Shown: one piece after another, positions 1-64,000 of the stretch
Position numbering within the stretch: the first letter of the stretch is position 1
How the letters are laid out: each line of letters begins with the position of its first letter
DNA from: Clostridiales bacterium
GTDB lineage: Bacteria; Bacillota; Clostridia; Saccharofermentanales; Saccharofermentanaceae
Direction: 5' to 3'
Assembly: GCA_017551625.1 (NCBI GenBank)
Contig: JAFZLF010000005.1
Location: forward strand, 124,001-188,000
DNA length: 64,000 bases
Program-made: the position numbers and the translations under genes
The notes under the pieces: generated by a model
Databases searched by the model: none
Seen by the model: only the letters and a program-made list of their open reading frames with translations
What the model was told of the DNA's origin: nothing

Positions 1-236
1 GAAATCACACTTAGAAATGTGATGCCCCATGATTTTGTGGAGAACATGCTAAAGGCGCTTCCCTTATTCTGTACATACATCAGAGAGAAAAAGCCCTTGA
101 TTACCGGATCGACCTGAGACAGCGCCAGACTCTTCGTGATCAGATCCTTAGTAAACTGGTCAATAAAGACCAGCACCACTAACACCTCGGAGAATAAAAC
201 ATACGTTATCCAGGTCGGTTTACGATTCGCATTCAT
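1..236 (-). CDS. lspA: Lipoprotein signal peptidase (signal peptidase II), N-terminal part
   Basis: Integral membrane aspartyl protease that removes signal peptides from lipidated prolipoproteins. Only the first 78 codons are inside the window; the gene runs off the left edge. The ATG at 236 opens a reading frame with a hydrophobic first segment, then a D-Q-F-T-K motif and N-K-G-S-A-F, which match the conserved N-terminal LspA blocks (DxxTK and NxGxAF). The catalytic aspartates lie in the missing C-terminal part. The start overlaps the end of ymdB by 17 bases, so the two genes are probably co-transcribed and translationally coupled. The family call is good; function cannot be judged from the fragment. 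Confidence 0.85.
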   Translation of the reverse strand, partial: MNANRKPTWITYVLFSEVLVVLVFIDQFTKDLITKSLALSQVDPVIKGFFSLMYVQNKGSAFSMFSTKSWGITFLSVI

Positions 237-1017
237 ATAATCTTATCCTTTCTATTTTCAAGCATTTCCCGTTCTCAATATCCAGATCCGCCAGAACGGC
301 ATTCATCTCCGCGGGTCCCTCCGCCGGTGAATATCTTGACGGAAGCTTATCTGCCAGACGGCGAACGGAGGCTTCGGCATCCATGCCGAGGATGCCGGCC
401 ATAGTTCCGGTCATTCCGACATCGCTGATAAATCCGGTGCCGCACGGCAGGATCGTCTCATCTGCGGTCTGAACATGTGTATGTGTCCCAAGTACCAGAG
501 AGACCTGTCCGTCCGCGAAAAATCCCATCGCACCTTTCTCACTGGTCGTTTCCGCATGGAAATCGATCAGGATATTGGTAGGTTTGTACTCTGCTTTCCA
601 TCGTCCGATGTTGTTTCTGAAATACCGGAAGGGAGAATCTGCCTGAGGTGTCACGAATACCTGCCCGAGAAGAGTTACTACAAGAAGTCTCCCTTTGTTT
701 CCGAGATCAAGGAGACACTCAGAGAAACCCGGCCAGTTCTCACTTACATTTCCCGGTCTGATCACTTTCTTCTCGGAGTCCGCGAAGCGAAGATAATCCG
801 GGCAGGAAAAAGCATGATTCCCGAGACTGATACAATCCGCACCGTAACTGAATATCTCTTTGACAGATGGATAGTTCACGCCCAGTCCGGCTGCAACATT
901 TTCCGCGTTAACGATACATGCATCGACAGCCTGCTGCTGAAGATAAGACTTTAACCTATTCTTCAGTATCCGTTTACCCGGATGAGCTACGACATCACCA
1001 ACGAAAAGTACTCGCAA
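220..1017 (-). CDS. ymdB: YmdB-family metallophosphoesterase (cyclic-nucleotide phosphodiesterase)
   Basis: Calcineurin-like phosphoesterase of the YmdB/DR1281 family (265 aa). In Bacillus subtilis YmdB is a cyclic-nucleotide phosphodiesterase affecting motility and biofilm fate. The protein opens with FVGDVVAHPGK (metal-binding Asp). It continues with NAENVAAGLG, GNHAF, DFHAE and GTHTHVQTAD, the metal-ligand blocks of the family. I chose TTG at 1017 because GAGGAG lies about 7 nt upstream and the protein then begins like its relatives; a longer in-frame ATG at 1098 would run into the rny terminator. It follows rny, as is common in Firmicutes, and its 3' end overlaps lspA. A terminator separates it from rny, so readthrough or a promoter in the short gap must drive it. 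Confidence 0.9.
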   Translation of the reverse strand: MRVLFVGDVVAHPGKRILKNRLKSYLQQQAVDACIVNAENVAAGLGVNYPSVKEIFSYGADCISLGNHAFSCPDYLRFADSEKKVIRPGNVSENWPGFSECLLDLGNKGRLLVVTLLGQVFVTPQADSPFRYFRNNIGRWKAEYKPTNILIDFHAETTSEKGAMGFFADGQVSLVLGTHTHVQTADETILPCGTGFISDVGMTGTMAGILGMDAEASVRRLADKLPSRYSPAEGPAEMNAVLADLDIENGKCLKIERIRLYECES

Positions 1018-1077
1018 ATTTTTCTCCTCAATTCCTTTACTTTCAGAAAGCCTACGAGATATTTTACCATAAATATC

Positions 1078-1112
1078 AGAAAAAAGAGCCTCCTCCACAT
1101 GGAGAAGACTCT
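1078..1112 (-). terminator. Rho-independent terminator after rny
   Basis: On the minus strand a 12-bp stem (AGAGTCTTCTCC with GGAGGAGGCTCT, two G-U pairs, four-base loop) is followed directly by a run of six T. It begins about 20 bases past the rny stop. Confidence 0.85.
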
Positions 1113-1131
1113 TTCTTCTGGTTTTTTAGGA

Positions 1132-2721
1132 TCACTTTGCTACATCCGAGGCACGTGTCTCGCGGATAATGTTTACCTTGATCTGACCCGGATAATCGAG
1201 TTCTTCCTCGATCTTCTTACAAATATCACGGGCTTTCAGGATCATATCGTCATCAGTGACCTTGTCAGGACTTACCATGACTCGGATCTCACGACCTGCC
1301 TGGATCGCAAAGGCTTTCTCGACACCATCAAAACTCGTAGCGATTTCCTCGAGCTTCTGAATTCTCTTGACATAGGTCTCCATGTTCTCACGCCGTGCGC
1401 CCGGTCTTGCCGCGGAAATGGCATCCGCCGCAGCTACCAGCACCGAAATCTCCGATGTCGGTTCGCAATCACCATGATGGGACATGATTGCATTGATCAC
1501 GGTGTCGTTCTCTTTATAACGACGAGCGATATCTGCACCGAGATCAATATGAGAACCCTCAAGTTCAAAGTCAGCAGCTTTTCCGATATCATGCAACAAG
1601 CCTGCTCTTCGAGCAAGCATCTCATCCAGTCCTAATTCCGCCGCCATCATGCTCGCGAGCCAGGCGACTTCAATTGAATGTTGCAGCACATTCTGCCCGT
1701 AACTAGTGCGGTAACGAAGTCTGCCGAGATACTTGATGATCTCAGGGTTCAGTCCGACGATTCCTGTATCAAAAGCGGCTCTTTCACCTTCTTGCTTGAT
1801 CGTCTGGTTGACCTCTTTACGGGCTTTGTGAGACATCTCTTCGATTCTCGCAGGATGGATACGTCCATCCAGAATCAGTCTTTCGATCGTCAATCGGGCG
1901 ATCTCACGCCGGATCGGATCAAAACTCGAAAGAATAACGGCCTCTGGTGTATCATCAATGATGATATCTACTCCGGTGCTGGTTTCGATCGCACGGATAT
2001 TTCTTCCTTCACGGCCGATAATACGTCCCTTCATTTCATCATTCGGCAGGGACACAACCGAAACGGTCACTTCGGACACATAATCTGAAGCATAACGCTG
2101 GATCGCGTTTACGACGACCTCTCTGGCCTTTTTGTCGGCTTCAGCCTTAGTCTGTTCTTCCATCTGCTTGAGCATGACAGCCATATCATGGCTATATTCA
2201 CGTTGTGCAGCATCCAGAACAAGATTTCGAGCATCACTTACTGACAGACCGGATACCTTCTCCAGTTCGGTCACTTTCTGACGTTCCAGTTCTTTGGCCT
2301 TTTCCTCCATAGCCATGACATCATTGACTCGGGACTCCAGGGCACTCTCCTTCTGTTCCATCGCTTCGACCTTACGGTTAAGGGATTCCTCTTTCTGCTC
2401 GAGACGGTTTCTCTCTCTGGCAATCTCGGATTTCTTCTCTCTTACGTCTTTCTCAAGATCGAGTTTGGCGTTCGTGATCTCCTCCTTTGCCTGTAAAAGA
2501 AGTTCTCTCTTTCTGCTTTCAGCAGCTTTCTGCGCCTCACCAATAACTCTTTCTGCATTCTCTTCTGCTTTGGCCACATCCTCGGCAAGTTTCTTCTGCT
2601 TGCTGGACATACCCTTGCGGTAATATAATACGGAAAATCCTACACTGATGAGAGCACCGACTGCGAAAGCAATAACAATTAATAGAATTGCTAACCAAAG
2701 TTCTATGGTACTCACCTCCAA
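1132..2721 (-). CDS. rny: Ribonuclease Y
   Basis: Membrane-anchored endoribonuclease that initiates mRNA decay in Firmicutes (529 aa as drawn; usual length about 520). Visible parts in order are an N-terminal membrane helix (about residues 7-35), a long charged coiled coil (about 40-205), a KH domain with [15 protein letters not shown] (about 232-246) and an HD domain with LLHDIGKA (His377-Asp378). The start is unclear. The in-frame TTG at 2721 has no ribosome site. A perfect GGAGG sits inside the first codons at 2715-2719, and the codon at the ideal distance (8 nt) is AUA at 2704-2706. The true protein may therefore start five codons later on a rare AUA. A terminator follows the gene. Confidence 0.95.
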
Positions 2722-2741
2722 TATTTAGTTTTCAAGATTCA

Positions 2742-2772
2742 ATAAGGTGGCCCGCCCAGCGAACCACCTTAT
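2742..2772 (-). other. Hairpin between flavin reductase and rny
   Basis: A perfect 9-bp inverted repeat (ATAAGGTGG / CCACCTTAT) lies about 20 nt upstream of the rny start. No good T-run follows on either strand, so it may be a weak terminator of the flavin reductase gene or part of the rny leader. Confidence 0.5.
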
Positions 2773-2824
2773 AATTTTAATGATAAAATACTTCGATTGT
2801 CAACTTATTTAGACGATTTCCCGC

Positions 2825-3457
2825 TTACTTTTTATTACTTTTCTTTGACTTTTTAGGAGGCATACGACGTTTCAGTGCTTCTTTAGATGCGACAGAATAG
2901 CCGAAGAAACCGAGCATCTCGCCCAAAGTGAAATATTCACCGTGACAATAGGCAATAAGTCCGGCTTTTTCAAGACAGATCTTCCCTTTCTCATCCATCA
3001 GTTTCTCGTCTACAGATACGCCTACCACTTCCGCGAGAAACATATCATGTGAGCCCAGTTCGATAATATCCCTGAGTTTACAACTGATGGAGACCGGCGA
3101 TTCAGCAATCTGCGGAGCATAAGAAAGGCCGGGAGCTTCCTGTGGGGTAAGTTCAAGTTTTAGGAACTTATCCTCATTGGCACCGGATCTGACACCACAG
3201 TAATCACAAGCTTTGGCAAGCTTTTTCGTCACCAGATTGATCACAAATTCCTGCGTCTGGCAGATCAGTTCGTGTGAATGCCGTGATTTACGGATAGATA
3301 CCGAGACCATCGGAGGTTCGGAGTTGACCGTGCCGGCCCAGGCCACCGTCAATATATTCGGTCTGGTCTCGGGATGATCCGGATTCTTTCCGGCACAGGA
3401 TACCATCACGACCGGAACAGGATTAAGCATAGTAGAAGGAGAAACGTTGATTTTCAT
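2825..3457 (-). CDS. Flavin reductase-like (flavoredoxin-type) FMN-binding protein
   Basis: A 210-aa split-barrel flavoprotein of the flavin reductase/flavoredoxin family. These bind FMN and transfer electrons from NAD(P)H or partner proteins in the cytoplasm. Supporting segments are the early P-V-P-V-V-M-V block, N-I-L-T-V-A-W-A-G followed by N-S-E-P-P-M-V-S-V-S-I-R, F-V-I-N-L-V, and the C-terminal H-G-E-Y-F-T-L-G. All are typical of this fold in anaerobes. The C-terminal 15 residues are very basic (repeated Lys/Ser). ATG at 3457 follows AAAGGA. It stands alone between the GNAT-Ogt fusion and rny. The electron donor and acceptor cannot be inferred. Confidence 0.8.
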   Translation of the reverse strand: MKINVSPSTMLNPVPVVMVSCAGKNPDHPETRPNILTVAWAGTVNSEPPMVSVSIRKSRHSHELICQTQEFVINLVTKKLAKACDYCGVRSGANEDKFLKLELTPQEAPGLSYAPQIAESPVSISCKLRDIIELGSHDMFLAEVVGVSVDEKLMDEKGKICLEKAGLIAYCHGEYFTLGEMLGFFGYSVASKEALKRRMPPKKSKKSNKK

Positions 3458-3483
3458 AGTGGATATTCCTTTCGAGTTAAAGT

Positions 3484-4578
3484 TTACGGGAAATTACGGA
3501 TGCCGAACATCTCGTGATTCAGGAGAAATTCCTTTATCTCAAGTCCGCCGGAGAAACCGACCAGTTTACCATCTTTACCGATGATACGGTGACACGGCAC
3601 CAGTATCGGGAGAGGATTGTCCGAGCAGGCCGCGCCCACTGCTCGGGTGAGATTCTTAGCTGTGCTTTTATCCCCGCCGGTCAGAAGAAGCGCGATATCC
3701 TCATAACTGCAAGTCGCCCCATATGGGATATTGCTGACTTTCTCCCACACTTTTTTCTGAAAATCGCTTCCACGAATCGGTCTGGCATGAATAGAAAAGT
3801 CCGACCTGCGTTTCAGGAAATACTCTGCGATCTGCTGCATACAGCGTTTCACTTCGTCCGGGAAAGCCATATCAGGGAGATCAGAATACTCCATGGCATC
3901 CGCCTCTTTCAGTATGCCGTTTGCATCAGCGATGCCTGAACGGATCGCGACATTTCTCTCGAGCACCCCCTCTACTTTCTTCCCATAAGTCAGAAAATGC
4001 GTCGACTCAACAACTTCATTATCCCCGCGGATCGCGATGACACCCTTTTTAAATGGAACAAAGCCGACAGAATAGTCCGGATATTCGGAATCCAGAAGCG
4101 AGAACAGTGCTCCGTCAACATACACATCGTCGATGCGAATAGCCTCCTCGAGCAGTGCTTCCTGTCGCATATGACAGGAAGACAGGATTGTTTCTGCATG
4201 AAGGTCCGTAACCGGGATCAGCATGGAAATGCGATGTATCTGCAGTTCAAAAAAAGCATGACGGAGCAGATGATCCATCGCGATGATCTGAAGGTCCGTC
4301 TGAGCGTTAGATTCCCCCTCGTCCGAAGAATCGAAAAAAAACACGGCCTCAGCACTATTATTCATCCGGGAGATATTGTTAAGGCCGAGCACGCCTATGA
4401 CTGTCTTGCCTTGTTCCCCTTCATATGTCGCGATGAAGTATTTCTTTCTCGTATCGGCAAGAACAGCACGGATAAAGGAAGTCACATCATCCGTGACATG
4501 CAGGAAGAAGCCGCGTTCCTTAAGTAAAGACGCATCCAGCACACGTATGGGTGACAAAAATATGTCCCTTCGCATCAT
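3484..4578 (-). CDS. GNAT-like domain fused to O6-alkylguanine-DNA alkyltransferase
   Basis: A 364-aa two-domain protein. Residues about 1-165 resemble a RimJ/RimL-type GNAT acetyltransferase, with a segment like H-A-F-F-E-L-Q-I-H-R-I and a closing D-G-A-L-F-S-L-L. Residues about 185-364 are a complete Ogt-type methyltransferase: F-Q-K-K-V-W, I-P-Y-G-A-T-C-S-Y, R-A-V-G-A-A and the active-site PCHRI with acceptor Cys329. The C-terminal part directly reverses O6-alkylguanine damage by transferring the alkyl group to that cysteine. The role of the GNAT part is unknown. Two adjacent ATGs (4578 and 4575) follow AAGGA; the second has better spacing. No frameshift separates the domains. Confidence 0.85.
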   Translation of the reverse strand: MMRRDIFLSPIRVLDASLLKERGFFLHVTDDVTSFIRAVLADTRKKYFIATYEGEQGKTVIGVLGLNNISRMNNSAEAVFFFDSSDEGESNAQTDLQIIAMDHLLRHAFFELQIHRISMLIPVTDLHAETILSSCHMRQEALLEEAIRIDDVYVDGALFSLLDSEYPDYSVGFVPFKKGVIAIRGDNEVVESTHFLTYGKKVEGVLERNVAIRSGIADANGILKEADAMEYSDLPDMAFPDEVKRCMQQIAEYFLKRRSDFSIHARPIRGSDFQKKVWEKVSNIPYGATCSYEDIALLLTGGDKSTAKNLTRAVGAACSDNPLPILVPCHRIIGKDGKLVGFSGGLEIKEFLLNHEMFGIRNFP

Positions 4579-4620
4579 CTTTCCTTCTTTCTGACCGTTT
4601 TTCCGGTCATGCCGCTAAAC

Positions 4621-6048
4621 TTAAGCCTCGTCGTCCTCCGTGATCGGATAAAGTGCAGAGAACTGTTCTTTTATATACTCTTGATCCTTTCTAAAACCTT
4701 CGCTTCCTGACACGACAGGAATGTAGATCGCCTGATCCATAAGTTCCTGCAACTGGATCATATATGCTCCGTATTTCTGTTTGGACGTCATGGACTTCCA
4801 TACGGCCGGCGAAGAAATACACGGCATGTATCCTTCCCTATTTGTCAGACGCGCGGCAAGGAGCAGCGCATCCTCGTCCAGAGCGAAGAAACAGGCCAGA
4901 TCGCAGGCTAATTTCGGATTTTCACACGTCGAAGAAATGCAAAGCGGATAGCAAACAAGGAGAGGCGCCGGTAGATCTTCATCATTAGAAGAAGGAATCT
5001 GCATCAGACACAGTGTATTGGGCATGTAGTTATCGTAGATCGGGATCTCATCTGTAGTACCTGTCCAAATGCCTACCTTTCGTGAAAGAAGCGGAGAAAG
5101 ACCGGTAAAGAATACATCTTTTTCCTCTTCAGTCATACTCTCATATGCATATCCGGAACGAATAATATTATCCGCAAATGCCAAGGCCTCGCGATAAGCA
5201 GATTCTGCACGGTCTGACTCAACAGATGCGGATAGATATCCGGACTTATACATCGAGCAAGGAAGATAAGGAAGCATCGATGACACCTGATAGAACGGAA
5301 GCACCGTACGTTCTTCCAGATTCAGCGCCGATAACTTCTCAAGCATACTGTTAAGCTCAACGGTTCCGAGCCGGAACGGCACGGTCAGGATATCGGCCTG
5401 ACGCAAAACCTCCATATCACAATAAAGAACTGCAGCTGAGGTCTGATACGGAATCCCATACTGACGGCCTTGTGCATAAAACAGAGAGATCTGCTGCGTG
5501 TAGAGACGATCGGCGGAGAGAAGCCTGTTTCCCGCCACATAATCAGAGATCGGAAGAGCAAAGCCTTCTGACACGGCTGCATCAAAGGTGTTCGTCAGAA
5601 AAACATCCGGCATATCACCACTGTTCTTCCATTGTTTCAGAGTATCTGTATCACAACCATTCTCGGACGTCTCAAACACTCGAAGAATAAAAGGAAGATC
5701 GATCGAATCGAGATAAGAAAGGTCTACCGTCTCTCCCGTTACCCCTTCACCCAGAAGATTCTGTGATTTAGCCACATAGAGCTTCGCAAGATACATACAT
5801 GTCTCATACGAGAGCGAACTGGCGATCGTGATCTCGGAAGAATCCACATCGATACTCGGCGAAGCGCCGGTGGTTTCTTCGCTCTCCGTTGAGGAAGAAG
5901 TCGGTAGTTCTGGGAAACTATTCGAAGTCTTCTTACAGGCAGGCAGAAACATGCAACAGAGAGCCATCAGTAAGGCCATTGCCGTGATTCGGATGTATAG
6001 ATTACTTGATCGGTTTTTTCTTTTTACTGTTCCTGACGGTCGATACAT
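4621..6048 (-). CDS. Extracellular solute-binding lipoprotein (ABC-type substrate-binding fold)
   Basis: A 475-aa lipoprotein. The signal peptide has a basic N-terminus, a hydrophobic core and a lipobox ending L-P-A-C (Cys38 from the ATG at 6048), followed by a Ser/Thr/Glu-rich linker. The mature part resembles family 1 solute-binding proteins (sugar/oligosaccharide type), e.g. the G-I-P-Y-Q-T-S segment. An in-frame ATG at 6228 would read through tRNA-Thr and is rejected; ATG 6084 lies inside a TATAAT. No permease or ATPase gene is next to it, so it is an orphan binding protein here. The ligand cannot be inferred. It should be anchored to the outer face of the membrane. Confidence 0.75.
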   Translation of the reverse strand: MYRPSGTVKRKNRSSNLYIRITAMALLMALCCMFLPACKKTSNSFPELPTSSSTESEETTGASPSIDVDSSEITIASSLSYETCMYLAKLYVAKSQNLLGEGVTGETVDLSYLDSIDLPFILRVFETSENGCDTDTLKQWKNSGDMPDVFLTNTFDAAVSEGFALPISDYVAGNRLLSADRLYTQQISLFYAQGRQYGIPYQTSAAVLYCDMEVLRQADILTVPFRLGTVELNSMLEKLSALNLEERTVLPFYQVSSMLPYLPCSMYKSGYLSASVESDRAESAYREALAFADNIIRSGYAYESMTEEEKDVFFTGLSPLLSRKVGIWTGTTDEIPIYDNYMPNTLCLMQIPSSNDEDLPAPLLVCYPLCISSTCENPKLACDLACFFALDEDALLLAARLTNREGYMPCISSPAVWKSMTSKQKYGAYMIQLQELMDQAIYIPVVSGSEGFRKDQEYIKEQFSALYPITEDDEA

Positions 6049-6082
6049 AAAGACGAGAAGACCTCTTTTTCTTGGTAATTTC

Positions 6083-6088
6083 ATTATA
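6083..6088 (-). promoter_or_regulatory. Candidate -10 element for the solute-binding lipoprotein
   Basis: Minus-strand TATAAT lies 34 nt upstream of the chosen ATG. No convincing -35 is seen at 16-18 bp, so this is a weak or activator-dependent candidate. Confidence 0.4.
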
Positions 6089-6143
6089 CAATAAATGCAG
6101 GGAACGCCATAAGAAATGTTTAAATTCGCAAAAACGGTATAAA

Positions 6144-6183
6144 CCAAAAAGCAGAGCACCTCGCACAAAGGAGATACTCTGCT
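6144..6183 (-). terminator. Terminator after tRNA-Thr
   Basis: On the minus strand, GCAGAGTATCTC pairs with GAGGTGCTCTGC (12 bp with G-U pairs, loop of eight) and TTTTT follows, a few bases past the encoded CCA end. Confidence 0.8.
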
Positions 6184-6189
6184 GATTTG

Positions 6190-6264
6190 TGGAGCCAATG
6201 GTGGGAATCGAACCCACGACCTATTCATTACGAGTGAATTGCTCTACCCCTGAGCCACATTGGC
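6190..6264 (-). tRNA. tRNA-Thr (anticodon CGT)
   Basis: The 75-nt sequence folds as a cloverleaf. Acceptor arms GCCAATG/CATTGGC pair over 7 bp, the anticodon loop is CTCGTAA (anticodon CGT, reads ACG), the T-loop is GGTTCGATTCC, and the 3' CCA is encoded. It has its own sigma-A promoter and a terminator. Confidence 0.95.
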
Positions 6265-6286
6265 ATTGCTTCTTGAAGCACAATAA

Positions 6287-6315
6287 AATATACCGATTTA
6301 TCCGTAATATGTCAA
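6287..6315 (-). promoter_or_regulatory. Sigma-A promoter of tRNA-Thr
   Basis: Minus strand TTGACA (6310-6315), a 17-bp spacer, then TATATT (6287-6292), about 23 bp upstream of the tRNA 5' end. The -35 is a perfect consensus match. Confidence 0.9.
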
Positions 6316-6367
6316 GTGAAATGATTCTATCCGATGAAATGCCACTGCAATTGAAGAAGTCCCGATC

Positions 6368-7573
6368 TCACTCGTGCTGCATACGCCAGTCTATGCAACG
6401 CTGCAAATAGTGAACATAGTCCGGGTTTTTGCACATCCCCTTCCCGTCCACATCAGAGATCTTCGCTACGTCCTGACCATTGCAGAGAGTCGTTTTCATG
6501 ACGATGTTCAGCGCCGGTACACTGGTATCGTTCGCGATATACGTTCCAATACCGAAGGCGACCTTCGCGCGTCCATTGAAGTGCCGGTAGATCGCATCAG
6601 CCTTCTTAAAGTTCAGGCTGTCCGAGAAAAGGAGCGTTTTGGTTCTCGCATCGATACCCAGGGATTTATAGTGTGCGAGCATCTTCTCTCCCCACTCGAT
6701 CGGATCACCGGAATCGTGACGCACGCCCGAGAAAAGCGTGGAATACGTCAATTGAAAATCCCGAAGGAAGCAATCCGTAGTAATCGCATCCGTCAGAGCG
6801 GTTCCGTTAAGCACACCGTATTCATCGACCCAGGCGCGAAGCGCATACCAGTTGGAATACGCAGGATTGTGCTTGTGATCGCCCTGACCGACACACATGA
6901 TCCACTCGTGAGCCATCGTTCCGACCGGAGTCAGATTAAACTTTTTGGCCAGGTATACATTAGATGTACCGACAAACTTACTCGTCCCCACATCTGCAGC
7001 AGCCAGCGCTTTTACCGCCATCTCCTGTGCCTGGGCGGAGAGACGTCTCCTCATGCCAAATTCACTAAAAGAAGAAAGACAGTATTTCCCGCTGCTGAGC
7101 CAGCTGATCTTCTCTTTTAGACGTTCCTCGAAACTCTCGATCAGTTCATCGTAATCATACGCCATGCGGAAATACACTTCATTTACGATTGCAAGCGTCG
7201 GAATCTCGTACATCGAAGTGTTCAGCCATGTTCCGCGCGTTTCGATCGACAGCCCGCATTCCGCATCCGTACCGATATCAAAGTCTTCGTATCTTGGTTT
7301 CCACAGGCGCAGGAAATCGATATATGAACCCTTGATCCACTTAATCGCATCAAGGTATTCAAGTTCTTCCTCCGAGAAACGCAGTTCGCAGTATGCACGG
7401 ATCTGATCCTTGATCTCCTCGATCATCTCCTCCGTGAACTTAACATCCTTATTGCGGCACCGGAAAGTCCATGTTGTCTTATAGGACGGGAATTGATGGT
7501 AGATCGCCTGTCCCATGGAAAACTTATACATATCCGTTTCCAGAAGACTGGTAATGATTCTATGCAGTTTCAT
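6368..7573 (-). CDS. pncB: Nicotinate phosphoribosyltransferase
   Basis: Converts nicotinate and PRPP, with ATP, to nicotinate mononucleotide, the committed Preiss-Handler step of NAD salvage. The 401-aa protein starts M-K-L-H-R-I-I-T-S-L-L-E-T-D-M-Y-K-F-S-M, a typical NAPRTase N-terminus with TDxYK. Later segments R-H-D-S-G-D-P and F-S-D-S-L-N are the phosphate/PRPP-binding blocks of the family, and G-I-G-T-Y-I-A-N-D lies near the C-terminus. ATG 7573 follows GGAGG; an upstream in-frame ATG at 7615 falls inside pncA and is rejected. It starts one base after the pncA stop, so the two form an operon turning nicotinamide into NaMN. Confidence 0.95.
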   Translation of the reverse strand: MKLHRIITSLLETDMYKFSMGQAIYHQFPSYKTTWTFRCRNKDVKFTEEMIEEIKDQIRAYCELRFSEEELEYLDAIKWIKGSYIDFLRLWKPRYEDFDIGTDAECGLSIETRGTWLNTSMYEIPTLAIVNEVYFRMAYDYDELIESFEERLKEKISWLSSGKYCLSSFSEFGMRRRLSAQAQEMAVKALAAADVGTSKFVGTSNVYLAKKFNLTPVGTMAHEWIMCVGQGDHKHNPAYSNWYALRAWVDEYGVLNGTALTDAITTDCFLRDFQLTYSTLFSGVRHDSGDPIEWGEKMLAHYKSLGIDARTKTLLFSDSLNFKKADAIYRHFNGRAKVAFGIGTYIANDTSVPALNIVMKTTLCNGQDVAKISDVDGKGMCKNPDYVHYLQRCIDWRMQHE

Positions 7574-7574
7574 A

Positions 7575-8120
7575 TTATGCTTCCCTCCATGGCTCCTTGC
7601 CTTCATGCAGAACATCGATCTGACAGCACTTCATCGTAAGTAGCGCCGCATCGTGCGAAGCCGGTGAAACGCCGGCACAGCAGGCCGCATCGACGATGAT
7701 ATCTCTCTCGGGAAAGAGGTTTTTGATCGTGAGGGCATTGGACACAACACAGATATCCGTGCAAAGGCCGATCAGTTCGACCGGATCACTATCCCCCTTC
7801 AAGATGTTCTTCCAACCGGTAAAACCAAAAGAAGGTTTTTCAACGATGAGAGTATCTTCAGGAGCTGCTTTTAAGAGCTTGTCCGGGATCTTCCAGCCGT
7901 CGGAGGCCTTGATACAGTGCGGTACTGGCAGATACTTTCCCTCACGGGTCTTCAAGTAGTTATTCTTATGTGTATCCTGCGTAAAAATCACTCTACCGCC
8001 GTTTTTCACATATGCTTTGATCTTCTTCGAGACATTGGAGACGATCTTCGCGGCTTCTTTTGAACCGAGCGCGCCATCGATAAAGTCCTTCTGCATATCC
8101 ACTACTATAAGCGTCTTCAT
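7575..8120 (-). CDS. pncA: Nicotinamidase (isochorismatase-like amidase)
   Basis: Hydrolyses nicotinamide to nicotinate and ammonia. The 181-aa protein keeps the catalytic triad Asp8 (V-V-D-M-Q-K-D-F), Lys95 (V-E-K-P-S-F) and Cys124 (T-D-I-C-V). It also keeps the metal ligands Asp49/His51 (T-Q-D-T-H) and His68. ATG 8120 follows GGAGGGCATTTT; an upstream start at 8213 would cover the promoter region. The downstream neighbour pncB takes the product, so substrate assignment is stronger than for an isolated isochorismatase. Confidence 0.9.
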   Translation of the reverse strand: MKTLIVVDMQKDFIDGALGSKEAAKIVSNVSKKIKAYVKNGGRVIFTQDTHKNNYLKTREGKYLPVPHCIKASDGWKIPDKLLKAAPEDTLIVEKPSFGFTGWKNILKGDSDPVELIGLCTDICVVSNALTIKNLFPERDIIVDAACCAGVSPASHDAALLTMKCCQIDVLHEGKEPWREA

Positions 8121-8151
8121 AAAATGCCCTCCTGCATTCCCTGATAAAGCC

Positions 8152-8157
8152 ATTATA
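8152..8157 (-). promoter_or_regulatory. Candidate -10 element of pncAB
   Basis: Minus-strand TATAAT 31 nt before the pncA start codon. The -35 region is T-rich but poor, so the strength is uncertain. Confidence 0.45.
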
Positions 8158-8226
8158 ACAGTAACGAGATAAAAAGAAAGACTCCCGATGCAGGAACCAT
8201 TAAGATCCCACACTCAGAAGTCTAAC

Positions 8227-8303
8227 TGGCGTCCACGAGGGGATTCGAACCTCCGGCCTACCGCTTAGGAGGCGGTCGCTCTATCCTGCTGAGCTACGTG
8301 GAC
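8227..8303 (-). tRNA. tRNA-Arg (anticodon CCT)
   Basis: The 77-nt cloverleaf has acceptor GTCCACG/CGTGGAC, anticodon loop CTCCTAA (anticodon CCT, reads AGG), T-arm GGTTCGAATCC and an encoded CCA. It begins 32 bp after the mtaD stop without a recognisable promoter of its own, so it may be processed from the upstream operon transcript. Confidence 0.95.
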
Positions 8304-8335
8304 ATATAGAAATGCGGCAAAACCGATTCTATCTA

Positions 8336-9658
8336 TTATTTCAGGCGCTGCATGATCGCTTTCGTTTCTGCCTTCACCTTTTCGATATCGATCGTGGTCA
8401 GTTCATGATTCCTTAAGACGAACATCCCGTCAATCATAACAGACTCGACGCAGTCAGGTCCGCAGGAATATACCAGTGCCGACAACGGGTTTCCGAGCGG
8501 CCACATCTGCGGGCAATCATAGTCGATGATCTGGATGTCGGCGCGCATACCCTTCTTTATGATACCACATTCGTCAAAACCGCATGCAAGATAGCCGTTT
8601 CTCGTAGCCATTGTGAACACTTCTTCTGCCTTTAGAACAGTCGGATCGAGTGTCTTACCCTTCGCCATAAAAGAAGCCAGACGCATCTCCATAAACATGT
8701 CCTGATTGTTGTTGCTGGCCGCGCCATCCGAGCCCAGGCAAAGACGCATACCTGCTTTCTGCATGGCCTGAACATCCGCAAACCCGGAAGCAAGCTTCAT
8801 ATTGCTGGACGGATTGTGCGCGATCCAGACCTTGCGCTCTGCAAGGATCTTTCTGTCCTCATCACTGAGATGGACACAGTGCGCCGCTACCGTAGTATCC
8901 GTAAGCAGACCGTAGGAATCAAGTTTTTGGACCGGTGAACAGCCATAACTCTTCAGGCAATTCTCGTTCTCGGTGATGGTCTCCGATATATGTACGCTAA
9001 CCGGAATATCATATTCCTTTGCCAGATCCGAAAGTGGCTGATAGAAATCTTCCGGATACAGATAGATCGAGTGAACAAGAAGGCTGGGCTTTACCAGCTC
9101 ACTTCCCGATTCACGGATAAAACCGATCAGATCATCGACATTTTTCCTGTCGACAGACCATTTACCGTCCGTACAGGATTTCCCCATAGTAGTCTGCTGG
9201 ATACGGAAGCCCGATTCGATCGCTCCTTTCGAGATCATGATCTGACCATCATACATATTCGCGGCACAGCCGGTACCACTTTCGATCATCTCAGCGAGAG
9301 TAAGGAGATTTCCGTAATAAAAATCCTCCGCGATCATCTTATCTTCTCTGGGGATGATCTCTCCAAAGAGCCAGTCCTGAAGTGATTTATCATCAGCGAT
9401 ATTTCGGAAGATCGACATCGGGGTATGTGCGTGGGCATTGGCAAACGTCGGGCAGAGGATCTTGTTATGTCCATCATAGACTTCTTTTTCAGCATCCGGA
9501 TATGATGCCAGGACCTCTTCTGCCTCCTCTTTCGATACACCTGCATACTCGATGATCTTATCTATAACGACACAGTATCCATGCTCGAGAATCGAGACCG
9601 GCGCGTCATCGTGAGGACTAACGATCGTGATATCCGAAAACAGAACAGCCTTGCTCAT
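8336..9658 (-). CDS. mtaD: 5-methylthioadenosine/S-adenosylhomocysteine deaminase (amidohydrolase)
   Basis: A 440-aa amidohydrolase of the MTA/SAH deaminase type; it would deaminate the adenine ring of SAH, MTA or adenosine. Metal and catalytic residues are present: H-A-H-T-P (two His on the first strand), S-V-H-I-S-E, A-A-H-C-V-H and L-G-S-D-G-A-A-S. Length and order match the family. ATG 9658 follows the ahcY stop by one base, so the genes are translationally coupled. With ahcY and a purine nucleoside phosphorylase upstream, SAH recycling is the likely role. Guanine deaminase or chlorohydrolase paralogues are less likely given this context. Confidence 0.88.
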   Translation of the reverse strand: MSKAVLFSDITIVSPHDDAPVSILEHGYCVVIDKIIEYAGVSKEEAEEVLASYPDAEKEVYDGHNKILCPTFANAHAHTPMSIFRNIADDKSLQDWLFGEIIPREDKMIAEDFYYGNLLTLAEMIESGTGCAANMYDGQIMISKGAIESGFRIQQTTMGKSCTDGKWSVDRKNVDDLIGFIRESGSELVKPSLLVHSIYLYPEDFYQPLSDLAKEYDIPVSVHISETITENENCLKSYGCSPVQKLDSYGLLTDTTVAAHCVHLSDEDRKILAERKVWIAHNPSSNMKLASGFADVQAMQKAGMRLCLGSDGAASNNNQDMFMEMRLASFMAKGKTLDPTVLKAEEVFTMATRNGYLACGFDECGIIKKGMRADIQIIDYDCPQMWPLGNPLSALVYSCGPDCVESVMIDGMFVLRNHELTTIDIEKVKAETKAIMQRLK

Positions 9659-9659
9659 G

Positions 9660-10925
9660 TTATTCCTCCAGATCCCAGGAATGGATATACTTCTCCTGCT
9701 CCGGTGTCAGTTTATCGATCGAATATCCTTTAGATTGCAGAAGGAATTCACCGACCCGGTCGTCAATTACTGTAGGCGTGTCATAGACTCTCTTTTCGAG
9801 TTCTTTTCCGTGTTCTGCGATAAATCTGGCACTTTGGGCCTGAAGTGCGAAGCTCATATCCATGATCTCGACCGGATGGCCATCACCGCTTGCCAGATTA
9901 ACAAGCCGACCTTCTGCCAAGATACAGATTGTTCTGCCGTCAGGCATGACGAAACCTTCGATATTCTTTCTGAGTTCTTTTCTCTCTTTAGCCATTTCAG
10001 CAAGCTGGACCAGATTGATCTCTACATCGAAATGTCCCGCATTACAGCAGATCGCGCCATCTTTCATCTTCTCGAAGTGCTGTCTGGTAATAACGTCCTT
10101 ACAGCCCGTTACCGTAACAAACACGTCACCCAGCGGAGCCGCCTCGTCCATGGTCATGACATCATAACCTTCCATAATCGCTTCGCAGGCCTTGACCGGA
10201 TCGATCTCTGTTACGATCACACGGGCACCCATGCCCTTCGCACGGAGTGCAACACCCTTACCGCACATACCGAACCCTGCAACAACAACATATTTACCGG
10301 CAACGATCAGATTTGTCGTCGCCATGATCGCTGTCCACACAGATTGACCCGTTCCGAAACGGTTATCAAAGAGGTGTTTGCAACGGGCATCATTAACTGC
10401 AATGACAGGATACGCCAGTCTTCCCTCCTCTTCGAGGATCTTTAATCTATGGACACCCGTTGTCGTCTCTTCACAAGCACCGAGCATACCCGATACGAGA
10501 TGCTTGTGCGTAGAATGCAGGAGCATCGCCAGATCACCGCCATCATCGATGACAATATCCGGCCCGAACGCAAGCGTCATCTCCAGATGTTTCTTGTACG
10601 TATCAGGATCGGCTCCGTGAATGCAGTAGACCTTCATGCCACGTTCCACAAGCGCAGCCGCGACATCATCCTGAGTCGATAACGGGTTACAGCCGGTCAG
10701 CGCGACATCCGCTCCGCCTTCACGAAGCACCAAGGCCAGATTGGCGGTCTTTGCTTCCACATGAACACTTACGGAGATTTTAAGTCCCTCAAAAGGACGG
10801 GTCGCCTTAAGTTCCTGTTCGATAATACGCAAAACGGGCATATTCCTATATGCCCAGTCGATCTTGTGATGGCCTTCCGGCGCAAGCGAGATGTCTCTGA
10901 TCTCATACTGAGGTAGCTCACTCAT
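9660..10925 (-). CDS. ahcY: Adenosylhomocysteinase-family protein (SAH or S-inosylhomocysteine hydrolase)
   Basis: NAD-dependent hydrolase that splits S-adenosylhomocysteine, or its deaminated form, into homocysteine and nucleoside. The 421-aa protein has N-P-L-S-T-Q-D-D-V-A-A-A-L near the N-terminus and D-D-G-G-D-L. It has the family signature E-E-T-T-T-G-V-H-R-L and N-D-A-R-C-K-H-L-F-D-N-R-F-G-T-G-Q-S. The NAD-binding loop is V-A-G-F-G-M-C-G-K-G. It lacks the longer insert and C-terminal extension of typical proteobacterial/eukaryotic enzymes and resembles the short archaeal/Thermotoga type. It lies 11 bp after punA and 1 bp before mtaD. Whether the real substrate is SAH or SIH cannot be decided from sequence. 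Confidence 0.92.
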   Translation of the reverse strand: MSELPQYEIRDISLAPEGHHKIDWAYRNMPVLRIIEQELKATRPFEGLKISVSVHVEAKTANLALVLREGGADVALTGCNPLSTQDDVAAALVERGMKVYCIHGADPDTYKKHLEMTLAFGPDIVIDDGGDLAMLLHSTHKHLVSGMLGACEETTTGVHRLKILEEEGRLAYPVIAVNDARCKHLFDNRFGTGQSVWTAIMATTNLIVAGKYVVVAGFGMCGKGVALRAKGMGARVIVTEIDPVKACEAIMEGYDVMTMDEAAPLGDVFVTVTGCKDVITRQHFEKMKDGAICCNAGHFDVEINLVQLAEMAKERKELRKNIEGFVMPDGRTICILAEGRLVNLASGDGHPVEIMDMSFALQAQSARFIAEHGKELEKRVYDTPTVIDDRVGEFLLQSKGYSIDKLTPEQEKYIHSWDLEE

Positions 10926-10936
10926 AGGTTGCCTCC

Positions 10937-11764
10937 TTATAGCTTTGAGAAGAATCTCTCCATCAAAGCAATACTGTTATTCGATGACTTATTGGCATTC
11001 TCCATAACTTCTGCATGCGACAATGGCTGTCCGGTAATTCCTGCAGCATAATTCGTTATACATGAAACAGCCAGTATCTTCATGCCACAATGGCTGGCCG
11101 CGATAGCTTCAGCGACAGTAGACATACCCACGGCATCAGCACCAAGGATCCGAAGTGCAGAGATCTCAGCCGGAGTCTCATACTGCGGTCCGCGCGTATA
11201 GGCATATACACCCTGATGAAGTGGGATATTCAGTTCTTCTGCCGCCGCAAGAAGGGAATCTTTCAGACCTTCATCATAGACTCTTGTCTGATCCGGGAAC
11301 CTGGGGCCAAATTCGTCAAGGTTACCTCCACGCAGAGGCGAGTCGCAGAAAAGGCCGATATGATCGGTAATTACCATCAGATCACTTGGCGTCATGTCAG
11401 TATTGATTCCACCGGCAGCATTTGTCATAACGAGTATTTCCACACCCAGTTTGGCCATTACACGGACATAGAATGTCGCTTCCTGCGTTGAATAACCCTC
11501 GTAATAGTGGAATCTGCCCTTCATGATAAAGCACATACGGCCGGAAAGCACCGCAAGTAATAGTTTTCCGTCATGACCGGCAACAGTAGTTGCAGGAAAA
11601 TGCGGGATCTTTTCGTAAGGAATCTCGACAATCGTTTCTACGCGATCAGTAAGCGGTCCGAGTCCTGACCCGAGAACCAGACATATTTTCGGAATATCAG
11701 GGATCTGGGATCGAATAAACTCAGATGCTTCCGCCACTTTCGTGCAGTACTCAGAATTAGTCAT
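10937..11764 (-). CDS. punA: Purine nucleoside phosphorylase (trimeric type)
   Basis: Phosphorolysis of inosine/guanosine-type nucleosides to base and ribose-1-phosphate. The 275-aa protein has L-G-S-G-L-G (phosphate loop), G-R-F-H-Y-Y-E-G-Y, T-N-A-A-G-G-I, Y-T-R-G-P-Q-Y-E-T-P-A-E-I and G-A-D-A-V-G-M-S-T-V-A-E, the standard trimeric PNP blocks. I chose ATG 11764, preceded by AAAGGA; it overlaps the secA end by 8 nt. A longer frame to 11944 merely shadows secA. Trimeric PNPs normally prefer 6-oxopurines, which matters because the operon also has an SAH deaminase and AhcY. Confidence 0.92.
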   Translation of the reverse strand: MTNSEYCTKVAEASEFIRSQIPDIPKICLVLGSGLGPLTDRVETIVEIPYEKIPHFPATTVAGHDGKLLLAVLSGRMCFIMKGRFHYYEGYSTQEATFYVRVMAKLGVEILVMTNAAGGINTDMTPSDLMVITDHIGLFCDSPLRGGNLDEFGPRFPDQTRVYDEGLKDSLLAAAEELNIPLHQGVYAYTRGPQYETPAEISALRILGADAVGMSTVAEAIAASHCGMKILAVSCITNYAAGITGQPLSHAEVMENANKSSNNSIALMERFFSKL

Positions 11765-14579
11765 TCTTATCCTTTCCGCAGCAGTTCTTATACTTCTTAC
11801 CACTTCCGCACGGGCACGGATCGTTACGGCCGACCTTCTTCGAATCACGCTTCGCGGGTTCGCGGTTGGTAAGTCCCGCCTGCTGATTGGCCTTGGCGTC
11901 TTCTCCGGACTGCGCGCGCTTAGCAACCGAATCAAGCTGTGCATTTCCGTGACCTTCCTGAAGTTTCTTAACAGCAGACTTGCGCTCGATACGCTGTCCG
12001 GCCTCGATATTTGCCTTCATGATCAGACGGACGGTGTCATTCTGGATGAGCATGTTCATCTCGTCAAACATCTCCGAACCTTCGATACGATATTCGACGA
12101 CCGGATCCTTCTGACCGACAGATCTCATGCCGATCGCATTGCGAAGCTGATCCATCGCATCGATGTGATCCATCCACTTCTGGTCTACATTGAAAAGAAG
12201 GATCTGGCGCTCTGCCTCACGGAAGACTTCCGGAGTCAGTTCCTCATCACGTTTTTCGAGTTTCTGCAGGCCCTGTTCCACCAGTTTATCGGAAATCTCA
12301 TCAGCATCCGCTATCTCTTTATTGGAGATGATCGATGAGAGGTCCTCGAGTACCGGAACATCTCCGAAAATATCTGCAACACTAGCCTTCAGGCTCTTAC
12401 ACTCTTCCGTATCGATCTTCCCGTCAAGCGCGACCTTATCTACAGTACGCTCCGCTACAGCCGAGAGCATCTTTTTGATCGTATCATGGATATCCACACC
12501 ATCGAGGACCTTACGGCGCTGCTCATAGATCAGGTTACGCTGAACATTCATAACGTCATCGTACTCGAGAACGTGTCTTCTGGCGCTGAAGTTCATACCT
12601 TCAACCTTTTTCTGGGCACTCTCGATCTGCTTAGAGAGAATGCCGGACTGGATCTCGACTGTCTCATCAACTCCCAGTGTTTCAAAAGCCGCATTTGCAC
12701 GTTCGCCACCGAAAAGACGCATCAGATCATCATCCAGAGCCAGGAAGAACTTCGTGCGTCCCGGGTCGCCCTGACGGCCGGCACGACCGCGCAGCTGATT
12801 GTCGATACGACGGGATTCATGCCGCTCTGTACCGATAATGAAGAGACCGCCTGCTTCGATTACTTTCTGCGTCTCATCCTTGATCTTTGCCTTAAACTCA
12901 TCTTCCAGTGTAGTGAAACGCTCACGTGCTTCGAGAATCAGTTCGTCATCGGTCTCATTGTAAGCAGTAGAAGCATCGATCAGTTCTTCTGTATAGCCGA
13001 GCTTGCGCATCTCCTGCTTCGCCATGAACTCCGGGTTACCACCCAGAAGAATGTCCGTACCACGACCGGCCATGTTCGTGGCGATCGTAACCGCGCCGAG
13101 CCGTCCGGCCTGAGCAACGATTTCCGCTTCTCTTAAGTGATTCTTCGCATTAAGGACATCATGCTTGATGCCTGCACGAGTGAAGATCTTAGAAAGGAAC
13201 TCCGATTTGCTGACCTCGACAGTACCTACAAGGACCGGCTGACCCTTCTCGTGAGCTTCCTTGACCTGACGGAGAACCGCCGCATATTTCCCGCTTTGAT
13301 TCTTATATACCGCATCATGCTCATCGACACGGGCGATCGGCTTATTCGTCGGGATCTGGATAACATCGAGACTATAGATCTGACGGAATTCCGATTCCTC
13401 TGTATACGCTGTACCGGTCATACCCGCCAGTTTCTCATACATTCTGAAGTAGTTCTGGAAAGTGATCGTAGCCAGAGTCTTGGACTCTCTTTCTACTTTT
13501 ACGCCTTCCTTGGCCTCGATTGCCTGATGGAGACCATCACTGAAACGACGTCCATACATCAGACGTCCTGTAAAGTCGTCAACGATGATTACCTCGCCAT
13601 TAGTTACGACATACTGCTGGTCACGGGCCATCGTACCATTTGCCTTAAGCGCATTGTTGATATAGTGCTGCAGATCGAAATTCTCCGGATCAGAGAGATT
13701 ATTCACACCGAAGTGTTTCTCAGCCTTACTTACGCCGTTCGCAGTAAGAACAGCGGTCTTCGCCTTCTCATCAACGACATAATCACTATCCCCGGACACA
13801 TCATCGATATCGACTTTCTCATCAGTTTCCACGACTAGGAACTTCTTCAGAGTCTTGACGAAGCGGTCGGCCTTGACATACATATCGGAAGACTCTCCGC
13901 CCATACCGGAGATGATAAGAGGTGTTCTCGCTTCATCGATGAGGATGCTGTCCACCTCGTCGTCAATCGCATAGACCAGATCTCGCTTTACCATCTTTTC
14001 CTTACGGTCGACCATATTATCACGAAGATAATCAAATCCGAACTCATTGTTCGTTCCGTAAGTGATGTCTGCTGCATAGGCCTTACGACGGTCATTGTTA
14101 TCCATATCGTGCACGATCAGACCGACAGTCAGACCGAGATATCGGTAAACCTTACCCATCCACTCACTATCTCGGCGGGCCAGGTAATCGTTAACAGTAA
14201 CAACATGGACGCCACGGCCTGTCAGCGCATTTAAGTATACGGGAAGCGTCGCTACAAGCGTCTTACCTTCACCTGTCTTCATTTCTGCGATACGACCCTG
14301 ATGAAGGATGATACCGCCGATCAACTGCACACGGTACGGGCGAAGACCCAAAACACGGGCAGATGCCTCACGGATCGTTGCAAAGGCATCAGGCAGGATA
14401 TCATCCAGCGTCTCTCCATCCGCCAGTCTCTTCTTCAGTTCATCGGTCATACCACGGAGTTCTTTCTCCGACATATTCGAAAAACGATCGGACCGACTCT
14501 CAATCGCTTCCACGATCGGCATAATATGCTTGATCTCATGTTCACTGTGTGTACCAAATATCTTGGTAATAATGTTCAT
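11757..14579 (-). CDS. secA: Protein translocase ATPase SecA
   Basis: Motor ATPase that drives preproteins through SecYEG. The 940-aa protein contains R-I-A-E-M-K-T-G-E-G-K-T (Walker A at residues 103-107), D-E-V-D-S-I-L-I-D-E-A-R-T-P-L-I (DEAD-like box), and the preprotein cross-linking and helical scaffold regions. It ends with a zinc-binding SEC-C tail ([14 protein letters not shown]). A 48-residue Gln/Ala/Lys-rich linker precedes the tail. ATG 14579 is 2 nt after the yerC stop. It sits in an operon with nucleoside/SAH genes, which is probably co-transcription rather than functional linkage. Confidence 0.98.
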   Translation of the reverse strand: MNIITKIFGTHSEHEIKHIMPIVEAIESRSDRFSNMSEKELRGMTDELKKRLADGETLDDILPDAFATIREASARVLGLRPYRVQLIGGIILHQGRIAEMKTGEGKTLVATLPVYLNALTGRGVHVVTVNDYLARRDSEWMGKVYRYLGLTVGLIVHDMDNNDRRKAYAADITYGTNNEFGFDYLRDNMVDRKEKMVKRDLVYAIDDEVDSILIDEARTPLIISGMGGESSDMYVKADRFVKTLKKFLVVETDEKVDIDDVSGDSDYVVDEKAKTAVLTANGVSKAEKHFGVNNLSDPENFDLQHYINNALKANGTMARDQQYVVTNGEVIIVDDFTGRLMYGRRFSDGLHQAIEAKEGVKVERESKTLATITFQNYFRMYEKLAGMTGTAYTEESEFRQIYSLDVIQIPTNKPIARVDEHDAVYKNQSGKYAAVLRQVKEAHEKGQPVLVGTVEVSKSEFLSKIFTRAGIKHDVLNAKNHLREAEIVAQAGRLGAVTIATNMAGRGTDILLGGNPEFMAKQEMRKLGYTEELIDASTAYNETDDELILEARERFTTLEDEFKAKIKDETQKVIEAGGLFIIGTERHESRRIDNQLRGRAGRQGDPGRTKFFLALDDDLMRLFGGERANAAFETLGVDETVEIQSGILSKQIESAQKKVEGMNFSARRHVLEYDDVMNVQRNLIYEQRRKVLDGVDIHDTIKKMLSAVAERTVDKVALDGKIDTEECKSLKASVADIFGDVPVLEDLSSIISNKEIADADEISDKLVEQGLQKLEKRDEELTPEVFREAERQILLFNVDQKWMDHIDAMDQLRNAIGMRSVGQKDPVVEYRIEGSEMFDEMNMLIQNDTVRLIMKANIEAGQRIERKSAVKKLQEGHGNAQLDSVAKRAQSGEDAKANQQAGLTNREPAKRDSKKVGRNDPCPCGSGKKYKNCCGKDKND

Positions 14580-14581
14580 CT

Positions 14582-14911
14582 CTATTTGTTTCCTTCCATT
14601 TTTCCTTGTTCTTTTATATCGTTTCGCCGTTCCATACGGCTAAGAACCGTCTTATACCCATCAGCGCCATAATCGAGACAGCGCTTGACACGGCTGATGG
14701 TCGCTGTACTTACACCTGTTTTATTGAAGATCTCGGAGTAGGTATACCCCTCATTTAGAAGAATCGCTACCTGGAACCTCGAGGCCAGAGATTTTACCTC
14801 AGGAATCGTGCAAAGATCTTCGAAAAGAGCATAACACTCTTCGCGAGTCTTTAATGTCAGGATCGCGTCAAAAAGGTCATTCGTATGACTATCTTTCAGT
14901 TTATCGTTCAC
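14582..14911 (-). CDS. YerC/YecD-type TrpR-like DNA-binding protein
   Basis: A 109-aa protein of the YerC family, related to the Trp repressor fold. It has L-T-L-K-T-R-E-E-C-Y-A-L-F-E-D-L-C-T and the helix-turn-helix Y-S-E-I-F-N-K-T-G-V-S-T-A-T-I-S-R-V-K-R. Family members are small Firmicutes DNA-binding proteins of mostly unknown targets, and tryptophan binding is not established. It sits second in the secA operon, 7 nt after the small membrane protein gene and 2 nt before secA. The charged tail differs from shorter relatives. The target may be local. Confidence 0.88.
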   Translation of the reverse strand: MNDKLKDSHTNDLFDAILTLKTREECYALFEDLCTIPEVKSLASRFQVAILLNEGYTYSEIFNKTGVSTATISRVKRCLDYGADGYKTVLSRMERRNDIKEQGKMEGNK

Positions 14912-14918
14912 GACAACC

Positions 14919-15152
14919 TCACTCTGCCAGACTGCTCAGATAATCGACGAAACGGTCAAAGAAACCGGTCAACGCAAAGAAAGCAACGATCGTGACCAGA
15001 AGGATCACAACGATCGCGATCAGGATCCTCTTGGTCATAAGTTGTCTCCTCGCTATTCGAAGAACTTCTCCGATAGGCTTGTCCTCACCCGCATTTCCTG
15101 AAGATTTCTTCGAAGAACCTACTTCTCTTACCCGCTCGATATTCTGTTTCAA
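14919..15152 (-). CDS. Small single-pass membrane protein, unknown function
   Basis: 77 aa with a charged N-terminal half and one strong membrane segment (I-L-I-A-I-V-V-I-L-L-V-T-I-V-A-F-F-A-L) near residues 43-61, followed by a short outside tail. The start is TTG at 15152, with GGAGG 7 nt upstream. It is the first gene after the 15.2-kb promoter and is 7 nt from yerC. I do not recognise a family. Its place ahead of secA suggests a membrane-associated role, but nothing in the sequence proves that. Confidence 0.65.
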   Translation of the reverse strand: MKQNIERVREVGSSKKSSGNAGEDKPIGEVLRIARRQLMTKRILIAIVVILLVTIVAFFALTGFFDRFVDYLSSLAE

Positions 15153-15199
15153 TCCCGTTCCTCCAATAAAACATAGTTTCTCAAAATATCAGCACTAAT

Positions 15200-15228
15200 A
15201 CTATACAGCAAGGTTTCTGATGTGACAA
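15200..15228 (-). promoter_or_regulatory. Sigma-A promoter of the secA-punA-ahcY-mtaD operon
   Basis: Minus strand TTGTCA (15223-15228), 17-bp spacer, TATAGT (15200-15205), about 48 bp before the first TTG start. All downstream genes are spaced by 11 nt or less, so this likely drives about 6.9 kb. Confidence 0.85.
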
Positions 15229-15237
15229 CATCTTTTT

Positions 15238-16254
15238 TTATTCTATATTTATATATCTGTGAGACTCTCCGTACGCGGCGATTTCCAGGTCAATCCCGCA
15301 TTCTTCGGCATAGGATCTCAGTTCCTCGATCGTTTCGAAACATGCCTGTGAACCGTTTTTCGGAACAATAATCAACAATCTCTTGTTAGTGATTTCATTG
15401 TTTTCTACCGATACTCCTCCATAATTACTCCCTTCAAACGCATAAAGTTCACGGATATATCCTCGGACTTTTTTCTTAAGATTCGATGGTTCCTGATAGT
15501 ATGGAGATGTCGTGTCCAGGCTTTTGATCGAGGTCGCTTCACCACCGTCAAAAGATCCGATCACCGGGTAATTATACGGCAGATTCCCTCCAAACTCTTC
15601 ACGCAGCGCGATTCCACGTTCAAAATTCTCCTGATCCCAGACACTTTCAGAAGAATCCAGACCGGCACTTCCCTTGCCGAGCGGTATCGACTCGGCATAA
15701 AGAGCGATCGAAGTACAATAAGACCTCGAAACTGTAAGCGAACCTACGGCAAAATCGTAGAACACAGTTAGATATATACTCTTTTCCTCACCGTTATAGT
15801 CCAGATATACAGATGCGCTATCCAGAAGCGTATCGTAAATAGAACTGTTATCATTAAGTTTTCGGTACTCGACCAGGATACGGTCACGTACATAGCGTCC
15901 CAGGACGGCTGACGCTACTACATCATGAAGATCTACTCCTGTGGCACCGGAAATAGCGCCAATCACACCGAGCACCTCATCTATTTCTTCGGTTTGAACG
16001 GTGTTTTCAGCTCCTATTCCTAATTGAGACACAATGTCATCCAAACAAAGGATCCCGTTAGAAGCAAAAGGAATGGCCACATTCAATTCGGATACAACAT
16101 TTTCTGTTGCCCTCTGTATATACAGATCAGCATTTACCAGAGTGATAGATGACATCATCGCACAGATCAAGAGAATAAACAGCGGTACGGAAAAAGCAGC
16201 CTCGAGAACGATCGAACCACGTCTTCGCGGCACATTTCTAATTCTTCGCCTCAT
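15238..16254 (-). CDS. TadE-like pilus assembly protein
   Basis: A 338-aa protein with a short basic N-terminus and the TadE-type segment R-G-S-I-V-L-E-A-A-F-S-V-P-L-F-I-L-L-I (Glu-containing hydrophobic helix, residues about 11-40). An extracytoplasmic part follows. TadE-like minor pseudopilins belong to the Tad/Flp pilus machinery and are processed at the membrane. ATG 16254 has GGAGG about 10 nt upstream; ATG 16263 lies only one base from the ribosome site. It overlaps the preceding DUF5702 gene by 17 nt. It is longer than a classical TadE, with a large C-terminal domain of unknown role. No Tad ATPase or prepilin peptidase is in the window. Confidence 0.7.
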   Translation of the reverse strand: MRRRIRNVPRRRGSIVLEAAFSVPLFILLICAMMSSITLVNADLYIQRATENVVSELNVAIPFASNGILCLDDIVSQLGIGAENTVQTEEIDEVLGVIGAISGATGVDLHDVVASAVLGRYVRDRILVEYRKLNDNSSIYDTLLDSASVYLDYNGEEKSIYLTVFYDFAVGSLTVSRSYCTSIALYAESIPLGKGSAGLDSSESVWDQENFERGIALREEFGGNLPYNYPVIGSFDGGEATSIKSLDTTSPYYQEPSNLKKKVRGYIRELYAFEGSNYGGVSVENNEITNKRLLIIVPKNGSQACFETIEELRSYAEECGIDLEIAAYGESHRYINIE

Positions 16255-17626
16255 AGAGTTCATACCTCCTTTTCACATGATATTCCGCGTCTCCCAGACT
16301 TCCTGTTGCAGAGATCCCTGTATAGAGTTGTCCGCAATCCATAGTGATAACCTGCCGCATACGGCAAAGCAGTGTTTCTTCTGGCACGAACAGAAGAAAA
16401 ATCCTAAAATAGTCCCGATAATATGTATCGGCAAAATCGCCAAGTGTATCCGTTACATTATCGTTATAAAAGAGAGGCACACTATAACCTGAAAGGAGAG
16501 TCATTCCGTCTCTATACGCACGGATATACGCCATGATGAAGAGTACGACGTACTGAAGAGTCGAAGGTTCAACCAAGATCGAGCCGCCCGACAGTACGGC
16601 AATCAGAACAGAAAGCACCTCAGCAATTCCGAGTGCGATCGCTTTTTTGGTGTCATCCATGAGATATGCACTCATATCAAGAAGCAGCCTTGTGCCCAAA
16701 AGCAAACCAAAGGATACATACGTATTTACGATAGGTCTGGATTCGCCGACCAGCAAATATTCCAGATCGCCACGATTCTTATCATGCATCTCTTTAAAAG
16801 GGATACCGATGATGTTTGTTTCTTCTTCATCCCCGTCATAAGACTTGACATTAGAATCAAAGGAGAACGTGGCGTATTCATTCATGAGAAGACGGTCGGC
16901 CACAGAAGGCAGATCCATATCCATATAGGCATCCATCGCACCGGTTAAAGACTGAAGGCACGTCGGATCAAAGACGGATACATATGCCGATGAATCCCCT
17001 ATTTGCATTGTCGTACTGCTGTTCTTCGCCCACACCTCACTCAGGTCATCGATAAAATCAAAGAAATCAGAAAGCTTATCGCTGATACCGGTCGCTTTGC
17101 AGACTTTCTCAACAACAGTAATCAACGGAGAATACTTCTCTTTATTTTCCAGATAGGCTTTAAATGTCGGCAACCACGCTGCGACGCCGACACCGGAGAG
17201 CTTATCGTTGCCGGTGATCTGCGAGATCGATATGTTTAGGCGGTCCATCATAACCGAGCCCTCAAAGGCAATCCCGCGAAGTCTCATATATTCGGAGATC
17301 ACTGCGCGAAGATCGTCCTCTTTCAATTCATCCGTCAATTCATAGCAGTAATCAACATTCCCAAGATGTTTCGTCATTCTGTCAAAGACCGCACGATCCG
17401 CATCAACAGATGTCAGTGCATACACTCCATACCAGTCCAGGTAGTTCCGGTCAAACTGAGAAAGAGCCTGTTCCACCTGATGAGATACCGCCTCAGCAAG
17501 GATCACTTCCCGTTTTCTTCTGTATGCACCTGCAATATAGATGCTCTCCATGATGATCACAGCGGACAGAAGAAAACATAAAAACAGCATTATCGTCCCA
17601 TGTCTTCCACACAGTTTCTGTTTCAT
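16238..17626 (-). CDS. DUF5702-type Tad-locus membrane protein
   Basis: A 462-aa protein whose N-terminus (R-H-G-T-I-M-L-F-L-C-F-L-L-S-A-V-I-I-M-E-S) and following S-Q-F-D-R-N-Y-L-D-W-Y-G-V-Y-A-L resemble DUF5702 proteins. These occur beside Tad pilus genes in Clostridia and look like oversized pilin-like proteins. There is a hydrophobic stretch near residues 330-360 (L-S-V-L-I-A-V-L-S-G-G) and a largely extracytoplasmic middle. ATG 17626 follows GGAGG. It is 11 nt after the small pilin-like gene and overlaps the TadE-like gene, so the three genes form one operon. Recognition is by pattern memory, not a search. Confidence 0.65.
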   Translation of the reverse strand: MKQKLCGRHGTIMLFLCFLLSAVIIMESIYIAGAYRRKREVILAEAVSHQVEQALSQFDRNYLDWYGVYALTSVDADRAVFDRMTKHLGNVDYCYELTDELKEDDLRAVISEYMRLRGIAFEGSVMMDRLNISISQITGNDKLSGVGVAAWLPTFKAYLENKEKYSPLITVVEKVCKATGISDKLSDFFDFIDDLSEVWAKNSSTTMQIGDSSAYVSVFDPTCLQSLTGAMDAYMDMDLPSVADRLLMNEYATFSFDSNVKSYDGDEEETNIIGIPFKEMHDKNRGDLEYLLVGESRPIVNTYVSFGLLLGTRLLLDMSAYLMDDTKKAIALGIAEVLSVLIAVLSGGSILVEPSTLQYVVLFIMAYIRAYRDGMTLLSGYSVPLFYNDNVTDTLGDFADTYYRDYFRIFLLFVPEETLLCRMRQVITMDCGQLYTGISATGSLGDAEYHVKRRYELYEAKN

Positions 17627-17637
17627 AGGAACCTCCG

Positions 17638-17910
17638 TTAATCGATCAGGATATCCAGAGAATCCCGAAGTCCTTTGCCGAGCCGATAGGCCTTTTCAGG
17701 ACAGCTGATCTCAATATCCCAGCTATATCTGTCTTTTTGTTGATTTCTCAGTTCAAAGATGGAACGTTTGGTATTGCCTTCGTTTTGACAAATAACACTC
17801 AATCGTGCCAGTTCCTGTGTTCTGACATAATAACCGGGATTCGCAACGATAATTCCGCACAGAACGACCATAACCACCGTAAAAACCATTGAAGTTTGTA
17901 TCGTATGCAT
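17638..17910 (-). CDS. Small pilin-like membrane protein
   Basis: 90 aa with an N-terminal hydrophobic helix (M-V-F-T-V-V-M-V-V-L-C-G-I-I-V, residues 8-22) and a polar tail, the general shape of a minor pseudopilin. I recognise no exact family. It is first of the three-gene Tad-like operon. Its GGAGGTG ribosome site (17937-17946 region) lies inside a perfect hairpin, and an 18-bp element shared with comEC lies 60 bp further upstream, so expression is probably conditional. Confidence 0.6.
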   Translation of the reverse strand: MHTIQTSMVFTVVMVVLCGIIVANPGYYVRTQELARLSVICQNEGNTKRSIFELRNQQKDRYSWDIEISCPEKAYRLGKGLRDSLDILID

Positions 17911-17916
17911 AATGAT

Positions 17917-17947
17917 TCACCTCCTGCTTCAATATAGCAGGAGGTGA
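17917..17947 (-). promoter_or_regulatory. Hairpin that would sequester the ribosome site of the pilin operon
   Basis: Perfect 11-bp inverted repeat (TCACCTCCTGC / GCAGGAGGTGA) with a 9-nt loop. On the minus-strand transcript the 3' arm contains the full GGAGGTGA ribosome site of the gene starting at 17910, and the 5' arm is its exact complement. No U-run follows, so termination is unlikely. Confidence 0.7.
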
Positions 17948-17987
17948 TGTACGAATCCGTGGAAGTTTTCGACAATTATCGACAAAA
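17948..17987 (-). promoter_or_regulatory. Candidate regulated promoter/operator upstream of the pilin operon (copy 1)
   Basis: Minus strand TTTTGTCGATAATTGTCG at 17987-17970, then 18 nt, then TACA (17951-17948). The same 18-mer and the same 18-nt distance to TACA occur upstream of comEC. TTGTCG is repeated directly with 10-bp periodicity, as in many response-regulator sites. Confidence 0.55.
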
Positions 17988-17992
17988 CGACG

Positions 17993-18634
17993 TCAGTTCA
18001 CGAAAAAAGGATTATATAGCTTCTCTTTTCCCAGATATGTCGATGACCCATGTCCGGGAAAACAGACGATGTCATCATCCATACCGCGGAGTCTCTCGAT
18101 CGACATACGCATCTGTTCTTCAGAACCACCCAGATCAGTTCGGCCGACGCTCCCGTAAAAAAGCATATCTCCTGTAAACATGATTTTTTTCGCATCCGTG
18201 CCAAGATCAAAAAGAAAACACACTGAACCTGCAGTATGACCAGGCGTAGGGACGACCTTTAGTAAAAACGGCTCATCATCCGTTAACCCAAGATCTTTCG
18301 GCGATAATTCCTCACCGGACAGGAGATGCGGAGTAGTGCGAACAGAGATATCCAGGCCAAAAGAAGAAGCATGGTTCAGCTCTGCATCCGGAAGCATCGC
18401 TGCATCCTCACGTGAAATATAAAGAGGGCAGGAAAAACGGGCAACGATGCTATCCGCCTCAGAAATGTGATCAAAATGACCATGCGTGCACAATATCGCA
18501 CAGACAGCGATTTCAGGCGATACATCTGTCTCTTCCCATGGGCAGCAAGGATCGATAACAATGGCACGCTTCCCAAAAGTGAGAACATACATATTTGCCC
18601 CGACCAGGCCGTAAGAAAAAGATTGGACATTCAT
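17993..18634 (-). CDS. Metallo-beta-lactamase-fold hydrolase (glyoxalase II-like)
   Basis: 213 aa with T-H-G-H-F-D-H (metal ligands, residues 50-56), T-P-G-H-T-A-G-S, F-T-G-D-M-L-F and F-P-G-H-G, the ordered ligand blocks of glyoxalase II-like hydrolases. Such proteins usually act on thioesters or related esters in the cytoplasm. It follows the methylglyoxal-synthase-fold gene by 6 nt, which tempts a methylglyoxal-detoxification link. Small glyoxalase II-like proteins are diverse and the substrate is not shown. An 18-bp control element of the next operon starts 5 bp past its stop. Confidence 0.85.
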   Translation of the reverse strand: MNVQSFSYGLVGANMYVLTFGKRAIVIDPCCPWEETDVSPEIAVCAILCTHGHFDHISEADSIVARFSCPLYISREDAAMLPDAELNHASSFGLDISVRTTPHLLSGEELSPKDLGLTDDEPFLLKVVPTPGHTAGSVCFLFDLGTDAKKIMFTGDMLFYGSVGRTDLGGSEEQMRMSIERLRGMDDDIVCFPGHGSSTYLGKEKLYNPFFVN

Positions 18635-18640
18635 GGCCGA

Positions 18641-19042
18641 TCAGAAAGAAGAATCACGAATAAGGTCACGCCAATCGAGATCACCACGATCGATCGCCAG
18701 GATCAGGATCTCGGCGCTGGCCAGATTCGTCGCATAAGGAATGCTGTTATAATCACAGGCCTTAAGAAGCGGATTGATCTCATTATAGTTGGAAAGTTGT
18801 GTGTCTCTAAGATAGATCACGCAGTCGATCTCATTATACTCAGCGCGGGAGGCCAACTGGTCGAAGCCTCCTGAGTAATCTGTAGAAAGGCCGACAACGC
18901 TCAATTCCGCAGCACTCTCAAGAAGAGTAGCCGTATTGTGAAGGGAGATCAACGTATGTTTGGATAATAACTGACGATATGCTATACAGAAATTGACGAG
19001 AAGCTCATTCTTTCGATTATCAGCCATTATTACGATCTTCAT
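18641..19042 (-). CDS. Methylglyoxal synthase-fold protein, divergent active site
   Basis: 133 aa with the MGS-like fold outline: M-K-I-V-I-M-A-D-N-R-K at the start, a G-L-S-x-x-Y-S-G-G-F-D-Q block, E-I-D-C-V-I-Y-L-R-D, and I-P-Y-A-T-N-L-A-S-A-E near the end. Active methylglyoxal synthases have H-D near the start, G-T-T-G, G-P-x-G-G-D-Q and a later P-H-D-x-D. Here the His-Asp is Ala-Asp, G-T-T-G is replaced by N-T-A-T, the GGD block has an extra residue, and the P-H-D block has no His. It follows the mrd/mre genes as mgsA often does in Clostridia, so it probably descends from mgsA. ATG 19042 follows GGAGG. Confidence 0.7.
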   Translation of the reverse strand: MKIVIMADNRKNELLVNFCIAYRQLLSKHTLISLHNTATLLESAAELSVVGLSTDYSGGFDQLASRAEYNEIDCVIYLRDTQLSNYNEINPLLKACDYNSIPYATNLASAEILILAIDRGDLDWRDLIRDSSF

Positions 19043-19071
19043 TCTCGTTGCCTCCAAAAAAGTATATATAC

Positions 19072-19100
19072 ATTCTACTAATTCACACGGAAAACTTCAA
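19072..19100 (-). promoter_or_regulatory. Sigma-A promoter of the MGS-fold/MBL genes
   Basis: Minus strand TTGAAG (19095-19100), 17-bp spacer, TAGAAT (19072-19077), about 30 bp upstream of the start codon. Confidence 0.75.
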
Positions 19101-19129
19101 CAAAAATTTTCCACTTTGCATAAAGCGCA

Positions 19130-21484
19130 TTATTCTTCGACAATATCCTCGGTTTCCGAGGGAACAGGAGTAACCGTAGGTACATCCCCGAGCGGAGGAG
19201 ACGTTCTGACCGGCGCATCTTCTTTCGGATCCGGAAGATCAAAATACGCCAGAAGTAATTTCTTGGCAATATCGCTCGTATAGGAACCCCACTCACCTTT
19301 TTCGATACAAAGGGCGATACAGATCTCCGGATCATCGGCGGGGGCATAGCAGACAAAGAGGCCGTTTGAATATTCCTTCTTTATCTCCTCAAAGCCCGTC
19401 TCTGCCGTTCCCGTCTTACATGCTACATGAATCGGCAGATCGCTGAGTCGGTTATGCGCAGTTCCCTGTTCGCTGGTAACAACTGCCTTCATCCCCTCAT
19501 GGATCGCATCCAGGTAACTTTGGTCAAAGCCACACGGGATCGCAGTCGTCGGACCCTCATACAGGATCGATCCGTCCTCTGCGACCACACGGTCGATCAC
19601 ATGAGGCGTCACCAGCGTATTCGTTGCCAGCGCTGCTGTATATCTCGCGAGCTGGATAACGGTGAAACAGTTATCGAACTGTCCTATCGCAGCCTGGGCC
19701 GTATCAGCAACGTGCCATTCTTTATCTTCGTCAGTGATCGTCTGTCGGAGCAGACGCTTATTGGCGCGGTTTGCGCGGATTCCCGGAATCTCACCTGGCA
19801 GATCGATTCCGGTAAGTTCACCGAGTCCGAGAGCCGCGCCGATGCGATCGATCTCATTGATCGTGGTATCTACACCCAGAGTCGCAAAATAGATATTACA
19901 TGAAGTCGCCAGCCCCGACGTCAGATCGAGGAGTCCATGTCCGGTATCCGGGCGTTCCAGGCACTTCCATGGCATGCCACCGAAATCAGTAGGACTTACG
20001 CAACGGACTTCACTGTTCTGAGGCGTGATCCGCCCGCAGTCCAGCGCTGCAAGAGCCGTAACCATTTTAAATGTAGATCCCGGCGGATACATGGACATGA
20101 TCGCCCGGTTCCACAGGGGCATATCCACTGCTGTGATATCCTGATACTCATCGATGCCGAGATAATACTTGACCTGTGCCTTGGCCTGCGCATCACCCTC
20201 CATAGACAGAACGAAGTCGTTGGGGTCAAAATCGGGATATGAACCCATCGCTATGATCTCACCATTTTTGACATTCATCATTACAAATGCACCTGCATTT
20301 GCCGTTTTATATCTTTCATCTTCCGGCTTAAGCTCTTCAGCGCGCTGGGCAGCAGCGATGTAATCTTTGATCGCGTCAATTCCTACCTGTTGAATGTTCG
20401 TGTCGATCGTAAGGTTTACGGTCGCGCCTGGAACCGGATCAATACCGATATTAGAATCATAGAAGAATCCGTTCTCTTCGTCAGTAGACCAGACATTGTA
20501 CGGTTTTTCACCATACTGGCCATGCAGATACCGTTCCATCTGCGATTCTACGCCCGCCTGACCAACCATATCGGAAGCCTGATAACCGACCGGAGCCAGT
20601 TCTGTAAGACGAGTCTGGGAAATCTTGCCGACATATCCGATGACATGAGAAGAAATCTTGGCCAGCGGAGTATATACACGACGGTACTCCTTGTTCGCCA
20701 GGATGCCCATATACCTGTAATTCTGTTCCAGAAGATACCGGATCAATTCTTCAGGAACATCTTTAGCAATCAAAACAGGCGTTCCCGTCTGAAATGACCA
20801 GTTGTCCACAAAAATCTGATATCGCATCCGGATGATGCGGTACGCTTCGTCCTCGTTATAGTTCTCATCTACTTTGAACTTGCGGCGAAGATACAGGAAG
20901 AAGATCTTCGGATCACTTTTGACATAGTCATCCGTGTATGTGACGACGGTATTGGGATTCGGTTCTTTTAAAGCGAACAGATTCCTGTTTGTCTGCCAAA
21001 GAGCGATCTCCTCGTCTGTTTTCAGGAACTCATAAGGATCCACGGAAAAATAATCGTCCAGATCCGCAACTGGCACACAATTATACTGATCAAAAAGATA
21101 CGACAACTCTAGGCACATACTATTTAACGCAGTATCATCCAGACCGGAATTTGCGAGCATGAGCACATTTATCTCCTGACTTGTCGCGATAACACGTCCA
21201 TTTCTGTCTACGATATCTCCTCGTGGCGCCGGCACCACATACTGATGTGACACACCTACAGAACTCGCGGAGATTTTCTTCGAATAGTCAGAAAACTGAA
21301 GAGAGACGGTCTTGATCAATATCAGCAAGCCAAAAACGCCAAAGATCAGTCCAAGAACAAAGTAGCGGCTGGTAAAGAACTCCAGAAGGCGCTGAAGCAT
21401 ATCGCCGTTACTCGTTTTCGTGTTAGACGAAACGTGATCTTCATCGAAAACATACAAGTTTTCATCATTCAGACGCTTTGCCAT
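19130..21484 (-). CDS. mrdA: Penicillin-binding protein 2 (elongasome transpeptidase)
   Basis: Class B transpeptidase that cross-links peptidoglycan during lateral wall growth (784 aa). It has one N-terminal membrane helix (residues about 40-62), the pedestal motif R-G-D-I-V-D-R-N-G, and the transpeptidase motifs S470-T-F-K, S528-C-N and K690-T-G. The C-terminal tail is Pro/Thr/Glu-rich. ATG 21484 overlaps mreD by 16 nt. Its place after mreC-mreD fits elongation (PBP2) rather than septation (PBP3). No rodA is adjacent; the next gene is the MGS-fold protein. Confidence 0.95.
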   Translation of the reverse strand: MAKRLNDENLYVFDEDHVSSNTKTSNGDMLQRLLEFFTSRYFVLGLIFGVFGLLILIKTVSLQFSDYSKKISASSVGVSHQYVVPAPRGDIVDRNGRVIATSQEINVLMLANSGLDDTALNSMCLELSYLFDQYNCVPVADLDDYFSVDPYEFLKTDEEIALWQTNRNLFALKEPNPNTVVTYTDDYVKSDPKIFFLYLRRKFKVDENYNEDEAYRIIRMRYQIFVDNWSFQTGTPVLIAKDVPEELIRYLLEQNYRYMGILANKEYRRVYTPLAKISSHVIGYVGKISQTRLTELAPVGYQASDMVGQAGVESQMERYLHGQYGEKPYNVWSTDEENGFFYDSNIGIDPVPGATVNLTIDTNIQQVGIDAIKDYIAAAQRAEELKPEDERYKTANAGAFVMMNVKNGEIIAMGSYPDFDPNDFVLSMEGDAQAKAQVKYYLGIDEYQDITAVDMPLWNRAIMSMYPPGSTFKMVTALAALDCGRITPQNSEVRCVSPTDFGGMPWKCLERPDTGHGLLDLTSGLATSCNIYFATLGVDTTINEIDRIGAALGLGELTGIDLPGEIPGIRANRANKRLLRQTITDEDKEWHVADTAQAAIGQFDNCFTVIQLARYTAALATNTLVTPHVIDRVVAEDGSILYEGPTTAIPCGFDQSYLDAIHEGMKAVVTSEQGTAHNRLSDLPIHVACKTGTAETGFEEIKKEYSNGLFVCYAPADDPEICIALCIEKGEWGSYTSDIAKKLLLAYFDLPDPKEDAPVRTSPPLGDVPTVTPVPSETEDIVEE

Positions 21485-22086
21485 TTTCTGTCCTCCACAC
21501 TATAGCCGTCAACCAGACCGGAGCGGACGCCTTTCTTATATGGTCCGGCAAAACGAAGGAGAAGAAGCATCGGAAGACTCGCAAGAACATTCACGATGAT
21601 CTGCGGAACAATGCTGGAGAATACGATATACCGGAAAGAATAATAACTAACCAGATTTCCCGACATAGACAGATAAATAAAGGAAACAATATGCCCGAGC
21701 GAATAATAGATCAGCGAGATGATCACGACCTGTAGTATCCCCAGCGAATACTTTCTTCGGAAACGCTTGCGGAACAGAACGGACGAGAGTATCCCGATAT
21801 ACAGAAAAGCCAGAAGGCCAACGCCAAGAACAGCAACAGGTTTCTGGTCAAGGCCTGTAAGAACAGGTCCAGAGAAATAATCACGAAATATACCCACAAC
21901 CACACCGACAACAATGCCATCCTTCGTCCCAAACAGGTAACCGCAGAGAACCACCAGAACCAGCATCAGATCACAGGCATGGCCGAGGAGATTGAAAACC
22001 TGAGAAAACGTCACCTGCATGCAGCATGCTCCCGTGATGTATACAGTGTATAGCAATATCTGTCGCACCCGCTCCTGCTTGCTCAT
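21469..22086 (-). CDS. mreD: Rod shape-determining protein MreD
   Basis: 205-aa polytopic membrane protein with about five or six hydrophobic segments (for example L-V-L-V-V-L-C-G-Y-L-F-G and V-G-V-V-V-G-I-F-R-D-Y-F). The G-x-x-x-G-x-x-x-D-x-F-S-G region is typical of MreD. It works with MreC and PBP2 in the elongasome. The start overlaps the mreC stop (ATGA) and the end overlaps mrdA by 16 nt. The identification rests on topology plus position. Confidence 0.88.
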   Translation of the reverse strand: MSKQERVRQILLYTVYITGACCMQVTFSQVFNLLGHACDLMLVLVVLCGYLFGTKDGIVVGVVVGIFRDYFSGPVLTGLDQKPVAVLGVGLLAFLYIGILSSVLFRKRFRRKYSLGILQVVIISLIYYSLGHIVSFIYLSMSGNLVSYYSFRYIVFSSIVPQIIVNVLASLPMLLLLRFAGPYKKGVRSGLVDGYSVEDRKWQSV

Positions 22087-23060
22087 ACTTCAGCCTCCGA
22101 AGAAGAAACAGGAACTTCAGGGGCAGCCTGTGAAGTCGTATTCTCGGACGGATCCTCAAGCTCGGCTTCACCTGTAGCGCTCGAAGTATTGATCGATGTC
22201 GGAAGTATCTCATTATCGTCTTCGGTGTTTGGAACCATGATAAAGACATCTTTGATACTCGAGATAGAAACGTAAGGGCGCAATGTAGCTTTCAGATTAT
22301 CCGGATCCGAATCATCAAAACTCTCGATCGTGCCGATAGGGATACCGGCCGGGAAAAGACCGCCTTCACCGCTCGTGACAAGCTCGACGCCGACCTCAAG
22401 GACAATATTGGACGGAATTCTTGTGACCACACATAAACCGTCATTTTTCAAAGTAATATCACCGGTCACAAGAACTACCGCACCGTTCACTTCATTTACC
22501 TTGGCACTGACCGTAAACCCCTCATGCAGGAGCGGAAGGATCTTCGATGAGTCCACATCTGTTGACATAACACGGCCTACCAGGTTCATACGGGCATCTA
22601 CTACTGCGTAGGAGCCGGTCGATGAATCTATCCCGCTGCTCGTACCTACATTTATGCGGATCACACTAAACCATTCATCCGATTCTCTCGTCAGAATGGA
22701 CGCGCCGTGAATATGGTAATTCTCAAAGGAGTCCTGGATGGAAAAAGCGCTCTTCAGTTCTTCCCAGCGGATTCTGGCCTCTTCACCTTGCTGGACCTGA
22801 TACTCAAGTTCGGCAATTTCTGCACGAAGTTCCTCATTCTCCTTACGGATATCCATACCTTCGGCAATTGCCGAGTAGAAATCGGAAATCTTCGTACCTA
22901 CACTGCGGAATACGGCCTGAACGGGATCGATCACCACAGACAGCGGTTTGGTAACAAATGACAGAGGGCTTCCCGGCATAGCACTGATCACGATAACAGC
23001 AATAATCAGCAACGTTGACAGTACCAACACAAATAATCTGTTTTTGAATAAGTTCCGCAA
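22083..23060 (-). CDS. mreC: Rod shape-determining protein MreC
   Basis: 325 aa with a short cytoplasmic N-terminus, one membrane helix (L-F-V-L-V-L-S-T-L-L-I-I-A-V), a coiled coil (E-N-E-E-L-R-A-E-I-A-E-L-E-Y-Q-V-Q) and a beta-rich domain with the G-R-V and S-G-E-G-G-L-F-P-A-G-I-P-I-G blocks. It is a periplasm-side scaffold linking PBP2 to the elongasome. The start is TTG at 23060, with GGAG 8 nt upstream. The Ser/Pro/Glu tail is an extension. An extended -10 lies 30 bp upstream, so mreC-mreD-mrdA probably has its own promoter. Confidence 0.93.
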   Translation of the reverse strand: MRNLFKNRLFVLVLSTLLIIAVIVISAMPGSPLSFVTKPLSVVIDPVQAVFRSVGTKISDFYSAIAEGMDIRKENEELRAEIAELEYQVQQGEEARIRWEELKSAFSIQDSFENYHIHGASILTRESDEWFSVIRINVGTSSGIDSSTGSYAVVDARMNLVGRVMSTDVDSSKILPLLHEGFTVSAKVNEVNGAVVLVTGDITLKNDGLCVVTRIPSNIVLEVGVELVTSGEGGLFPAGIPIGTIESFDDSDPDNLKATLRPYVSISSIKDVFIMVPNTEDDNEILPTSINTSSATGEAELEDPSENTTSQAAPEVPVSSSEAEV

Positions 23061-23090
23061 TGCATCTTCTCCCTTTTTATACTTCTTAAA

Positions 23091-23099
23091 AGTATACCA
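23091..23099 (-). promoter_or_regulatory. Extended -10 promoter of mreC-mreD-mrdA
   Basis: Minus strand TGGTATACT (TATACT at 23091-23096) without a clear -35, about 30 bp before the TTG start of mreC. Confidence 0.55.
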
Positions 23100-23145
23100 C
23101 ACTTTCCGGGCTCCTAAATGTCTTCGATGCAAAATGACTAATTTG

Positions 23146-24087
23146 TCAGTTTTCCGCAAGTATCAATTGTTCGCCGCTCGACAGGCTACGCAGACAGTGC
23201 TGCTCGCGATCGAGGGAATACACTTCCTCGGATATCATATTCTCTGGTATTCTGTCATCTGAATTGATTGATTCCAGCATCTCAAACAAAACAGCATTAT
23301 TTACATCTTCGCGCTGTTCGATCAAAAGTATCTCATGCGTGGAAACAGGCATAACATAAAAATCCATACTTTTCTCTTTGGCAAAATCCAGAAGCACATC
23401 TGTCTGAAGAATGACGGAAGCGCCGTGAAATGCAGCATCATATGTAGCCAAGTATATTCTGGGCGCTTTCATGTCATCCTCTTCTTCACATGAAGAAAGC
23501 TCCATAAGATCCATCATCTTGATCGGGTAATTATTCATATTACTCAAAGCCGTCTCAAAGAGTTCTTTACTTGATTTCGACCAGATTTCAGCGAGATCGT
23601 CATCAACGGTAATAGCCCCCTCTCCAAGATTCGGGTCTGTCATATAGATTTGTACGATCACAGCCATATCTCCAAAACGTCGGAAAGGCGCGTGCATAAG
23701 CATATGGCGGTTCTTCTTGAAGTTGATCATCTTCAGGACCAAGCGTTCACGGTTTTTCTCCCACGAAGTCAGTCTCTCTCCAAATTCGTTGTCCGGAAGA
23801 TTCTTATTTTCCACGAATCTGATGATCGTACGGATACACTCATCAATAGTCGTACCATTCTTGTACGCCTTATAGAAGTCCTCGTAGTAAAACACAGGTG
23901 CGACATGATTCCCTGGTGTGCGAATGATCAAGCCGTGCAATTCTCGGTTATTCTTTCGCACTTTCTGTTCGGTAACTGAATACTTACCGTAAAACTGCGG
24001 ATACCCGTATCTGTACTGTGCACGGAACGCAGCCATAAAATCCTTAAAAGAAAGCATCTCCGGGGTTATTGTTCTATCTTTCAGCAT
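23146..24087 (-). CDS. DUF5688 family protein
   Basis: A 313-aa soluble protein without membrane segments. The part G-N-H-V-A-P-V-F-Y-Y-E-D-F-Y-K-A-Y-K-N-G and the following T-I-I-R-F-V-E-N-K resemble DUF5688 proteins, which occur in many clostridial genomes and have no known biochemical role. The start overlaps radC by 14 nt, so they are coupled. It occupies the place between radC and mreC where mreB stands in most rod-shaped bacteria. The family name is from memory of sequence style; function is unknown. Confidence 0.6.
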   Translation of the reverse strand: MLKDRTITPEMLSFKDFMAAFRAQYRYGYPQFYGKYSVTEQKVRKNNRELHGLIIRTPGNHVAPVFYYEDFYKAYKNGTTIDECIRTIIRFVENKNLPDNEFGERLTSWEKNRERLVLKMINFKKNRHMLMHAPFRRFGDMAVIVQIYMTDPNLGEGAITVDDDLAEIWSKSSKELFETALSNMNNYPIKMMDLMELSSCEEEDDMKAPRIYLATYDAAFHGASVILQTDVLLDFAKEKSMDFYVMPVSTHEILLIEQREDVNNAVLFEMLESINSDDRIPENMISEEVYSLDREQHCLRSLSSGEQLILAEN

Positions 24088-24781
24088 TTTCTTTATCCTC
24101 CATGATTCCTAATTTTTTCATACTGATCGAAGTTCCTTGAGCGACAATGACGTGGTCGATCACATCCACACCGAGAAGTCGCCCGCTTTTCACCAACAAG
24201 TTTGTGATTACTATATCTTCCGGACCGGCCACCGCAGTCCCGCCGGGATGGTTATGTGCCAGAATGAGACCGGCCGCATTGACCCTGATCGCCGTTCTAA
24301 ATACTTCCCGTACACATAAACCGACATAATTCATCCCTCCCTTACATATCGTTTCGTGAAGGATCATCCTCTTCTGCATGTCGATGTATACAGCCTGCAT
24401 CTCTTCTGATTCCAGGAAAGCCATCTCCTCTTCAAAGAATCGTCTGGCCGTCTCTTCGTTACAAAAGCGTATCGTTTTCCGGTCGCCGCTAATCATGCTT
24501 CTTTTGCCAAGTTCCATACACGCTTTGATCGAGATAGCCTTGACTCTCCCGATGCCCTCAAACTTAGACAATTCAGCAACATTCATCCTTTGCAGATCAG
24601 AAATGCCGTTAGGCAGATCTTTAGAAGACAAAAGGGCAGATGCAATCTCTTTTGACGACTTCCCCTTCATTCCCGTTCGGATAACGATAGCAAGCAGTTC
24701 TTCATCAGACAGCACGCCGGCGCCATATTGTTCCAGGCGCTCATAAGGACGGACAGATGGTTGTAAATCGCAGATTTTCAT
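24074..24781 (-). CDS. radC: RadC-family JAB-domain protein
   Basis: 235 aa: a UPF0758/RadC N-terminal helix-hairpin-helix region (L-S-K-F-E-G-I-G-R-V-K-A) and a JAB/MPN-like domain with A-H-N-H-P-G-G (residues 175-181) and a later Asp at 189 that complete a metal site. The biochemical role of RadC is unsettled; streptococcal radC belongs to the late competence regulon. ATG 24781 follows a perfect GGAGGTGAG. Directly upstream is a strong terminator hairpin with no room for a promoter after it. It overlaps the DUF5688 gene downstream. Confidence 0.92.
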   Translation of the reverse strand: MKICDLQPSVRPYERLEQYGAGVLSDEELLAIVIRTGMKGKSSKEIASALLSSKDLPNGISDLQRMNVAELSKFEGIGRVKAISIKACMELGKRSMISGDRKTIRFCNEETARRFFEEEMAFLESEEMQAVYIDMQKRMILHETICKGGMNYVGLCVREVFRTAIRVNAAGLILAHNHPGGTAVAGPEDIVITNLLVKSGRLLGVDVIDHVIVAQGTSISMKKLGIMEDKENAER

Positions 24782-24799
24782 TTTCTCACCTCCTTTTCG

Positions 24800-24870
24800 A
24801 CAAAAATACAAAAACCGACTACGAGATCGTAAACATGCAAAAATCATGTCATTTCATCTCATAGTCGGTT
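24800..24870 (-). terminator. Terminator hairpin in the radC leader, possible attenuator
   Basis: Minus strand AACCGACTATGAGAT pairs with ATCTCGTAGTCGGTT (15 bp, one G-U), loop about 28 nt, followed by TTTTTGTATTTTTG. The ribosome site of radC begins only a few bases further. The first arm can alternatively form TCGGT-caaga-ACCGA (plus-strand positions 24865-24879), which would destroy the terminator. Confidence 0.75.
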
Positions 24871-24949
24871 CTTGACCGAAATCTAAACGGGACAATTATC
24901 CCGATATCAACGGGACATCAGATCAATAGTCCCATCATCATTTCAAAAA

Positions 24950-24955
24950 ATTATA
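24950..24955 (-). promoter_or_regulatory. Candidate -10 element for a radC leader transcript
   Basis: Minus-strand TATAAT between the SEC-C gene stop and the terminator hairpin; the -35 is poor. A transcript from here would carry a leader of about 160 nt. The stretch 24871-24949 holds short GGGAC/GTCCC repeats able to pair. Confidence 0.4.
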
Positions 24956-24977
24956 TTCAGTTTTCCTCAAGAAGAGC

Positions 24978-25499
24978 TTACGCTTCCTTCTTACCGCAGC
25001 ATTTCTTATACTTCTTGCCGCTTCCGCACGGACACGGATCGTTTCTGCCGATCTTTTCAACATGCGCAATATTGTCCTGACGGTACTGCTTAGTAATCTC
25101 ATCGATTTTCTCGTCAGAAAGCACATTTTTCCAGCTCTTCAGAGTATAGAGCCATTCAGCTTTTGCATCACGCATATTGTAATACAGTTTTTCATAATCG
25201 ATCTTCAGCGAGATCTCAGTATCATCCGTAACAGACTTATAATCTATCTCCTCAATAAGACTCGTATGAATACCTTCGAGGAAACCAACGAAAATTTCCA
25301 TATTTTCCTTGGAAAAACCAAGTTTGGCGGCTAGTTCGGAAGCTTTTCCATTCAGCAGATCTTCATTATCCGGATACTTGCTAAGAATCGCATCATATGC
25401 GTTCTTTTCAAGTTCGTAATACTTGGAGATATACGCCTTATAATCCGCTTCATTTTCAACAGTTTCAGAGTGTTTCGTCCAATCTTCAAAATAACTCAT
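24978..25499 (-). CDS. SEC-C zinc-motif protein
   Basis: 173 aa: a helical charged body followed by a C-terminal SEC-C motif ([20 protein letters not shown]) that binds zinc. That tail is almost identical to the end of SecA in this window, at protein and nucleotide level. Stand-alone SEC-C proteins are common in Clostridia, and some may bind SecB-like partners or ribosomes, but the function is unproven. The ATG is at 25499, 18 nt after icd ends on the same strand. A terminator-like hairpin lies 108 bp downstream. Confidence 0.75.
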
Positions 25500-25517
25500 A
25501 ACATGATTCCTCCAATA

Positions 25518-26717
25518 TCAATTCAATTTCGCCGCAATGGCTCTTAGAAATGCTTCAGTATCTACAACAGTCTTGTTGGGATGCTCCATCAGATTATTCA
25601 GATCACCAGTGATGACGCCGCTCTCGATCGTATCGATCGAAGCCTTCTCAAGACGGTCTGCAAAGCTAACCAGCTCCGGAAGTTCATCCAACTGACCTCT
25701 CTTACGAAGTGCTCCTGTCCATGCAAAGAGCGTAGCCATAGGATTAGTCGATGTCGATTCACCTTTCAGGTGGCGGTAATAATGTCTCGTCACGGTTCCG
25801 TGAGCCGCTTCATACTCATACTTGCCGGAAGGAGAAACAAGGACCGATGTCATCATGGCCAGACTGCCACACGCAGACGCAACCATATCAGACATAACAT
25901 CACCGTCATAGTTCTTGCATGCCCAGACCATGCCGCCTTCTGAACGCATCACGCGGGCAACGGCATCATCAATAAGAGTATAGAAATATGTGATACCGAC
26001 CTCATCAAAGAGTTCCTTGAATTCTTTATCAAAGATTTCCTGGAAAATGTCCTTGAAGCGGTGGTCATAGACCTTTGAGATCGTATCCTTAGTCGCAAAC
26101 CAGAGATCTTGCTTCACATCCAGCGCATACATAAAGCAGGAACGGGCAAAAGCCTCGATCGAAGCATCCAGATTATGCATACCCTCGATCACGCCGGGGC
26201 CCTGAAAATCGTGAATCTTCTTTGTTTCCGTATGACCGTCTTCATAGGTCACTACGATTTCAGCTGTTGCTTTACCAGAGACATACATCTCGACATCACG
26301 ATACACGTCACCATAAGCATGACGGGCCAGCGTTATCGGACGTTTCCAGCAGGAAACAAAAGGACTGATGCCCTTCACCAGGATCGGAGCACGGAAAACA
26401 GTACCATCAAGGATCGCACGGATCGTGCCATTCGGGCTCTTCCACATTTGTTTGAGGTGATACTCGTCCATTCTCTGCGCATTGGGAGTGATCGTCGCGC
26501 ACTTTACTGCTACACCGAGTTCAGCTGCTCGATTTGCCGCATCGATCGTTACCTGATCATCTGTCTCATCACGATGAACCAATCCCAGATCGAAGTACTC
26601 TGTCTTAAGATCAACAAAAGGCTCAATAACAATATCTTTGATCTGTTTCCAGATGATCCTTGTCATCTCATCGCCGTCCATCTCGACGAGCGGCGTCTTC
26701 ATTTGAATCTTGGCCAT
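25518..26717 (-). CDS. icd: NADP-dependent isocitrate dehydrogenase (eukaryotic-type subfamily)
   Basis: Oxidative decarboxylation of isocitrate to 2-oxoglutarate with NADP. The 399-aa protein begins [23 protein letters not shown], the hallmark of the homodimeric subfamily shared with eukaryotes. It has the substrate block W-K-S-P-N-G-T-I-R and [11 protein letters not shown] with the NADP-binding region. ATG 26717 follows GGAGGG. No other citric-acid-cycle gene is adjacent; the likely use is 2-oxoglutarate for glutamate synthesis, and argG is also in the window. Confidence 0.95.
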
Positions 26718-26783
26718 TTTTCCCTCCAAAACCTTCAAAGTCCCAATGATTTTATCTTAATTCCTCTATTCCGTCAATGTTGA

Positions 26784-27821
26784 TCAGGGCTGTGCAAAAC
26801 CGATCAGCAGGACCTCCATCGATGTGCGGTCATCCATCTTCCCGCTCTTTACGTCCGAATCAGAATCAAAGCATCGGAAATACTGTCGTTCCAGCTGTTC
26901 CATAGTGAAATGGCTGACCTGATTAACAAGTTTTCTGGCCACAAATGGTTTCACTTTCAAAGTATTCTCGATTCCTCTGGCATTTCCGAGTTCTTTGGCA
27001 CAGATCAGATGACGGACGTGCCTTGAAAACATTAGACGTATCTTAGGGATAGGTTCTTTCATGGTAACAAGATTATTGAGGATCTCGATAGCCCTACCCA
27101 CATTTTTCTCCGCGATCGCATCGATCATATTGAAAACAGAAGCATGTACATCCGGGACACAGAGCCTGTCAAGAAGATCCATATCCACACGATCAGTACC
27201 GGTATATTTACAATAATGCACGATTTTCGTCGTTTCATTCTCAATCATCCGCATAGAAGAATCCGTACGGCTGATAAGACTGTCCATACACTCAGAAGAC
27301 ATGCTGATTCCCTGAAGAGAAAAGGATGTCTTGATCCATCTCTGAAGTGTATCGGCATCCTGCAGACTGACCTCTACGAGCATACCTGAAGCGGAAACAG
27401 CTTCCACGAGTTGCTTTTTGCGCTTATCAATCTTTTCTTCGACAAAGACGACCGTTGCAAATTCAGGAACAGAACCGAGCGCTTTCTTCCAGTTCTCGAC
27501 TTCATTAGCCGCCAGATCCGAAGACCATAGCCCGGAATTCAATATTACAGTCAATCTGCACGCAGACATAAACGGCGGTGTTCCGCAAAGACTCTGAAAC
27601 TCCTGAAGATCTAATCTGGCATTCCCGGCATCTTTCATATAGAAGTCTATACTTTCCGCACCGGGTGACACCCACATCTTCTTCATCGAAGCGATAAGCT
27701 TATCGATGAGATACTTCTCCGATCCGCCGACGAGATAAAGTTGCGCTCTATTTCCCTTTTTCAGTTCTCCGATCACAGTCGGGAAACTGTTCCAATTGCT
27801 GTTTTTCTCCTGCTTTGCCAT
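26784..27821 (-). CDS. holA: DNA polymerase III delta subunit
   Basis: Clamp-loader subunit that opens the beta clamp. The 345-aa protein has the start pattern L-Y-L-V-G-G-S-E-K-Y-L-I-D-K-L, a middle P-P-F-M-S-A-C-R-L-T-V-I, and a C-terminal collar domain with R-L-M-F-S-R-H-V-R-H-L. I place the start at ATG 27821. It begins 10 nt after comEC, the usual comEC-holA order of Firmicutes. The rpsT gene that often follows is absent; icd is next. Confidence 0.9.
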   Translation of the reverse strand: MAKQEKNSNWNSFPTVIGELKKGNRAQLYLVGGSEKYLIDKLIASMKKMWVSPGAESIDFYMKDAGNARLDLQEFQSLCGTPPFMSACRLTVILNSGLWSSDLAANEVENWKKALGSVPEFATVVFVEEKIDKRKKQLVEAVSASGMLVEVSLQDADTLQRWIKTSFSLQGISMSSECMDSLISRTDSSMRMIENETTKIVHYCKYTGTDRVDMDLLDRLCVPDVHASVFNMIDAIAEKNVGRAIEILNNLVTMKEPIPKIRLMFSRHVRHLICAKELGNARGIENTLKVKPFVARKLVNQVSHFTMEQLERQYFRCFDSDSDVKSGKMDDRTSMEVLLIGFAQP

Positions 27822-27831
27822 ACTAATCCTC

Positions 27832-30183
27832 TCACGCAAAATAATAATCCATTTCCCAAGTCTCTTCCGAAACGGAAAGAAGTACACACCCTCCTTCATC
27901 TGTACGGAAATATGGGATTTCCGCCTCCGACAGACGTGCAAGCGTCTCAGAAGAAGGATGTCCATACAGATTATACCCTACACTAATTATGGCCGCATCT
28001 ATTTTTTCCTTCTTCAGGAACTCTTCAGATGTAGAAAACTTACTCCCGTGGTGAGCGACCTTGAGGACATCGAGCGAACACGGTACACTCCCCTCGATTC
28101 TCTGTTCTGTTTCTCCGGATATGTCTCCCGAAAAAAGAACCTCGGTCTCATAAAGACTCATAAGAATAACCAGAGAATCGTCATTCCCTCCATTTATCGG
28201 TTTTTCAGGCCATAACACATCAAATCGCAGGTCATCATCGATCACCACACTCTCGCCCATTGAAAGGATCCCAACATCTGACATCAGATACGGGTAAGCT
28301 GACCGTAACTGTTTCATCTCATTACTTTCAGACCAAAACGATGTGTACAGGCTATCGATACGGCCGATTTCGTACAATTCAAGCAGGCCGCCTATGTGAT
28401 CGACATCAAGATGCGTCGCAAAGGCAATATCAATTGACCCGATTCCCAGATACTCCATTATTTTTTCTATCTTTTCTCCATTCCCTTTCCTTCCGCCATC
28501 CACCAATACAGTAAAATGATCGTGAAGAATTAGTGCACAGTCGCCTTGTCCAACATCCAGAAAATAGACGCGGCTCTTTTTAGAGTAAGGATCAGGAAGT
28601 ATCAAGGAAAGCACCAACAACACGCCCCCCAGTGTCAGCACGACATTTCGGCGGAAACCGCTACGGACAAGAATCACTAGCACAAAGCAGACGGCAGAGC
28701 CAATCATACACCCGGGGAGATAGCGCAAAGAAAACCTGCTGACTTCCTTGCCTGCTCCTATCTCGGCCAATTTTGCCAGAAACAAAGTCAATCCCCGTAT
28801 CGGAACGAACAAAATCTTTCCTGCAAACGCCAGCGGAATGAGAAGACTCAATGCAGTTAGCGGAAGCCCCAGACAACAGATCGTTTCCGCTGGAAACCCT
28901 GCAAGTATCACGACCAGAAGTCCCTTAACGGAGAATGAATTCCCCATCGTCAACATGACCGGCACCATCCCCAGCTGAGCACAGGCAAAACAGGCCACGG
29001 ATCTGCGAAGCTCGACAGGAAGCCACGCAAAATAGGTTTTCAGGCCATTTTCCACACTTTCACGGAACATCAGAATCGAGAAAGTCGCGCCAAACGAGAG
29101 AAGCATACCGGAAGAAAACATCGAATACGGATCAAACAGAATGATCAGAATGGCGCTTGATGAACAGACTGAGATCCGATCCACAGAATGCTTACCGTCC
29201 GAGAGCAGACAGACAAGCATATATGAAAAGATGCTTCTGGCAACTGGGCCGGACCATCCGGATACAAAACCGAAGAATATCAGCAGCGCCGTTAGAACAA
29301 TCATTCTTTTCTTTCGATCCGCCAAAACAGCAGAACTCAGCATGATGATCGTCCCGGCAAAATAACCGACATGCGCACCGGAAACGACAAGGAGGTGAGC
29401 AAGATTGCTTTCACGAAAATCCTCTTTTACGCTCGAAGTCAGATGGGAATCATCCCCGACGATCATTGCGGCCAGAAGCATCGCAGTTTCCTCATCTGTC
29501 AGCTCTATCCACTTAAGATAGCAGGCTCTCGAGAGCGAATCTCCGATCCTGTATCCGAGAATGATTGGTGAAACACACGAATCTCCGAGAGAATGATAGG
29601 AAGATCTTTGCAGTGAACGGACGATGCCCATTCTCCGATAATACTCTCTGACATCCATATCTCCGGGATTTCCTTTCGAACGAATCGGTTCCAGCGAACC
29701 GGAGATCTCAAGTGATTCACCATAATCAAACTGCATATCCGTCAGCCAGATCACTTTTTCTCCGGTCTTCAATTCCAATATCAGATTCTTATAACCCTCA
29801 TCTGTGGAATTATTAGACACAACCGAGGCTTCTCCTTGATAACGGATAGGTTCCAAGCGCAGAAGCAGTCTCTGACGGATAAAGCAAAAACCGATAAATG
29901 ACATGGAGAAACCGGCCACAGCGAGACCGATACTTATCTCTTCCCGGATATGTCCGGTCTTTATCGCAAAAAGAGATAATAAAACAACACTTACAGCACA
30001 GGAAAGTCCCATTCGGAATAATCCGGATACAAAGAAAGCGATATACCCGCCAAGCATCATAGAAACAAGCATGCAAACAGCGGGACGATACAGAAAAGCT
30101 CGCGAAATCCTGTCAAACAAGCGAACCGGCCGGATGGAGAAACGGTAGTATTCTCTTCTTTCAAAACAAATACAGGATTCCAT
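27832..30183 (-). CDS. comEC: DNA uptake channel protein ComEC/Rec2
   Basis: Membrane channel for single-stranded DNA in natural transformation (783 aa). Visible parts are N-terminal membrane helices and an OB-like soluble region. The Competence core follows, with many membrane segments (including L-V-V-S-G-A-H-V-G-Y). A C-terminal metallo-beta-lactamase domain ends the protein, with D-V-G-Q-G-D-C, T-H-L-D-V-D-H-I-G-G and A-H-H-G-S. The MBL part may be the nuclease that degrades one strand. ATG 30183 follows GAAGGGAAGAG. An 18-bp repeat-type element shared with the pilin operon lies 73-90 nt upstream. No comEA or other com gene is in the window. Confidence 0.93.
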   Translation of the reverse strand: MESCICFERREYYRFSIRPVRLFDRISRAFLYRPAVCMLVSMMLGGYIAFFVSGLFRMGLSCAVSVVLLSLFAIKTGHIREEISIGLAVAGFSMSFIGFCFIRQRLLLRLEPIRYQGEASVVSNNSTDEGYKNLILELKTGEKVIWLTDMQFDYGESLEISGSLEPIRSKGNPGDMDVREYYRRMGIVRSLQRSSYHSLGDSCVSPIILGYRIGDSLSRACYLKWIELTDEETAMLLAAMIVGDDSHLTSSVKEDFRESNLAHLLVVSGAHVGYFAGTIIMLSSAVLADRKKRMIVLTALLIFFGFVSGWSGPVARSIFSYMLVCLLSDGKHSVDRISVCSSSAILIILFDPYSMFSSGMLLSFGATFSILMFRESVENGLKTYFAWLPVELRRSVACFACAQLGMVPVMLTMGNSFSVKGLLVVILAGFPAETICCLGLPLTALSLLIPLAFAGKILFVPIRGLTLFLAKLAEIGAGKEVSRFSLRYLPGCMIGSAVCFVLVILVRSGFRRNVVLTLGGVLLVLSLILPDPYSKKSRVYFLDVGQGDCALILHDHFTVLVDGGRKGNGEKIEKIMEYLGIGSIDIAFATHLDVDHIGGLLELYEIGRIDSLYTSFWSESNEMKQLRSAYPYLMSDVGILSMGESVVIDDDLRFDVLWPEKPINGGNDDSLVILMSLYETEVLFSGDISGETEQRIEGSVPCSLDVLKVAHHGSKFSTSEEFLKKEKIDAAIISVGYNLYGHPSSETLARLSEAEIPYFRTDEGGCVLLSVSEETWEMDYYFA

Positions 30184-30233
30184 GAACTCTCTTCCCTTCT
30201 TCACGAGTATGGGAACATTGTATATGGATTTCC

Positions 30234-30273
30234 TGTACACGAACGAAGAAAAAAACGACAATTATCGACAAAA
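30234..30273 (-). promoter_or_regulatory. Candidate regulated promoter/operator upstream of comEC (copy 2)
   Basis: Minus strand TTTTGTCGATAATTGTCG at 30273-30256, then exactly 18 nt, then TACA (30237-30234). It is identical over 18 bp to the element before the pilin operon at 17970-17987. Part of it (CGACAA with TTGTCG then seven T) could also serve as the engB terminator, so the two roles may overlap. Confidence 0.55.
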
Positions 30274-30303
30274 GACGCACATTTGTCGAATCTTATACCA
30301 TAT

Positions 30304-30921
30304 TCACTCGCACGCGGTCTGTTCGGCGTCGGGAAAAAGAAATTCCTCAATACCTTTTCGAAGATCATCAAGACCCACTTTTTTCTCAGCAGAAACAGCA
30401 TAGATACGGGCATCATCGTGAAAATCCAGTATCTTTCCGAATTCGACGATTTTTCTGTTCATCTGGGCCCGGGACATCTTATCACACTTCGTAAAAACCA
30501 GAAAGTACGGTATCTCCGCATGATTCATGTACTCGAGCATACGGATATCCTCCTTTGAAGGATCGTGACGGATATCCATCAGATGCAGGACAAGAGAGAT
30601 TTTCCGTCCCGAGACAAAATACTGGTCGCAAAGTTTTGAAAACTTCTCTTTGACGTCTTTCGGCGCTTTGGCAAAGCCGTAACCGGGGAGATCGGCCAGA
30701 TAAAAGGCATCATCCACATTGAAATAGACCACAAGCCTGGTTTTTCCGGGCGTTGCACTCACACGGGCCATCTTCTTGTTATCTACCAGCGCATTTACAA
30801 GTGAGGACTTCCCGACGTTGGACTTTCCGGACAGCACTACTTCCGGACGATCCGAAGCCGGACAGGATGAAATATCCGATGCCACGCCCCAAAATACAGT
30901 CTTACGAAACGAAATCCCCAT
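30304..30921 (-). CDS. engB: Ribosome-biogenesis GTPase EngB (YsxC/YihA)
   Basis: Essential GTPase for late 50S subunit assembly (205 aa). It has G1 G-K-S-N-V-G-K-S-S, G2 region T-P-G-K-T, G3 D-L-P-G-Y-G and G4 T-K-C-D-K; all are intact and ordered as in the family. ATG 30921 follows GAGGAG. An extended -10 lies 25 bp upstream. It is read toward comEC; a hairpin with T-run in the gap probably ends its transcript. Confidence 0.95.
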   Translation of the reverse strand: MGISFRKTVFWGVASDISSCPASDRPEVVLSGKSNVGKSSLVNALVDNKKMARVSATPGKTRLVVYFNVDDAFYLADLPGYGFAKAPKDVKEKFSKLCDQYFVSGRKISLVLHLMDIRHDPSKEDIRMLEYMNHAEIPYFLVFTKCDKMSRAQMNRKIVEFGKILDFHDDARIYAVSAEKKVGLDDLRKGIEEFLFPDAEQTACE

Positions 30922-30945
30922 ATTGTTCTCCTCTCGGTTTTCTCA

Positions 30946-30954
30946 ATGATACCA
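30946..30954 (-). promoter_or_regulatory. Extended -10 promoter of engB
   Basis: Minus strand TGGTATCAT (TATCAT at 30946-30951) with a weak -35, in the 202-bp gap between divergent engB and the first prs. The rest of that gap is AT-rich. On the plus strand TATACT (31073-31078) and TGCTATATT (31095-31103) are candidate -10 elements for prs, without good -35 boxes. Confidence 0.5.
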
Positions 30955-31123
30955 CAACCGTTCAGGCTCGAAAAAGTCGCAAATGATTTTTATATGCACT
31001 TTACCTATATACAAACAGAATTTTTGGAATAATTCTCAAAAGTTTCCAGTACAAAAATCAAAAAATTAGCGTTATACTTATTTCGTAGTGTTTATGCTAT
31101 ATTGACTTTTGCGGAGGGGTGCT

Positions 31124-32347
31124 ATGTCAGAGAACGCACGTTCATCAGGAAGTGTAGATGCTTTTGACTATCGGGGCTACCTTTTGGAGCCGTTCGGTCC
31201 GATTGGTATCATTGCCCATACTTCAAATGAAGCCTTCGTAAAGCAGGTAAACGATACTCTCTACGAGAAAAGACTGAAAAAACAACAGAACAATTATAGT
31301 CCTTATGTGAATAGCGCCGGCTATCTGCGTAGGGATTATACAATTTCGGCCACCATTACCCGATTTGCCACAGGTGAAGGCAAGGTCACCTTGAATCAGA
31401 CTGTCCGTGGTCATGACATCTATATCGTTACAGATGTACTCTCTCATGACGAGACCTTTACCCTTTCCGGTTTTCCGCACTTCAAGAGCCCTGATGACCA
31501 TTTCAGGGATCTTCTTCGCATCATCATGGCCGTCAGTGGCAAAGCGCGTCGTATCAATGTCATCATGCCTTTCCTATACGAAGGACGTCAGGATCTATGT
31601 ATCACGAGAGAGTCCCTCGACTGTGCGCAGATGCTGAAAGACCTCTATAATCTCGGCGTGGCCAACCTGATCATCTTCGATCCGCACGATTCAAGGATCG
31701 TCAATGCTGTTCCGCTTATGGGCATAGAGATGCCTAAGTCTGCGTATAAGATCATCAGCACGTTGATCTCGAAGAATCCGGGACTTCATATCGACAAGGA
31801 CAGCATGATGATCATCAGCCCGGACGAGTCCGGTGTTTCCCGTGCGATCTTCTACTCTTCCATGCTCGAACTGCCGCTCGGCATCTTCTACCGCGACAGA
31901 GACTACACCCGTGTCGACGAAGACGGCAACTATCCTGTCAAATCCGTGCATTTCCTCGGTGATGACCCTAGTGGCAAGGATGTCCTGATAGTAGACGACA
32001 TGATCAACTCAGGCAACACCATGATACGCACTGCTACATATATGAGAGAGCGTGGAGCCGGGAACATCTTCTGCGCAGCGCCTTTCGGTCTCTTTACAGA
32101 AGGTCTCGAGCCATTTAACGAAGCCCATAAGAACGGGATCATCAAGCAGGTATACTGCACCAACCTCACCTACCGTCCCCATGCACTCTTCGAGACGCCA
32201 TGGTATGTAGATGTAAATATGACACCATTTGTAGCCCGTCTGATCGATGCTCTGAACGTGGATGAATCGATCGGAAACCTGATAAGCCCGGTCGAAAAGT
32301 TCGACAAACTTCTCGGTCAGGTCAGAATAGAAGAATTGATGGAGTGA
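31124..32347 (+). CDS. Divergent PRPP synthetase paralogue (copy 1)
   Basis: A 407-aa member of the long clostridial ribose-phosphate pyrophosphokinase group. It has R-R-I-N-V-I-M-P-F-L-Y-E-G-R-Q, F-D-P-H-D, S-P-D-E-S-G and the PRPP loop V-D-D-M-I-N-S-G-N-T. Two catalytic areas differ from copy 2. The loop after G-R-Q reads D-L-C-I rather than H-K-R-N, and the flexible active-site loop reads Y-R-D-R-D-Y (256-261) instead of Y-K-R-R-D-Y. It may therefore be a regulatory or altered subunit. ATG 31124 follows GGAGGGG. It is 38 nt upstream of copy 2 and surely co-transcribed. Confidence 0.8.
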   Translation: MSENARSSGSVDAFDYRGYLLEPFGPIGIIAHTSNEAFVKQVNDTLYEKRLKKQQNNYSPYVNSAGYLRRDYTISATITRFATGEGKVTLNQTVRGHDIYIVTDVLSHDETFTLSGFPHFKSPDDHFRDLLRIIMAVSGKARRINVIMPFLYEGRQDLCITRESLDCAQMLKDLYNLGVANLIIFDPHDSRIVNAVPLMGIEMPKSAYKIISTLISKNPGLHIDKDSMMIISPDESGVSRAIFYSSMLELPLGIFYRDRDYTRVDEDGNYPVKSVHFLGDDPSGKDVLIVDDMINSGNTMIRTATYMRERGAGNIFCAAPFGLFTEGLEPFNEAHKNGIIKQVYCTNLTYRPHALFETPWYVDVNMTPFVARLIDALNVDESIGNLISPVEKFDKLLGQVRIEELME

Positions 32348-32385
32348 TTCAGAAACACATGCTCGAAACAGAAGGAAGGAACAGT

Positions 32386-33618
32386 ATGGAACCGATTATG
32401 CAAAGCACGGATGAAGGCGCATATTCCCGCTATAATCAGTATGGTGACAACCCGATGGCTCCTGTCGGCCCGATCGCACTCGTGCCACTTAAAGGAAGCG
32501 TTGATTTCACGGATAAAGTCAACTGGTACCTGAGCAAGCGCAGATCCGAGTATCAGGAACACGAGTTTATCAGTAAATATCCGGGATTCTATCGTCAGGA
32601 TTACCGTATCGAAGTGGAAAACACGAGGTTTTCTTCCGGTGAAGGCAAAGCCGTCATTCAGAGTTCTGTCAGAGGTCATGACCTGTTCATCATCAGTGAC
32701 GTGACCAACTTCTCCTGTACATATAAGATGTTCGGCCAGGAAAACCACATGAGTCCGGATGATCATTATCAGGATCTCAAGCGTGTCATTCTTGCCTGCT
32801 CCGGCAAAGCGCGGCGTATAAACGTTATCATGCCGTTTCTATATGAAGGACGTCAACACAAGAGAAATTCCCGTGAATCCCTCGACTGCGCTTTTGCCCT
32901 TGAGGAGATCTACGGTCTCGGTGTCGAGAATATCATTACTTTTGATGCGCATGACGAGCGTGTCGCGAACGCCATCCCGACTTCCGGTTTCGAGAGTCTG
33001 TCGGCCACATATCAGATCATCAAAGAGATGTACCGTTCTATCCCGGACCTGCATTTCACCGAAGATAAGTTCATGGTCATCAGCCCGGACGAAGGCGGTA
33101 TCTCCCGAGCTATGTATTTTGCTTCCATGCTTGGTGTTCCGCTCGGCACTTTCTATAAGCGGAGAGACTATACCCGTGTCGTAAACGGCAGAAACCCGAT
33201 TGTGGCCCACGAATTCCTCGGTGATTCCGTCGAAGGCCTCGATATTCTGATCGTCGACGATATGATCTCTTCCGGTGACTCCATGCTCGATATCGCACGC
33301 GAGATGAAGGAGCGCGGAGCCAGAAACATTTACTGCGCCGTTACATTTGGTCTTTTCACCGAGGGCGTCGAGCACTTCGACAGAGCCTATGAAGAAGGAA
33401 TCATCTCGAAGGTCTTCGCTACCAATCTTATCTACAGAAGACCGGAACTCCTTGCCGCGCCTTGGTTTGCAGATGTAAACATGAGCAAGTTCGTCGCACT
33501 TCTTATCGATGCGATCAACCACGACTCTTCTCTGTCCAATCTCATCAAGCCTACTGACAAGATCAAGAAGCTCCTCGCAAGCAAAGGCGATCTGAAGGAT
33601 ACATCTTCTCCGTCTTGA
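32386..33618 (+). CDS. prs: Ribose-phosphate pyrophosphokinase (copy 2)
   Basis: Makes PRPP from ribose-5-phosphate and ATP for purine, pyrimidine, NAD, His and Trp synthesis. The 410-aa protein has R-Q-H-K-R-N-S-R-E (nucleotide/ribose contact), F-D-A-H-D, S-P-D-E-G-G, flexible loop Y-K-R-R-D-Y (Lys258, Arg259, Arg260) and PRPP loop V-D-D-M-I-S-S-G-D-S. The long N-terminal extension is typical of the clostridial subgroup. ATG 32386 follows GAAGGAAGGA. It keeps the basic residues that copy 1 lost, so it is the better candidate for the active enzyme. Confidence 0.88.
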   Translation: MEPIMQSTDEGAYSRYNQYGDNPMAPVGPIALVPLKGSVDFTDKVNWYLSKRRSEYQEHEFISKYPGFYRQDYRIEVENTRFSSGEGKAVIQSSVRGHDLFIISDVTNFSCTYKMFGQENHMSPDDHYQDLKRVILACSGKARRINVIMPFLYEGRQHKRNSRESLDCAFALEEIYGLGVENIITFDAHDERVANAIPTSGFESLSATYQIIKEMYRSIPDLHFTEDKFMVISPDEGGISRAMYFASMLGVPLGTFYKRRDYTRVVNGRNPIVAHEFLGDSVEGLDILIVDDMISSGDSMLDIAREMKERGARNIYCAVTFGLFTEGVEHFDRAYEEGIISKVFATNLIYRRPELLAAPWFADVNMSKFVALLIDAINHDSSLSNLIKPTDKIKKLLASKGDLKDTSSPS

Positions 33619-33631
33619 TCGGTAGTTTACT

Positions 33632-34003
33632 ATGGCGCAGAAGAAAAAAACTACACCCAGCCGTTCATCTTCCCGTTCCGGACGTCCCGTTTCGAAGTCT
33701 TCTGCTTCTTCACGTCCGGTAAAGAGTAGTCGCGCCTTGCCACCGGAGCCTGATAAAGAGCCGCTCTGGAGTGTCCTTTGGACTTACTCCTGGGGTAAAG
33801 CACTCTATCTTCTTCTGGGTATTCTGGTGCTGATCGGACTGGACTTTCTTATCGCGATGAATCACTATGACCGTTTCTTCACGGTTCTCGGTATCGAAAT
33901 CATCGTCGCCATGATTACCGGCTGGATCGTTTTTCTGTTTCTGGACAGACGTAAGCAGCGTAACAGCAACGAAACAGATCCGGATTCTATCGAAGAGGAC
34001 TGA
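33632..34003 (+). CDS. Small two-helix membrane protein, unknown function
   Basis: 123 aa: a basic, Ser/Arg/Pro-rich N-terminal 45 residues, two membrane segments (L-Y-L-L-L-G-I-L-V-L-I-G-L-D-F-L and I-E-I-I-V-A-M-I-T-G-W-I-V-F-L-F) and an acidic tail. No family is recognised. It sits 13 nt after prs copy 2 and 5 nt before rqcH, so it is in the same operon. The ribosome site is weak (GGTAG), and translation may be coupled to prs. Confidence 0.6.
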   Translation: MAQKKKTTPSRSSSRSGRPVSKSSASSRPVKSSRALPPEPDKEPLWSVLWTYSWGKALYLLLGILVLIGLDFLIAMNHYDRFFTVLGIEIIVAMITGWIVFLFLDRRKQRNSNETDPDSIEED

Positions 34004-34008
34004 TCCAT

Positions 34009-35910
34009 ATGCCTCTGGATGGGATTTCCACACATCTTCTTGCTCATGAGCTTTCCGAAGTTCTGACCGAAAGCCGGATCGACAAGATATACCAGCCCGG
34101 CCGTTTCGAAGTTTACTTTCTTCTTCGTACAGCCACAGGCAACAGGAAGCTCCTTCTTTCCTGCGATCCACAGAGTCCTCGTATCCAGTTAACAGACTCG
34201 ATGCCTGAGAATCCGCAGATGCCGCCGAATTTCTGCATGTTGCTTCGCAAGTACCTGCAAGGCGGGAGGATCATGGACATCCGATGCCCGGACTTTGAGC
34301 GCATCATTATTCTGACCATCTCCGTTACCGACGAACTGCACGATACTTCGAACAAGAAACTGGTTATCGAGATGATGGGCCGCTACAGCAATATCATCTT
34401 TCTGAACAACGAAGATCGGATCATAGATTCTCTTGTACACGTAGACAGCAGTACGAGCCGTGTAAGAGAGATCATGCCGGCCAGAAAATATGAATCACCG
34501 CCATCGCAGGGGAAGATCACCCCGCCTGTGGCCCTTGAAATGATAAGAAATCGAGAACTGCCGATCCTTGCGGATTCCCGCCAGCGTCCTGTTTCCAAAG
34601 CAATTGTTGACTCGCTCATGGGATTCTCGCCGGTTCTTGCCAATGACATCTGTTTTACAGCTAAGCTTGATCCCAGAAAAGGGGTCTCTTCCCTCTCCGA
34701 AGTTGAGATGGGCGCGCTCTCAGATACTCTTCTGTCTGTTCTCACTGATATATGCGGATTCTCCGCCCATCCGACTATTTTCTATATAGACGGAGAACCG
34801 TCCGATTGGCACGCTCTGGCACTAAGTGACGCAGGCATTTCCCACTCCGTCTCGTCCATCTCCGAAGCGATGGATATTGTTTCACTATTCCGTGAAAAGC
34901 GATTACGGTTCGAAGCACGTCGCCGCAGGATCAGGACACTGCTCACGAATGCACACACTCATGCTTCCCGGAAACTCTCGATCCATGAGGAAGATGTCCG
35001 CTGTGCTGCCAATTCCGGGAAATTGAAGGAACAGGGAGAACTACTGATGGCCTATCAGTATCTGATCCATCCGGGTGACGAGGAATTGACAATCACAGAT
35101 TATCCTGACTTCGGACAGACTACCGTCATTCCACTGGAACCGGGATTTACACCGACACAGCAGGGGCAAAACTATCTCAAAAACTACAGAAAAGCCATCG
35201 GCCGCAAAGAAGCCGCCGAGCGTTTCATCGTAGAAGAAAAGGCGGAGGTCTCCTATCTGACCTCGCTTCTTCAGGCCGTGGATGCCGCTACCGAACCCGA
35301 GGATCTCGACGCAATCGACTATGAGATCAACACGATCCTTAACGAAGCCAAAGAAGAAAAACGTCCAAAGGCCGAAGAAAAACACCACCCCGGCAGATCC
35401 AAGTCAGGCAAAGCCTCTTCCCGCGCCTTACGACAGGCTGCGAAGATGGCACAGAACAAGAAAAAAGCCGAATCTTCGAAGAAAAAGAAATCTGACCCGT
35501 CTTCTCCGAGGAGATATCGTGTCTCTGATCATTTTGAAGTACTAGCCGGGAGAAACAATATCCAAAATGATGAACTGACTTTTAAGACCGCTGCGAAAGA
35601 CGATCTATGGTTTCATGTGAAGAATATGCCGGGAACACATGTGATCCTTAGAACAGACGGACGGACACCGACAGACAGAGCAATCGTCGATGCTGCCTCT
35701 ATTGCCGCCTATTATTCACGCAGCAATAAAGCCTTTTGCACCGGGAGATCCGAATCACAGACAGAATACGATTTCCGTGTCGAGATCGACTACTGTCCGG
35801 TAAGCCATGTCAAAAAGATCCCCAAAGCTAAACCCGGCATGGTCATCTACGAGGAATACAGCACGATTCTGGTCAGTGCTGGTCTTCCCAATTCATCGGA
35901 AAATCCCTGA
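34009..35910 (+). CDS. rqcH: Ribosome-associated quality control protein RqcH (NFACT family)
   Basis: Binds stalled 50S-peptidyl-tRNA complexes and adds C-terminal alanine tails that mark the peptide for degradation (633 aa). It has the NFACT-N domain (about 1-250, with L-T-E-S-R-I-D-K-I-Y-Q-P), a coiled-coil middle (about 280-400), and a Lys/Ser-rich linker (about 440-500). The NFACT-R domain starts near 510, with D-L-W-F-H-V-K at 532-538 and P-G-T-H-V-I-L. The family was once called fibronectin-binding protein FbpA. ATG 34009 follows GAGGAC. Its end overlaps the convergent queH by 38 bp. Confidence 0.93.
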   Translation: MPLDGISTHLLAHELSEVLTESRIDKIYQPGRFEVYFLLRTATGNRKLLLSCDPQSPRIQLTDSMPENPQMPPNFCMLLRKYLQGGRIMDIRCPDFERIIILTISVTDELHDTSNKKLVIEMMGRYSNIIFLNNEDRIIDSLVHVDSSTSRVREIMPARKYESPPSQGKITPPVALEMIRNRELPILADSRQRPVSKAIVDSLMGFSPVLANDICFTAKLDPRKGVSSLSEVEMGALSDTLLSVLTDICGFSAHPTIFYIDGEPSDWHALALSDAGISHSVSSISEAMDIVSLFREKRLRFEARRRRIRTLLTNAHTHASRKLSIHEEDVRCAANSGKLKEQGELLMAYQYLIHPGDEELTITDYPDFGQTTVIPLEPGFTPTQQGQNYLKNYRKAIGRKEAAERFIVEEKAEVSYLTSLLQAVDAATEPEDLDAIDYEINTILNEAKEEKRPKAEEKHHPGRSKSGKASSRALRQAAKMAQNKKKAESSKKKKSDPSSPRRYRVSDHFEVLAGRNNIQNDELTFKTAAKDDLWFHVKNMPGTHVILRTDGRTPTDRAIVDAASIAAYYSRSNKAFCTGRSESQTEYDFRVEIDYCPVSHVKKIPKAKPGMVIYEEYSTILVSAGLPNSSENP

Positions 35911-36469
35911 CGATCTTTTCTTGATACTTCGAATCCTCAAGTGAGAAGATACATCCGCAGTACTTCTGACGATAAAGGCCATGCTCTCTTGCCATATCCT
36001 GGCCCTTACGGAAATTCGGGCGCCAGTCAGTATAGGCGAAACGAACGCCATATTTCTCAGCACAAAGTTCCGCGACACGCCTGATCTTATCATGCTGCTG
36101 ATAAGGACTTACCAGAAGACTGGTCGAGAAAGCATCGTAACCATTTTCTTTCGCAAAACGGGCCACATAGTCCATCCGGATAAAATAGCACATATCGCAG
36201 CGGGAGTCATATTCTCCCTCCCATGCTTTCGCTTTCCATTCTTTCATGCGGAAATCATCGGAAAAGAAACAAGCAAGATCATAGATCCCGCCGAGCTTGA
36301 CAACCTGTTCTCGTCTTCTTTCCCACTCGAATCGCGGATGAATATTCGGATTATAGTAGAGAACATCCGGTCTTACTCCCGAAGAGATAAGATCAAAAAC
36401 CGGGTACTCTGCACAAGGCGCACAGCAAGCATGGAGCAGAAGTCTGTCCGCATTTTCGGACTTATTCAT
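35873..36469 (-). CDS. queH: Epoxyqueuosine reductase QueH
   Basis: Last step of tRNA queuosine synthesis in organisms lacking QueG: reduces epoxyqueuosine to queuosine. The 198-aa protein has H-A-C-C-A-P-C near the N-terminus, R-C-D-M-C in the middle and Y-C-G-C-I-F-S near the end, the Cys set that binds an iron-sulfur cluster and a second metal site in this family (formerly DUF208). Start 36469 overlaps ruvB by 8 nt. It is the last gene of the ruv operon and is convergent with rqcH, with a 38-bp overlap. Confidence 0.93.
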
Positions 36470-37595
36470 CCTTTTTCTCCTTCTCTCCCAGCATGTCGTC
36501 TATCGTCATCTGAGCACTGTTTATGCTGCTATTTGCCGAAACGCCCAGTCCGCTCAATTTCTTGTCAATATCATACGGACAGGAAAGGCCGAGATGCTTC
36601 CAGCCCTGCGGCGCTAGAACACGACCGCGCGGCGTCTTCGCAATAAAACCGCACTGCATGAGGAATGGCTCATAAACATCCTCGATCGTTCCGGCATCCT
36701 CACCCGTACAAGCAGCGAGGGTATCGAGTCCGACCGGGCCTCCGAGAAACTTCTCGGCGATAGTCGTCATGATGCGGCGGTCGGTAAGATCCAGACCAAG
36801 CTCATCGATCGCAAGCTGTTCGAGTCCAAACTCGGCGATCTTTCGGTCGATCACGCCTCCACCACGAACTTCAGCATAATCACGCAGACGCTTCAGGAGA
36901 CGTATCGCAATACGTGGAGTGCCTCTGGAACGTCTTGCCAGACACTCCAGGCCCTCATCATCGATACCGATATTAAGAATGCCGGCATCACGCTTCAATA
37001 TCACCTTCAATTCTTCAGGCTTGTACAATTCCAGGCGATGTACCATTCCAAAACGGTCACGAAGTGGCGCAGAGAGCATACCTGCACGGGTAGTCGCACC
37101 AATCAGAGTAAACTTTGGCAGATCGAGACGGATCGATCTCGCCGCCGGGCCTTTTCCGATCATGATATCCAGCGCGAAATCCTCCATAGCCGGATACAGC
37201 ACTTCTTCCACATTTCTGTTCAGACGGTGGATCTCATCGATAAACAAGACTTCTCTTTCAGAGAGACTGGTAAGCAGCGCCGCCAGATCTCCTGCCTTTT
37301 CTATCGCCGGTCCGGTCGTGATGCGAAGATTCACCCCCATCTCGTTGGCGATAATACCGGCAAGTGTCGTCTTCCCCAGACCGGGAGGGCCGTATAGCAG
37401 GCAGTGATCAAGCGCCTCACCCCGGCGCATCGCCGCTTCGATAAAGATCTTGAGGTTATCTGTCACCTGCTTCTGTCCGGAATAATCCGCCCATGTCAGC
37501 GGGCGCAGTCCTTTCTCATCCCGATCTTCCGGGAGACGCTCTCTGGCGATCATCCGTTCATCATGATCAAAATCATTAAAATCCATATAACCCAA
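36462..37595 (-). CDS. ruvB: Holliday junction branch-migration helicase RuvB
   Basis: AAA+ motor of the RuvABC resolvasome (377 aa). It has Walker [10 protein letters not shown] (69-77), Walker [10 protein letters not shown], sensor G-A-T-T-R-A-G and a C-terminal winged helix with P-R-G-R. A 30-residue C-terminal extension is present. The drawn start is TTG 37595, with AAGGA 4 nt upstream; ATG 37586 is an alternative but is 13 nt from that site. It follows ruvA by 36 nt. Confidence 0.97.
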
Positions 37596-37631
37596 CCGTT
37601 CCTTCTATCGATCAATCAATGGCAACACACA

Positions 37632-38240
37632 TTATTTCGCCAGTTTCTGAAGGGCTTCGCGTATCATCTTCTCGACACTCTTTCCTTCTTCATAGACCCC
37701 AAAAGCGGCTCTGCTGGCTTCCGAAGCAGGATAACCCAATACCACCAGTGCAGATATACAGTCCTCGACCTCACTTTTTCCTGCCGACGGGACAGAAGAA
37801 GCCATTTCAGCCTTCTCCGCTACATCACCCACGTCGAAATTCTTAAGTTTATCCTTCAATTCCAGCACGATACGCTCTGCAGACTTCTTACCCAGGCCCT
37901 TCACCGTGCACAACTTCTTCACATCACCTGAGATCACGGCCATAGCCAGCTCAGCCGGTCGGAGAACTTCTACGACGGAAATCGCGATCTTCGGGCCGAT
38001 CCCGCTTACCGTAAGCAGGAGCTCAAACATATCCTGATCTTCCGGCTCGGGAAAACCATACAGAGCAATCGCATCCTCTCTTACGTAGTGGTAGGTATAG
38101 ACACACACCTGATCTCCGACATGGCCGATCCTGCCCTGTAGAAGAAGCGGCATATAGATCTTATATCCGATCCCATTATTCTCCACGATGATATTCTCAC
38201 CACGAGCTGACTCGAAAATCCCCTTGATATATGCGTACAT
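37632..38240 (-). CDS. ruvA: Holliday junction DNA-binding protein RuvA
   Basis: Tetrameric junction-binding partner of RuvB (202 aa). It starts M-Y-A-Y-I-K-G-I-F, followed by an OB fold, two helix-hairpin-helix motifs (V-S-G-I-G-P-K-I-A and V-K-G-L-G-K-K-S-A) and a C-terminal RuvB-contact domain with A-L-V-V-L-G-Y. Its ATG shares one base with the ruvC stop (TAATG), giving tight translational coupling. Confidence 0.97.
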   Translation of the reverse strand: MYAYIKGIFESARGENIIVENNGIGYKIYMPLLLQGRIGHVGDQVCVYTYHYVREDAIALYGFPEPEDQDMFELLLTVSGIGPKIAISVVEVLRPAELAMAVISGDVKKLCTVKGLGKKSAERIVLELKDKLKNFDVGDVAEKAEMASSVPSAGKSEVEDCISALVVLGYPASEASRAAFGVYEEGKSVEKMIREALQKLAK

Positions 38241-38776
38241 TACTTATCCCACTCCTTTTTCCCGTATCGGCCGTACTGATAACCGGATACCGCTGCAAAA
38301 GCACTGTTCACGCCCGTATGTGCCTGGCAGATGGCGAGGGCGAGGGCATCGGTCACATCATCCGGCTTCGGAAGTTCTTGAAGGTTCAGGAGCATCTTGA
38401 CCATCTGACTTACCTGATTCTTATCCGCACGGCCATAACCGGTCACCGCCTGCTTGATCTGCATAGGTGTATATTCATAGACCGGTACGTTCGCCTCGGC
38501 CGCTGCGAGAATCTCGACACCTCTGGCCTGAGCCGTACCCATCGCCGTGGTCGTATTCCGCTCGAAGAAGAGTTCCTCGATGGCCATGACATCCGGATGA
38601 TGACGTTCCATCAGCACATCCATCTGCTGGTGAAGAGTCAGGAGTCTCTGCTCGAAAGGAGTATGTGCCTTCGTCGTGATCGCGCCATAATCAAGGACCT
38701 TAAAATGGTTCTTCTCATAGGAAACTACGCCATAACCGGTTATCGCATATCCCGGATCGACGCCCAGGATCACCAT
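38240..38776 (-). CDS. ruvC: Holliday junction endonuclease RuvC
   Basis: Resolves Holliday junctions by symmetric cuts (178 aa). It has I-L-G-V-D-P-G-Y-A-I-T-G-Y-G (first catalytic Asp) and a central A-I-E-E-L-F-F-E-R-N-T-T (Glu). Catalytic acidic residues follow near the C-terminus in P-D-D-V-T-D-A-L-A. I chose ATG 38776, which follows GGGGGAG; ATG 38782 lies inside that site. The operon is ruvC-ruvA-ruvB-queH. Confidence 0.95.
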   Translation of the reverse strand: MVILGVDPGYAITGYGVVSYEKNHFKVLDYGAITTKAHTPFEQRLLTLHQQMDVLMERHHPDVMAIEELFFERNTTTAMGTAQARGVEILAAAEANVPVYEYTPMQIKQAVTGYGRADKNQVSQMVKMLLNLQELPKPDDVTDALALAICQAHTGVNSAFAAVSGYQYGRYGKKEWDK

Positions 38777-38852
38777 ATGCATCTCCCCCTCGCCAAAATC
38801 TGAACATTCGTTCTCAAGTATTATAACAATCCCGTCTGATATTGGCAACCGC

Positions 38853-40181
38853 TCACGGAGAAATCACATCAATGATCTCAGAAGGAACTTCAGGTTTCTC
38901 CGGAGAGATCACATATGCATCCTGCATCCGCAGAAGAGCTTCATCGATACGATCGTCCCCGACAGGATGCTTAGTACCGGTAAAGAATGTAAATAATTCT
39001 TCCCCACGGCGGACCGGATCGCCGATCTTCTTATGAAGCTGTATCCCGGCCCCCATGTCGATCACATCATCTTTCTGCATGCGTCCTGCTCCGAGAAGAC
39101 AGGAAGCCTCTCCTACCGATAGCGCATCACACGAAGATACATACCCGTCCTTCTCGGCAAAGACAGTCATTACTTCAAACGGGACATCTACATAGATAGG
39201 ATCGCCATCCGAACCGATCTTACCGCCCTGTGATAAGAGAAGTTCACGGTATTTTTCCATTGCTTCGCCGTTATTGATTTTCTCCAAGCACATCGATTTC
39301 AGTTCAGCTGATGAATGTCCTTCCCCTGCAGGTGTGAATTTCAACATCTCGGCGGCCATCGTCAGTACGACTTCGAGCACATCTTTTCTTCCTTGTCCCT
39401 GAAGTGTTCTAACGACTTCCTGCATCTCCAGGATGTTTCCCACCATTTCGCCCAGAGGCTGCTGCATCGACGTCATCACACAGCATACAGGTCTTTCCGC
39501 CAATTTTCCGATCGCGATCATCCGTTCCGCCAGTTCTCGGGCAGATGCCTCATCTTTCATGAAGGCACCGCTGCCACAAGTGATATCCAGAACGATCGCA
39601 TCAGCGCCGCCTGCTATCTTTTTGCTCATGATACTCGAAGCAATCAGGGGTATCGACGGAACTGTTCCTGTCACATCGCGAAGCGCATAAAGATACTTAT
39701 CACAAGGCGCGAGTTCCCCTGTCTGTCCACCAAGGAGCATACCGCACTTATCGATCTTGGCCTTGAGATCAGCAGGATCCACAGAAGTGCAAAAACCTTC
39801 TACTGATTCGAACTTATCAATCGTCCCGCCCGTAAATCCGAGCCCCCGCCCGGAGAGCTTGACGCACGGCACGCCAAATGAAGCCACGATAGGCAAAAGG
39901 ATCGGCGTTACCTTATCACCTACCCCACCAGTACTATGCTTATCTACCTTGACCCCCGGGATATTAGAAAGATCGCAGATCTTACCTGAACGGGACATGG
40001 CCATCGTCAGATCAGCCGTTTCCTGATCATTCATACCTCGGAACAAAACGGCCATTAGAAAAGCAGAGATCTGATAATCCGGTATTGTCTTGTCCGTAAC
40101 TCCATGGACGAAAAACTCGATCTCATCCTTAGAGAGTGCGATGCCGTCACGTTTCTTCTCTACTAATTCCAGCATATTCAT
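38853..40181 (-). CDS. pdp: Pyrimidine-nucleoside phosphorylase
   Basis: Phosphorolysis of uridine, thymidine or deoxyuridine to base and (deoxy)ribose-1-phosphate (442 aa). It has K-H-S-T-G-G-V-G-D-K-V (phosphate binding, about 85-95) and S-G-R-G-L-G-F-T-G-G-T-I-D-K. A C-terminal domain with G-A-G-I-Q-L-H-K-K-I-G-D-P-V closes the protein. It is homologous to thymidine phosphorylase; the choice between the two substrates is by family likeness only. ATG 40181 follows GGAGG. It is separate from the ruv operon (76-bp gap), and an extended -10 lies upstream. Confidence 0.93.
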   Translation of the reverse strand: MNMLELVEKKRDGIALSKDEIEFFVHGVTDKTIPDYQISAFLMAVLFRGMNDQETADLTMAMSRSGKICDLSNIPGVKVDKHSTGGVGDKVTPILLPIVASFGVPCVKLSGRGLGFTGGTIDKFESVEGFCTSVDPADLKAKIDKCGMLLGGQTGELAPCDKYLYALRDVTGTVPSIPLIASSIMSKKIAGGADAIVLDITCGSGAFMKDEASARELAERMIAIGKLAERPVCCVMTSMQQPLGEMVGNILEMQEVVRTLQGQGRKDVLEVVLTMAAEMLKFTPAGEGHSSAELKSMCLEKINNGEAMEKYRELLLSQGGKIGSDGDPIYVDVPFEVMTVFAEKDGYVSSCDALSVGEASCLLGAGRMQKDDVIDMGAGIQLHKKIGDPVRRGEELFTFFTGTKHPVGDDRIDEALLRMQDAYVISPEKPEVPSEIIDVISP

Positions 40182-40211
40182 AGGGAGAGCCTCCTTTTTG
40201 CTTATATCGTT

Positions 40212-40220
40212 ATTGTACCA
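40212..40220 (-). promoter_or_regulatory. Extended -10 promoter of pdp
   Basis: Minus strand TGGTACAAT (TACAAT at 40212-40217), about 31 bp before the start codon, with no good -35. In the same gap TGCTAAAAT (40247-40255) on the plus strand may serve the divergent oxidoreductase. Confidence 0.5.
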
Positions 40221-40297
40221 TTTAATGTTAGTTTCTCTTTCTATTATGCTAAAATAACGTTGTAGATTATAGATCAACGGGATAGAGAGGTCGGAAC

Positions 40298-41443
40298 ATG
40301 CAGGAGAATTCGGAAATCACCAGATTAAAGGTCGCCATTATCGGATGTGGCCGTGTCAGCGAGAAACATATTCGGGCCGTAGACAAACTCCGTGACCGTC
40401 TCGTTCTCTGTGCGCTCGTCGACACCAATCCGGATGCCCCCGCGCATCTGCTCTCTTCCTGCCGTCGCAAAATAAAGAGATTCAAGGAATTTTCAGAAGG
40501 AACAAAGAAATATATCGACTATAAGGAGATGCTCCGTGATGCCAAACCGGATATTGTTGCCATAACGGTACCTTCCGGGCTTCATTTCCAGATTGCCAGA
40601 GATTGTCTGGATGCCGGCTGTCATCTTCTGCTCGAGAAGCCGATGACTATGAGTAATAAGACTTCGCGCGAGTTATATCAGATGGCAGATAATCTAGGTC
40701 TTCGCATCGCCATGGGACATATTTACCGCTATTTCCCGATCGTTTCCCTTCTGCACGAAGATATGGCGAACGGTGTTTTCGGCAAAGCAGGTCACGGATC
40801 TGTAGTCGTCCGCTGGGGGCATGATGACGATTACTACAAACAGGCGGCCTGGCGTGGAACATGGAAGAGTGACGGTGGCGCGCTGATGAATCAGACCGTA
40901 CACGCCCTAGATCTCATGTGCTACCTCATGGATTCAGACGCCCTGTCTGTCAAGGGCATGATGGCCAGAAGATTCCGGGAAATGGAAGCCGAGGACACTG
41001 CCATGGGCGTTTACCGTTTCGGTAATGGCGCACTATGTCAGGTCGAAGGTACGACCGCCACATTCCCGAATGATCACGAAGCTTCCTTCTTCATTAACAC
41101 AGAGAAGGCAGCCATCCGCATCAGCCTGCATAAAGGAAAGCCCTCCTACTCGATTGTCACACCCAAAGGCAGGAATCTGGCATTCCGCTACCTGCGAAGA
41201 TATATCAAGAGATTCGGTCTTTCCTACTTGATCTCCGTTGCGAAGAATCCACATTACGGGATCTATTCTGATCTGTATCACGCTATCGTTAGCGGTACCA
41301 CGCCTATCGCAGATGGAAGATCCGGATACGTTGCCGTAGACATGGTTCTGGGATTCTATCGGGCCGTTCTCAAAAACACTGAAATAGAACTTCCGCTTTC
41401 CTCCGAATTTAAGATCGAAGAAATGACAAAGCTCGAGTTTTAG
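40298..41443 (+). CDS. Gfo/Idh/MocA family oxidoreductase
   Basis: NAD(P)-dependent dehydrogenase family acting on sugars or sugar derivatives (381 aa). It has an N-terminal Rossmann domain with V-A-I-I-G-C-G-R-V-S, then P-D-I-V-A-I-T-V-P-S-G-L-H and E-K-P-M-T (E-K-P motif, catalytic Lys). A C-terminal domain with W-R-G-T-W-K-S-D-G-G-A-L-M-N-Q-T-V-H-A-L-D supplies the usual G-G-G/H-x-x-D site. The substrate cannot be told; many such proteins work in surface-sugar synthesis. It stands alone, and a strong terminator overlaps its last codons. Confidence 0.9.
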   Translation: MQENSEITRLKVAIIGCGRVSEKHIRAVDKLRDRLVLCALVDTNPDAPAHLLSSCRRKIKRFKEFSEGTKKYIDYKEMLRDAKPDIVAITVPSGLHFQIARDCLDAGCHLLLEKPMTMSNKTSRELYQMADNLGLRIAMGHIYRYFPIVSLLHEDMANGVFGKAGHGSVVVRWGHDDDYYKQAAWRGTWKSDGGALMNQTVHALDLMCYLMDSDALSVKGMMARRFREMEAEDTAMGVYRFGNGALCQVEGTTATFPNDHEASFFINTEKAAIRISLHKGKPSYSIVTPKGRNLAFRYLRRYIKRFGLSYLISVAKNPHYGIYSDLYHAIVSGTTPIADGRSGYVAVDMVLGFYRAVLKNTEIELPLSSEFKIEEMTKLEF

Positions 41444-41462
41444 TGCGACTCGAGCTTTTTTC
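41428..41462 (+). terminator. Terminator overlapping the oxidoreductase stop codon
   Basis: AAAGCTCGAG pairs with CTCGAGCTTT (10 bp) and TTTT follows. The left arm is inside the last codons of the gene. The minus strand has matching A-runs, so it may also stop transcription from the opposite side. Confidence 0.85.
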
Positions 41463-41491
41463 CTATCTTCAAAAGATCTTCGTTTAGAGAA

Positions 41492-43339
41492 TCAACCCTC
41501 AGATGGCGCTTCCGCGTCCTGCGCGTCTTCAGAAGGAGCCGGTGTTTCAGACGAACTATCCGACGAAGCGCTCTCGGGCTCAGAAGAATCAGACGTTTCT
41601 GAGGTATTCTCGGTCGATTCCGATGTCACCTCCGATGTGGATTCCGATGTGGACTCCGATGTAGATTCCGATGTAGATTCCGAGGTGGATTCTGAAGGTT
41701 CCGTACTGCTTTCCGAGGTCTCTTCACTCGAGGTCTCTTCGCTTTCCGTCGTCTCATCAGTTGATTCTTCAGAATCTATCACGTCGGGAGTCGTCTCCGG
41801 TGGTTCTGTATCAACGATCTGTTCAGAAGTCGGAACCGGAGTCGGATCGTAGAAATCTGTTGTCATCGTCTCATCTTTGGTCGGATCCTCATCAGAAAGC
41901 ATCTCCAGCGGAACATATCCCATCAGTCCATTTTCCTTCTTCACCTTAGCAAAGCTTTCGTTAGCGGCCAGAAGAGTCACCGCTTCACCGCGCGAGAGGG
42001 TGTCAATGACCTGACTGTCCAGAGATTCCTCCACAAACAGGGAAGTCTCATCAAAGAGCGCATAGACGACCCTGCCGGCATTCTCCTCATCTTTATCCTT
42101 TTTCGTTTCGGTAGGGATAGACTTGAGGTTTCCTGTCCAGTGCCCTGCGTTAAAGAGCACATACATGCCGCCATATCCGATAAGCCCGCAGATCAGGAAA
42201 ATCAGAAAACCTATAAGGATACTCTTCCAGACAGCGTTCTTCTTACCGTTCTTCTCCTTCTTTTCTTTCTTGGAGGCCTTCGGAGCGGCCTCAAAGAGTT
42301 CATCTTCGTCATCGTCAAAATTCTCATCATCTTCGGGAACGGTACTCTGAGAGACTGCCTGATTTACCTGATAACATAACTCTTCCGATTGGATCGTCGG
42401 GGCATCCTCAGCGGAAACAGGCGGCGGAGGAGGTACAGGAGCAACCGGTGTTGCTTCAGGGGCGACAGGCTTCGGGGCAACCGACAGATCATTCGTGACC
42501 GCTGCCTGACCTATATCCGCATCTCCCGGAAGAAGGAGCGTACTTTCAATCCTCACGACAAGTGCCGTAAGACCTGACCTGACACCATTGTCCATGGCAT
42601 ACTGGATCATCTCCGTCGCTTTCGTTTCAGGTTGTGTGGGACGTGCGATAACGACACCGAGTTTCTGGATCGGAAGCCCCTGATCCAATCCCGTACCGAT
42701 CATCACGATCTCATCGCCATCCTGAAGTTTCAGATGGACCTTCTTATCCGGAAGTACTTCTCCATCCTGTGCAAAGCGTCCCAGATACTGTGTAAGCTCA
42801 TTACGGCCTTCATGGTGGTATTCTTCCTCTTTGGGGATCGCTCCCATCTGAACATAACGATGTGCCACCGTCTGATTCTCCGTCAGCGAAATCAGTTTCC
42901 CCTGTCTGAACAGCCAGACCCGCGTATTTCCGATATTCAGCACACGAAGCGTATCACCCTCGATGATGACCATCGACATGGAAACACGGATCTTGGCACC
43001 GTTATGGCTGATCGATTCATGGCATACCGTATTGTTGAGAACATTGACCAGCTGAGACGTGAAGCTCTCATAATCTAGCACACTCATAAGTTGCGTCTGC
43101 GCGGTCAGTTCCCGCATTTTCTCCAGGACTTTCTGCAATGTCATGGCAGAAAGTGTATCTTCTCCCTGCGCAGATAAACAGGCGCAGATCTGAATAGGCG
43201 CTGTCGATTTCGCGGAACGTACATACGATGAAGCAAACTCTTCCGGAACACGGAAAAGACTGTGGAAGAATACATTTTCCTGGTTTTGGCCCTGTATCTG
43301 GTTGGTCTCACAGACGACCGCGGACGATGTCTTACTCAT
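41492..43339 (-). CDS. Degenerate PP2C-fold protein with membrane helix, SH3-like domain and Ser/Glu/Thr stalk
   Basis: 615 aa. Residues about 15-265 align by eye with PP2C phosphatases such as PrpC: L-N-I-G-N-T-R-V-W-L matches H-I-G-D-S-R-C-Y-L, and N-E-L-T-Q-Y-L-G matches the K-A-L-G region. The metal-binding acids are replaced. The D-G-M-G-G block is C-L-S-A-Q-G, S-D-G is G-T-G (215-217), and E-D-N is R-S-G (254-256). A Pro/Ala linker, a membrane helix (373-396) and an SH3-like domain (422-482) follow. The tail is Ser/Thr/Glu-rich, with 12-bp DNA repeats encoding S-T-S-E. It overlaps the LCP gene by ATGA. It probably senses or scaffolds rather than dephosphorylates. Confidence 0.7.
   Translation of the reverse strand: MSKTSSAVVCETNQIQGQNQENVFFHSLFRVPEEFASSYVRSAKSTAPIQICACLSAQGEDTLSAMTLQKVLEKMRELTAQTQLMSVLDYESFTSQLVNVLNNTVCHESISHNGAKIRVSMSMVIIEGDTLRVLNIGNTRVWLFRQGKLISLTENQTVAHRYVQMGAIPKEEEYHHEGRNELTQYLGRFAQDGEVLPDKKVHLKLQDGDEIVMIGTGLDQGLPIQKLGVVIARPTQPETKATEMIQYAMDNGVRSGLTALVVRIESTLLLPGDADIGQAAVTNDLSVAPKPVAPEATPVAPVPPPPPVSAEDAPTIQSEELCYQVNQAVSQSTVPEDDENFDDDEDELFEAAPKASKKEKKEKNGKKNAVWKSILIGFLIFLICGLIGYGGMYVLFNAGHWTGNLKSIPTETKKDKDEENAGRVVYALFDETSLFVEESLDSQVIDTLSRGEAVTLLAANESFAKVKKENGLMGYVPLEMLSDEDPTKDETMTTDFYDPTPVPTSEQIVDTEPPETTPDVIDSEESTDETTESEETSSEETSESSTEPSESTSESTSESTSESTSESTSEVTSESTENTSETSDSSEPESASSDSSSETPAPSEDAQDAEAPSEG
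41615..41699 (-). repeat. 12-bp tandem repeat encoding Ser-Thr-Ser-Glu
   Basis: About seven imperfect units of GATTCCGATGTG type (plus-strand reading), all multiples of 12 so the frame is kept, inside the tail of the PP2C-fold protein. Copy number could vary by slippage without breaking the gene. Confidence 0.85.
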
Positions 43340-44460
43340 GATTCTTCCTCCCAGATAAAACGATGCAGATCCTCAAGCTGCCTGTCCCAATCGACATGCA
43401 TGATCCACGGATCTTCCTGAACAGTAAACATTCCATCTGCAGGAGCACGGTACTGCTTTACTTCATCGAGTACTTCCATAGCCGAGATCGCGATACGCAT
43501 CATATCCATCGCGTTCATATTCGTCTCGAACATCCCGGCCGAATCCTCGAGAAGCGCGGTCTGTTCCAGTCTGCCATAAGAAGCGACCTTATTAATCAAT
43601 GCCAGAGCCAGAGTTCTCTGTCTGCTCGTACGTACATAATCCGAGTCCAGATAACGGATACGGGACCAGGATGTCGCCTGTACACCATTTAATGTCTGAA
43701 GTCCTTCGTGTTCGAGAAGCGGCACATCGCGTCCGAGAAGGATATTTTCCTGTGAAATCAGCTTATTGGCATATTTGACTTCGCCGGCAGAAACCTCAAT
43801 ATCAACACCGCCGACAAGATCGATCAGATTGGATGAACTGCCGAAATCGAGCATTACGAAGCGCTGGATATCGAGGCCGTAGTTCTCATTGATCGTGTTG
43901 ATAAGCAGACCGACACCACCATATGCATATGAGTGGGTAAGTTTATCCGTCTCGGACCTTCCTTCGATCTTAACACCGGTATCACGCATCAGGGAGATCA
44001 TCTTCAGGCAATCATGACGATGGTCGATGGACACGATCAGAAGGGCGTCAGCGCGGCAATGCACATCATCCGTGCCTCGGGAATCAATACCAAAAACAAG
44101 GATGTTCTCGACCTTACTGTCCTTTTGAGCTACTTTCTTGATAGGATACTTCTGGTTAACATAGACCTTGGTATGTCCGCCGGCATCCCATGAGGAGGTT
44201 ACATCACCGGAACTTAGATCAATATTGTCCAGGTCATCAAAATCGATCGTCTCATACTGCGCTTTATTGACAAAAGGAGTATTCACGAATCCGACAGACC
44301 CCATAAGTTTATAAACATAGAGCACCACGCCGGATCCCAGCCCCAGCACGGCACATAATATATAACATAGGATACGGATCACGATCCGCACCTTTGATTT
44401 ATTCTGCCGGCGTTCACTTCTGCTGCCGTCAGAACGACTATCTATCGTATTAGAAGACAT
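43336..44460 (-). CDS. LytR-CpsA-Psr (LCP) family cell-wall polymer ligase
   Basis: 374 aa: a short basic cytoplasmic part, one membrane helix (V-I-R-I-L-C-Y-I-L-C-A-V-L-G-L-G) and an extracytoplasmic LCP domain. The domain has N-I-L-V-F-G-I-D-S-R, R-A-D-A-L-L-I-V-S-I-D, S-L-M-R-D-T, K-L-T-H-S-Y-A-Y-G-G and R-I-R-Y-L-D-S-D-Y-V-R-T-S-R-Q. LCP enzymes attach teichoic acids or capsule polymers to peptidoglycan using lipid-linked donors; the Arg and Asp residues bind the pyrophosphate lipid. It overlaps the PP2C-fold gene by ATGA and has a good promoter. Confidence 0.92.
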   Translation of the reverse strand: MSSNTIDSRSDGSRSERRQNKSKVRIVIRILCYILCAVLGLGSGVVLYVYKLMGSVGFVNTPFVNKAQYETIDFDDLDNIDLSSGDVTSSWDAGGHTKVYVNQKYPIKKVAQKDSKVENILVFGIDSRGTDDVHCRADALLIVSIDHRHDCLKMISLMRDTGVKIEGRSETDKLTHSYAYGGVGLLINTINENYGLDIQRFVMLDFGSSSNLIDLVGGVDIEVSAGEVKYANKLISQENILLGRDVPLLEHEGLQTLNGVQATSWSRIRYLDSDYVRTSRQRTLALALINKVASYGRLEQTALLEDSAGMFETNMNAMDMMRIAISAMEVLDEVKQYRAPADGMFTVQEDPWIMHVDWDRQLEDLHRFIWEEES

Positions 44461-44487
44461 AATCTTTCCCTTTCTTAACCTTGCACC

Positions 44488-44516
44488 ATATTACCCGATT
44501 TTGTGTTACATTTCAA
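44488..44516 (-). promoter_or_regulatory. Sigma-A promoter of the LCP/PP2C-fold operon
   Basis: Minus strand TTGAAA (44511-44516), 17-bp spacer, TAATAT (44488-44493). In the same gap, plus-strand TGCTATATA with TTGTGT 18 bp upstream is a weaker candidate for the divergent lipoprotein gene. Confidence 0.8.
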
Positions 44517-44582
44517 TGACATGCTATATATTTACGACGTTATGTTACAATAGAGTCATATTAATCAACAAGGAGAGTTTAC

Positions 44583-45791
44583 ATGAAACAGAAACTCATC
44601 AGGTTTACAGCTATTACGGCATCCGTCATCTTGATGGCTGCACCTTTATCAGCATGCGGGAAGAAAGCTCCCGAATCCATAAGTTACGAGACATGGTGGA
44701 CATCAGACGCCACAAACGATTCCAGCCAGACATCGGCGTCCGAATCACAAGGAGATACGACCCCGTCAGAGACAACTGAGTATATTATCCCCACACCATC
44801 CGACGTGGTTGAAAATCCTCTCACCGGACTTGTCGAGATGGATATCAACAATGTTGGCAAGCGTGGTGCCGCTGTATCCGTTAACAACGCCCGAGCAGCC
44901 AATCCTTCCAGAGGGACCAGCGATGCTTCCGTGATTTTCGAATACGAAACAGAAGGCGGACAGACCAGGATGCTCTGTGTCTACGAGGACATTTCCAAGA
45001 TCCCGCTGATTGGTTCCATCCGCAGCGGACGAGTCGGATCAGCTGACATGGCCGCCGGTACGGGTGCGATCTTCTTCTCATGGGGCGCCGATCCAACTGC
45101 AGTTCCTGCACATGTTAGAAACAACAATATCTCATGGGTCGATCTGAACAGAAACATCTTCGAATATGGCAAGGGCCATGATGCAGGCGATGTTTCCGGC
45201 AATTGCTTCTGCTGGTATGACCGCGAGTGGAAATCACAGCGCGCTCAGGAGCACTGCGGTGTCTCGAGAGGTGATTTTCTTGTCAAAGCCGTGGAGTATA
45301 ACAATATCGACATCAATGGCGAGATGCCCAGATTATTCCACTTTGTCGAATCCGGAACGGCCAAGATGACCGACAGCGTCAATTGTTCAGAAGTATCGGT
45401 ATACTTCTCCTCTACAAATGACGACGCGCTCTTCGTCTACAATCCGGAAGAATGTGTGTATTATAAGAGTCAGTATGAAGGACAGCCGCAGATGGATATC
45501 AATAACGACACACAGATCCATTTTACAAATGTATTCGTTCTCTACTGCCCGATCAATCTCCGTCCGGGCGATACCAGCTCCGAACACCATGTCGATATCC
45601 ATATGGAAGAAGGCGGAACCGGTTACTATATTTCCTATGGCAAGGCTGAGGCGATCACATGGACCAAGCCGACTCCCAATGATCTGATCAAGTGCTATGA
45701 CAAGAACGGCAACGAGATCGAGGTTAACGCAGGCAAATCTTACATCTGTGTCGTTGATGATGACGAGATCAGTAAGTTAACGATGAATTGA
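44583..45791 (+). CDS. DUF3048 (YerB-like) lipoprotein
   Basis: 402-aa lipoprotein: signal peptide with lipobox L-S-A-C (Cys25), a Ser/Thr/Glu linker, then a DUF3048 domain. Its markers are N-P-L-T-G-L, R-G-A-A-V-S-V-N-N, S-D-A-S-V-I-F-E-Y-E-T-E-G-G and I-G-S-I-R-S-G-R. The family, including B. subtilis YerB, is widespread in Firmicutes and its activity is unknown. It is anchored outside the cell. ATG 44583 follows AAGGAGAG. A symmetric terminator follows. It is divergent from the LCP operon, suggesting a shared cell-envelope setting. Confidence 0.88.
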   Translation: MKQKLIRFTAITASVILMAAPLSACGKKAPESISYETWWTSDATNDSSQTSASESQGDTTPSETTEYIIPTPSDVVENPLTGLVEMDINNVGKRGAAVSVNNARAANPSRGTSDASVIFEYETEGGQTRMLCVYEDISKIPLIGSIRSGRVGSADMAAGTGAIFFSWGADPTAVPAHVRNNNISWVDLNRNIFEYGKGHDAGDVSGNCFCWYDREWKSQRAQEHCGVSRGDFLVKAVEYNNIDINGEMPRLFHFVESGTAKMTDSVNCSEVSVYFSSTNDDALFVYNPEECVYYKSQYEGQPQMDINNDTQIHFTNVFVLYCPINLRPGDTSSEHHVDIHMEEGGTGYYISYGKAEAITWTKPTPNDLIKCYDKNGNEIEVNAGKSYICVVDDDEISKLTMN

Positions 45792-45807
45792 CAATCGAAA
45801 ACCGCCA

Positions 45808-45846
45808 CAAAAAAAGCTCTTCGGAATATCCCGGAGAGCTTTTTTA
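45808..45846 (+). terminator. Bidirectional terminator after the DUF3048 gene
   Basis: AAAAAGCTCTTCGG pairs with CCGGAGAGCTTTTT around a six-base loop (one T-G pair), with T-runs on both strands. It serves the convergent genes on either side. Confidence 0.9.
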
Positions 45847-45861
45847 TCATTCTCTAGACAA

Positions 45862-46218
45862 TCATTTCAAAAGGCTCGTGATTTCCTGATAAGTGAGCGG
45901 ACGGATGAGCAGCTCGTCTTTTGTCTCATCTTCTCTAAACGGATCTAAGGCTTTAAGTGCTTTTTCATAGGGAATCTCACCGATTATTTTCTTATCGGTA
46001 GAACTGATCAGGACCAGCACAAATCGTGAGGTCTCTTCGTAATACTCCGAAGGTTTCTTCAGCAGTCTCGTCATCACGCCCTCATTCAGGGCAAAGCCAC
46101 CGGCAGGATCACCGTTCCCATCTATCATGAAAGAATATGCAGGAACATAAGCACGCTGCCATACCGGAGAATCGCTCTTCTCACGGTCTTTCTCTTTTTT
46201 CTTGTCAAATATCCCCAT
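45862..46218 (-). CDS. Conserved small protein of unknown function
   Basis: 118 aa without membrane segments or signal peptide. It has a Lys/Glu-rich N-terminus (M-G-I-F-D-K-K-K-E-K) and a body with P-A-G-G-F-A-L-N-E-G-V, F-V-L-V-L-I-S-S and I-I-G-E-I-P-Y-E-K-A. The style is like small clostridial hypothetical proteins, but I do not recognise a named family. It is 1 nt from the VanZ-like gene, so it is co-transcribed, and it ends at a bidirectional terminator. Confidence 0.65.
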   Translation of the reverse strand: MGIFDKKKEKDREKSDSPVWQRAYVPAYSFMIDGNGDPAGGFALNEGVMTRLLKKPSEYYEETSRFVLVLISSTDKKIIGEIPYEKALKALDPFREDETKDELLIRPLTYQEITSLLK

Positions 46219-46219
46219 T

Positions 46220-46801
46220 TTACTTCACTTCCTCCATATGCGTTTCTGCAGAAATCATCTCGAGGACTTGTTTTCTGTTCTTCATATAGGCATATATTGA
46301 TACAACGATGCGAATGATCAACATCAGCACGAATGCACCGGAAACATCGAGGAAAACGTCAAACATACTTGCAGAACGGCCGGAAACGAATATCTGATGA
46401 TACTCATCTGCTGCAGCAACTAATGAAGTGATCCAGAGTGAAACCGCAATATACACCTCATTATCATTCTTCATTTTCTCCAGTTTCTGTTCGAAATCCG
46501 CAACTGCATCAGCAAAAACATGATTGGTCGCAAACATGGAAATATAGGCCAGAACAGACAGGACCACATATTCAAAGACGTGTGCGCAGCAACGCAGAAA
46601 CTCCTCACTCATATAAAGATGCAGACTCGAAGCGATACGCTGCACCAAGTCCTGTGAACGCATCGAGGAGACATCCGCAGACTCGGAAGAAAGCGAGAAA
46701 ATCACTGCCAGCCAGCCGATCACGAGGATCCACATGATGAATGCGAAAAGAAAATAAAGCGGGTGAAAAACCGATTTCTTATTCTCTTGATTCAGGCTCA
46801 T
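46220..46801 (-). CDS. VanZ-like membrane protein
   Basis: 193 aa with four hydrophobic segments (starting F-I-M-W-I-L-V-I-G-W-L-A-V-I-F). VanZ-type marks are present: F-S-L-S-S-E-S-A-D-V-S after helix 1, H-V-F-E-Y-V-V-L-S near helix 2, D-E-Y-H-Q-I-F-V-S-G-R and a D-V-F-L-D-V-S-G-A end. VanZ gives low-level teicoplanin resistance in vanA operons, but chromosomal members mostly have unknown envelope roles. There is no van operon here. ATG 46801 follows GGAGAG; the next gene is 1 nt away. Confidence 0.85.
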   Translation of the reverse strand: MSLNQENKKSVFHPLYFLFAFIMWILVIGWLAVIFSLSSESADVSSMRSQDLVQRIASSLHLYMSEEFLRCCAHVFEYVVLSVLAYISMFATNHVFADAVADFEQKLEKMKNDNEVYIAVSLWITSLVAAADEYHQIFVSGRSASMFDVFLDVSGAFVLMLIIRIVVSIYAYMKNRKQVLEMISAETHMEEVK

Positions 46802-46879
46802 ACCTCTCTGCTCTCCTTATTAGTCTACATGCAAAGTATACTACAAATAGGAAAAGTTCTCAAAATTATTAGCGGTTTA

Positions 46880-47359
46880 TCAATAATCACTATTCTTCTT
46901 GTGACTTTTCAGTGCGCGGTCAATATCCCGCTTGGCTGTTTTTTCCGCAGCCGCATCACGCTTATCAAAATTCTTCTTGCCTCTGGCCAGACCGATCTCG
47001 AATTTGACCTTTCCGTCCCGGAAATAGCACTTCGTCGGCACAAGTGTCAATCCGTCCTGCTTCACCGTTGTATAGAGACGGATGATCTCGTTCTTATGCA
47101 TCAGCAGTTTTCTCGTACGCATCGGATCGAGATTATAACGATTACCGTGATCGTAAGGACTGATATGCACTCCGATCAGAAACATCTCGCCTTCTTTCAC
47201 CTGCACATAACTGTCCTTAAGATTCACTCTGCCGGCTCGAAGAGATTTGACTTCCGTACCCGAGAGTACCACACCGGCCTCATATTTCTCTTCGATATAA
47301 TAATCGTGGAAGGCCTTTCGGTTTTCAGCTATGATCTTTATTCCTCTTTGAATCGCCAT
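46880..47359 (-). CDS. smpB: SsrA-binding protein SmpB
   Basis: Partner of tmRNA in trans-translation rescue of stalled ribosomes (159 aa). It has the OB-fold blocks N-R-K-A-F-H-D-Y, E-A-G-V-V-L-S-G-T-E-V-K-S-L-R, N-L-K-D-S-Y and N-R-Y-N-L-D-P-M-R-T-R-K-L-L. A basic C-terminal tail (G-K-K-N-F-D-K-R) inserts into the mRNA channel in known structures. It is 1 nt after tsaD. No ssrA gene is seen in the flanking gaps. With rqcH, both ribosome-rescue routes are present in the window. Confidence 0.96.
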   Translation of the reverse strand: MAIQRGIKIIAENRKAFHDYYIEEKYEAGVVLSGTEVKSLRAGRVNLKDSYVQVKEGEMFLIGVHISPYDHGNRYNLDPMRTRKLLMHKNEIIRLYTTVKQDGLTLVPTKCYFRDGKVKFEIGLARGKKNFDKRDAAAEKTAKRDIDRALKSHKKNSDY

Positions 47360-47360
47360 A

Positions 47361-48371
47361 TTACACTCCTAACTCCAATGATGGATATGCATTCATATCC
47401 ATCCCGTCCCTGATTCCTTTTCGGAAATCATAATACCCGGCCGAGGCGATCATCGCCGCATTGTCTGTACAGTAAGCCATCTTCGGGATACATATCGAAC
47501 ACTTTCTCTTATCCGCAAGTTCCGTTATCTTCTTTCTAAGACACGAGTTTGCCGACACACCGCCCGCCAGGCAGATCTTCTTCATCCCCGTAAGTTTGAT
47601 CGCCTGGTCCAGTCTATCGATCAGAACAGAGCATATCGCATCCTGATAAGAAGCCGCAAAATCAGGGACATTTATCTCTCCGCCCTGCTGACGGATCTGA
47701 TTGATCGTATTGAGGGCAGCCGTTTTGATCCCGCTGAAAGAAAAGTCCAGAGAATCCGCGATCTTCGGCGTCGGGAAGGAATAAGCATGAGGATTCCCTG
47801 ACTGGCTTTCTTTGTCCATCTTCGGGCCACCGGGATAACCGAGCCCGATCACACGCGCGATCTTATCGAAGGCCTCTCCCGCTGCATCATCACGAGTCGA
47901 ACAGATATACTCCATATCTGCGTAATCCTTCACCAGCAGGATCTCACTATGTCCGCCGGAAACGACCAGACATAGAAAAGGCGGTTCCCATGATGAATCC
48001 GACAGATAATTGGCGGCAATATGCCCGGCCATATGATTTACTCCTACAAGTGGCAGGCCCTTTACCTCGCACAGTGCTTTTGCCGCTGAAACACCGACCA
48101 GAAGAGCGCCCACAAGTCCGGGGCCCTTTGTCACACAGACCGCATCTATTTCATCGTAAGAGATGCCGGCCTTCTCCATCGCCTCAGAAAGACAGGGAAC
48201 AATGGCCTCGACATGCATACGAGAAGCCAATTCGGGAACGACGCCACCGTACTGGCTGTGATAATCAGCCTGAGAGGCGATCATACTGGCGCGTACGATC
48301 CGTCCGTCTTCGATCACGGCACAGGCGGTCTCATCGCAAGATGATTCGATACCCAGTGTAAGTACAGCCAT
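47361..48371 (-). CDS. tsaD: tRNA N6-threonylcarbamoyladenosine transferase TsaD
   Basis: Transfers threonylcarbamoyl to A37 of ANN-reading tRNAs together with TsaB/TsaE (336 aa). It has the ASKHA fold with G-I-E-S-S-C-D-E-T, G-G-V-V-P-E-L-A-S-R, metal motif H113-M-A-G-H117, V-V-S-G-G-H-S and a C-terminal D-N-A-A-M-I-A. ATG 48371 has GGAGAGG at a good distance; GTG 48377 lies inside that site. It is followed by smpB after 1 nt. TsaB and TsaE genes are not in the window. Confidence 0.96.
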   Translation of the reverse strand: MAVLTLGIESSCDETACAVIEDGRIVRASMIASQADYHSQYGGVVPELASRMHVEAIVPCLSEAMEKAGISYDEIDAVCVTKGPGLVGALLVGVSAAKALCEVKGLPLVGVNHMAGHIAANYLSDSSWEPPFLCLVVSGGHSEILLVKDYADMEYICSTRDDAAGEAFDKIARVIGLGYPGGPKMDKESQSGNPHAYSFPTPKIADSLDFSFSGIKTAALNTINQIRQQGGEINVPDFAASYQDAICSVLIDRLDQAIKLTGMKKICLAGGVSANSCLRKKITELADKRKCSICIPKMAYCTDNAAMIASAGYYDFRKGIRDGMDMNAYPSLELGV

Positions 48372-48384
48372 CTTCACCTCTCCT

Positions 48385-49401
48385 TTACTTGAAATATGTT
48401 TCCAGGAAGTCCCGGAGCGTCTGACGATACCCTTCCGGATCGATCATATAGGACTCCACATATCCGGCGCCGGGGATCATCGTTGCCATGGTCGTATTCG
48501 GATTCAGGCGTTTTCTTTCCTGAACGATCTGTCCGATCTTATCTGAACCAACAAAAGTATCACGGCCACCGTAGATGATACAGACCGGGATCGGGAGACG
48601 CGAGATCTCGGTCGCCAGATTCATACTTGATGATTCACCGGCTGAAACACGAATAGCATAGGGTACGAAATACTTCGTAATAAAGGACAGTTTCGACTTC
48701 TTCACGACGAAAGGAACAATATAGTCATCCGAGTTCTTCGCAGGCGAATCCAATATGATCCCTGCGATGTAATGCACATCGAATCCAAGATCCGCGATCT
48801 TCTGGTTATATCCTTCAAGCACCTCCATATCCAGAGAAGGCGGGAGTTTGTCCATCGCGATCAGACAAGAACTGCACCCGGAACCGATGCCATAGAGGAT
48901 CACATCGGTCGTGACCGAGATCTTCTTGACATGCTTGATCGCGCCGAGTACATCCTGCCACTCCAGATACCCATAGCCGCAAATGGCGCCACTGCTCTCA
49001 CCCGAGTTCCGAAGGTCAAACAGGAATACATTAAAATGCATATTCAGGAAATCATTGATCATCTCGACCATACTTACGTTATAAGGGATACGGTTCGACT
49101 GTGTATCGTGGACGACGATGATCGTACTGATCGGATCTGTCGTCTTGAAGAACCATCCCGAAAGGATCGTCTGATCATCCGCCGAAGTGAAACTGGTAGC
49201 TGAATAAGACGGGAGAACATTGGAAGGAATATTCGGAAGCTCCTTCTTCTCCAGACTCATGAGACTATTCGCCGTAGAGGCAGTGATCACAATGACCGCG
49301 ATCGTAGCCACAGCCAGAATACTCAGAACGAGCGCCATCCGGACGATGATCTTGGAAAACGAGAACTTGGTTCCCTCATGTTTCGTGATCCCCTGACCCA
49401 T
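48385..49401 (-). CDS. Membrane-anchored alpha/beta-hydrolase-fold protein lacking catalytic Ser and His
   Basis: 338 aa: one N-terminal membrane helix (about 20-42), then an alpha/beta-hydrolase fold outside the membrane. The H-D-T-Q-S-N oxyanion region, D-L-R-N-S-G-E-S-S-G, and the acid strand I-I-Y-G-G-R-D-T-F-V are family-like. The nucleophile elbow reads L-Y-G-I-G173-S-G instead of G-x-S-x-G, and the His site reads G-A-G-Y314-V-E-S-Y where relatives have G-A-G-H. Both Ser and His are therefore replaced, although Asp281 is kept. It is likely not a conventional hydrolase. ATG 49401 follows AGAGGTGATT. The gene follows corA by 9 nt. Confidence 0.75.
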   Translation of the reverse strand: MGQGITKHEGTKFSFSKIIVRMALVLSILAVATIAVIVITASTANSLMSLEKKELPNIPSNVLPSYSATSFTSADDQTILSGWFFKTTDPISTIIVVHDTQSNRIPYNVSMVEMINDFLNMHFNVFLFDLRNSGESSGAICGYGYLEWQDVLGAIKHVKKISVTTDVILYGIGSGCSSCLIAMDKLPPSLDMEVLEGYNQKIADLGFDVHYIAGIILDSPAKNSDDYIVPFVVKKSKLSFITKYFVPYAIRVSAGESSSMNLATEISRLPIPVCIIYGGRDTFVGSDKIGQIVQERKRLNPNTTMATMIPGAGYVESYMIDPEGYRQTLRDFLETYFK

Positions 49402-49410
49402 AATCACCTC

Positions 49411-50388
49411 TTACAGCATCCTGTGTTTCCGGAGAATAAGGATAGCAAGTCCCACACTTAGAGCGCCGGAAACGACAAGGATAAAGAAAGGCACAGGCTG
49501 GGATGCAAAGCCTGCATCCCACGGCATCGGACAGTTCTGTCCGAAAAAGCTCGAAATAATCGTCGGGACAGAAAGTGCGATCGTCGCAGCCGCTAAGATC
49601 TTCATGACATCATTCATGTTGTTGTTGATGATCGAAGCATACGCGTCGAGCGTATGGCTTACTACAGACATATAGATATCCGCCATCTCTCTGGCCTGTC
49701 TAAACTCGATAATTACATCATCGAGAAGTTCTTCATCCTCCGCATACTGGCGGATGGCGCGACCACGCATCAGTTTCTCCAGCACAGCTTCATCCGACTT
49801 GAGTGAAGTGGAAAAATAAACCAAAGTCTTCGACAGTTCGAGAAGGCGGTACAATTCTCTGTTTGTCGTTGTTTTGGCAAGTTCTCTATCAGAAGACTCG
49901 ATACTCTTATCTACCACACGCAGAAGCCGCAGGTATTCTTTCGCTTCGGCCAGCATGATCTGAATCGCGAAACGGTTACGGAAGCGGACGTTACAGTCTT
50001 TCATCTGATTTTTCATAAACAAATTGAGAAAAGGCACATCACGAAGAGATACAGTGATGATCTGTCTCTTCTTGATAATGATGCCAAGAGGAACCGTCTC
50101 GTACTGATCCGGATGATCGTCCTCATAGATATACGGAATATCCATGATAATCAGCGTATCTCCGTTGTCTTCATCGACATCGACACGCGGTCTCTCTTCG
50201 TCATCCAGAGGATATCGGAGGAACTCTTCCGCGAGATCGAGTTTTTCAACAAGCATCGCGATCTCTTCATCTGACGGGGTGACAAGATGGATCCAGCAAT
50301 CGTCACAGATCTCGTCCACTTTCCGTAACGAATAAACCGTCTTATCCTTACTGGATTTTGTCTCTTCCGAGATAAAAATGTCCAACAT
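49411..50388 (-). CDS. corA: CorA-family divalent metal transporter, GQN variant
   Basis: 325-aa CorA-type channel for Mg2+ or related ions: a soluble alpha/beta and helical N-terminal funnel (about 1-255) and two C-terminal membrane helices. The first helix ends F-F-G-Q-N-C-P-M-P, where nearly all CorA proteins have G-M-N; the family otherwise fits, including I-I-N-N-N-M-N-D-V-M-K-I-L-A-A before it. The Met-to-Gln change may alter selectivity. It heads an operon with the alpha/beta protein, tsaD and smpB, driven by a recognisable promoter. Confidence 0.88.
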   Translation of the reverse strand: MLDIFISEETKSSKDKTVYSLRKVDEICDDCWIHLVTPSDEEIAMLVEKLDLAEEFLRYPLDDEERPRVDVDEDNGDTLIIMDIPYIYEDDHPDQYETVPLGIIIKKRQIITVSLRDVPFLNLFMKNQMKDCNVRFRNRFAIQIMLAEAKEYLRLLRVVDKSIESSDRELAKTTTNRELYRLLELSKTLVYFSTSLKSDEAVLEKLMRGRAIRQYAEDEELLDDVIIEFRQAREMADIYMSVVSHTLDAYASIINNNMNDVMKILAAATIALSVPTIISSFFGQNCPMPWDAGFASQPVPFFILVVSGALSVGLAILILRKHRML

Positions 50389-50418
50389 CGCTTCGTCGCC
50401 TTTCTTCAGAATTTAATC

Positions 50419-50447
50419 ATTTTATCACTTCTATGCCTGATTGACCA
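50419..50447 (-). promoter_or_regulatory. Promoter of corA operon
   Basis: Minus strand TGGTCA (50442-50447), 17-bp spacer ending TGA, then TAAAAT (50419-50424), an extended -10 arrangement about 30 bp before the ATG. Confidence 0.65.
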
Positions 50448-50460
50448 TAAACCACAGGTA

Positions 50461-50955
50461 TCAGCTCACGCCGGTAGATCCAAAGCCGCCGGCTCTATCA
50501 ACTCCGATCGCATCTACGCTCTCGGTGATCCGGAAAGTTGCCTGTTCATACCTGGCAACGACCATCTGGGCAACACGGTCACCCTTTCTGATATGATAAG
50601 GGCCCTTCTTATTCCCTTTATCGGAAAGGAGGAGTTCCGGTTCCTGTGCGTACTTATCAGAAGACGTATTCTCCATGATGATGCATATCTCTCCGCGATA
50701 ACCGCTATCGATCGTACCCGGTGCGTTGGGGATCCTAAGAGGAGTATTAAGTGAAATACCGCTTCTCGGACGGATCTGCACCTCGAAGCCCTGCGGGATC
50801 GCAAACTTTAAACCGGTATGCACCAGCACCGTTTCTCCCGGAGCAATCACCACATCCGAGACACTATACAGATCCATTCCCGCATCCCCGTCATGGGCGT
50901 ATGCAGGAAGAATCGCATCTTCACTTATTTTCTCAACAAAGATCTCAGTATTCAT
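50461..50955 (-). CDS. dut: dUTP diphosphatase
   Basis: Hydrolyses dUTP to dUMP, keeping uracil out of DNA and feeding dTMP synthesis (164 aa, trimeric type). All five motifs are visible: D-A-G-M-D-L-Y-S, R-P-R-S-G-I-S, G-T-I-D-S-G-Y-R-G-E-I, K-G-D-R-V-A-Q-M-V and R-A-G-G-F-G-S-T-G. Motif 3 carries the catalytic Asp. ATG 50955 follows GAGGAA and overlaps the upstream U32 gene by 11 nt, indicating coupling. Confidence 0.95.
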   Translation of the reverse strand: MNTEIFVEKISEDAILPAYAHDGDAGMDLYSVSDVVIAPGETVLVHTGLKFAIPQGFEVQIRPRSGISLNTPLRIPNAPGTIDSGYRGEICIIMENTSSDKYAQEPELLLSDKGNKKGPYHIRKGDRVAQMVVARYEQATFRITESVDAIGVDRAGGFGSTGVS

Positions 50956-53395
50956 ACCATTCCTCCTCATCCTCAGTCTCATCCTGTCCGTAAGGAATCA
51001 GGGATTCGATTATCACCCTTCTTTCTTCCTGATCTTCATTCATAAATCGTGCTACAGAAGCGGTCGGAATCCCCATGGCAAGCAGTTCTTGTACCGTCGC
51101 ACCGCCGATAAGATTCTTTCCCTCACCAAAGAGATCCGCTCTGCAAAAACCCGGATAACACACGATATCCACACGCGAATCGTGATGCATATCATTTTTC
51201 CCCGAAGAGAGCTCTCCCATCGATACTTCAGGATGCTCCTGACACATATGGCAATTCTTCTGGTGCCGTCCCAGAGGACAGAACTCCGACTGCATCCACT
51301 CGATCGGGCCATATCTATGCACAGCCATATATGCTCTAAGTGCGTCATCCCGGAGAGCGGCCCCCATTTTCCTGATCTGTTCATCATCCAGTTCATGTGA
51401 AAGAAAGAGATAGTCGAGGTCCTTCTTCATCTCATACCGATAAGCAAAACGGTTATAAATGTTGCTTCCGGGAAGAAGGCCGGACGTCTTTTCTGTCGGA
51501 TGAGTACCGAAGAATCCGACGAAACGTTCCTTCGCATGCATTCTAAGTAGATCATAGGCTTTTTCCAGTACTTCAAGCATATCATCCTTATATGCGCCGG
51601 GAAGCCGAAGGGCGATCCGGGAAGATGGTTCTTCGGAAAGCAGTTCGTCGATGAATCGGATCCTTCCGGCCCGAGATACCTGAAGCGCCGAGAAAATGTA
51701 AAGATCCGCGCCACATGCGTATCCGCCGGAAATACGTCCCATATCCGCGTAATCAGCAATGATAATATGTTTCTTCTCCGGTACTTCTTTATCTTCAGAA
51801 GGCACATCGTCACATTCCGAGAAATGGCGATCACGGTTCCTGGTCTGACTATCAAGCAGAGACTCTGCCAGATACGCCATCGCATCCCTTCGCAGTGCAT
51901 TGATCTGGGCGATCCGGAGAAATATAGGAAAATCCCCCTCTTTCAAAATCTCTGTAAACGAAAACGGTGTTTGCCCCGTCTTCATAAACTGTTCTCTGGC
52001 TCTCTCCCATGTCAACGGTTCTCCTTCTCCGAGATCACACATATCCACATAACAGACAGTAGATATACCGGCATATGCTCCCTCGGACACCTCGACCCGG
52101 AGAAAAAACCTATCATTATCCTGACCGAATACGCCTGTAATAGGCGTGCGGCGCAGAGCCTCGCGGGGAATCTCGATTTTCTTACTCATTCGGTACACAG
52201 ACATGCCCTTACGGAGTTTCGCCATCGCATCGGGATGTAGTCCTTTTACCCAAGAAGACTGTCGATCCACATCGATCTTTCCGATCGGGAAACTCGCAAT
52301 CTCTTCTTCCTTGTCACGGATCGAGAGAAAATCTCCCTTCTTAGGCGGATCATTCTGGAAGGAACGGATATCGATCGTGCCAAGCTTAGGATACACGCCG
52401 GTGATTTCTCCCCAATAAAGCCCGTATTTCCCGACATACTCACCTGACAGATAATCCGGCCCCTTCTTTCCCTGCATATACTGGGTAGTAAAGGCACCAC
52501 CGCGGTTAAACGTGATCAGCAGATCATTTCTTACTTCTTCCATGACCTCTTTCGTATCATTACCGAGGAAGATGGCGTCGATCAATCTACGATAGGCGGA
52601 AACTACAGCCATACAGTACTCCTCATCGCGCATCCGGCCTTCGATCTTGAGAGAATCGACACCGATCTCCATCAGTTGACGAAGATACGGAAGTGCGGAT
52701 TGATCCTTCGGAGAAAGGAGTTTGCCCGACCGAAGCGGTTTACCGCCAACTGCGACTTCTCTGTTCCCGTCCCAGATCTGATAGCTCTGACGGCACGGCT
52801 GTGCGCAGGATCCCCGGTTACCGGAACGGGATCCGGACTTATTCATGCTACTGAAGAGACAAAGCCCGGAATAACAGACACACATCGCGCCATGCACGAA
52901 GACTTCCACTTCGATATCCGCATCGTGATAAAGCTCTGTGCGCGCATGTATCTCATCGATAGATAATTCTCTGGGGAGTACGACTCTCTGCATATGCAGT
53001 TCCTTCATCTCTGCGGTCTGATCAAGACCGAAAATGTTCATCTGCGTGCTGGCATGAAGCGGGATCTGCGGCAGATGAGAAGCCAGATACGAAGCCAGTC
53101 CCTTGTCCTGTACGAGGAAAGCATCTGCACCGAGCATATATGCATCGAGAGCGAGTTCAACTGCATCCATGACTTCATCATCATTGAGGAGCGTATTAAG
53201 AGTGATGTATACCTTCGAATTGCGAAGATGCGCATAACTCAGCGCCTCCTGAAGCGATTCCAACGTGAAATTGTCCGCATGGATACGGGCATTATACTGA
53301 TTAAGTCCGAGGTACACGGCATCCGCTCCTGCATCGACCGCAGCTTTTAACATCGACATGGAGCCCGCCGGGGCAAGAAGTTCCGGTTTTCTCAT
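50945..53395 (-). CDS. Peptidase U32 family protein (RlhA-like)
   Basis: 816 aa. The N-terminal U32 domain begins K-P-E-L-L-A-P-A-G-S-M-S-M-L-K-A-A-V-D-A-G-A-D-A-V-Y and contains V-F-V-H-G-A-M-C-V-C-Y-S-G-L-C. The Cys-rich G-S-C-A-Q-P-C-R follows, and a long C-terminal extension ends with more Cys. E. coli RlhA of this family hydroxylates C2501 of 23S rRNA using prephenate; others are collagenase-like or tRNA-hydroxylating. The Cys set suggests iron-sulfur binding. It overlaps zapA (ATGA) and dut. RNA hydroxylation is more likely than proteolysis, by inference. Confidence 0.85.
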   Translation of the reverse strand: MRKPELLAPAGSMSMLKAAVDAGADAVYLGLNQYNARIHADNFTLESLQEALSYAHLRNSKVYITLNTLLNDDEVMDAVELALDAYMLGADAFLVQDKGLASYLASHLPQIPLHASTQMNIFGLDQTAEMKELHMQRVVLPRELSIDEIHARTELYHDADIEVEVFVHGAMCVCYSGLCLFSSMNKSGSRSGNRGSCAQPCRQSYQIWDGNREVAVGGKPLRSGKLLSPKDQSALPYLRQLMEIGVDSLKIEGRMRDEEYCMAVVSAYRRLIDAIFLGNDTKEVMEEVRNDLLITFNRGGAFTTQYMQGKKGPDYLSGEYVGKYGLYWGEITGVYPKLGTIDIRSFQNDPPKKGDFLSIRDKEEEIASFPIGKIDVDRQSSWVKGLHPDAMAKLRKGMSVYRMSKKIEIPREALRRTPITGVFGQDNDRFFLRVEVSEGAYAGISTVCYVDMCDLGEGEPLTWERAREQFMKTGQTPFSFTEILKEGDFPIFLRIAQINALRRDAMAYLAESLLDSQTRNRDRHFSECDDVPSEDKEVPEKKHIIIADYADMGRISGGYACGADLYIFSALQVSRAGRIRFIDELLSEEPSSRIALRLPGAYKDDMLEVLEKAYDLLRMHAKERFVGFFGTHPTEKTSGLLPGSNIYNRFAYRYEMKKDLDYLFLSHELDDEQIRKMGAALRDDALRAYMAVHRYGPIEWMQSEFCPLGRHQKNCHMCQEHPEVSMGELSSGKNDMHHDSRVDIVCYPGFCRADLFGEGKNLIGGATVQELLAMGIPTASVARFMNEDQEERRVIIESLIPYGQDETEDEEEWYEY

Positions 53396-53877
53396 AATTC
53401 CTCCATCGGAATGTTATTCTCTTTGCAGTAAAGCTCCAGAGGCAGGAGAGGCGCTTCCTTCGGTTTCTCTTCTTTCTCCTTGTTTTTCAAGTTCTGCCAG
53501 CGGAAACATGCTTCCATATAGGCCAGGATCAGAGCCTGATTCGTAGGAATCATGGGATTTTCCTCCAGCGTCTCATTGAGCAGATCATTCGCGACCTTCG
53601 CGCATCTCTCGGTCCTGTCTTTTTCTTCCTGCGAATCTACGCAGAAACGGTAGCTCATACCGGCGATACGAACCATGATCGATTGCGGGAAGCCTTCCTC
53701 TTTCTCGTCTTTCTTCTTACGGCGCGACTTACCGGCCGAATCTCTCGGCAATTGAACATACTCAGCCAGTACAGGCTTTTCCGTCTTTTTACTCTTCTTC
53801 GCCTTCGTCTTGGCCGAGTCAGCGCCCTTAGAGGAATACTTCTCAAAAAGCGAATCTGCTATACGTTCGTATGCCAT
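53392..53877 (-). CDS. zapA: ZapA-like cell division protein
   Basis: 161 aa: about 60 residues of Lys/Ser-rich extension, then a ZapA domain (I-M-V-R-I-A-G-M-S-Y-R-F-C-V-D-S, followed by a helix with A-K-V-A-N-D-L-L-N-E-T and a coiled-coil end). ZapA binds FtsZ and promotes bundling at midcell. The basic N-terminal tail is not part of the classical protein. It overlaps rsmA by 19 nt and U32 by 4 nt; zapA beside U32 is common in Clostridia. Confidence 0.85.
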   Translation of the reverse strand: MAYERIADSLFEKYSSKGADSAKTKAKKSKKTEKPVLAEYVQLPRDSAGKSRRKKKDEKEEGFPQSIMVRIAGMSYRFCVDSQEEKDRTERCAKVANDLLNETLEENPMIPTNQALILAYMEACFRWQNLKNKEKEEKPKEAPLLPLELYCKENNIPMEEL

Positions 53878-54716
53878 AATTCCTTGTCCTTTCTTTCGTG
53901 AAGGATCTCGTATAGTCTTACCAGATCCTGAGGCAGTAACTGTTCACTTCTTACTGTCTCGTTAAGTTTCATTTCTTTAAGTGCCGTTAGGATGCTATCC
54001 TTACTGTATTCCCCACCCGAGGACAGACTGTTGACTAACGTCTTTCTTCTCAAGGCAAAAGCACTCTCCACGAAGGCGATCCATGCCGGATCCCACATCC
54101 CGGATACGGTCCCGGCTTCGATCTCGATGACGGCCGAGGTCGTTTTCGGCGAAGGATAGAAACTACCGCTATCTACAGTCAGACACTTTCTCTTCTTCCC
54201 GAAAAGATCCGTCAGAACAGAGAGCGGACCGTACTGTTTAGTTCCGGGCCTTGCAAAGATCCGGTCAAGTGCCTCTTCTTCCACCATAAAGATCATCTTC
54301 CGGCAATTGGGAAAATCCTTCAACACCTTCAGCATGATCGGGGTCATGACATAGTACGGCAGATTAGAAAGGATCACCTGAGGATCAAAGGAAGGATCCG
54401 GAAGATCCTGCTTTGAAAATGACAGATAATCCATAAATATCACTTCCCCGCCATTATCCCGGATGACCTTCTTAAGTCTGTCCTCAAATCTCGTGTCGAT
54501 CTCCACCGCCAGAAACTTCCCCGCCTGAAGAACGGCTCTTTCGGACAATGCCCCGAGACCGGGACCGATCTCAAGGCATGTCATCGTTTTATCAAGTTGC
54601 GCCAGATCGAGTATCTCCCCGATCACATCATCATTACAGAGGAAATTCTGCCCGAGGCTCTTCTTCGCCTCATAGCCGTACTGATCCAGTATGGTCAGAA
54701 CTTCCTTCCGGTTCAT
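53859..54716 (-). CDS. rsmA: 16S rRNA dimethyladenosine transferase RsmA (KsgA)
   Basis: Dimethylates A1518/A1519 of 16S rRNA with SAM (285 aa). It has S-L-G-Q-N-F-L, the SAM motif L-E-I-G-P-G-L-G-A-L-S, I-L-S-N-L-P-Y-Y-V (catalytic N-L-P-Y) and a C-terminal helical domain. ATG 54716 overlaps the purL stop (ATGA). Position between purL and zapA suggests co-transcription only. Loss confers kasugamycin resistance in other bacteria. Confidence 0.96.
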   Translation of the reverse strand: MNRKEVLTILDQYGYEAKKSLGQNFLCNDDVIGEILDLAQLDKTMTCLEIGPGLGALSERAVLQAGKFLAVEIDTRFEDRLKKVIRDNGGEVIFMDYLSFSKQDLPDPSFDPQVILSNLPYYVMTPIMLKVLKDFPNCRKMIFMVEEEALDRIFARPGTKQYGPLSVLTDLFGKKRKCLTVDSGSFYPSPKTTSAVIEIEAGTVSGMWDPAWIAFVESAFALRRKTLVNSLSSGGEYSKDSILTALKEMKLNETVRSEQLLPQDLVRLYEILHERKDKELWHTNV

Positions 54717-57700
54717 CCGACGAAATACCGTACGCCGGCCTCGAAGATCTTCTGATCTTTTTCGCCCGGAATATTTTTTGCAACACCGTTACCCATACGT
54801 TCGCTATGGCCCATCTTACCGAGGATGCGACCGTTGGGAGAGATGATACCCTCGATCGCGCACATAGAACCGTTCGGGTTAAAGGCGGTATCCATCGTCG
54901 GATTACCATCAGCATCTACATACTGCGTCGCGACCTGTCCCTTCAAGAAGAGTTCTTTGAGGAGGGCTTCCGATCCGCAGAAGCGGCCTTCACCGTGGGA
55001 GATCGCGATCTCATAGACATCACCCTCATTCGTGAAGGAGAGCCACGGAGAATTATTAGAGACGATCTTAGTCGAAACATACGCACTCTGATGGCGGCCG
55101 ATACGGTTAAATGTCAGTGTCGGACCGTCGTGTTCGAGCGGCAGGATATCACCATATGGGAGAAGCCCGAGTTTCATGAGTGCCTGAAAACCGTTACAGA
55201 TACCGAGCATCAAACCGTCACGGTTAAAGAGAAGGTCTCTTACGGACTCTGTCACAGCGTTATTTCGGAAAGCAGCAGCGATAAACTTACCGGATCCTTC
55301 CGGTTCGTCACCAGCCGAGAAACCGCCCGGTATCATGATCATATTGGCCTTCCTGATCCTCTCACTCATCTCACGGAAGGACTCTTCGACCTCCTGAGAA
55401 TCGCGGTTACGGATCACCATCACATCCGGTTCCGCACCGGCACGGGAGAAGGCGAATGCCGTATCGTACTCGCAGTTCGTGCCCGGGAATACCGGGATAA
55501 ATACCTTCGGCTTACTGCCTGTCAGGATAGAAGGCGCGGTAATCGCGTTCTTTTCGATCTCACCTCTGTCATAAGAAACGGCAGCGCCCTCATCCACGAC
55601 CGTCGGGAAGATCGGCTCTAGCTTACTCTCGAAGGCCTTGATCGCCTCGTCGATTGAGATAGACTGAGCACCATATGTCAGTTTCGCATCATCCGTAGTC
55701 ACACCGAGGAGTTTTCCTCCGACCTGTTCGATCTTCTCAATCGCATTTCCGTCGCTGACTGCAAGAAGCACGGTTCCGAAGGAATGCTTGAAGAGATCCT
55801 CCATAGCGAACTTATCGGAGAAACTGAAACCTAGCTTGTTGCCGAAGCACATCTGGGCAACACGGGCTGCAATACCGGCCGAACGAACGACACCGGCTGT
55901 CAGGAGCTGGCCTCTTTCCTGGATCTGTGTGAGACACTTCATAACGCGGATCGCGTGTTCCTTTACATAGCAGCCGTTCTCATCACGTCTGATCGTGATT
56001 GCATAGAGTTTCTTGCCGGACGCGGCGAGTGTGGAAGAAATCACCTTATCCGTAGTCGTCATACCCACTGCGAAAGAAACGAGCGTCGGCGGGACATGCA
56101 GTTCGTTAAAGGAGCCGGACATGCTGTCCTTACCGCCAATCGAAGCGGTACCGAAATCGAGCTGTGCCTTATAAGCACCCAGCAGCGCAGACAGCGGCTT
56201 GCCCCATGATTTCTCGCCGGCCATTCTCTCGAAGTACTCCTGGAAAGTAAGTCTTGCCTTAAAAGGATCAACGCCCATGCAGGCCAGACGCAGGAGGGAT
56301 TCGGTTACCGCGTGGTATGCGCCGTGGAACGGGCTCCATGCGGAGAAATACGGGTCGAAACCATAAGCCATAACGGAAACGGCATTTGTCTTTCCTTCTT
56401 CTACCGGGATCTTGCAGGCCATACCTTCTTCAGGCGTCAACTGATAGCGGCCTCCGAAAGGCATCAGGACAGTACCCGCGCCGATCGTACCGTCAAATCT
56501 GGAAACCAGACCCTTTCTTGAGCAACCGTCCAGTGAGGAGAGCGTGCCCTTAACGGACTCCGCGAAATTCCCGTCTACATAAGACCCAACTGTCTTATCG
56601 ATGATACCGTTAGCAAAATCGGGCTCGGTAACTTCTGCCTTGGCATACTGGGAAGCGCCATTTGTATCAATAAAGGATCTCGGAAGCTCGACGATCGTAT
56701 TGCCCTTCCATGTCATCTTCATGACCGGTTCTTCTGTAACTACAGCAACGACAGTCGCCTCGAGGTTTTCTTTCGCGGCATAGTCGAAGAATGCCTTCTC
56801 ATCCTTCGGATCAATGACAACAGCCATTCTCTCCTGAGACTCAGAGATCGCAATCTCCGTGCCATCGAGGCCTTCGTACTTCTTCGGGACCTTATCGAGA
56901 TCGATCGCAAGACCGTCCGCGAGCTCACCGATCGCAACAGATACACCGCCGGCGCCAAAGTCATTGCAGCGGAGGATCATCTTACTGACTTCCGGAATAC
57001 GGAACAGTCTCTGGATCTTTCTTTCTGTCGGCGGATTACCCTTCTGCACCTCAGAACCGCAGGTCAGTACGGATTTCTCATCGTGCGCCTTAGAGGAACC
57101 TGTCGCACCGCCGATACCGTCACGGCCTGTACGGCCGCCGAGGAGAACGACAATGTCGCCCGGTCTCGGGCGCACACGAACGATATTTTCTGCCGGAGCC
57201 GCACCTACAACGGCTCCGATCTCCATTCTCTTGGCCACATAACCCGGGTGATAGATTTCATCGACATGACCGGTGCAAAGACCGATCTGATTACCATAAG
57301 AGCTGTAACCGGCAGCTGCCGTACGGACAAGTTTTTTCTGGGAGAGTTTACCCTCAAGTGTCATAGATACCGGAACGGTCGGATCGCCGGCGCCGGTGAC
57401 ACGCATGGCCTGATAAACATAGGAACGCCCGGAGAGCGGATCACGGATCGCGCCGCCGAGGCAGGTCGCCGCGCCACCGAAAGGCTCAATCTCGGTCGGG
57501 TGGTTATGCGTCTCGTTCTTAAACATCAGAACATAGTCTTCCGGCTTGCCGTCCACATCGATCCGGATCTTGATGGAGCAGGCATTGATCTCCTCAGACT
57601 CATCGAGATCGGCGAGCTTGCCGTCTTTCTTGAGTTTTCTCATCGCCATGGTCGCCACATCCATGAGGCAGACCGGCTTCTTACTGATCCTCTCGCCATA

Positions 57701-58495
57701 GACATCTTCTCTGGTTGCGAGGTAATCGGCATAGATACTCTTTAATTCCTCGGCAAAAGCACTGTCGCCGTCGATCTTTACATCGGTAAGTTCAGTAAGG
57801 AATGTCGTGTGGCGGCAGTGGTCAGACCAGTAAGTGTCCAGAACACGGATCTCCGTCATGGTCGGATCACGCTTGATCGAACGGAAGAATTCCTGGGTAA
57901 ACTGGATATCCGCATCGGACATCGCCAGCCCCCATGTCTTTCGAAGCGCAGAGAGCTCATCATTCGTCTTTATCGTGAAGCCGTCGATCGTCGGCACGGA
58001 GGACGGAACATCAAATACTTCTTCAAGCGTCTCCGGCTTCTCCATCGAGGCTTCCCGGCACTCTACCGGATTGATCAGATACTTCGCGATCGCCTTCTTC
58101 TGCTCATCGGTAACTTCACCGTAGAACACGATCACACGAGCGACACGAACCAGTGGTTTTTCTTTCTGTGTCAGGATCTGGCAACACTGCGCCGCGCTAT
58201 CTGCCCGCTGGTCATACTGACCAGGGAGAGACTCGATCGCCAGAACATAGGAGCAATCACCTACATCGATCGTTTCGTCATATACGACATCTACCGGCGG
58301 TTCAGAGAAAACAACGTCCTTCGCCAGAGCATATTCCTCATCCGTAAGACCGGATACATCGTATCTGTGGAAGATCCTCACGTTCTCGATCGTCTTGACG
58401 CCCACATCGGACTTGACATCCTTCATCAGTCCTGCAGCCTCGACAGCGAACTCTTTCTTTTTCTCCGAAAAGATCCTTCGAACTTGATTACTCAT
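54713..58495 (-). CDS. purL: Phosphoribosylformylglycinamidine synthase, single-chain large form
   Basis: Converts FGAR and glutamine with ATP to FGAM, step 4 of purine synthesis (1260 aa). The long form fuses the synthetase domains to a C-terminal glutaminase, with F-P-G-T-N-C-E (nucleophile Cys), G-G-F-S-A-G-D-E and a closing E-G-R-F-type His/Glu. N-terminal parts include H-C-R-H-T-T-F and N-E-T-H-N-H-P-T-E-I-E-P-F-G-G. Most Gram-positive relatives use separate PurS/PurQ/PurL; this is the type found in proteobacteria and some Clostridia. ATG 58495 follows GGGAGG. Confidence 0.97.
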   Translation of the reverse strand: MSNQVRRIFSEKKKEFAVEAAGLMKDVKSDVGVKTIENVRIFHRYDVSGLTDEEYALAKDVVFSEPPVDVVYDETIDVGDCSYVLAIESLPGQYDQRADSAAQCCQILTQKEKPLVRVARVIVFYGEVTDEQKKAIAKYLINPVECREASMEKPETLEEVFDVPSSVPTIDGFTIKTNDELSALRKTWGLAMSDADIQFTQEFFRSIKRDPTMTEIRVLDTYWSDHCRHTTFLTELTDVKIDGDSAFAEELKSIYADYLATREDVYGERISKKPVCLMDVATMAMRKLKKDGKLADLDESEEINACSIKIRIDVDGKPEDYVLMFKNETHNHPTEIEPFGGAATCLGGAIRDPLSGRSYVYQAMRVTGAGDPTVPVSMTLEGKLSQKKLVRTAAAGYSSYGNQIGLCTGHVDEIYHPGYVAKRMEIGAVVGAAPAENIVRVRPRPGDIVVLLGGRTGRDGIGGATGSSKAHDEKSVLTCGSEVQKGNPPTERKIQRLFRIPEVSKMILRCNDFGAGGVSVAIGELADGLAIDLDKVPKKYEGLDGTEIAISESQERMAVVIDPKDEKAFFDYAAKENLEATVVAVVTEEPVMKMTWKGNTIVELPRSFIDTNGASQYAKAEVTEPDFANGIIDKTVGSYVDGNFAESVKGTLSSLDGCSRKGLVSRFDGTIGAGTVLMPFGGRYQLTPEEGMACKIPVEEGKTNAVSVMAYGFDPYFSAWSPFHGAYHAVTESLLRLACMGVDPFKARLTFQEYFERMAGEKSWGKPLSALLGAYKAQLDFGTASIGGKDSMSGSFNELHVPPTLVSFAVGMTTTDKVISSTLAASGKKLYAITIRRDENGCYVKEHAIRVMKCLTQIQERGQLLTAGVVRSAGIAARVAQMCFGNKLGFSFSDKFAMEDLFKHSFGTVLLAVSDGNAIEKIEQVGGKLLGVTTDDAKLTYGAQSISIDEAIKAFESKLEPIFPTVVDEGAAVSYDRGEIEKNAITAPSILTGSKPKVFIPVFPGTNCEYDTAFAFSRAGAEPDVMVIRNRDSQEVEESFREMSERIRKANMIMIPGGFSAGDEPEGSGKFIAAAFRNNAVTESVRDLLFNRDGLMLGICNGFQALMKLGLLPYGDILPLEHDGPTLTFNRIGRHQSAYVSTKIVSNNSPWLSFTNEGDVYEIAISHGEGRFCGSEALLKELFLKGQVATQYVDADGNPTMDTAFNPNGSMCAIEGIISPNGRILGKMGHSERMGNGVAKNIPGEKDQKIFEAGVRYFVG

Positions 58496-58586
58496 ACAAA
58501 ACCTCCCAAATGATGTATCCACTTAACATTTCTATGGTATCACAAAACCCCGTTATCTTGAGAAAGAAAACAAGGGTTTCGTGGTT

Positions 58587-60515
58587 TTATTTCAGATTTT
58601 CAGCGACCTTTGTGAGAAGTTCGCTATTATATTTGAGGAATCGCTTCAGCCCCTCAGAATCGAGTGAACCATGGGCCAGTCTGGCCTGATCGTAGAGATG
58701 CACGCAGAGCGCGTCGAGTTTTTCCTTCTCGTCCGCGACAGAAGCCATGCCCAGGAGCCTCAGAACAAGTGGATGATCAGTATTTAACACCAGATCCTTC
58801 TTGATCGGGAACATCGAATCGAGATCTTTGTACGGATCATCTTCCTTTCCGGTACGCATCTGCTCGAACTGTTTTCTCATCTCCGCCATACGACGGGATT
58901 CCTCCGTCTCACGGATAAAGGCCGGAAGCTGATCGGCACCGAGCGCTACAGCAGACACCTCCAGTTTATCGTCCGAGGTCGCCGTCTTAAAGAGCTCGCT
59001 CAGTGCTTTTACCTCATCTTCAGAAGCCGCTTCACCCTCGAGTTCTGCATCCACGCGCTTAAACTTCACGGCATTCTGCTTATATTCGAGGAAAGAAATG
59101 AAGTTATTATCAAGTTCTTCATTGAGGATCACGACATCGAAGCCCTTCTCCTTTGCCATCTCGATGTAGGCGGCCTGCTGATCAGGAGCCTTGGTATAAC
59201 GGATCGTATCTTTATCTTTCGCCTTCGTCAGTTCCTCGATCGTGAAGAACTCCCCGTCCACAGACTTAAAGAGGCAGATATCCTTGACCTTCTCGTAGAA
59301 CTTCTCCTCTTTCATCATGCCATACTTGACGAAGATGCTGATATCGGACCAGTACCCCTCGAAAGCCTTCCGATCATTTTTGAACACCTCATTCAGTTTT
59401 GCCGAGACCTTGGTGATGATGTGCGATGAGAGTTTCTTGACATATTCGTCCTGCTGAAGTGCCGAACGGGATACATTCAGCGGCAGATCCGAACAATCCA
59501 GGCAACCGCGGAGAAGGAACAGGAATTCCGGTATCACTTCCTCGATGTTATCGGCAACAAAGACCTGATGATTATAGATCTTGATCCGTCCCTCGAGTGT
59601 CTCGTAGACGTTATTCGTTTTCGGGAAATAAAGGATACCCTGCAGATGGAACGGGAAATCCATATTGAGGTGGATCCAGAACAGCGGCTCTTTGAAATCA
59701 TGGAAGACATCACGGTAGAAGCTCTTATATTCCTCGTCCGTACAATCCTTCGGTGCTTTCTTCCAGAGCGGCTCGGTGTTATTGATCGGCGTTACTTCAT
59801 TATCGAAGCCTTTGTATTCTTCACCTTTTTCCTCTGCTTCTTTCTTTTTCTTTGCTTCTTCTGCCTCACGCTTTCTATCCGCAACAACATCACTATAGTA
59901 AAGATCAAACGGCATAAATGCGCAGTATTTATTCAGCACACTGCGAATCTTCCCGGCATCGAATATTTTCTTTGCTTCTTCAGAGAGCGTGATGGTGATC
60001 GTCGTACCGCGCTCTTCCTTATCCGAATCTGCGATCTCATAATCCATGCCGTCATCGGACTCCCATGACACGGCCTTCTCACCGGCGACGAAAGACTTCG
60101 TGTCTATCCTGACTTTATCTGCGACCATAAACGCGGAGTAGAATCCCAGACCGAAATGACCGATGATGCCACTGGCATCAGTGCTTTCTTCCTTATACTT
60201 CTCTACGAAATCCATCGCGCCGGAAAAAGCGATCTGGTTGATATACTTATCGACCTCTTCTTCCGTCATACCGATACCGTTATCAGTAAATTCGATCGTT
60301 CCGTTCTCACTGTCGAAATTTACATGGAGCTGATATGCTTCTTCGTCATCCTTGGTCGCCTCTCCGAGATCGACCAGTCTTTTATATTTCGAGATCGCAT
60401 CCGAACCATTGCTAACCAGTTCGCGGACAAAGATGTCCTGATCCGAATAGAGCCACTTTCTGATAATCGGGAAAATATTCTCCGTCGTTACTGATATTGT
60501 TCCTTTTTTAGCCAT
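58587..60515 (-). CDS. htpG: Molecular chaperone HtpG (Hsp90)
   Basis: ATP-dependent chaperone dimer (642 aa). The N-terminal GHKL ATPase has E-L-V-S-N-G-S-D-A, D-N-G-I-G-M-T and G-H-F-G-L-G-F-Y-S. A charged linker (about 215-240) is followed by a middle domain with F-L-L-R-G-C-L-D-C-S-D-L-P-L-N-V-S-R and a C-terminal dimerisation domain. ATG 60515 follows TTGGAGG. It is 15 nt after the aminotransferase gene. A 10-bp stem (CACGAAACCC/GGGTTTTGTG) lies just past its stop, without a T-run. Confidence 0.96.
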   Translation of the reverse strand: MAKKGTISVTTENIFPIIRKWLYSDQDIFVRELVSNGSDAISKYKRLVDLGEATKDDEEAYQLHVNFDSENGTIEFTDNGIGMTEEEVDKYINQIAFSGAMDFVEKYKEESTDASGIIGHFGLGFYSAFMVADKVRIDTKSFVAGEKAVSWESDDGMDYEIADSDKEERGTTITITLSEEAKKIFDAGKIRSVLNKYCAFMPFDLYYSDVVADRKREAEEAKKKKEAEEKGEEYKGFDNEVTPINNTEPLWKKAPKDCTDEEYKSFYRDVFHDFKEPLFWIHLNMDFPFHLQGILYFPKTNNVYETLEGRIKIYNHQVFVADNIEEVIPEFLFLLRGCLDCSDLPLNVSRSALQQDEYVKKLSSHIITKVSAKLNEVFKNDRKAFEGYWSDISIFVKYGMMKEEKFYEKVKDICLFKSVDGEFFTIEELTKAKDKDTIRYTKAPDQQAAYIEMAKEKGFDVVILNEELDNNFISFLEYKQNAVKFKRVDAELEGEAASEDEVKALSELFKTATSDDKLEVSAVALGADQLPAFIRETEESRRMAEMRKQFEQMRTGKEDDPYKDLDSMFPIKKDLVLNTDHPLVLRLLGMASVADEKEKLDALCVHLYDQARLAHGSLDSEGLKRFLKYNSELLTKVAENLK

Positions 60516-60530
60516 ATATAACCTCCAAAA

Positions 60531-61406
60531 CTATTTGTGTGAATCAATATATGCGTGTACGATTTTCTGGTATGCTGCCATCAGATCTTGAAGTTTCGGG
60601 CATTTCGCCGATGGGAAAGCCTGATCGTCAATCGAAGAGACAGGCAGGATATCAAACGGCGAACTCGTCACGAACAGTCCCATATCCGGAGGACCGTCAT
60701 CCTCCTGCGTCTCCATTCTGACAAGTTCCTCCATGGTAAAAGCACCTTCCGAGAGACTAAGTCCGGCCTCGGCGATGGCGTCCTTAACATATTTTCGCGT
60801 GATTCCAATAAGGATCAGATCTTCCGAAGGAGAATATACGGTATTTCCTTTAAGCACAAAGAAATTCGAACGGCCACCCTCGACGAACTTCCCGTCATTT
60901 CCGCGAAGAATGACTTCATAGGGCATACCGAAGGAAGTCGAGGTCGTCTGAGCCTCAGCCACAGCCTTCTTATAGTCGCCACGAAAAACCTTCACATGTG
61001 GCTCGACACGTTCCCAGGTAAGACTTCTTGTCACGATACCTTCTTTATACATCTCTTCCGTCGGATAGGTCATGTTGCTGAAATAGATAAGATAGAGGGA
61101 TTTTGTCAGCACCACACGGACATTCCCATCTGCCATCCCGCTCTCAAAGATCATGGACTCGGCAAAAAACTGGTAAGTATCGGGATCGATTGGAAAGTTT
61201 TCTTTGGCCGCGACTGATTTAGAGAGTCTGTCCATATGATCTTCCCAGAAAAGTAGCACGCCTTCCTGAAAGCGTACAGACTCGTAATAGGTGATCTCTT
61301 CTGTAGGAACGAAGAGCTGCTGCCCTTCTATGGAATCAAAATCGACTATCTGTCCGTTAAGAATACAGTATTTCCCTATATTTCCTTCCACCAGCGGATA
61401 CGCCAT
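60531..61406 (-). CDS. Class IV PLP-dependent aminotransferase
   Basis: 291 aa of the branched-chain/D-amino-acid aminotransferase fold. It has an N-terminal segment Y-Y-E-S-V-R-F-Q-E-G with F-W-E-D-H-M-D-R-L, a Lys in H-V-K-V-F-R-G-D-Y where the PLP Lys sits in relatives, and G-K-F-V-E-G-G-R-S-N-F-F-V. A closing phosphate-binding T-S-S-P block completes it. It may be a branched-chain aminotransferase, 4-amino-4-deoxychorismate lyase or D-alanine aminotransferase; sequence by eye does not separate them. ATG 61406 has AGGGGA upstream. It heads a possible operon with htpG. Confidence 0.8.
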   Translation of the reverse strand: MAYPLVEGNIGKYCILNGQIVDFDSIEGQQLFVPTEEITYYESVRFQEGVLLFWEDHMDRLSKSVAAKENFPIDPDTYQFFAESMIFESGMADGNVRVVLTKSLYLIYFSNMTYPTEEMYKEGIVTRSLTWERVEPHVKVFRGDYKKAVAEAQTTSTSFGMPYEVILRGNDGKFVEGGRSNFFVLKGNTVYSPSEDLILIGITRKYVKDAIAEAGLSLSEGAFTMEELVRMETQEDDGPPDMGLFVTSSPFDILPVSSIDDQAFPSAKCPKLQDLMAAYQKIVHAYIDSHK

Positions 61407-61467
61407 GATCCCGTCCCCTTTCACTCATGATGGGATTTTTATACATTAATCCCCCACGTACCGTATA

Positions 61468-61496
61468 ATTCTACTCTTTAATACTTCTTTCGTAAA
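61468..61496 (-). promoter_or_regulatory. Sigma-A promoter of the aminotransferase
   Basis: Minus strand TTTACG (61491-61496), 17-bp spacer, TAGAAT (61468-61473), about 60 bp before the ATG. Confidence 0.7.
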
Positions 61497-61504
61497 CACA
61501 TGAA

Positions 61505-61528
61505 AAATCGTTAATTGCACAACGATTT
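61505..61528. repeat. Inverted repeat between divergent promoters, possible operator
   Basis: Perfect 8-bp inverted repeat AAATCGTT / AACGATTT with an 8-bp spacer, 8 bp upstream of the -35 of the aminotransferase promoter. Symmetry and place suit a dimeric regulator site; the regulator is unknown. Confidence 0.4.
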
Positions 61529-61591
61529 CCTTATTGAGTATTAATGAAGATATACATACAATAGATTTCGTAAAAGACATGAGATTCGGTG

Positions 61592-61620
61592 TTGACGCTT
61601 CCGAAAACGTCTGCTACAAT
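61592..61620 (+). promoter_or_regulatory. Sigma-A promoter of argG
   Basis: TTGACG (61592-61597), 17-bp spacer ending TGC, TACAAT (61615-61620), about 43 bp before the ATG. It has near-consensus -35 and an extended -10. Confidence 0.9.
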
Positions 61621-61635
61621 GCCGTTATGCAAAAT

Positions 61636-61653
61636 TGTTAATAATTATTCATG
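61636..61653 (+). promoter_or_regulatory. Candidate ARG box (ArgR/AhrC operator) in the argG leader
   Basis: TGTTAATAATTATTCATG matches the published ARG-box consensus (TNTGNATWWWWATNCANA) with two mismatches. It lies between the predicted transcription start and the ribosome site (GGAGG at 61653-61657). Confidence 0.55.
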
Positions 61654-61663
61654 GAGGTGCCTT

Positions 61664-62878
61664 ATGGCAAAGGAAAAATTCTTACTTGCGTATTCAGGCG
61701 GACTGGATACATCCATCATCATTCCGTGGCTCCTGGAGCACTACGATTGCGAAGTAGTCGCGTACTGCGGCGAAGTCGGCGTAGGCGTCGATCACGATTA
61801 CCTCGAGAAGAAAGCTCTCAAGTGCGGTGCTATCAAGTGCATCATCGAAGATATCTCAGAAGAGTTTGTTTCTGATTTTGTCTTCCCTACTCTTAAAGCA
61901 AACGCTGTTTATGAAGGAAAGTACCTCCTCGGCACATCCATGGCACGTCCTGTAATCGCGAAGCACTTTGTTGAGGCAGCACACGCTAACGGTTGCACAA
62001 CGATCGTTCACGGCTGCACAGGTAAGGGCAACGACCAGGTAAGATTCGAGCTTTCCATCAAGGCTCTGGATCCGGACATGAAGATCCTCGCTCCTTGGAG
62101 AATCTGGGATATCAAGTCCCGTGACGAGGAAATCGACTACGCTAACGCTCGTGGCATCGAAGTTCCGGTAACTAAGGAAAACAACTATTCCAAGGACGAG
62201 AACCTCTGGCACCTCTCTCACGAGGGTATGGACCTCGAGAATCCGGCTAACGAGCCGAACCTCGATAAGATCCTGGAGCTCATGGTATCTCCTGAGAAAG
62301 CACCTGACGAACCGACATACGTAACGATCAAGTTCGAAAAGGGTGTACCGGTAGAAGTTGACGGTCAGAAGCTCTCACCTGCTGATCTTCTCAGATACTG
62401 CAATAAGGTTGCAGGCGCAAACGGCGTAGGTATCGCTGATATCGTTGAGAACCGTCTCGTTGGTATGAAGAGCCGTGGCGTTTACGAGACACCTGGTGGA
62501 ACACTTCTTTTCGCGGCTCACCGTGAGCTTGAACTTCTCACTGTTGAGCGTGACACGATCCACTACAAGGATCTCGTTGCCCAGAAGTTCTCCGAACTCG
62601 TTTACTACGGTCAGTGGTTCCACCCGCTCCGCGAGGCTATCTCCGCATTTGTTGATAAGACACAGGAAGTCGTTACCGGTGAAGTCCGCATGAAGCTCTA
62701 CAAGGGTAACTGCACACCGGCCGGCACAACTTCTCCGTTCTCTCTCTATGATCCGGAGATCGCAACCTTCGAGGCTGACGACGTTTACAACCAGGCTGAT
62801 GCAGGCGGATTCATCAACTGCTTCGGTCTCCCGATGAAGGTCATCGCAAAGATGAAGCAGAAGAACGGTCTGCTCTGA
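61664..62878 (+). CDS. argG: Argininosuccinate synthase
   Basis: Condenses citrulline and aspartate with ATP to argininosuccinate (404 aa). It has the ATP pyrophosphatase P-loop A-Y-S-G-G-L-D-T-S (9-17), [13 protein letters not shown], the citrulline/aspartate contacts and a C-terminal helix for tetramer formation. ATG 61664 follows GGAGGTGCCTT. No argH is next to it; the gene has its own promoter, a candidate ARG box and a long terminator hairpin. Codon use is rich in CTC/GGC and looks highly expressed. Confidence 0.97.
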
Positions 62879-62892
62879 TCTTTGATTAGCAT

Positions 62893-62965
62893 TGTAAGAA
62901 AAGAAGCTTTCTCGTGCTGTCCTCGGCGAAGCCTGCGGAGGCACGTCGAAAGCTTTTTTCTTACA
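62893..62965 (+). terminator. Very long terminator-like hairpin after argG
   Basis: TGTAAGAAAAGAAGCTTTC pairs with GAAAGCTTTTTTCTTACA (18 bp, one bulged G). It is extended inward by CGTGC/GCACG and CCTC/GAGG. A-run and T-run are inside the stem, so it could act on both strands. Confidence 0.8.
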
Positions 62966-63010
62966 TTTGCCAATCCATGATAGATCGCAAAGCGAAAGTG
63001 GAGGCAATCT

Positions 63011-63280
63011 ATGTATTACGTTCCGGATGGAACCACTCAGTGTGGATATTATGAATGTGAAGACTGCGATACGGGTTTTCTGGATCTTCGCATCGCGCCA
63101 AGACTTGTCTGTCCTTACTGTGGCCAGGAAGTAGATATGGAGATTGGTCCGGATGAGGAAATACCGAAAGTCCGCGAAGCTGCCAAGCTCATCAAAATGC
63201 TTGAGGATGAAGACGTGGAAAAATACGATACTTTACTTAGTCTAGCCATCACCGGCGGCGACTATAGCTGGATCGATTAA
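63011..63280 (+). CDS. Small zinc-ribbon protein, unknown function
   Basis: 89 aa with a two-knuckle zinc ribbon: C-E-D-C (residues 16-19) and C-P-Y-C (34-37). An acidic helical C-terminus (E-E-I-P-K-V-R-E-A-A-K-L-I-K-M-L-E) follows. No enzyme motif is seen. ATG 63011 follows GGAGGCAATCT. It lies between argG and a GNAT and is probably co-transcribed with the GNAT (24-nt gap). It may be a small nucleic-acid- or protein-binding adaptor. Confidence 0.75.
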   Translation: MYYVPDGTTQCGYYECEDCDTGFLDLRIAPRLVCPYCGQEVDMEIGPDEEIPKVREAAKLIKMLEDEDVEKYDTLLSLAITGGDYSWID

Positions 63281-63304
63281 GGCAAATGGATAAGGAGACA
63301 TCAC

Positions 63305-63751
63305 ATGGAATACAGATTAATGACGATGGCAGATTATGACGAGGTATATCGGCTCTGGGTCGCCTGTCACAACGGAATAAACACCACTGACGACTCTTAC
63401 GAAGGCATTGAGAAATATCTGAAACGTAATCCGACCACGACATTTGTAGCCGTACAGGACGGACACGTAGTCGGCGTGATCCTCTGCGGGCACGATGGAA
63501 GACGTGGAATCATCCAGCACATGTCTGTATCCCCTGATCACAGAAGGCTCGGTATCGGAGGAAAACTCGTTGAACTTGCGCTCGAAGCCTTAAAGAAAGA
63601 GGGCATCAAGAAAGTTCTTCTTGTCGCATTCAAACACAATGAACTCGGCAACGCGTTCTGGGAAGCGCAAGGATTCACACTAAGAGAAGATCTTAACTAC
63701 AGAAACAAAGCGCTAGAGGAACTTGAGATCATCGATACATACAAAGATTAA
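63305..63751 (+). CDS. GNAT family N-acetyltransferase
   Basis: 148 aa with the acetyl-CoA motif H-R-R-L-G-I-G-G-K-L-V (R/Q-x-x-G-x-G/A), M-S-V-S-P before it, and A-F-W-E-A-Q-G-F at the usual motif B position. It resembles RimI-like or small-molecule acetyltransferases; the substrate is unknown. ATG 63305 follows AAGGAG. A clear terminator follows at once. Confidence 0.85.
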   Translation: MEYRLMTMADYDEVYRLWVACHNGINTTDDSYEGIEKYLKRNPTTTFVAVQDGHVVGVILCGHDGRRGIIQHMSVSPDHRRLGIGGKLVELALEALKKEGIKKVLLVAFKHNELGNAFWEAQGFTLREDLNYRNKALEELEIIDTYKD

Positions 63752-63784
63752 AAAGCAGCTGTCTTCGAAAGACAGCTGCTTTTC
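63751..63784 (+). terminator. Terminator after the GNAT gene
   Basis: AAAAGCAGCTGTCTT pairs with AAGACAGCTGCTTTT (15 bp, three-base loop). T-runs on both strands allow bidirectional use with the convergent partial gene. Confidence 0.9.
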
Positions 63785-63805
63785 AATATCGATCGGAATT
63801 CCTTA

Positions 63806-64000
63806 TCATTCCAGGCCGTACTTCTCTTTTACGATCTCATCCGGCTCATACCCGTCCAGATATTCATCTGCCATAGATAAGATCTCGTCGCAGGAGACAG
63901 GATGGAAGATATACTGATAAACCGGATCGTCGTAGTTTTCAATTTGTGTTTTTACTACCGGGTCTTTTGACTCCTCATCAAAGCCTGCAAAATATACGTT
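63806..64000 (-). CDS. Unknown protein, C-terminal 64 residues
   Basis: Minus-strand frame open from the right window edge to TGA at 63806-63808. The end is acidic (D-E-Y-L-D-G-Y-E-P-D-E-I-V-K-E-K-Y-G) and has no membrane segment. The N-terminal part lies outside the window. No family is recognised; the bidirectional terminator at 63751-63784 fits its 3' end. Confidence 0.55.
   Translation of the reverse strand, partial: NVYFAGFDEESKDPVVKTQIENYDDPVYQYIFHPVSCDEILSMADEYLDGYEPDEIVKEKYGLE

Follow-up and report, generated by a model that had tools for sequence, protein, structure and literature searches.

The window analysed here is a stretch of 64,000 nucleotides from a genome of the Saccharofermentanaceae, a family called f1 in the comparisons; a second representative of the same genus (L053, Ca. 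Scatonaster) is placed in this family by NCBI. At positions 41492–44460, the minus strand carries a pair of genes, and both open reading frames lie where an earlier note on this DNA had placed them; the strand was left unstated there. The upstream gene (43336–44460) encodes a LytR-CpsA-Psr (LCP) glycopolymer transferase of 374 amino acids. It matches Pfam PF03816 with an E-value of 8e-31 (107.7 bits, cut-off 24.6), and the conserved Arg/Asp motifs of the LCP family are present (RADALLI, MRDT and RIRYLDSDYVRTSRQ). Its stop codon overlaps the ATG start of the second gene at 43336–43339, which indeed reads ATGA on the minus strand. The second gene (41492–43339) codes for a protein of 615 amino acids, a predicted transmembrane PP2C pseudophosphatase according to its Stp1/PrpC-like sequence, motif comparison and an AF2 model.

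All parts of this protein are encoded on the minus strand. Sequence matches and the model indicate a PP2C-fold domain with replaced core catalytic aspartates in residues 1–266 (42542–43339), followed by a linker rich in Pro, acidic residues and Lys (residues 267–366, 42242–42541). Hydropathy revealed a single membrane helix at about residues 369–387 (42179–42235), present in 87 of 90 relatives. Beyond it lie a putative SH3-like domain at about residues 424–487 (41879–42070) and a Ser/Glu/Thr-rich tail (residues 491–615 plus stop, 41492–41869) with 34 S, 28 E and 24 T in 125 residues. The topology, read from hydropathy alone, would place the PP2C domain and the linker in the cytoplasm and the SH3-like domain and the tail outside. 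The helix and the stalk described in the earlier note were thus recovered. For the SH3-like domain, a small beta-barrel was predicted (best Foldseek E 0.0024, with SH3 domains filling most of the list) and the domain is present in 86–87 of 90 relatives, but the match to Pfam SH3_3 stays under the cut-off (22.7 versus 27 bits).

A divergent gene on the plus strand (44583–45791) encodes a YerB-like DUF3048 lipoprotein and adjoins the pair in many relatives. The gene order TsaD-SmpB-VanZ-DUF3048-LCP-PP2C is common to several genera, and SmpB-DUF3048-LCP-PP2C also occurs in a locus of the sister family f3 (L084). A gene for a protein of 118 amino acids (45862–46218) had no family match over the cut-off. 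Its place between VanZ and DUF3048 is kept in the genus of the window; none was seen in the other genera examined. A role of the locus in antiphage defence was rejected after a PADLOC search gave no hit.

Fold and active site of the PP2C domain

The NCBIfam model for Stp1/IreP (NF033484) matches residues 62–262 with an E-value of 2e-18. The score of 66.7 bits is under the curated cut-off of 230, and a Pfam search gave no match of the protein to the Pfam PP2C models. The closest solved relative by sequence is Stp1 of S. agalactiae (PDB:2pk0, E 3.5e-12). A profile of the protein and its intact relatives matched tPphA (PDB:2j82) at residues 49–264 with an E-value of 1.5e-40. An AF2 model was built from 17 close relatives (pLDDT 60.5, pTM 0.66); it is weak at residues 11–43, with pLDDT below 50 around motif 1. 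The comparison of the model with Stp1, PstP, PppA and tPphA yielded Z-scores of 20–21 across 201–212 residues (21.3 for Stp1 2pk0, 21.2 for PstP 1txo), and 17.8 for the pseudophosphatase TAB1 (2pop). The predicted structure therefore has PP2C likeness, as the earlier note had proposed, and the model assigns a PP2C fold to the cytoplasmic domain.

The active site differs from that of intact relatives in every motif compared. NED of motif 1 is QEN (Q20-E21-N22, invariant residues), with Glu21 in the Asp column. DGMGG is S56-A-Q-G-E, GDSR is GNTR, SDG is GTG (T216) and KDN is RSG (S255). In an alignment of 90 Saccharofermentanaceae family members, the Asp of DGxGG was present in 0/90, that of SDG in 1/89 (only L065), that of DN in 0/88 and that of GDSR in 0/90. 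The motif-1 Asp was also absent (0/90), being Glu in all 90 members. The phosphate-binding Arg before the NED motif (position 16) is Q16 in the window protein and was kept in one of the 90. The former ligand positions 216 (L, T, V, I) and 255 (S, A, Y, F) vary freely, as would be expected after a loss of metal binding. From these replacements, a PP2C-type binuclear metal centre should be unable to form, and the protein is predicted to be a catalytically dead pseudophosphatase. The replacements read from the window sequence in the earlier note, including GNTR, were borne out and extend to the relatives. Its statement that all metal-binding acids were lost holds for the core metal aspartates and is slightly overstated, because the motif-1 acid persists as an invariant Glu.

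Selection and ancestry

Full-length pseudophosphatase genes were found in 101 of 115 family genomes; most of the 14 genomes without it are incomplete. Comparisons of close relatives gave a dN/dS of 0.03–0.10 for the PP2C domain, with similar values for the LCP gene; because many pairs approach saturation of dS, the closest pair (L036: dN 0.053, dS 1.57) is the most reliable. When 22 former active-site columns were fixed from the PP2C motifs and invariance was set at 97% or more, 11/22 of these columns were invariant compared with 29/243 elsewhere (Fisher p 5e-5). The new signature comprises S56, G59, D61, G215, G217 and G256. Invariant positions are kept in five genera, and the frame is open in all complete loci. 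The linker evolves faster and the tail is poorly conserved. The pseudophosphatase is under strong purifying selection, and its former active site is newly invariant.

Two sister families in the same order, f3 and f4, encode related membrane PP2Cs, adjacent to LCP in 10 of 12 loci examined. In the f4 proteins, the motifs are intact and a membrane helix lies close to the C-terminus. In f3, three proteins (L083, L084, L181) kept the three core aspartates and two (L075, L078) lost one of them. The latter two, both LCP-linked, are half-way forms with CNG or SNS for SDG and DGMGE for DGMGG; they have a Thr/Pro outer tail without an SH3-like domain. In the phylogenetic tree, the pseudophosphatases group in a single clade (100/100), whose long branch measures 1.69 changes per site. 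The clade is sister to the LCP-linked f3 proteins (97/91) and then to the LCP-linked f4 proteins (90/84), and so nested among relatives with intact motifs, whose activity is inferred from these motifs. The phylogeny points to a single origin, a membrane PP2C of this order that was linked to LCP. Given the single clade, its f3 and f4 sisters and the shared locus order, the simplest reading is therefore one catalytic loss on the f1 stem, accompanied by acquisition of the SH3-like domain. One order thus holds the complete series: LCP-linked PP2Cs with intact sites, forms with partial degradation, and a clade with a fully dead site that persists in about 100 species of this family of gut and rumen bacteria.

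Other families of the class also encode related PP2Cs, as a class-wide profile search showed. In one clade, from f18, f69 and f73 (L119, L121, L162–L166, L168–L171), the sites are degraded and a single membrane helix is followed by a long outer tail rich in Pro, Thr and Glu. NED and DGMGG are changed to NSN and EGFGA or similar, SDG is lost and there is no LCP neighbour. This group apparently represents an independent loss. A lone degenerate PP2C (L173; DNMER, TNG, EDN) on a long branch has a membrane helix, a tail of 116 amino acids and no LCP neighbour. Within the sample, an outer tail of at least 116 amino acids was present in 19/19 degenerate members, and one of at least 60 amino acids in 5/30 intact ones. 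The tree of the sampled PP2Cs needs four catalytic losses. The link between catalytic loss and outer tail is suggestive; it is not significant, because the independent events are few (about four). It is conceivable, and here advanced tentatively, that membrane PP2Cs of Clostridia turned on several occasions, about four within the sample, into dead transmembrane receptors with an outer domain or stalk. If true, bacterial envelope signalling would include a recurrent and undescribed class of proteins, the transmembrane pseudophosphatases, as a counterpart to the PASTA kinases.

Association with the LCP gene

Adjacent LCP and pseudophosphatase genes were found in 68 of 90 loci, always with a gap of −14 to +30 nt. 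Two of the 22 unpaired loci have too little contig to tell. The other 20 are clear cases, in genomes without an orthologous LCP (best matches of 25–29% identity or none), compared with 50–58% identity of the orthologous LCP in paired genomes. The pairing that the earlier note wished to see in relatives is thus common and not universal. On the tree, the LCP gene was lost about four times independently while the pseudophosphatase stayed, and no LCP of any kind was detected in two genomes with this history (94% and 98% complete). The LCP enzyme is a common but dispensable partner of the pseudophosphatase, because of these losses and of the two genomes without any LCP. In the genomes G034, G054 and G102 (94–98% complete), no protein passed the family cut-off for an LCP domain. 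After loss of LCP, the DUF3048 gene lies directly upstream of the pseudophosphatase and co-directional with it in L035, L123, L124, L126, L129 and L154.

Outside the order, an LCP-PP2C pairing was observed in 0/20 class-level PP2C loci, a sample that is not exhaustive for the class, and in none of the further loci examined. Within this sample, the pairing is not supported as a general clostridial feature.

Proposed role and comparison with known systems

The catalytic site was lost and the gene preserved; therefore, the present job should be binding or signalling, not catalysis. The preferred reading, with a probability of roughly 0.6, is a non-enzymatic transmembrane link between cytoplasm and wall made from a dead PP2C phosphatase. 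The conserved protein is probably a wall-to-cytoplasm scaffold or receptor. On the outside, the SH3-like domain and the tail may touch the wall or one of its proteins. In the cytoplasm, the PP2C domain may bind a partner, its fold serving as a module for binding and conformational change, as it does in RssB, TAB1 and PHLPP2. In this way, the protein could position or gate envelope machinery, of which the co-transcribed LCP enzyme would often be a part. LCP cannot be the sole client, because the gene is also retained where LCP is missing. Candidate cytoplasmic partners are the PASTA kinase and the canonical, intact PrpC encoded elsewhere in the same genome. The presence of both rules out a replacement of the canonical phosphatase. 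The genome encodes another PP2C-like protein of 392 amino acids (L001, G000:C16:242056-242694), with a membrane helix at its very C-terminus. Of the proteins of this genome, it matches PP2C_2 best (E 4e-37).

A more specific alternative, close to the proposal of the earlier note, is that the pseudophosphatase mainly binds and controls the co-transcribed LCP enzyme. It agrees with the translational coupling in 68/90 loci, with the pairing in f3 and f4 and with known activators of LCP enzymes, such as the transmembrane CapA1 of S. aureus, which enhances LcpC (PMC6441080). None of the 14 family genomes without the pseudophosphatase keeps the orthologous LCP, but missing contigs could explain this co-absence, because the two genes are adjacent and many of these MAGs are incomplete. 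The repeated loss of LCP from loci that retained the pseudophosphatase, including two nearly complete genomes with no LCP detected, argues against a dedicated regulator. The cytoplasmic tail of LCP, where a PP2C on that side of the membrane would most obviously act, is not supported as a conserved target either: it varies among relatives and has about 9 residues in the linked loci L080 and L081. Such exclusive control of LCP is unlikely. Of the earlier interpretation, the usual operon and the family-wide conserved pseudophosphatase with its predicted cytoplasmic and outer parts stand, and the observation itself was confirmed; LCP as the dedicated control target is weakened.

The kinase and PrpC pair would also allow the dead domain to trap phosphoproteins of the PASTA kinase and to shield them from PrpC or compete with it. 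PHLPP2 may retain substrate binding after its catalytic loss (PMC12002173). The phosphate-contacting Arg was kept in only 1/90 members, and the phosphate-holding metals cannot be coordinated in the PP2C manner; although binding might use another surface, a trap or protector is rather improbable. An enzyme with an altered metal site, using Glu21, Asp61 or other acids, finds some support in the invariance of both residues (90/90) and in the single metal ion kept by PHLPP2 and TAB1. Set against this are the free variation of the former ligands 216 and 255 and the inactivity of the single-metal PHLPP2 (PMC12002173), which make remaining catalysis very improbable. The lost active site and the absence of the gene from 14/115 family genomes might indicate a gene on its way out. 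Such decay is ruled out for practical purposes by the dN/dS values of 0.03–0.10, and it disagrees with open frames in all complete loci and with positions kept over five genera.

Among PP2C pseudophosphatases, the protein stands out because it spans the membrane, ends a clean evolutionary series and shares an operon with a wall-polymer transferase. Descriptions of bacterial pseudophosphatases are scarce. In a literature text search, RssB was the only clear example of a bacterial PP2C pseudophosphatase found, and the passages of a bacterial PP2C survey reached by a term search included none on pseudophosphatases (PMC12088040). Text searches also found no publication joining LytR, PP2C, operon and SH3, or Saccharofermentans, LytR and phosphatase. 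The series makes it testable what the PP2C fold does after catalysis is lost, and also if a direct link across the membrane ties Ser/Thr signalling to the attachment of wall polymers.

Several known systems share features with the locus. The upstream gene is a member of the LytR-CpsA-Psr transferases, for which a pairing with PP2C is undescribed as far as searched. Stp1, PrpC and PstP (NF033484; 2pk0, 1txo, 2j82) have the same fold and sequence likeness over residues 62–262. In contrast to them, the window protein is without the core metal aspartates and the phosphate Arg and has an outer SH3-like domain and tail, and its gene adjoins LCP, not a PASTA kinase. RssB is soluble, whereas the window protein is anchored in the membrane and belongs to the Stp1 type, not to the SpoIIE type. 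PstP is also a transmembrane PP2C, according to passages of the bacterial PP2C survey (PMC12088040). RssB, a PP2C-fold pseudoenzyme that acts as a protease adaptor, shares the non-catalytic regulatory use of the bacterial fold, and TAB1 is a further case of non-catalytic use (PMC5468089). CapA/CpsC activators of LCP and capsule enzymes are also transmembrane proteins that act next to an LCP enzyme; their domains are unrelated to the window protein and CapA1 is itself a phosphodiesterase (PMC6441080). TAB1 and PHLPP2 have a dead PP2C domain with a scaffolding role, as proposed for the window protein. PHLPP2 lost its activity in one ancient event, like the window clade, and is a proposed scaffold at membranes (PMC12002173). 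Both are eukaryotic and keep one metal ion, whereas the window protein replaces more of the ligands and spans the membrane.
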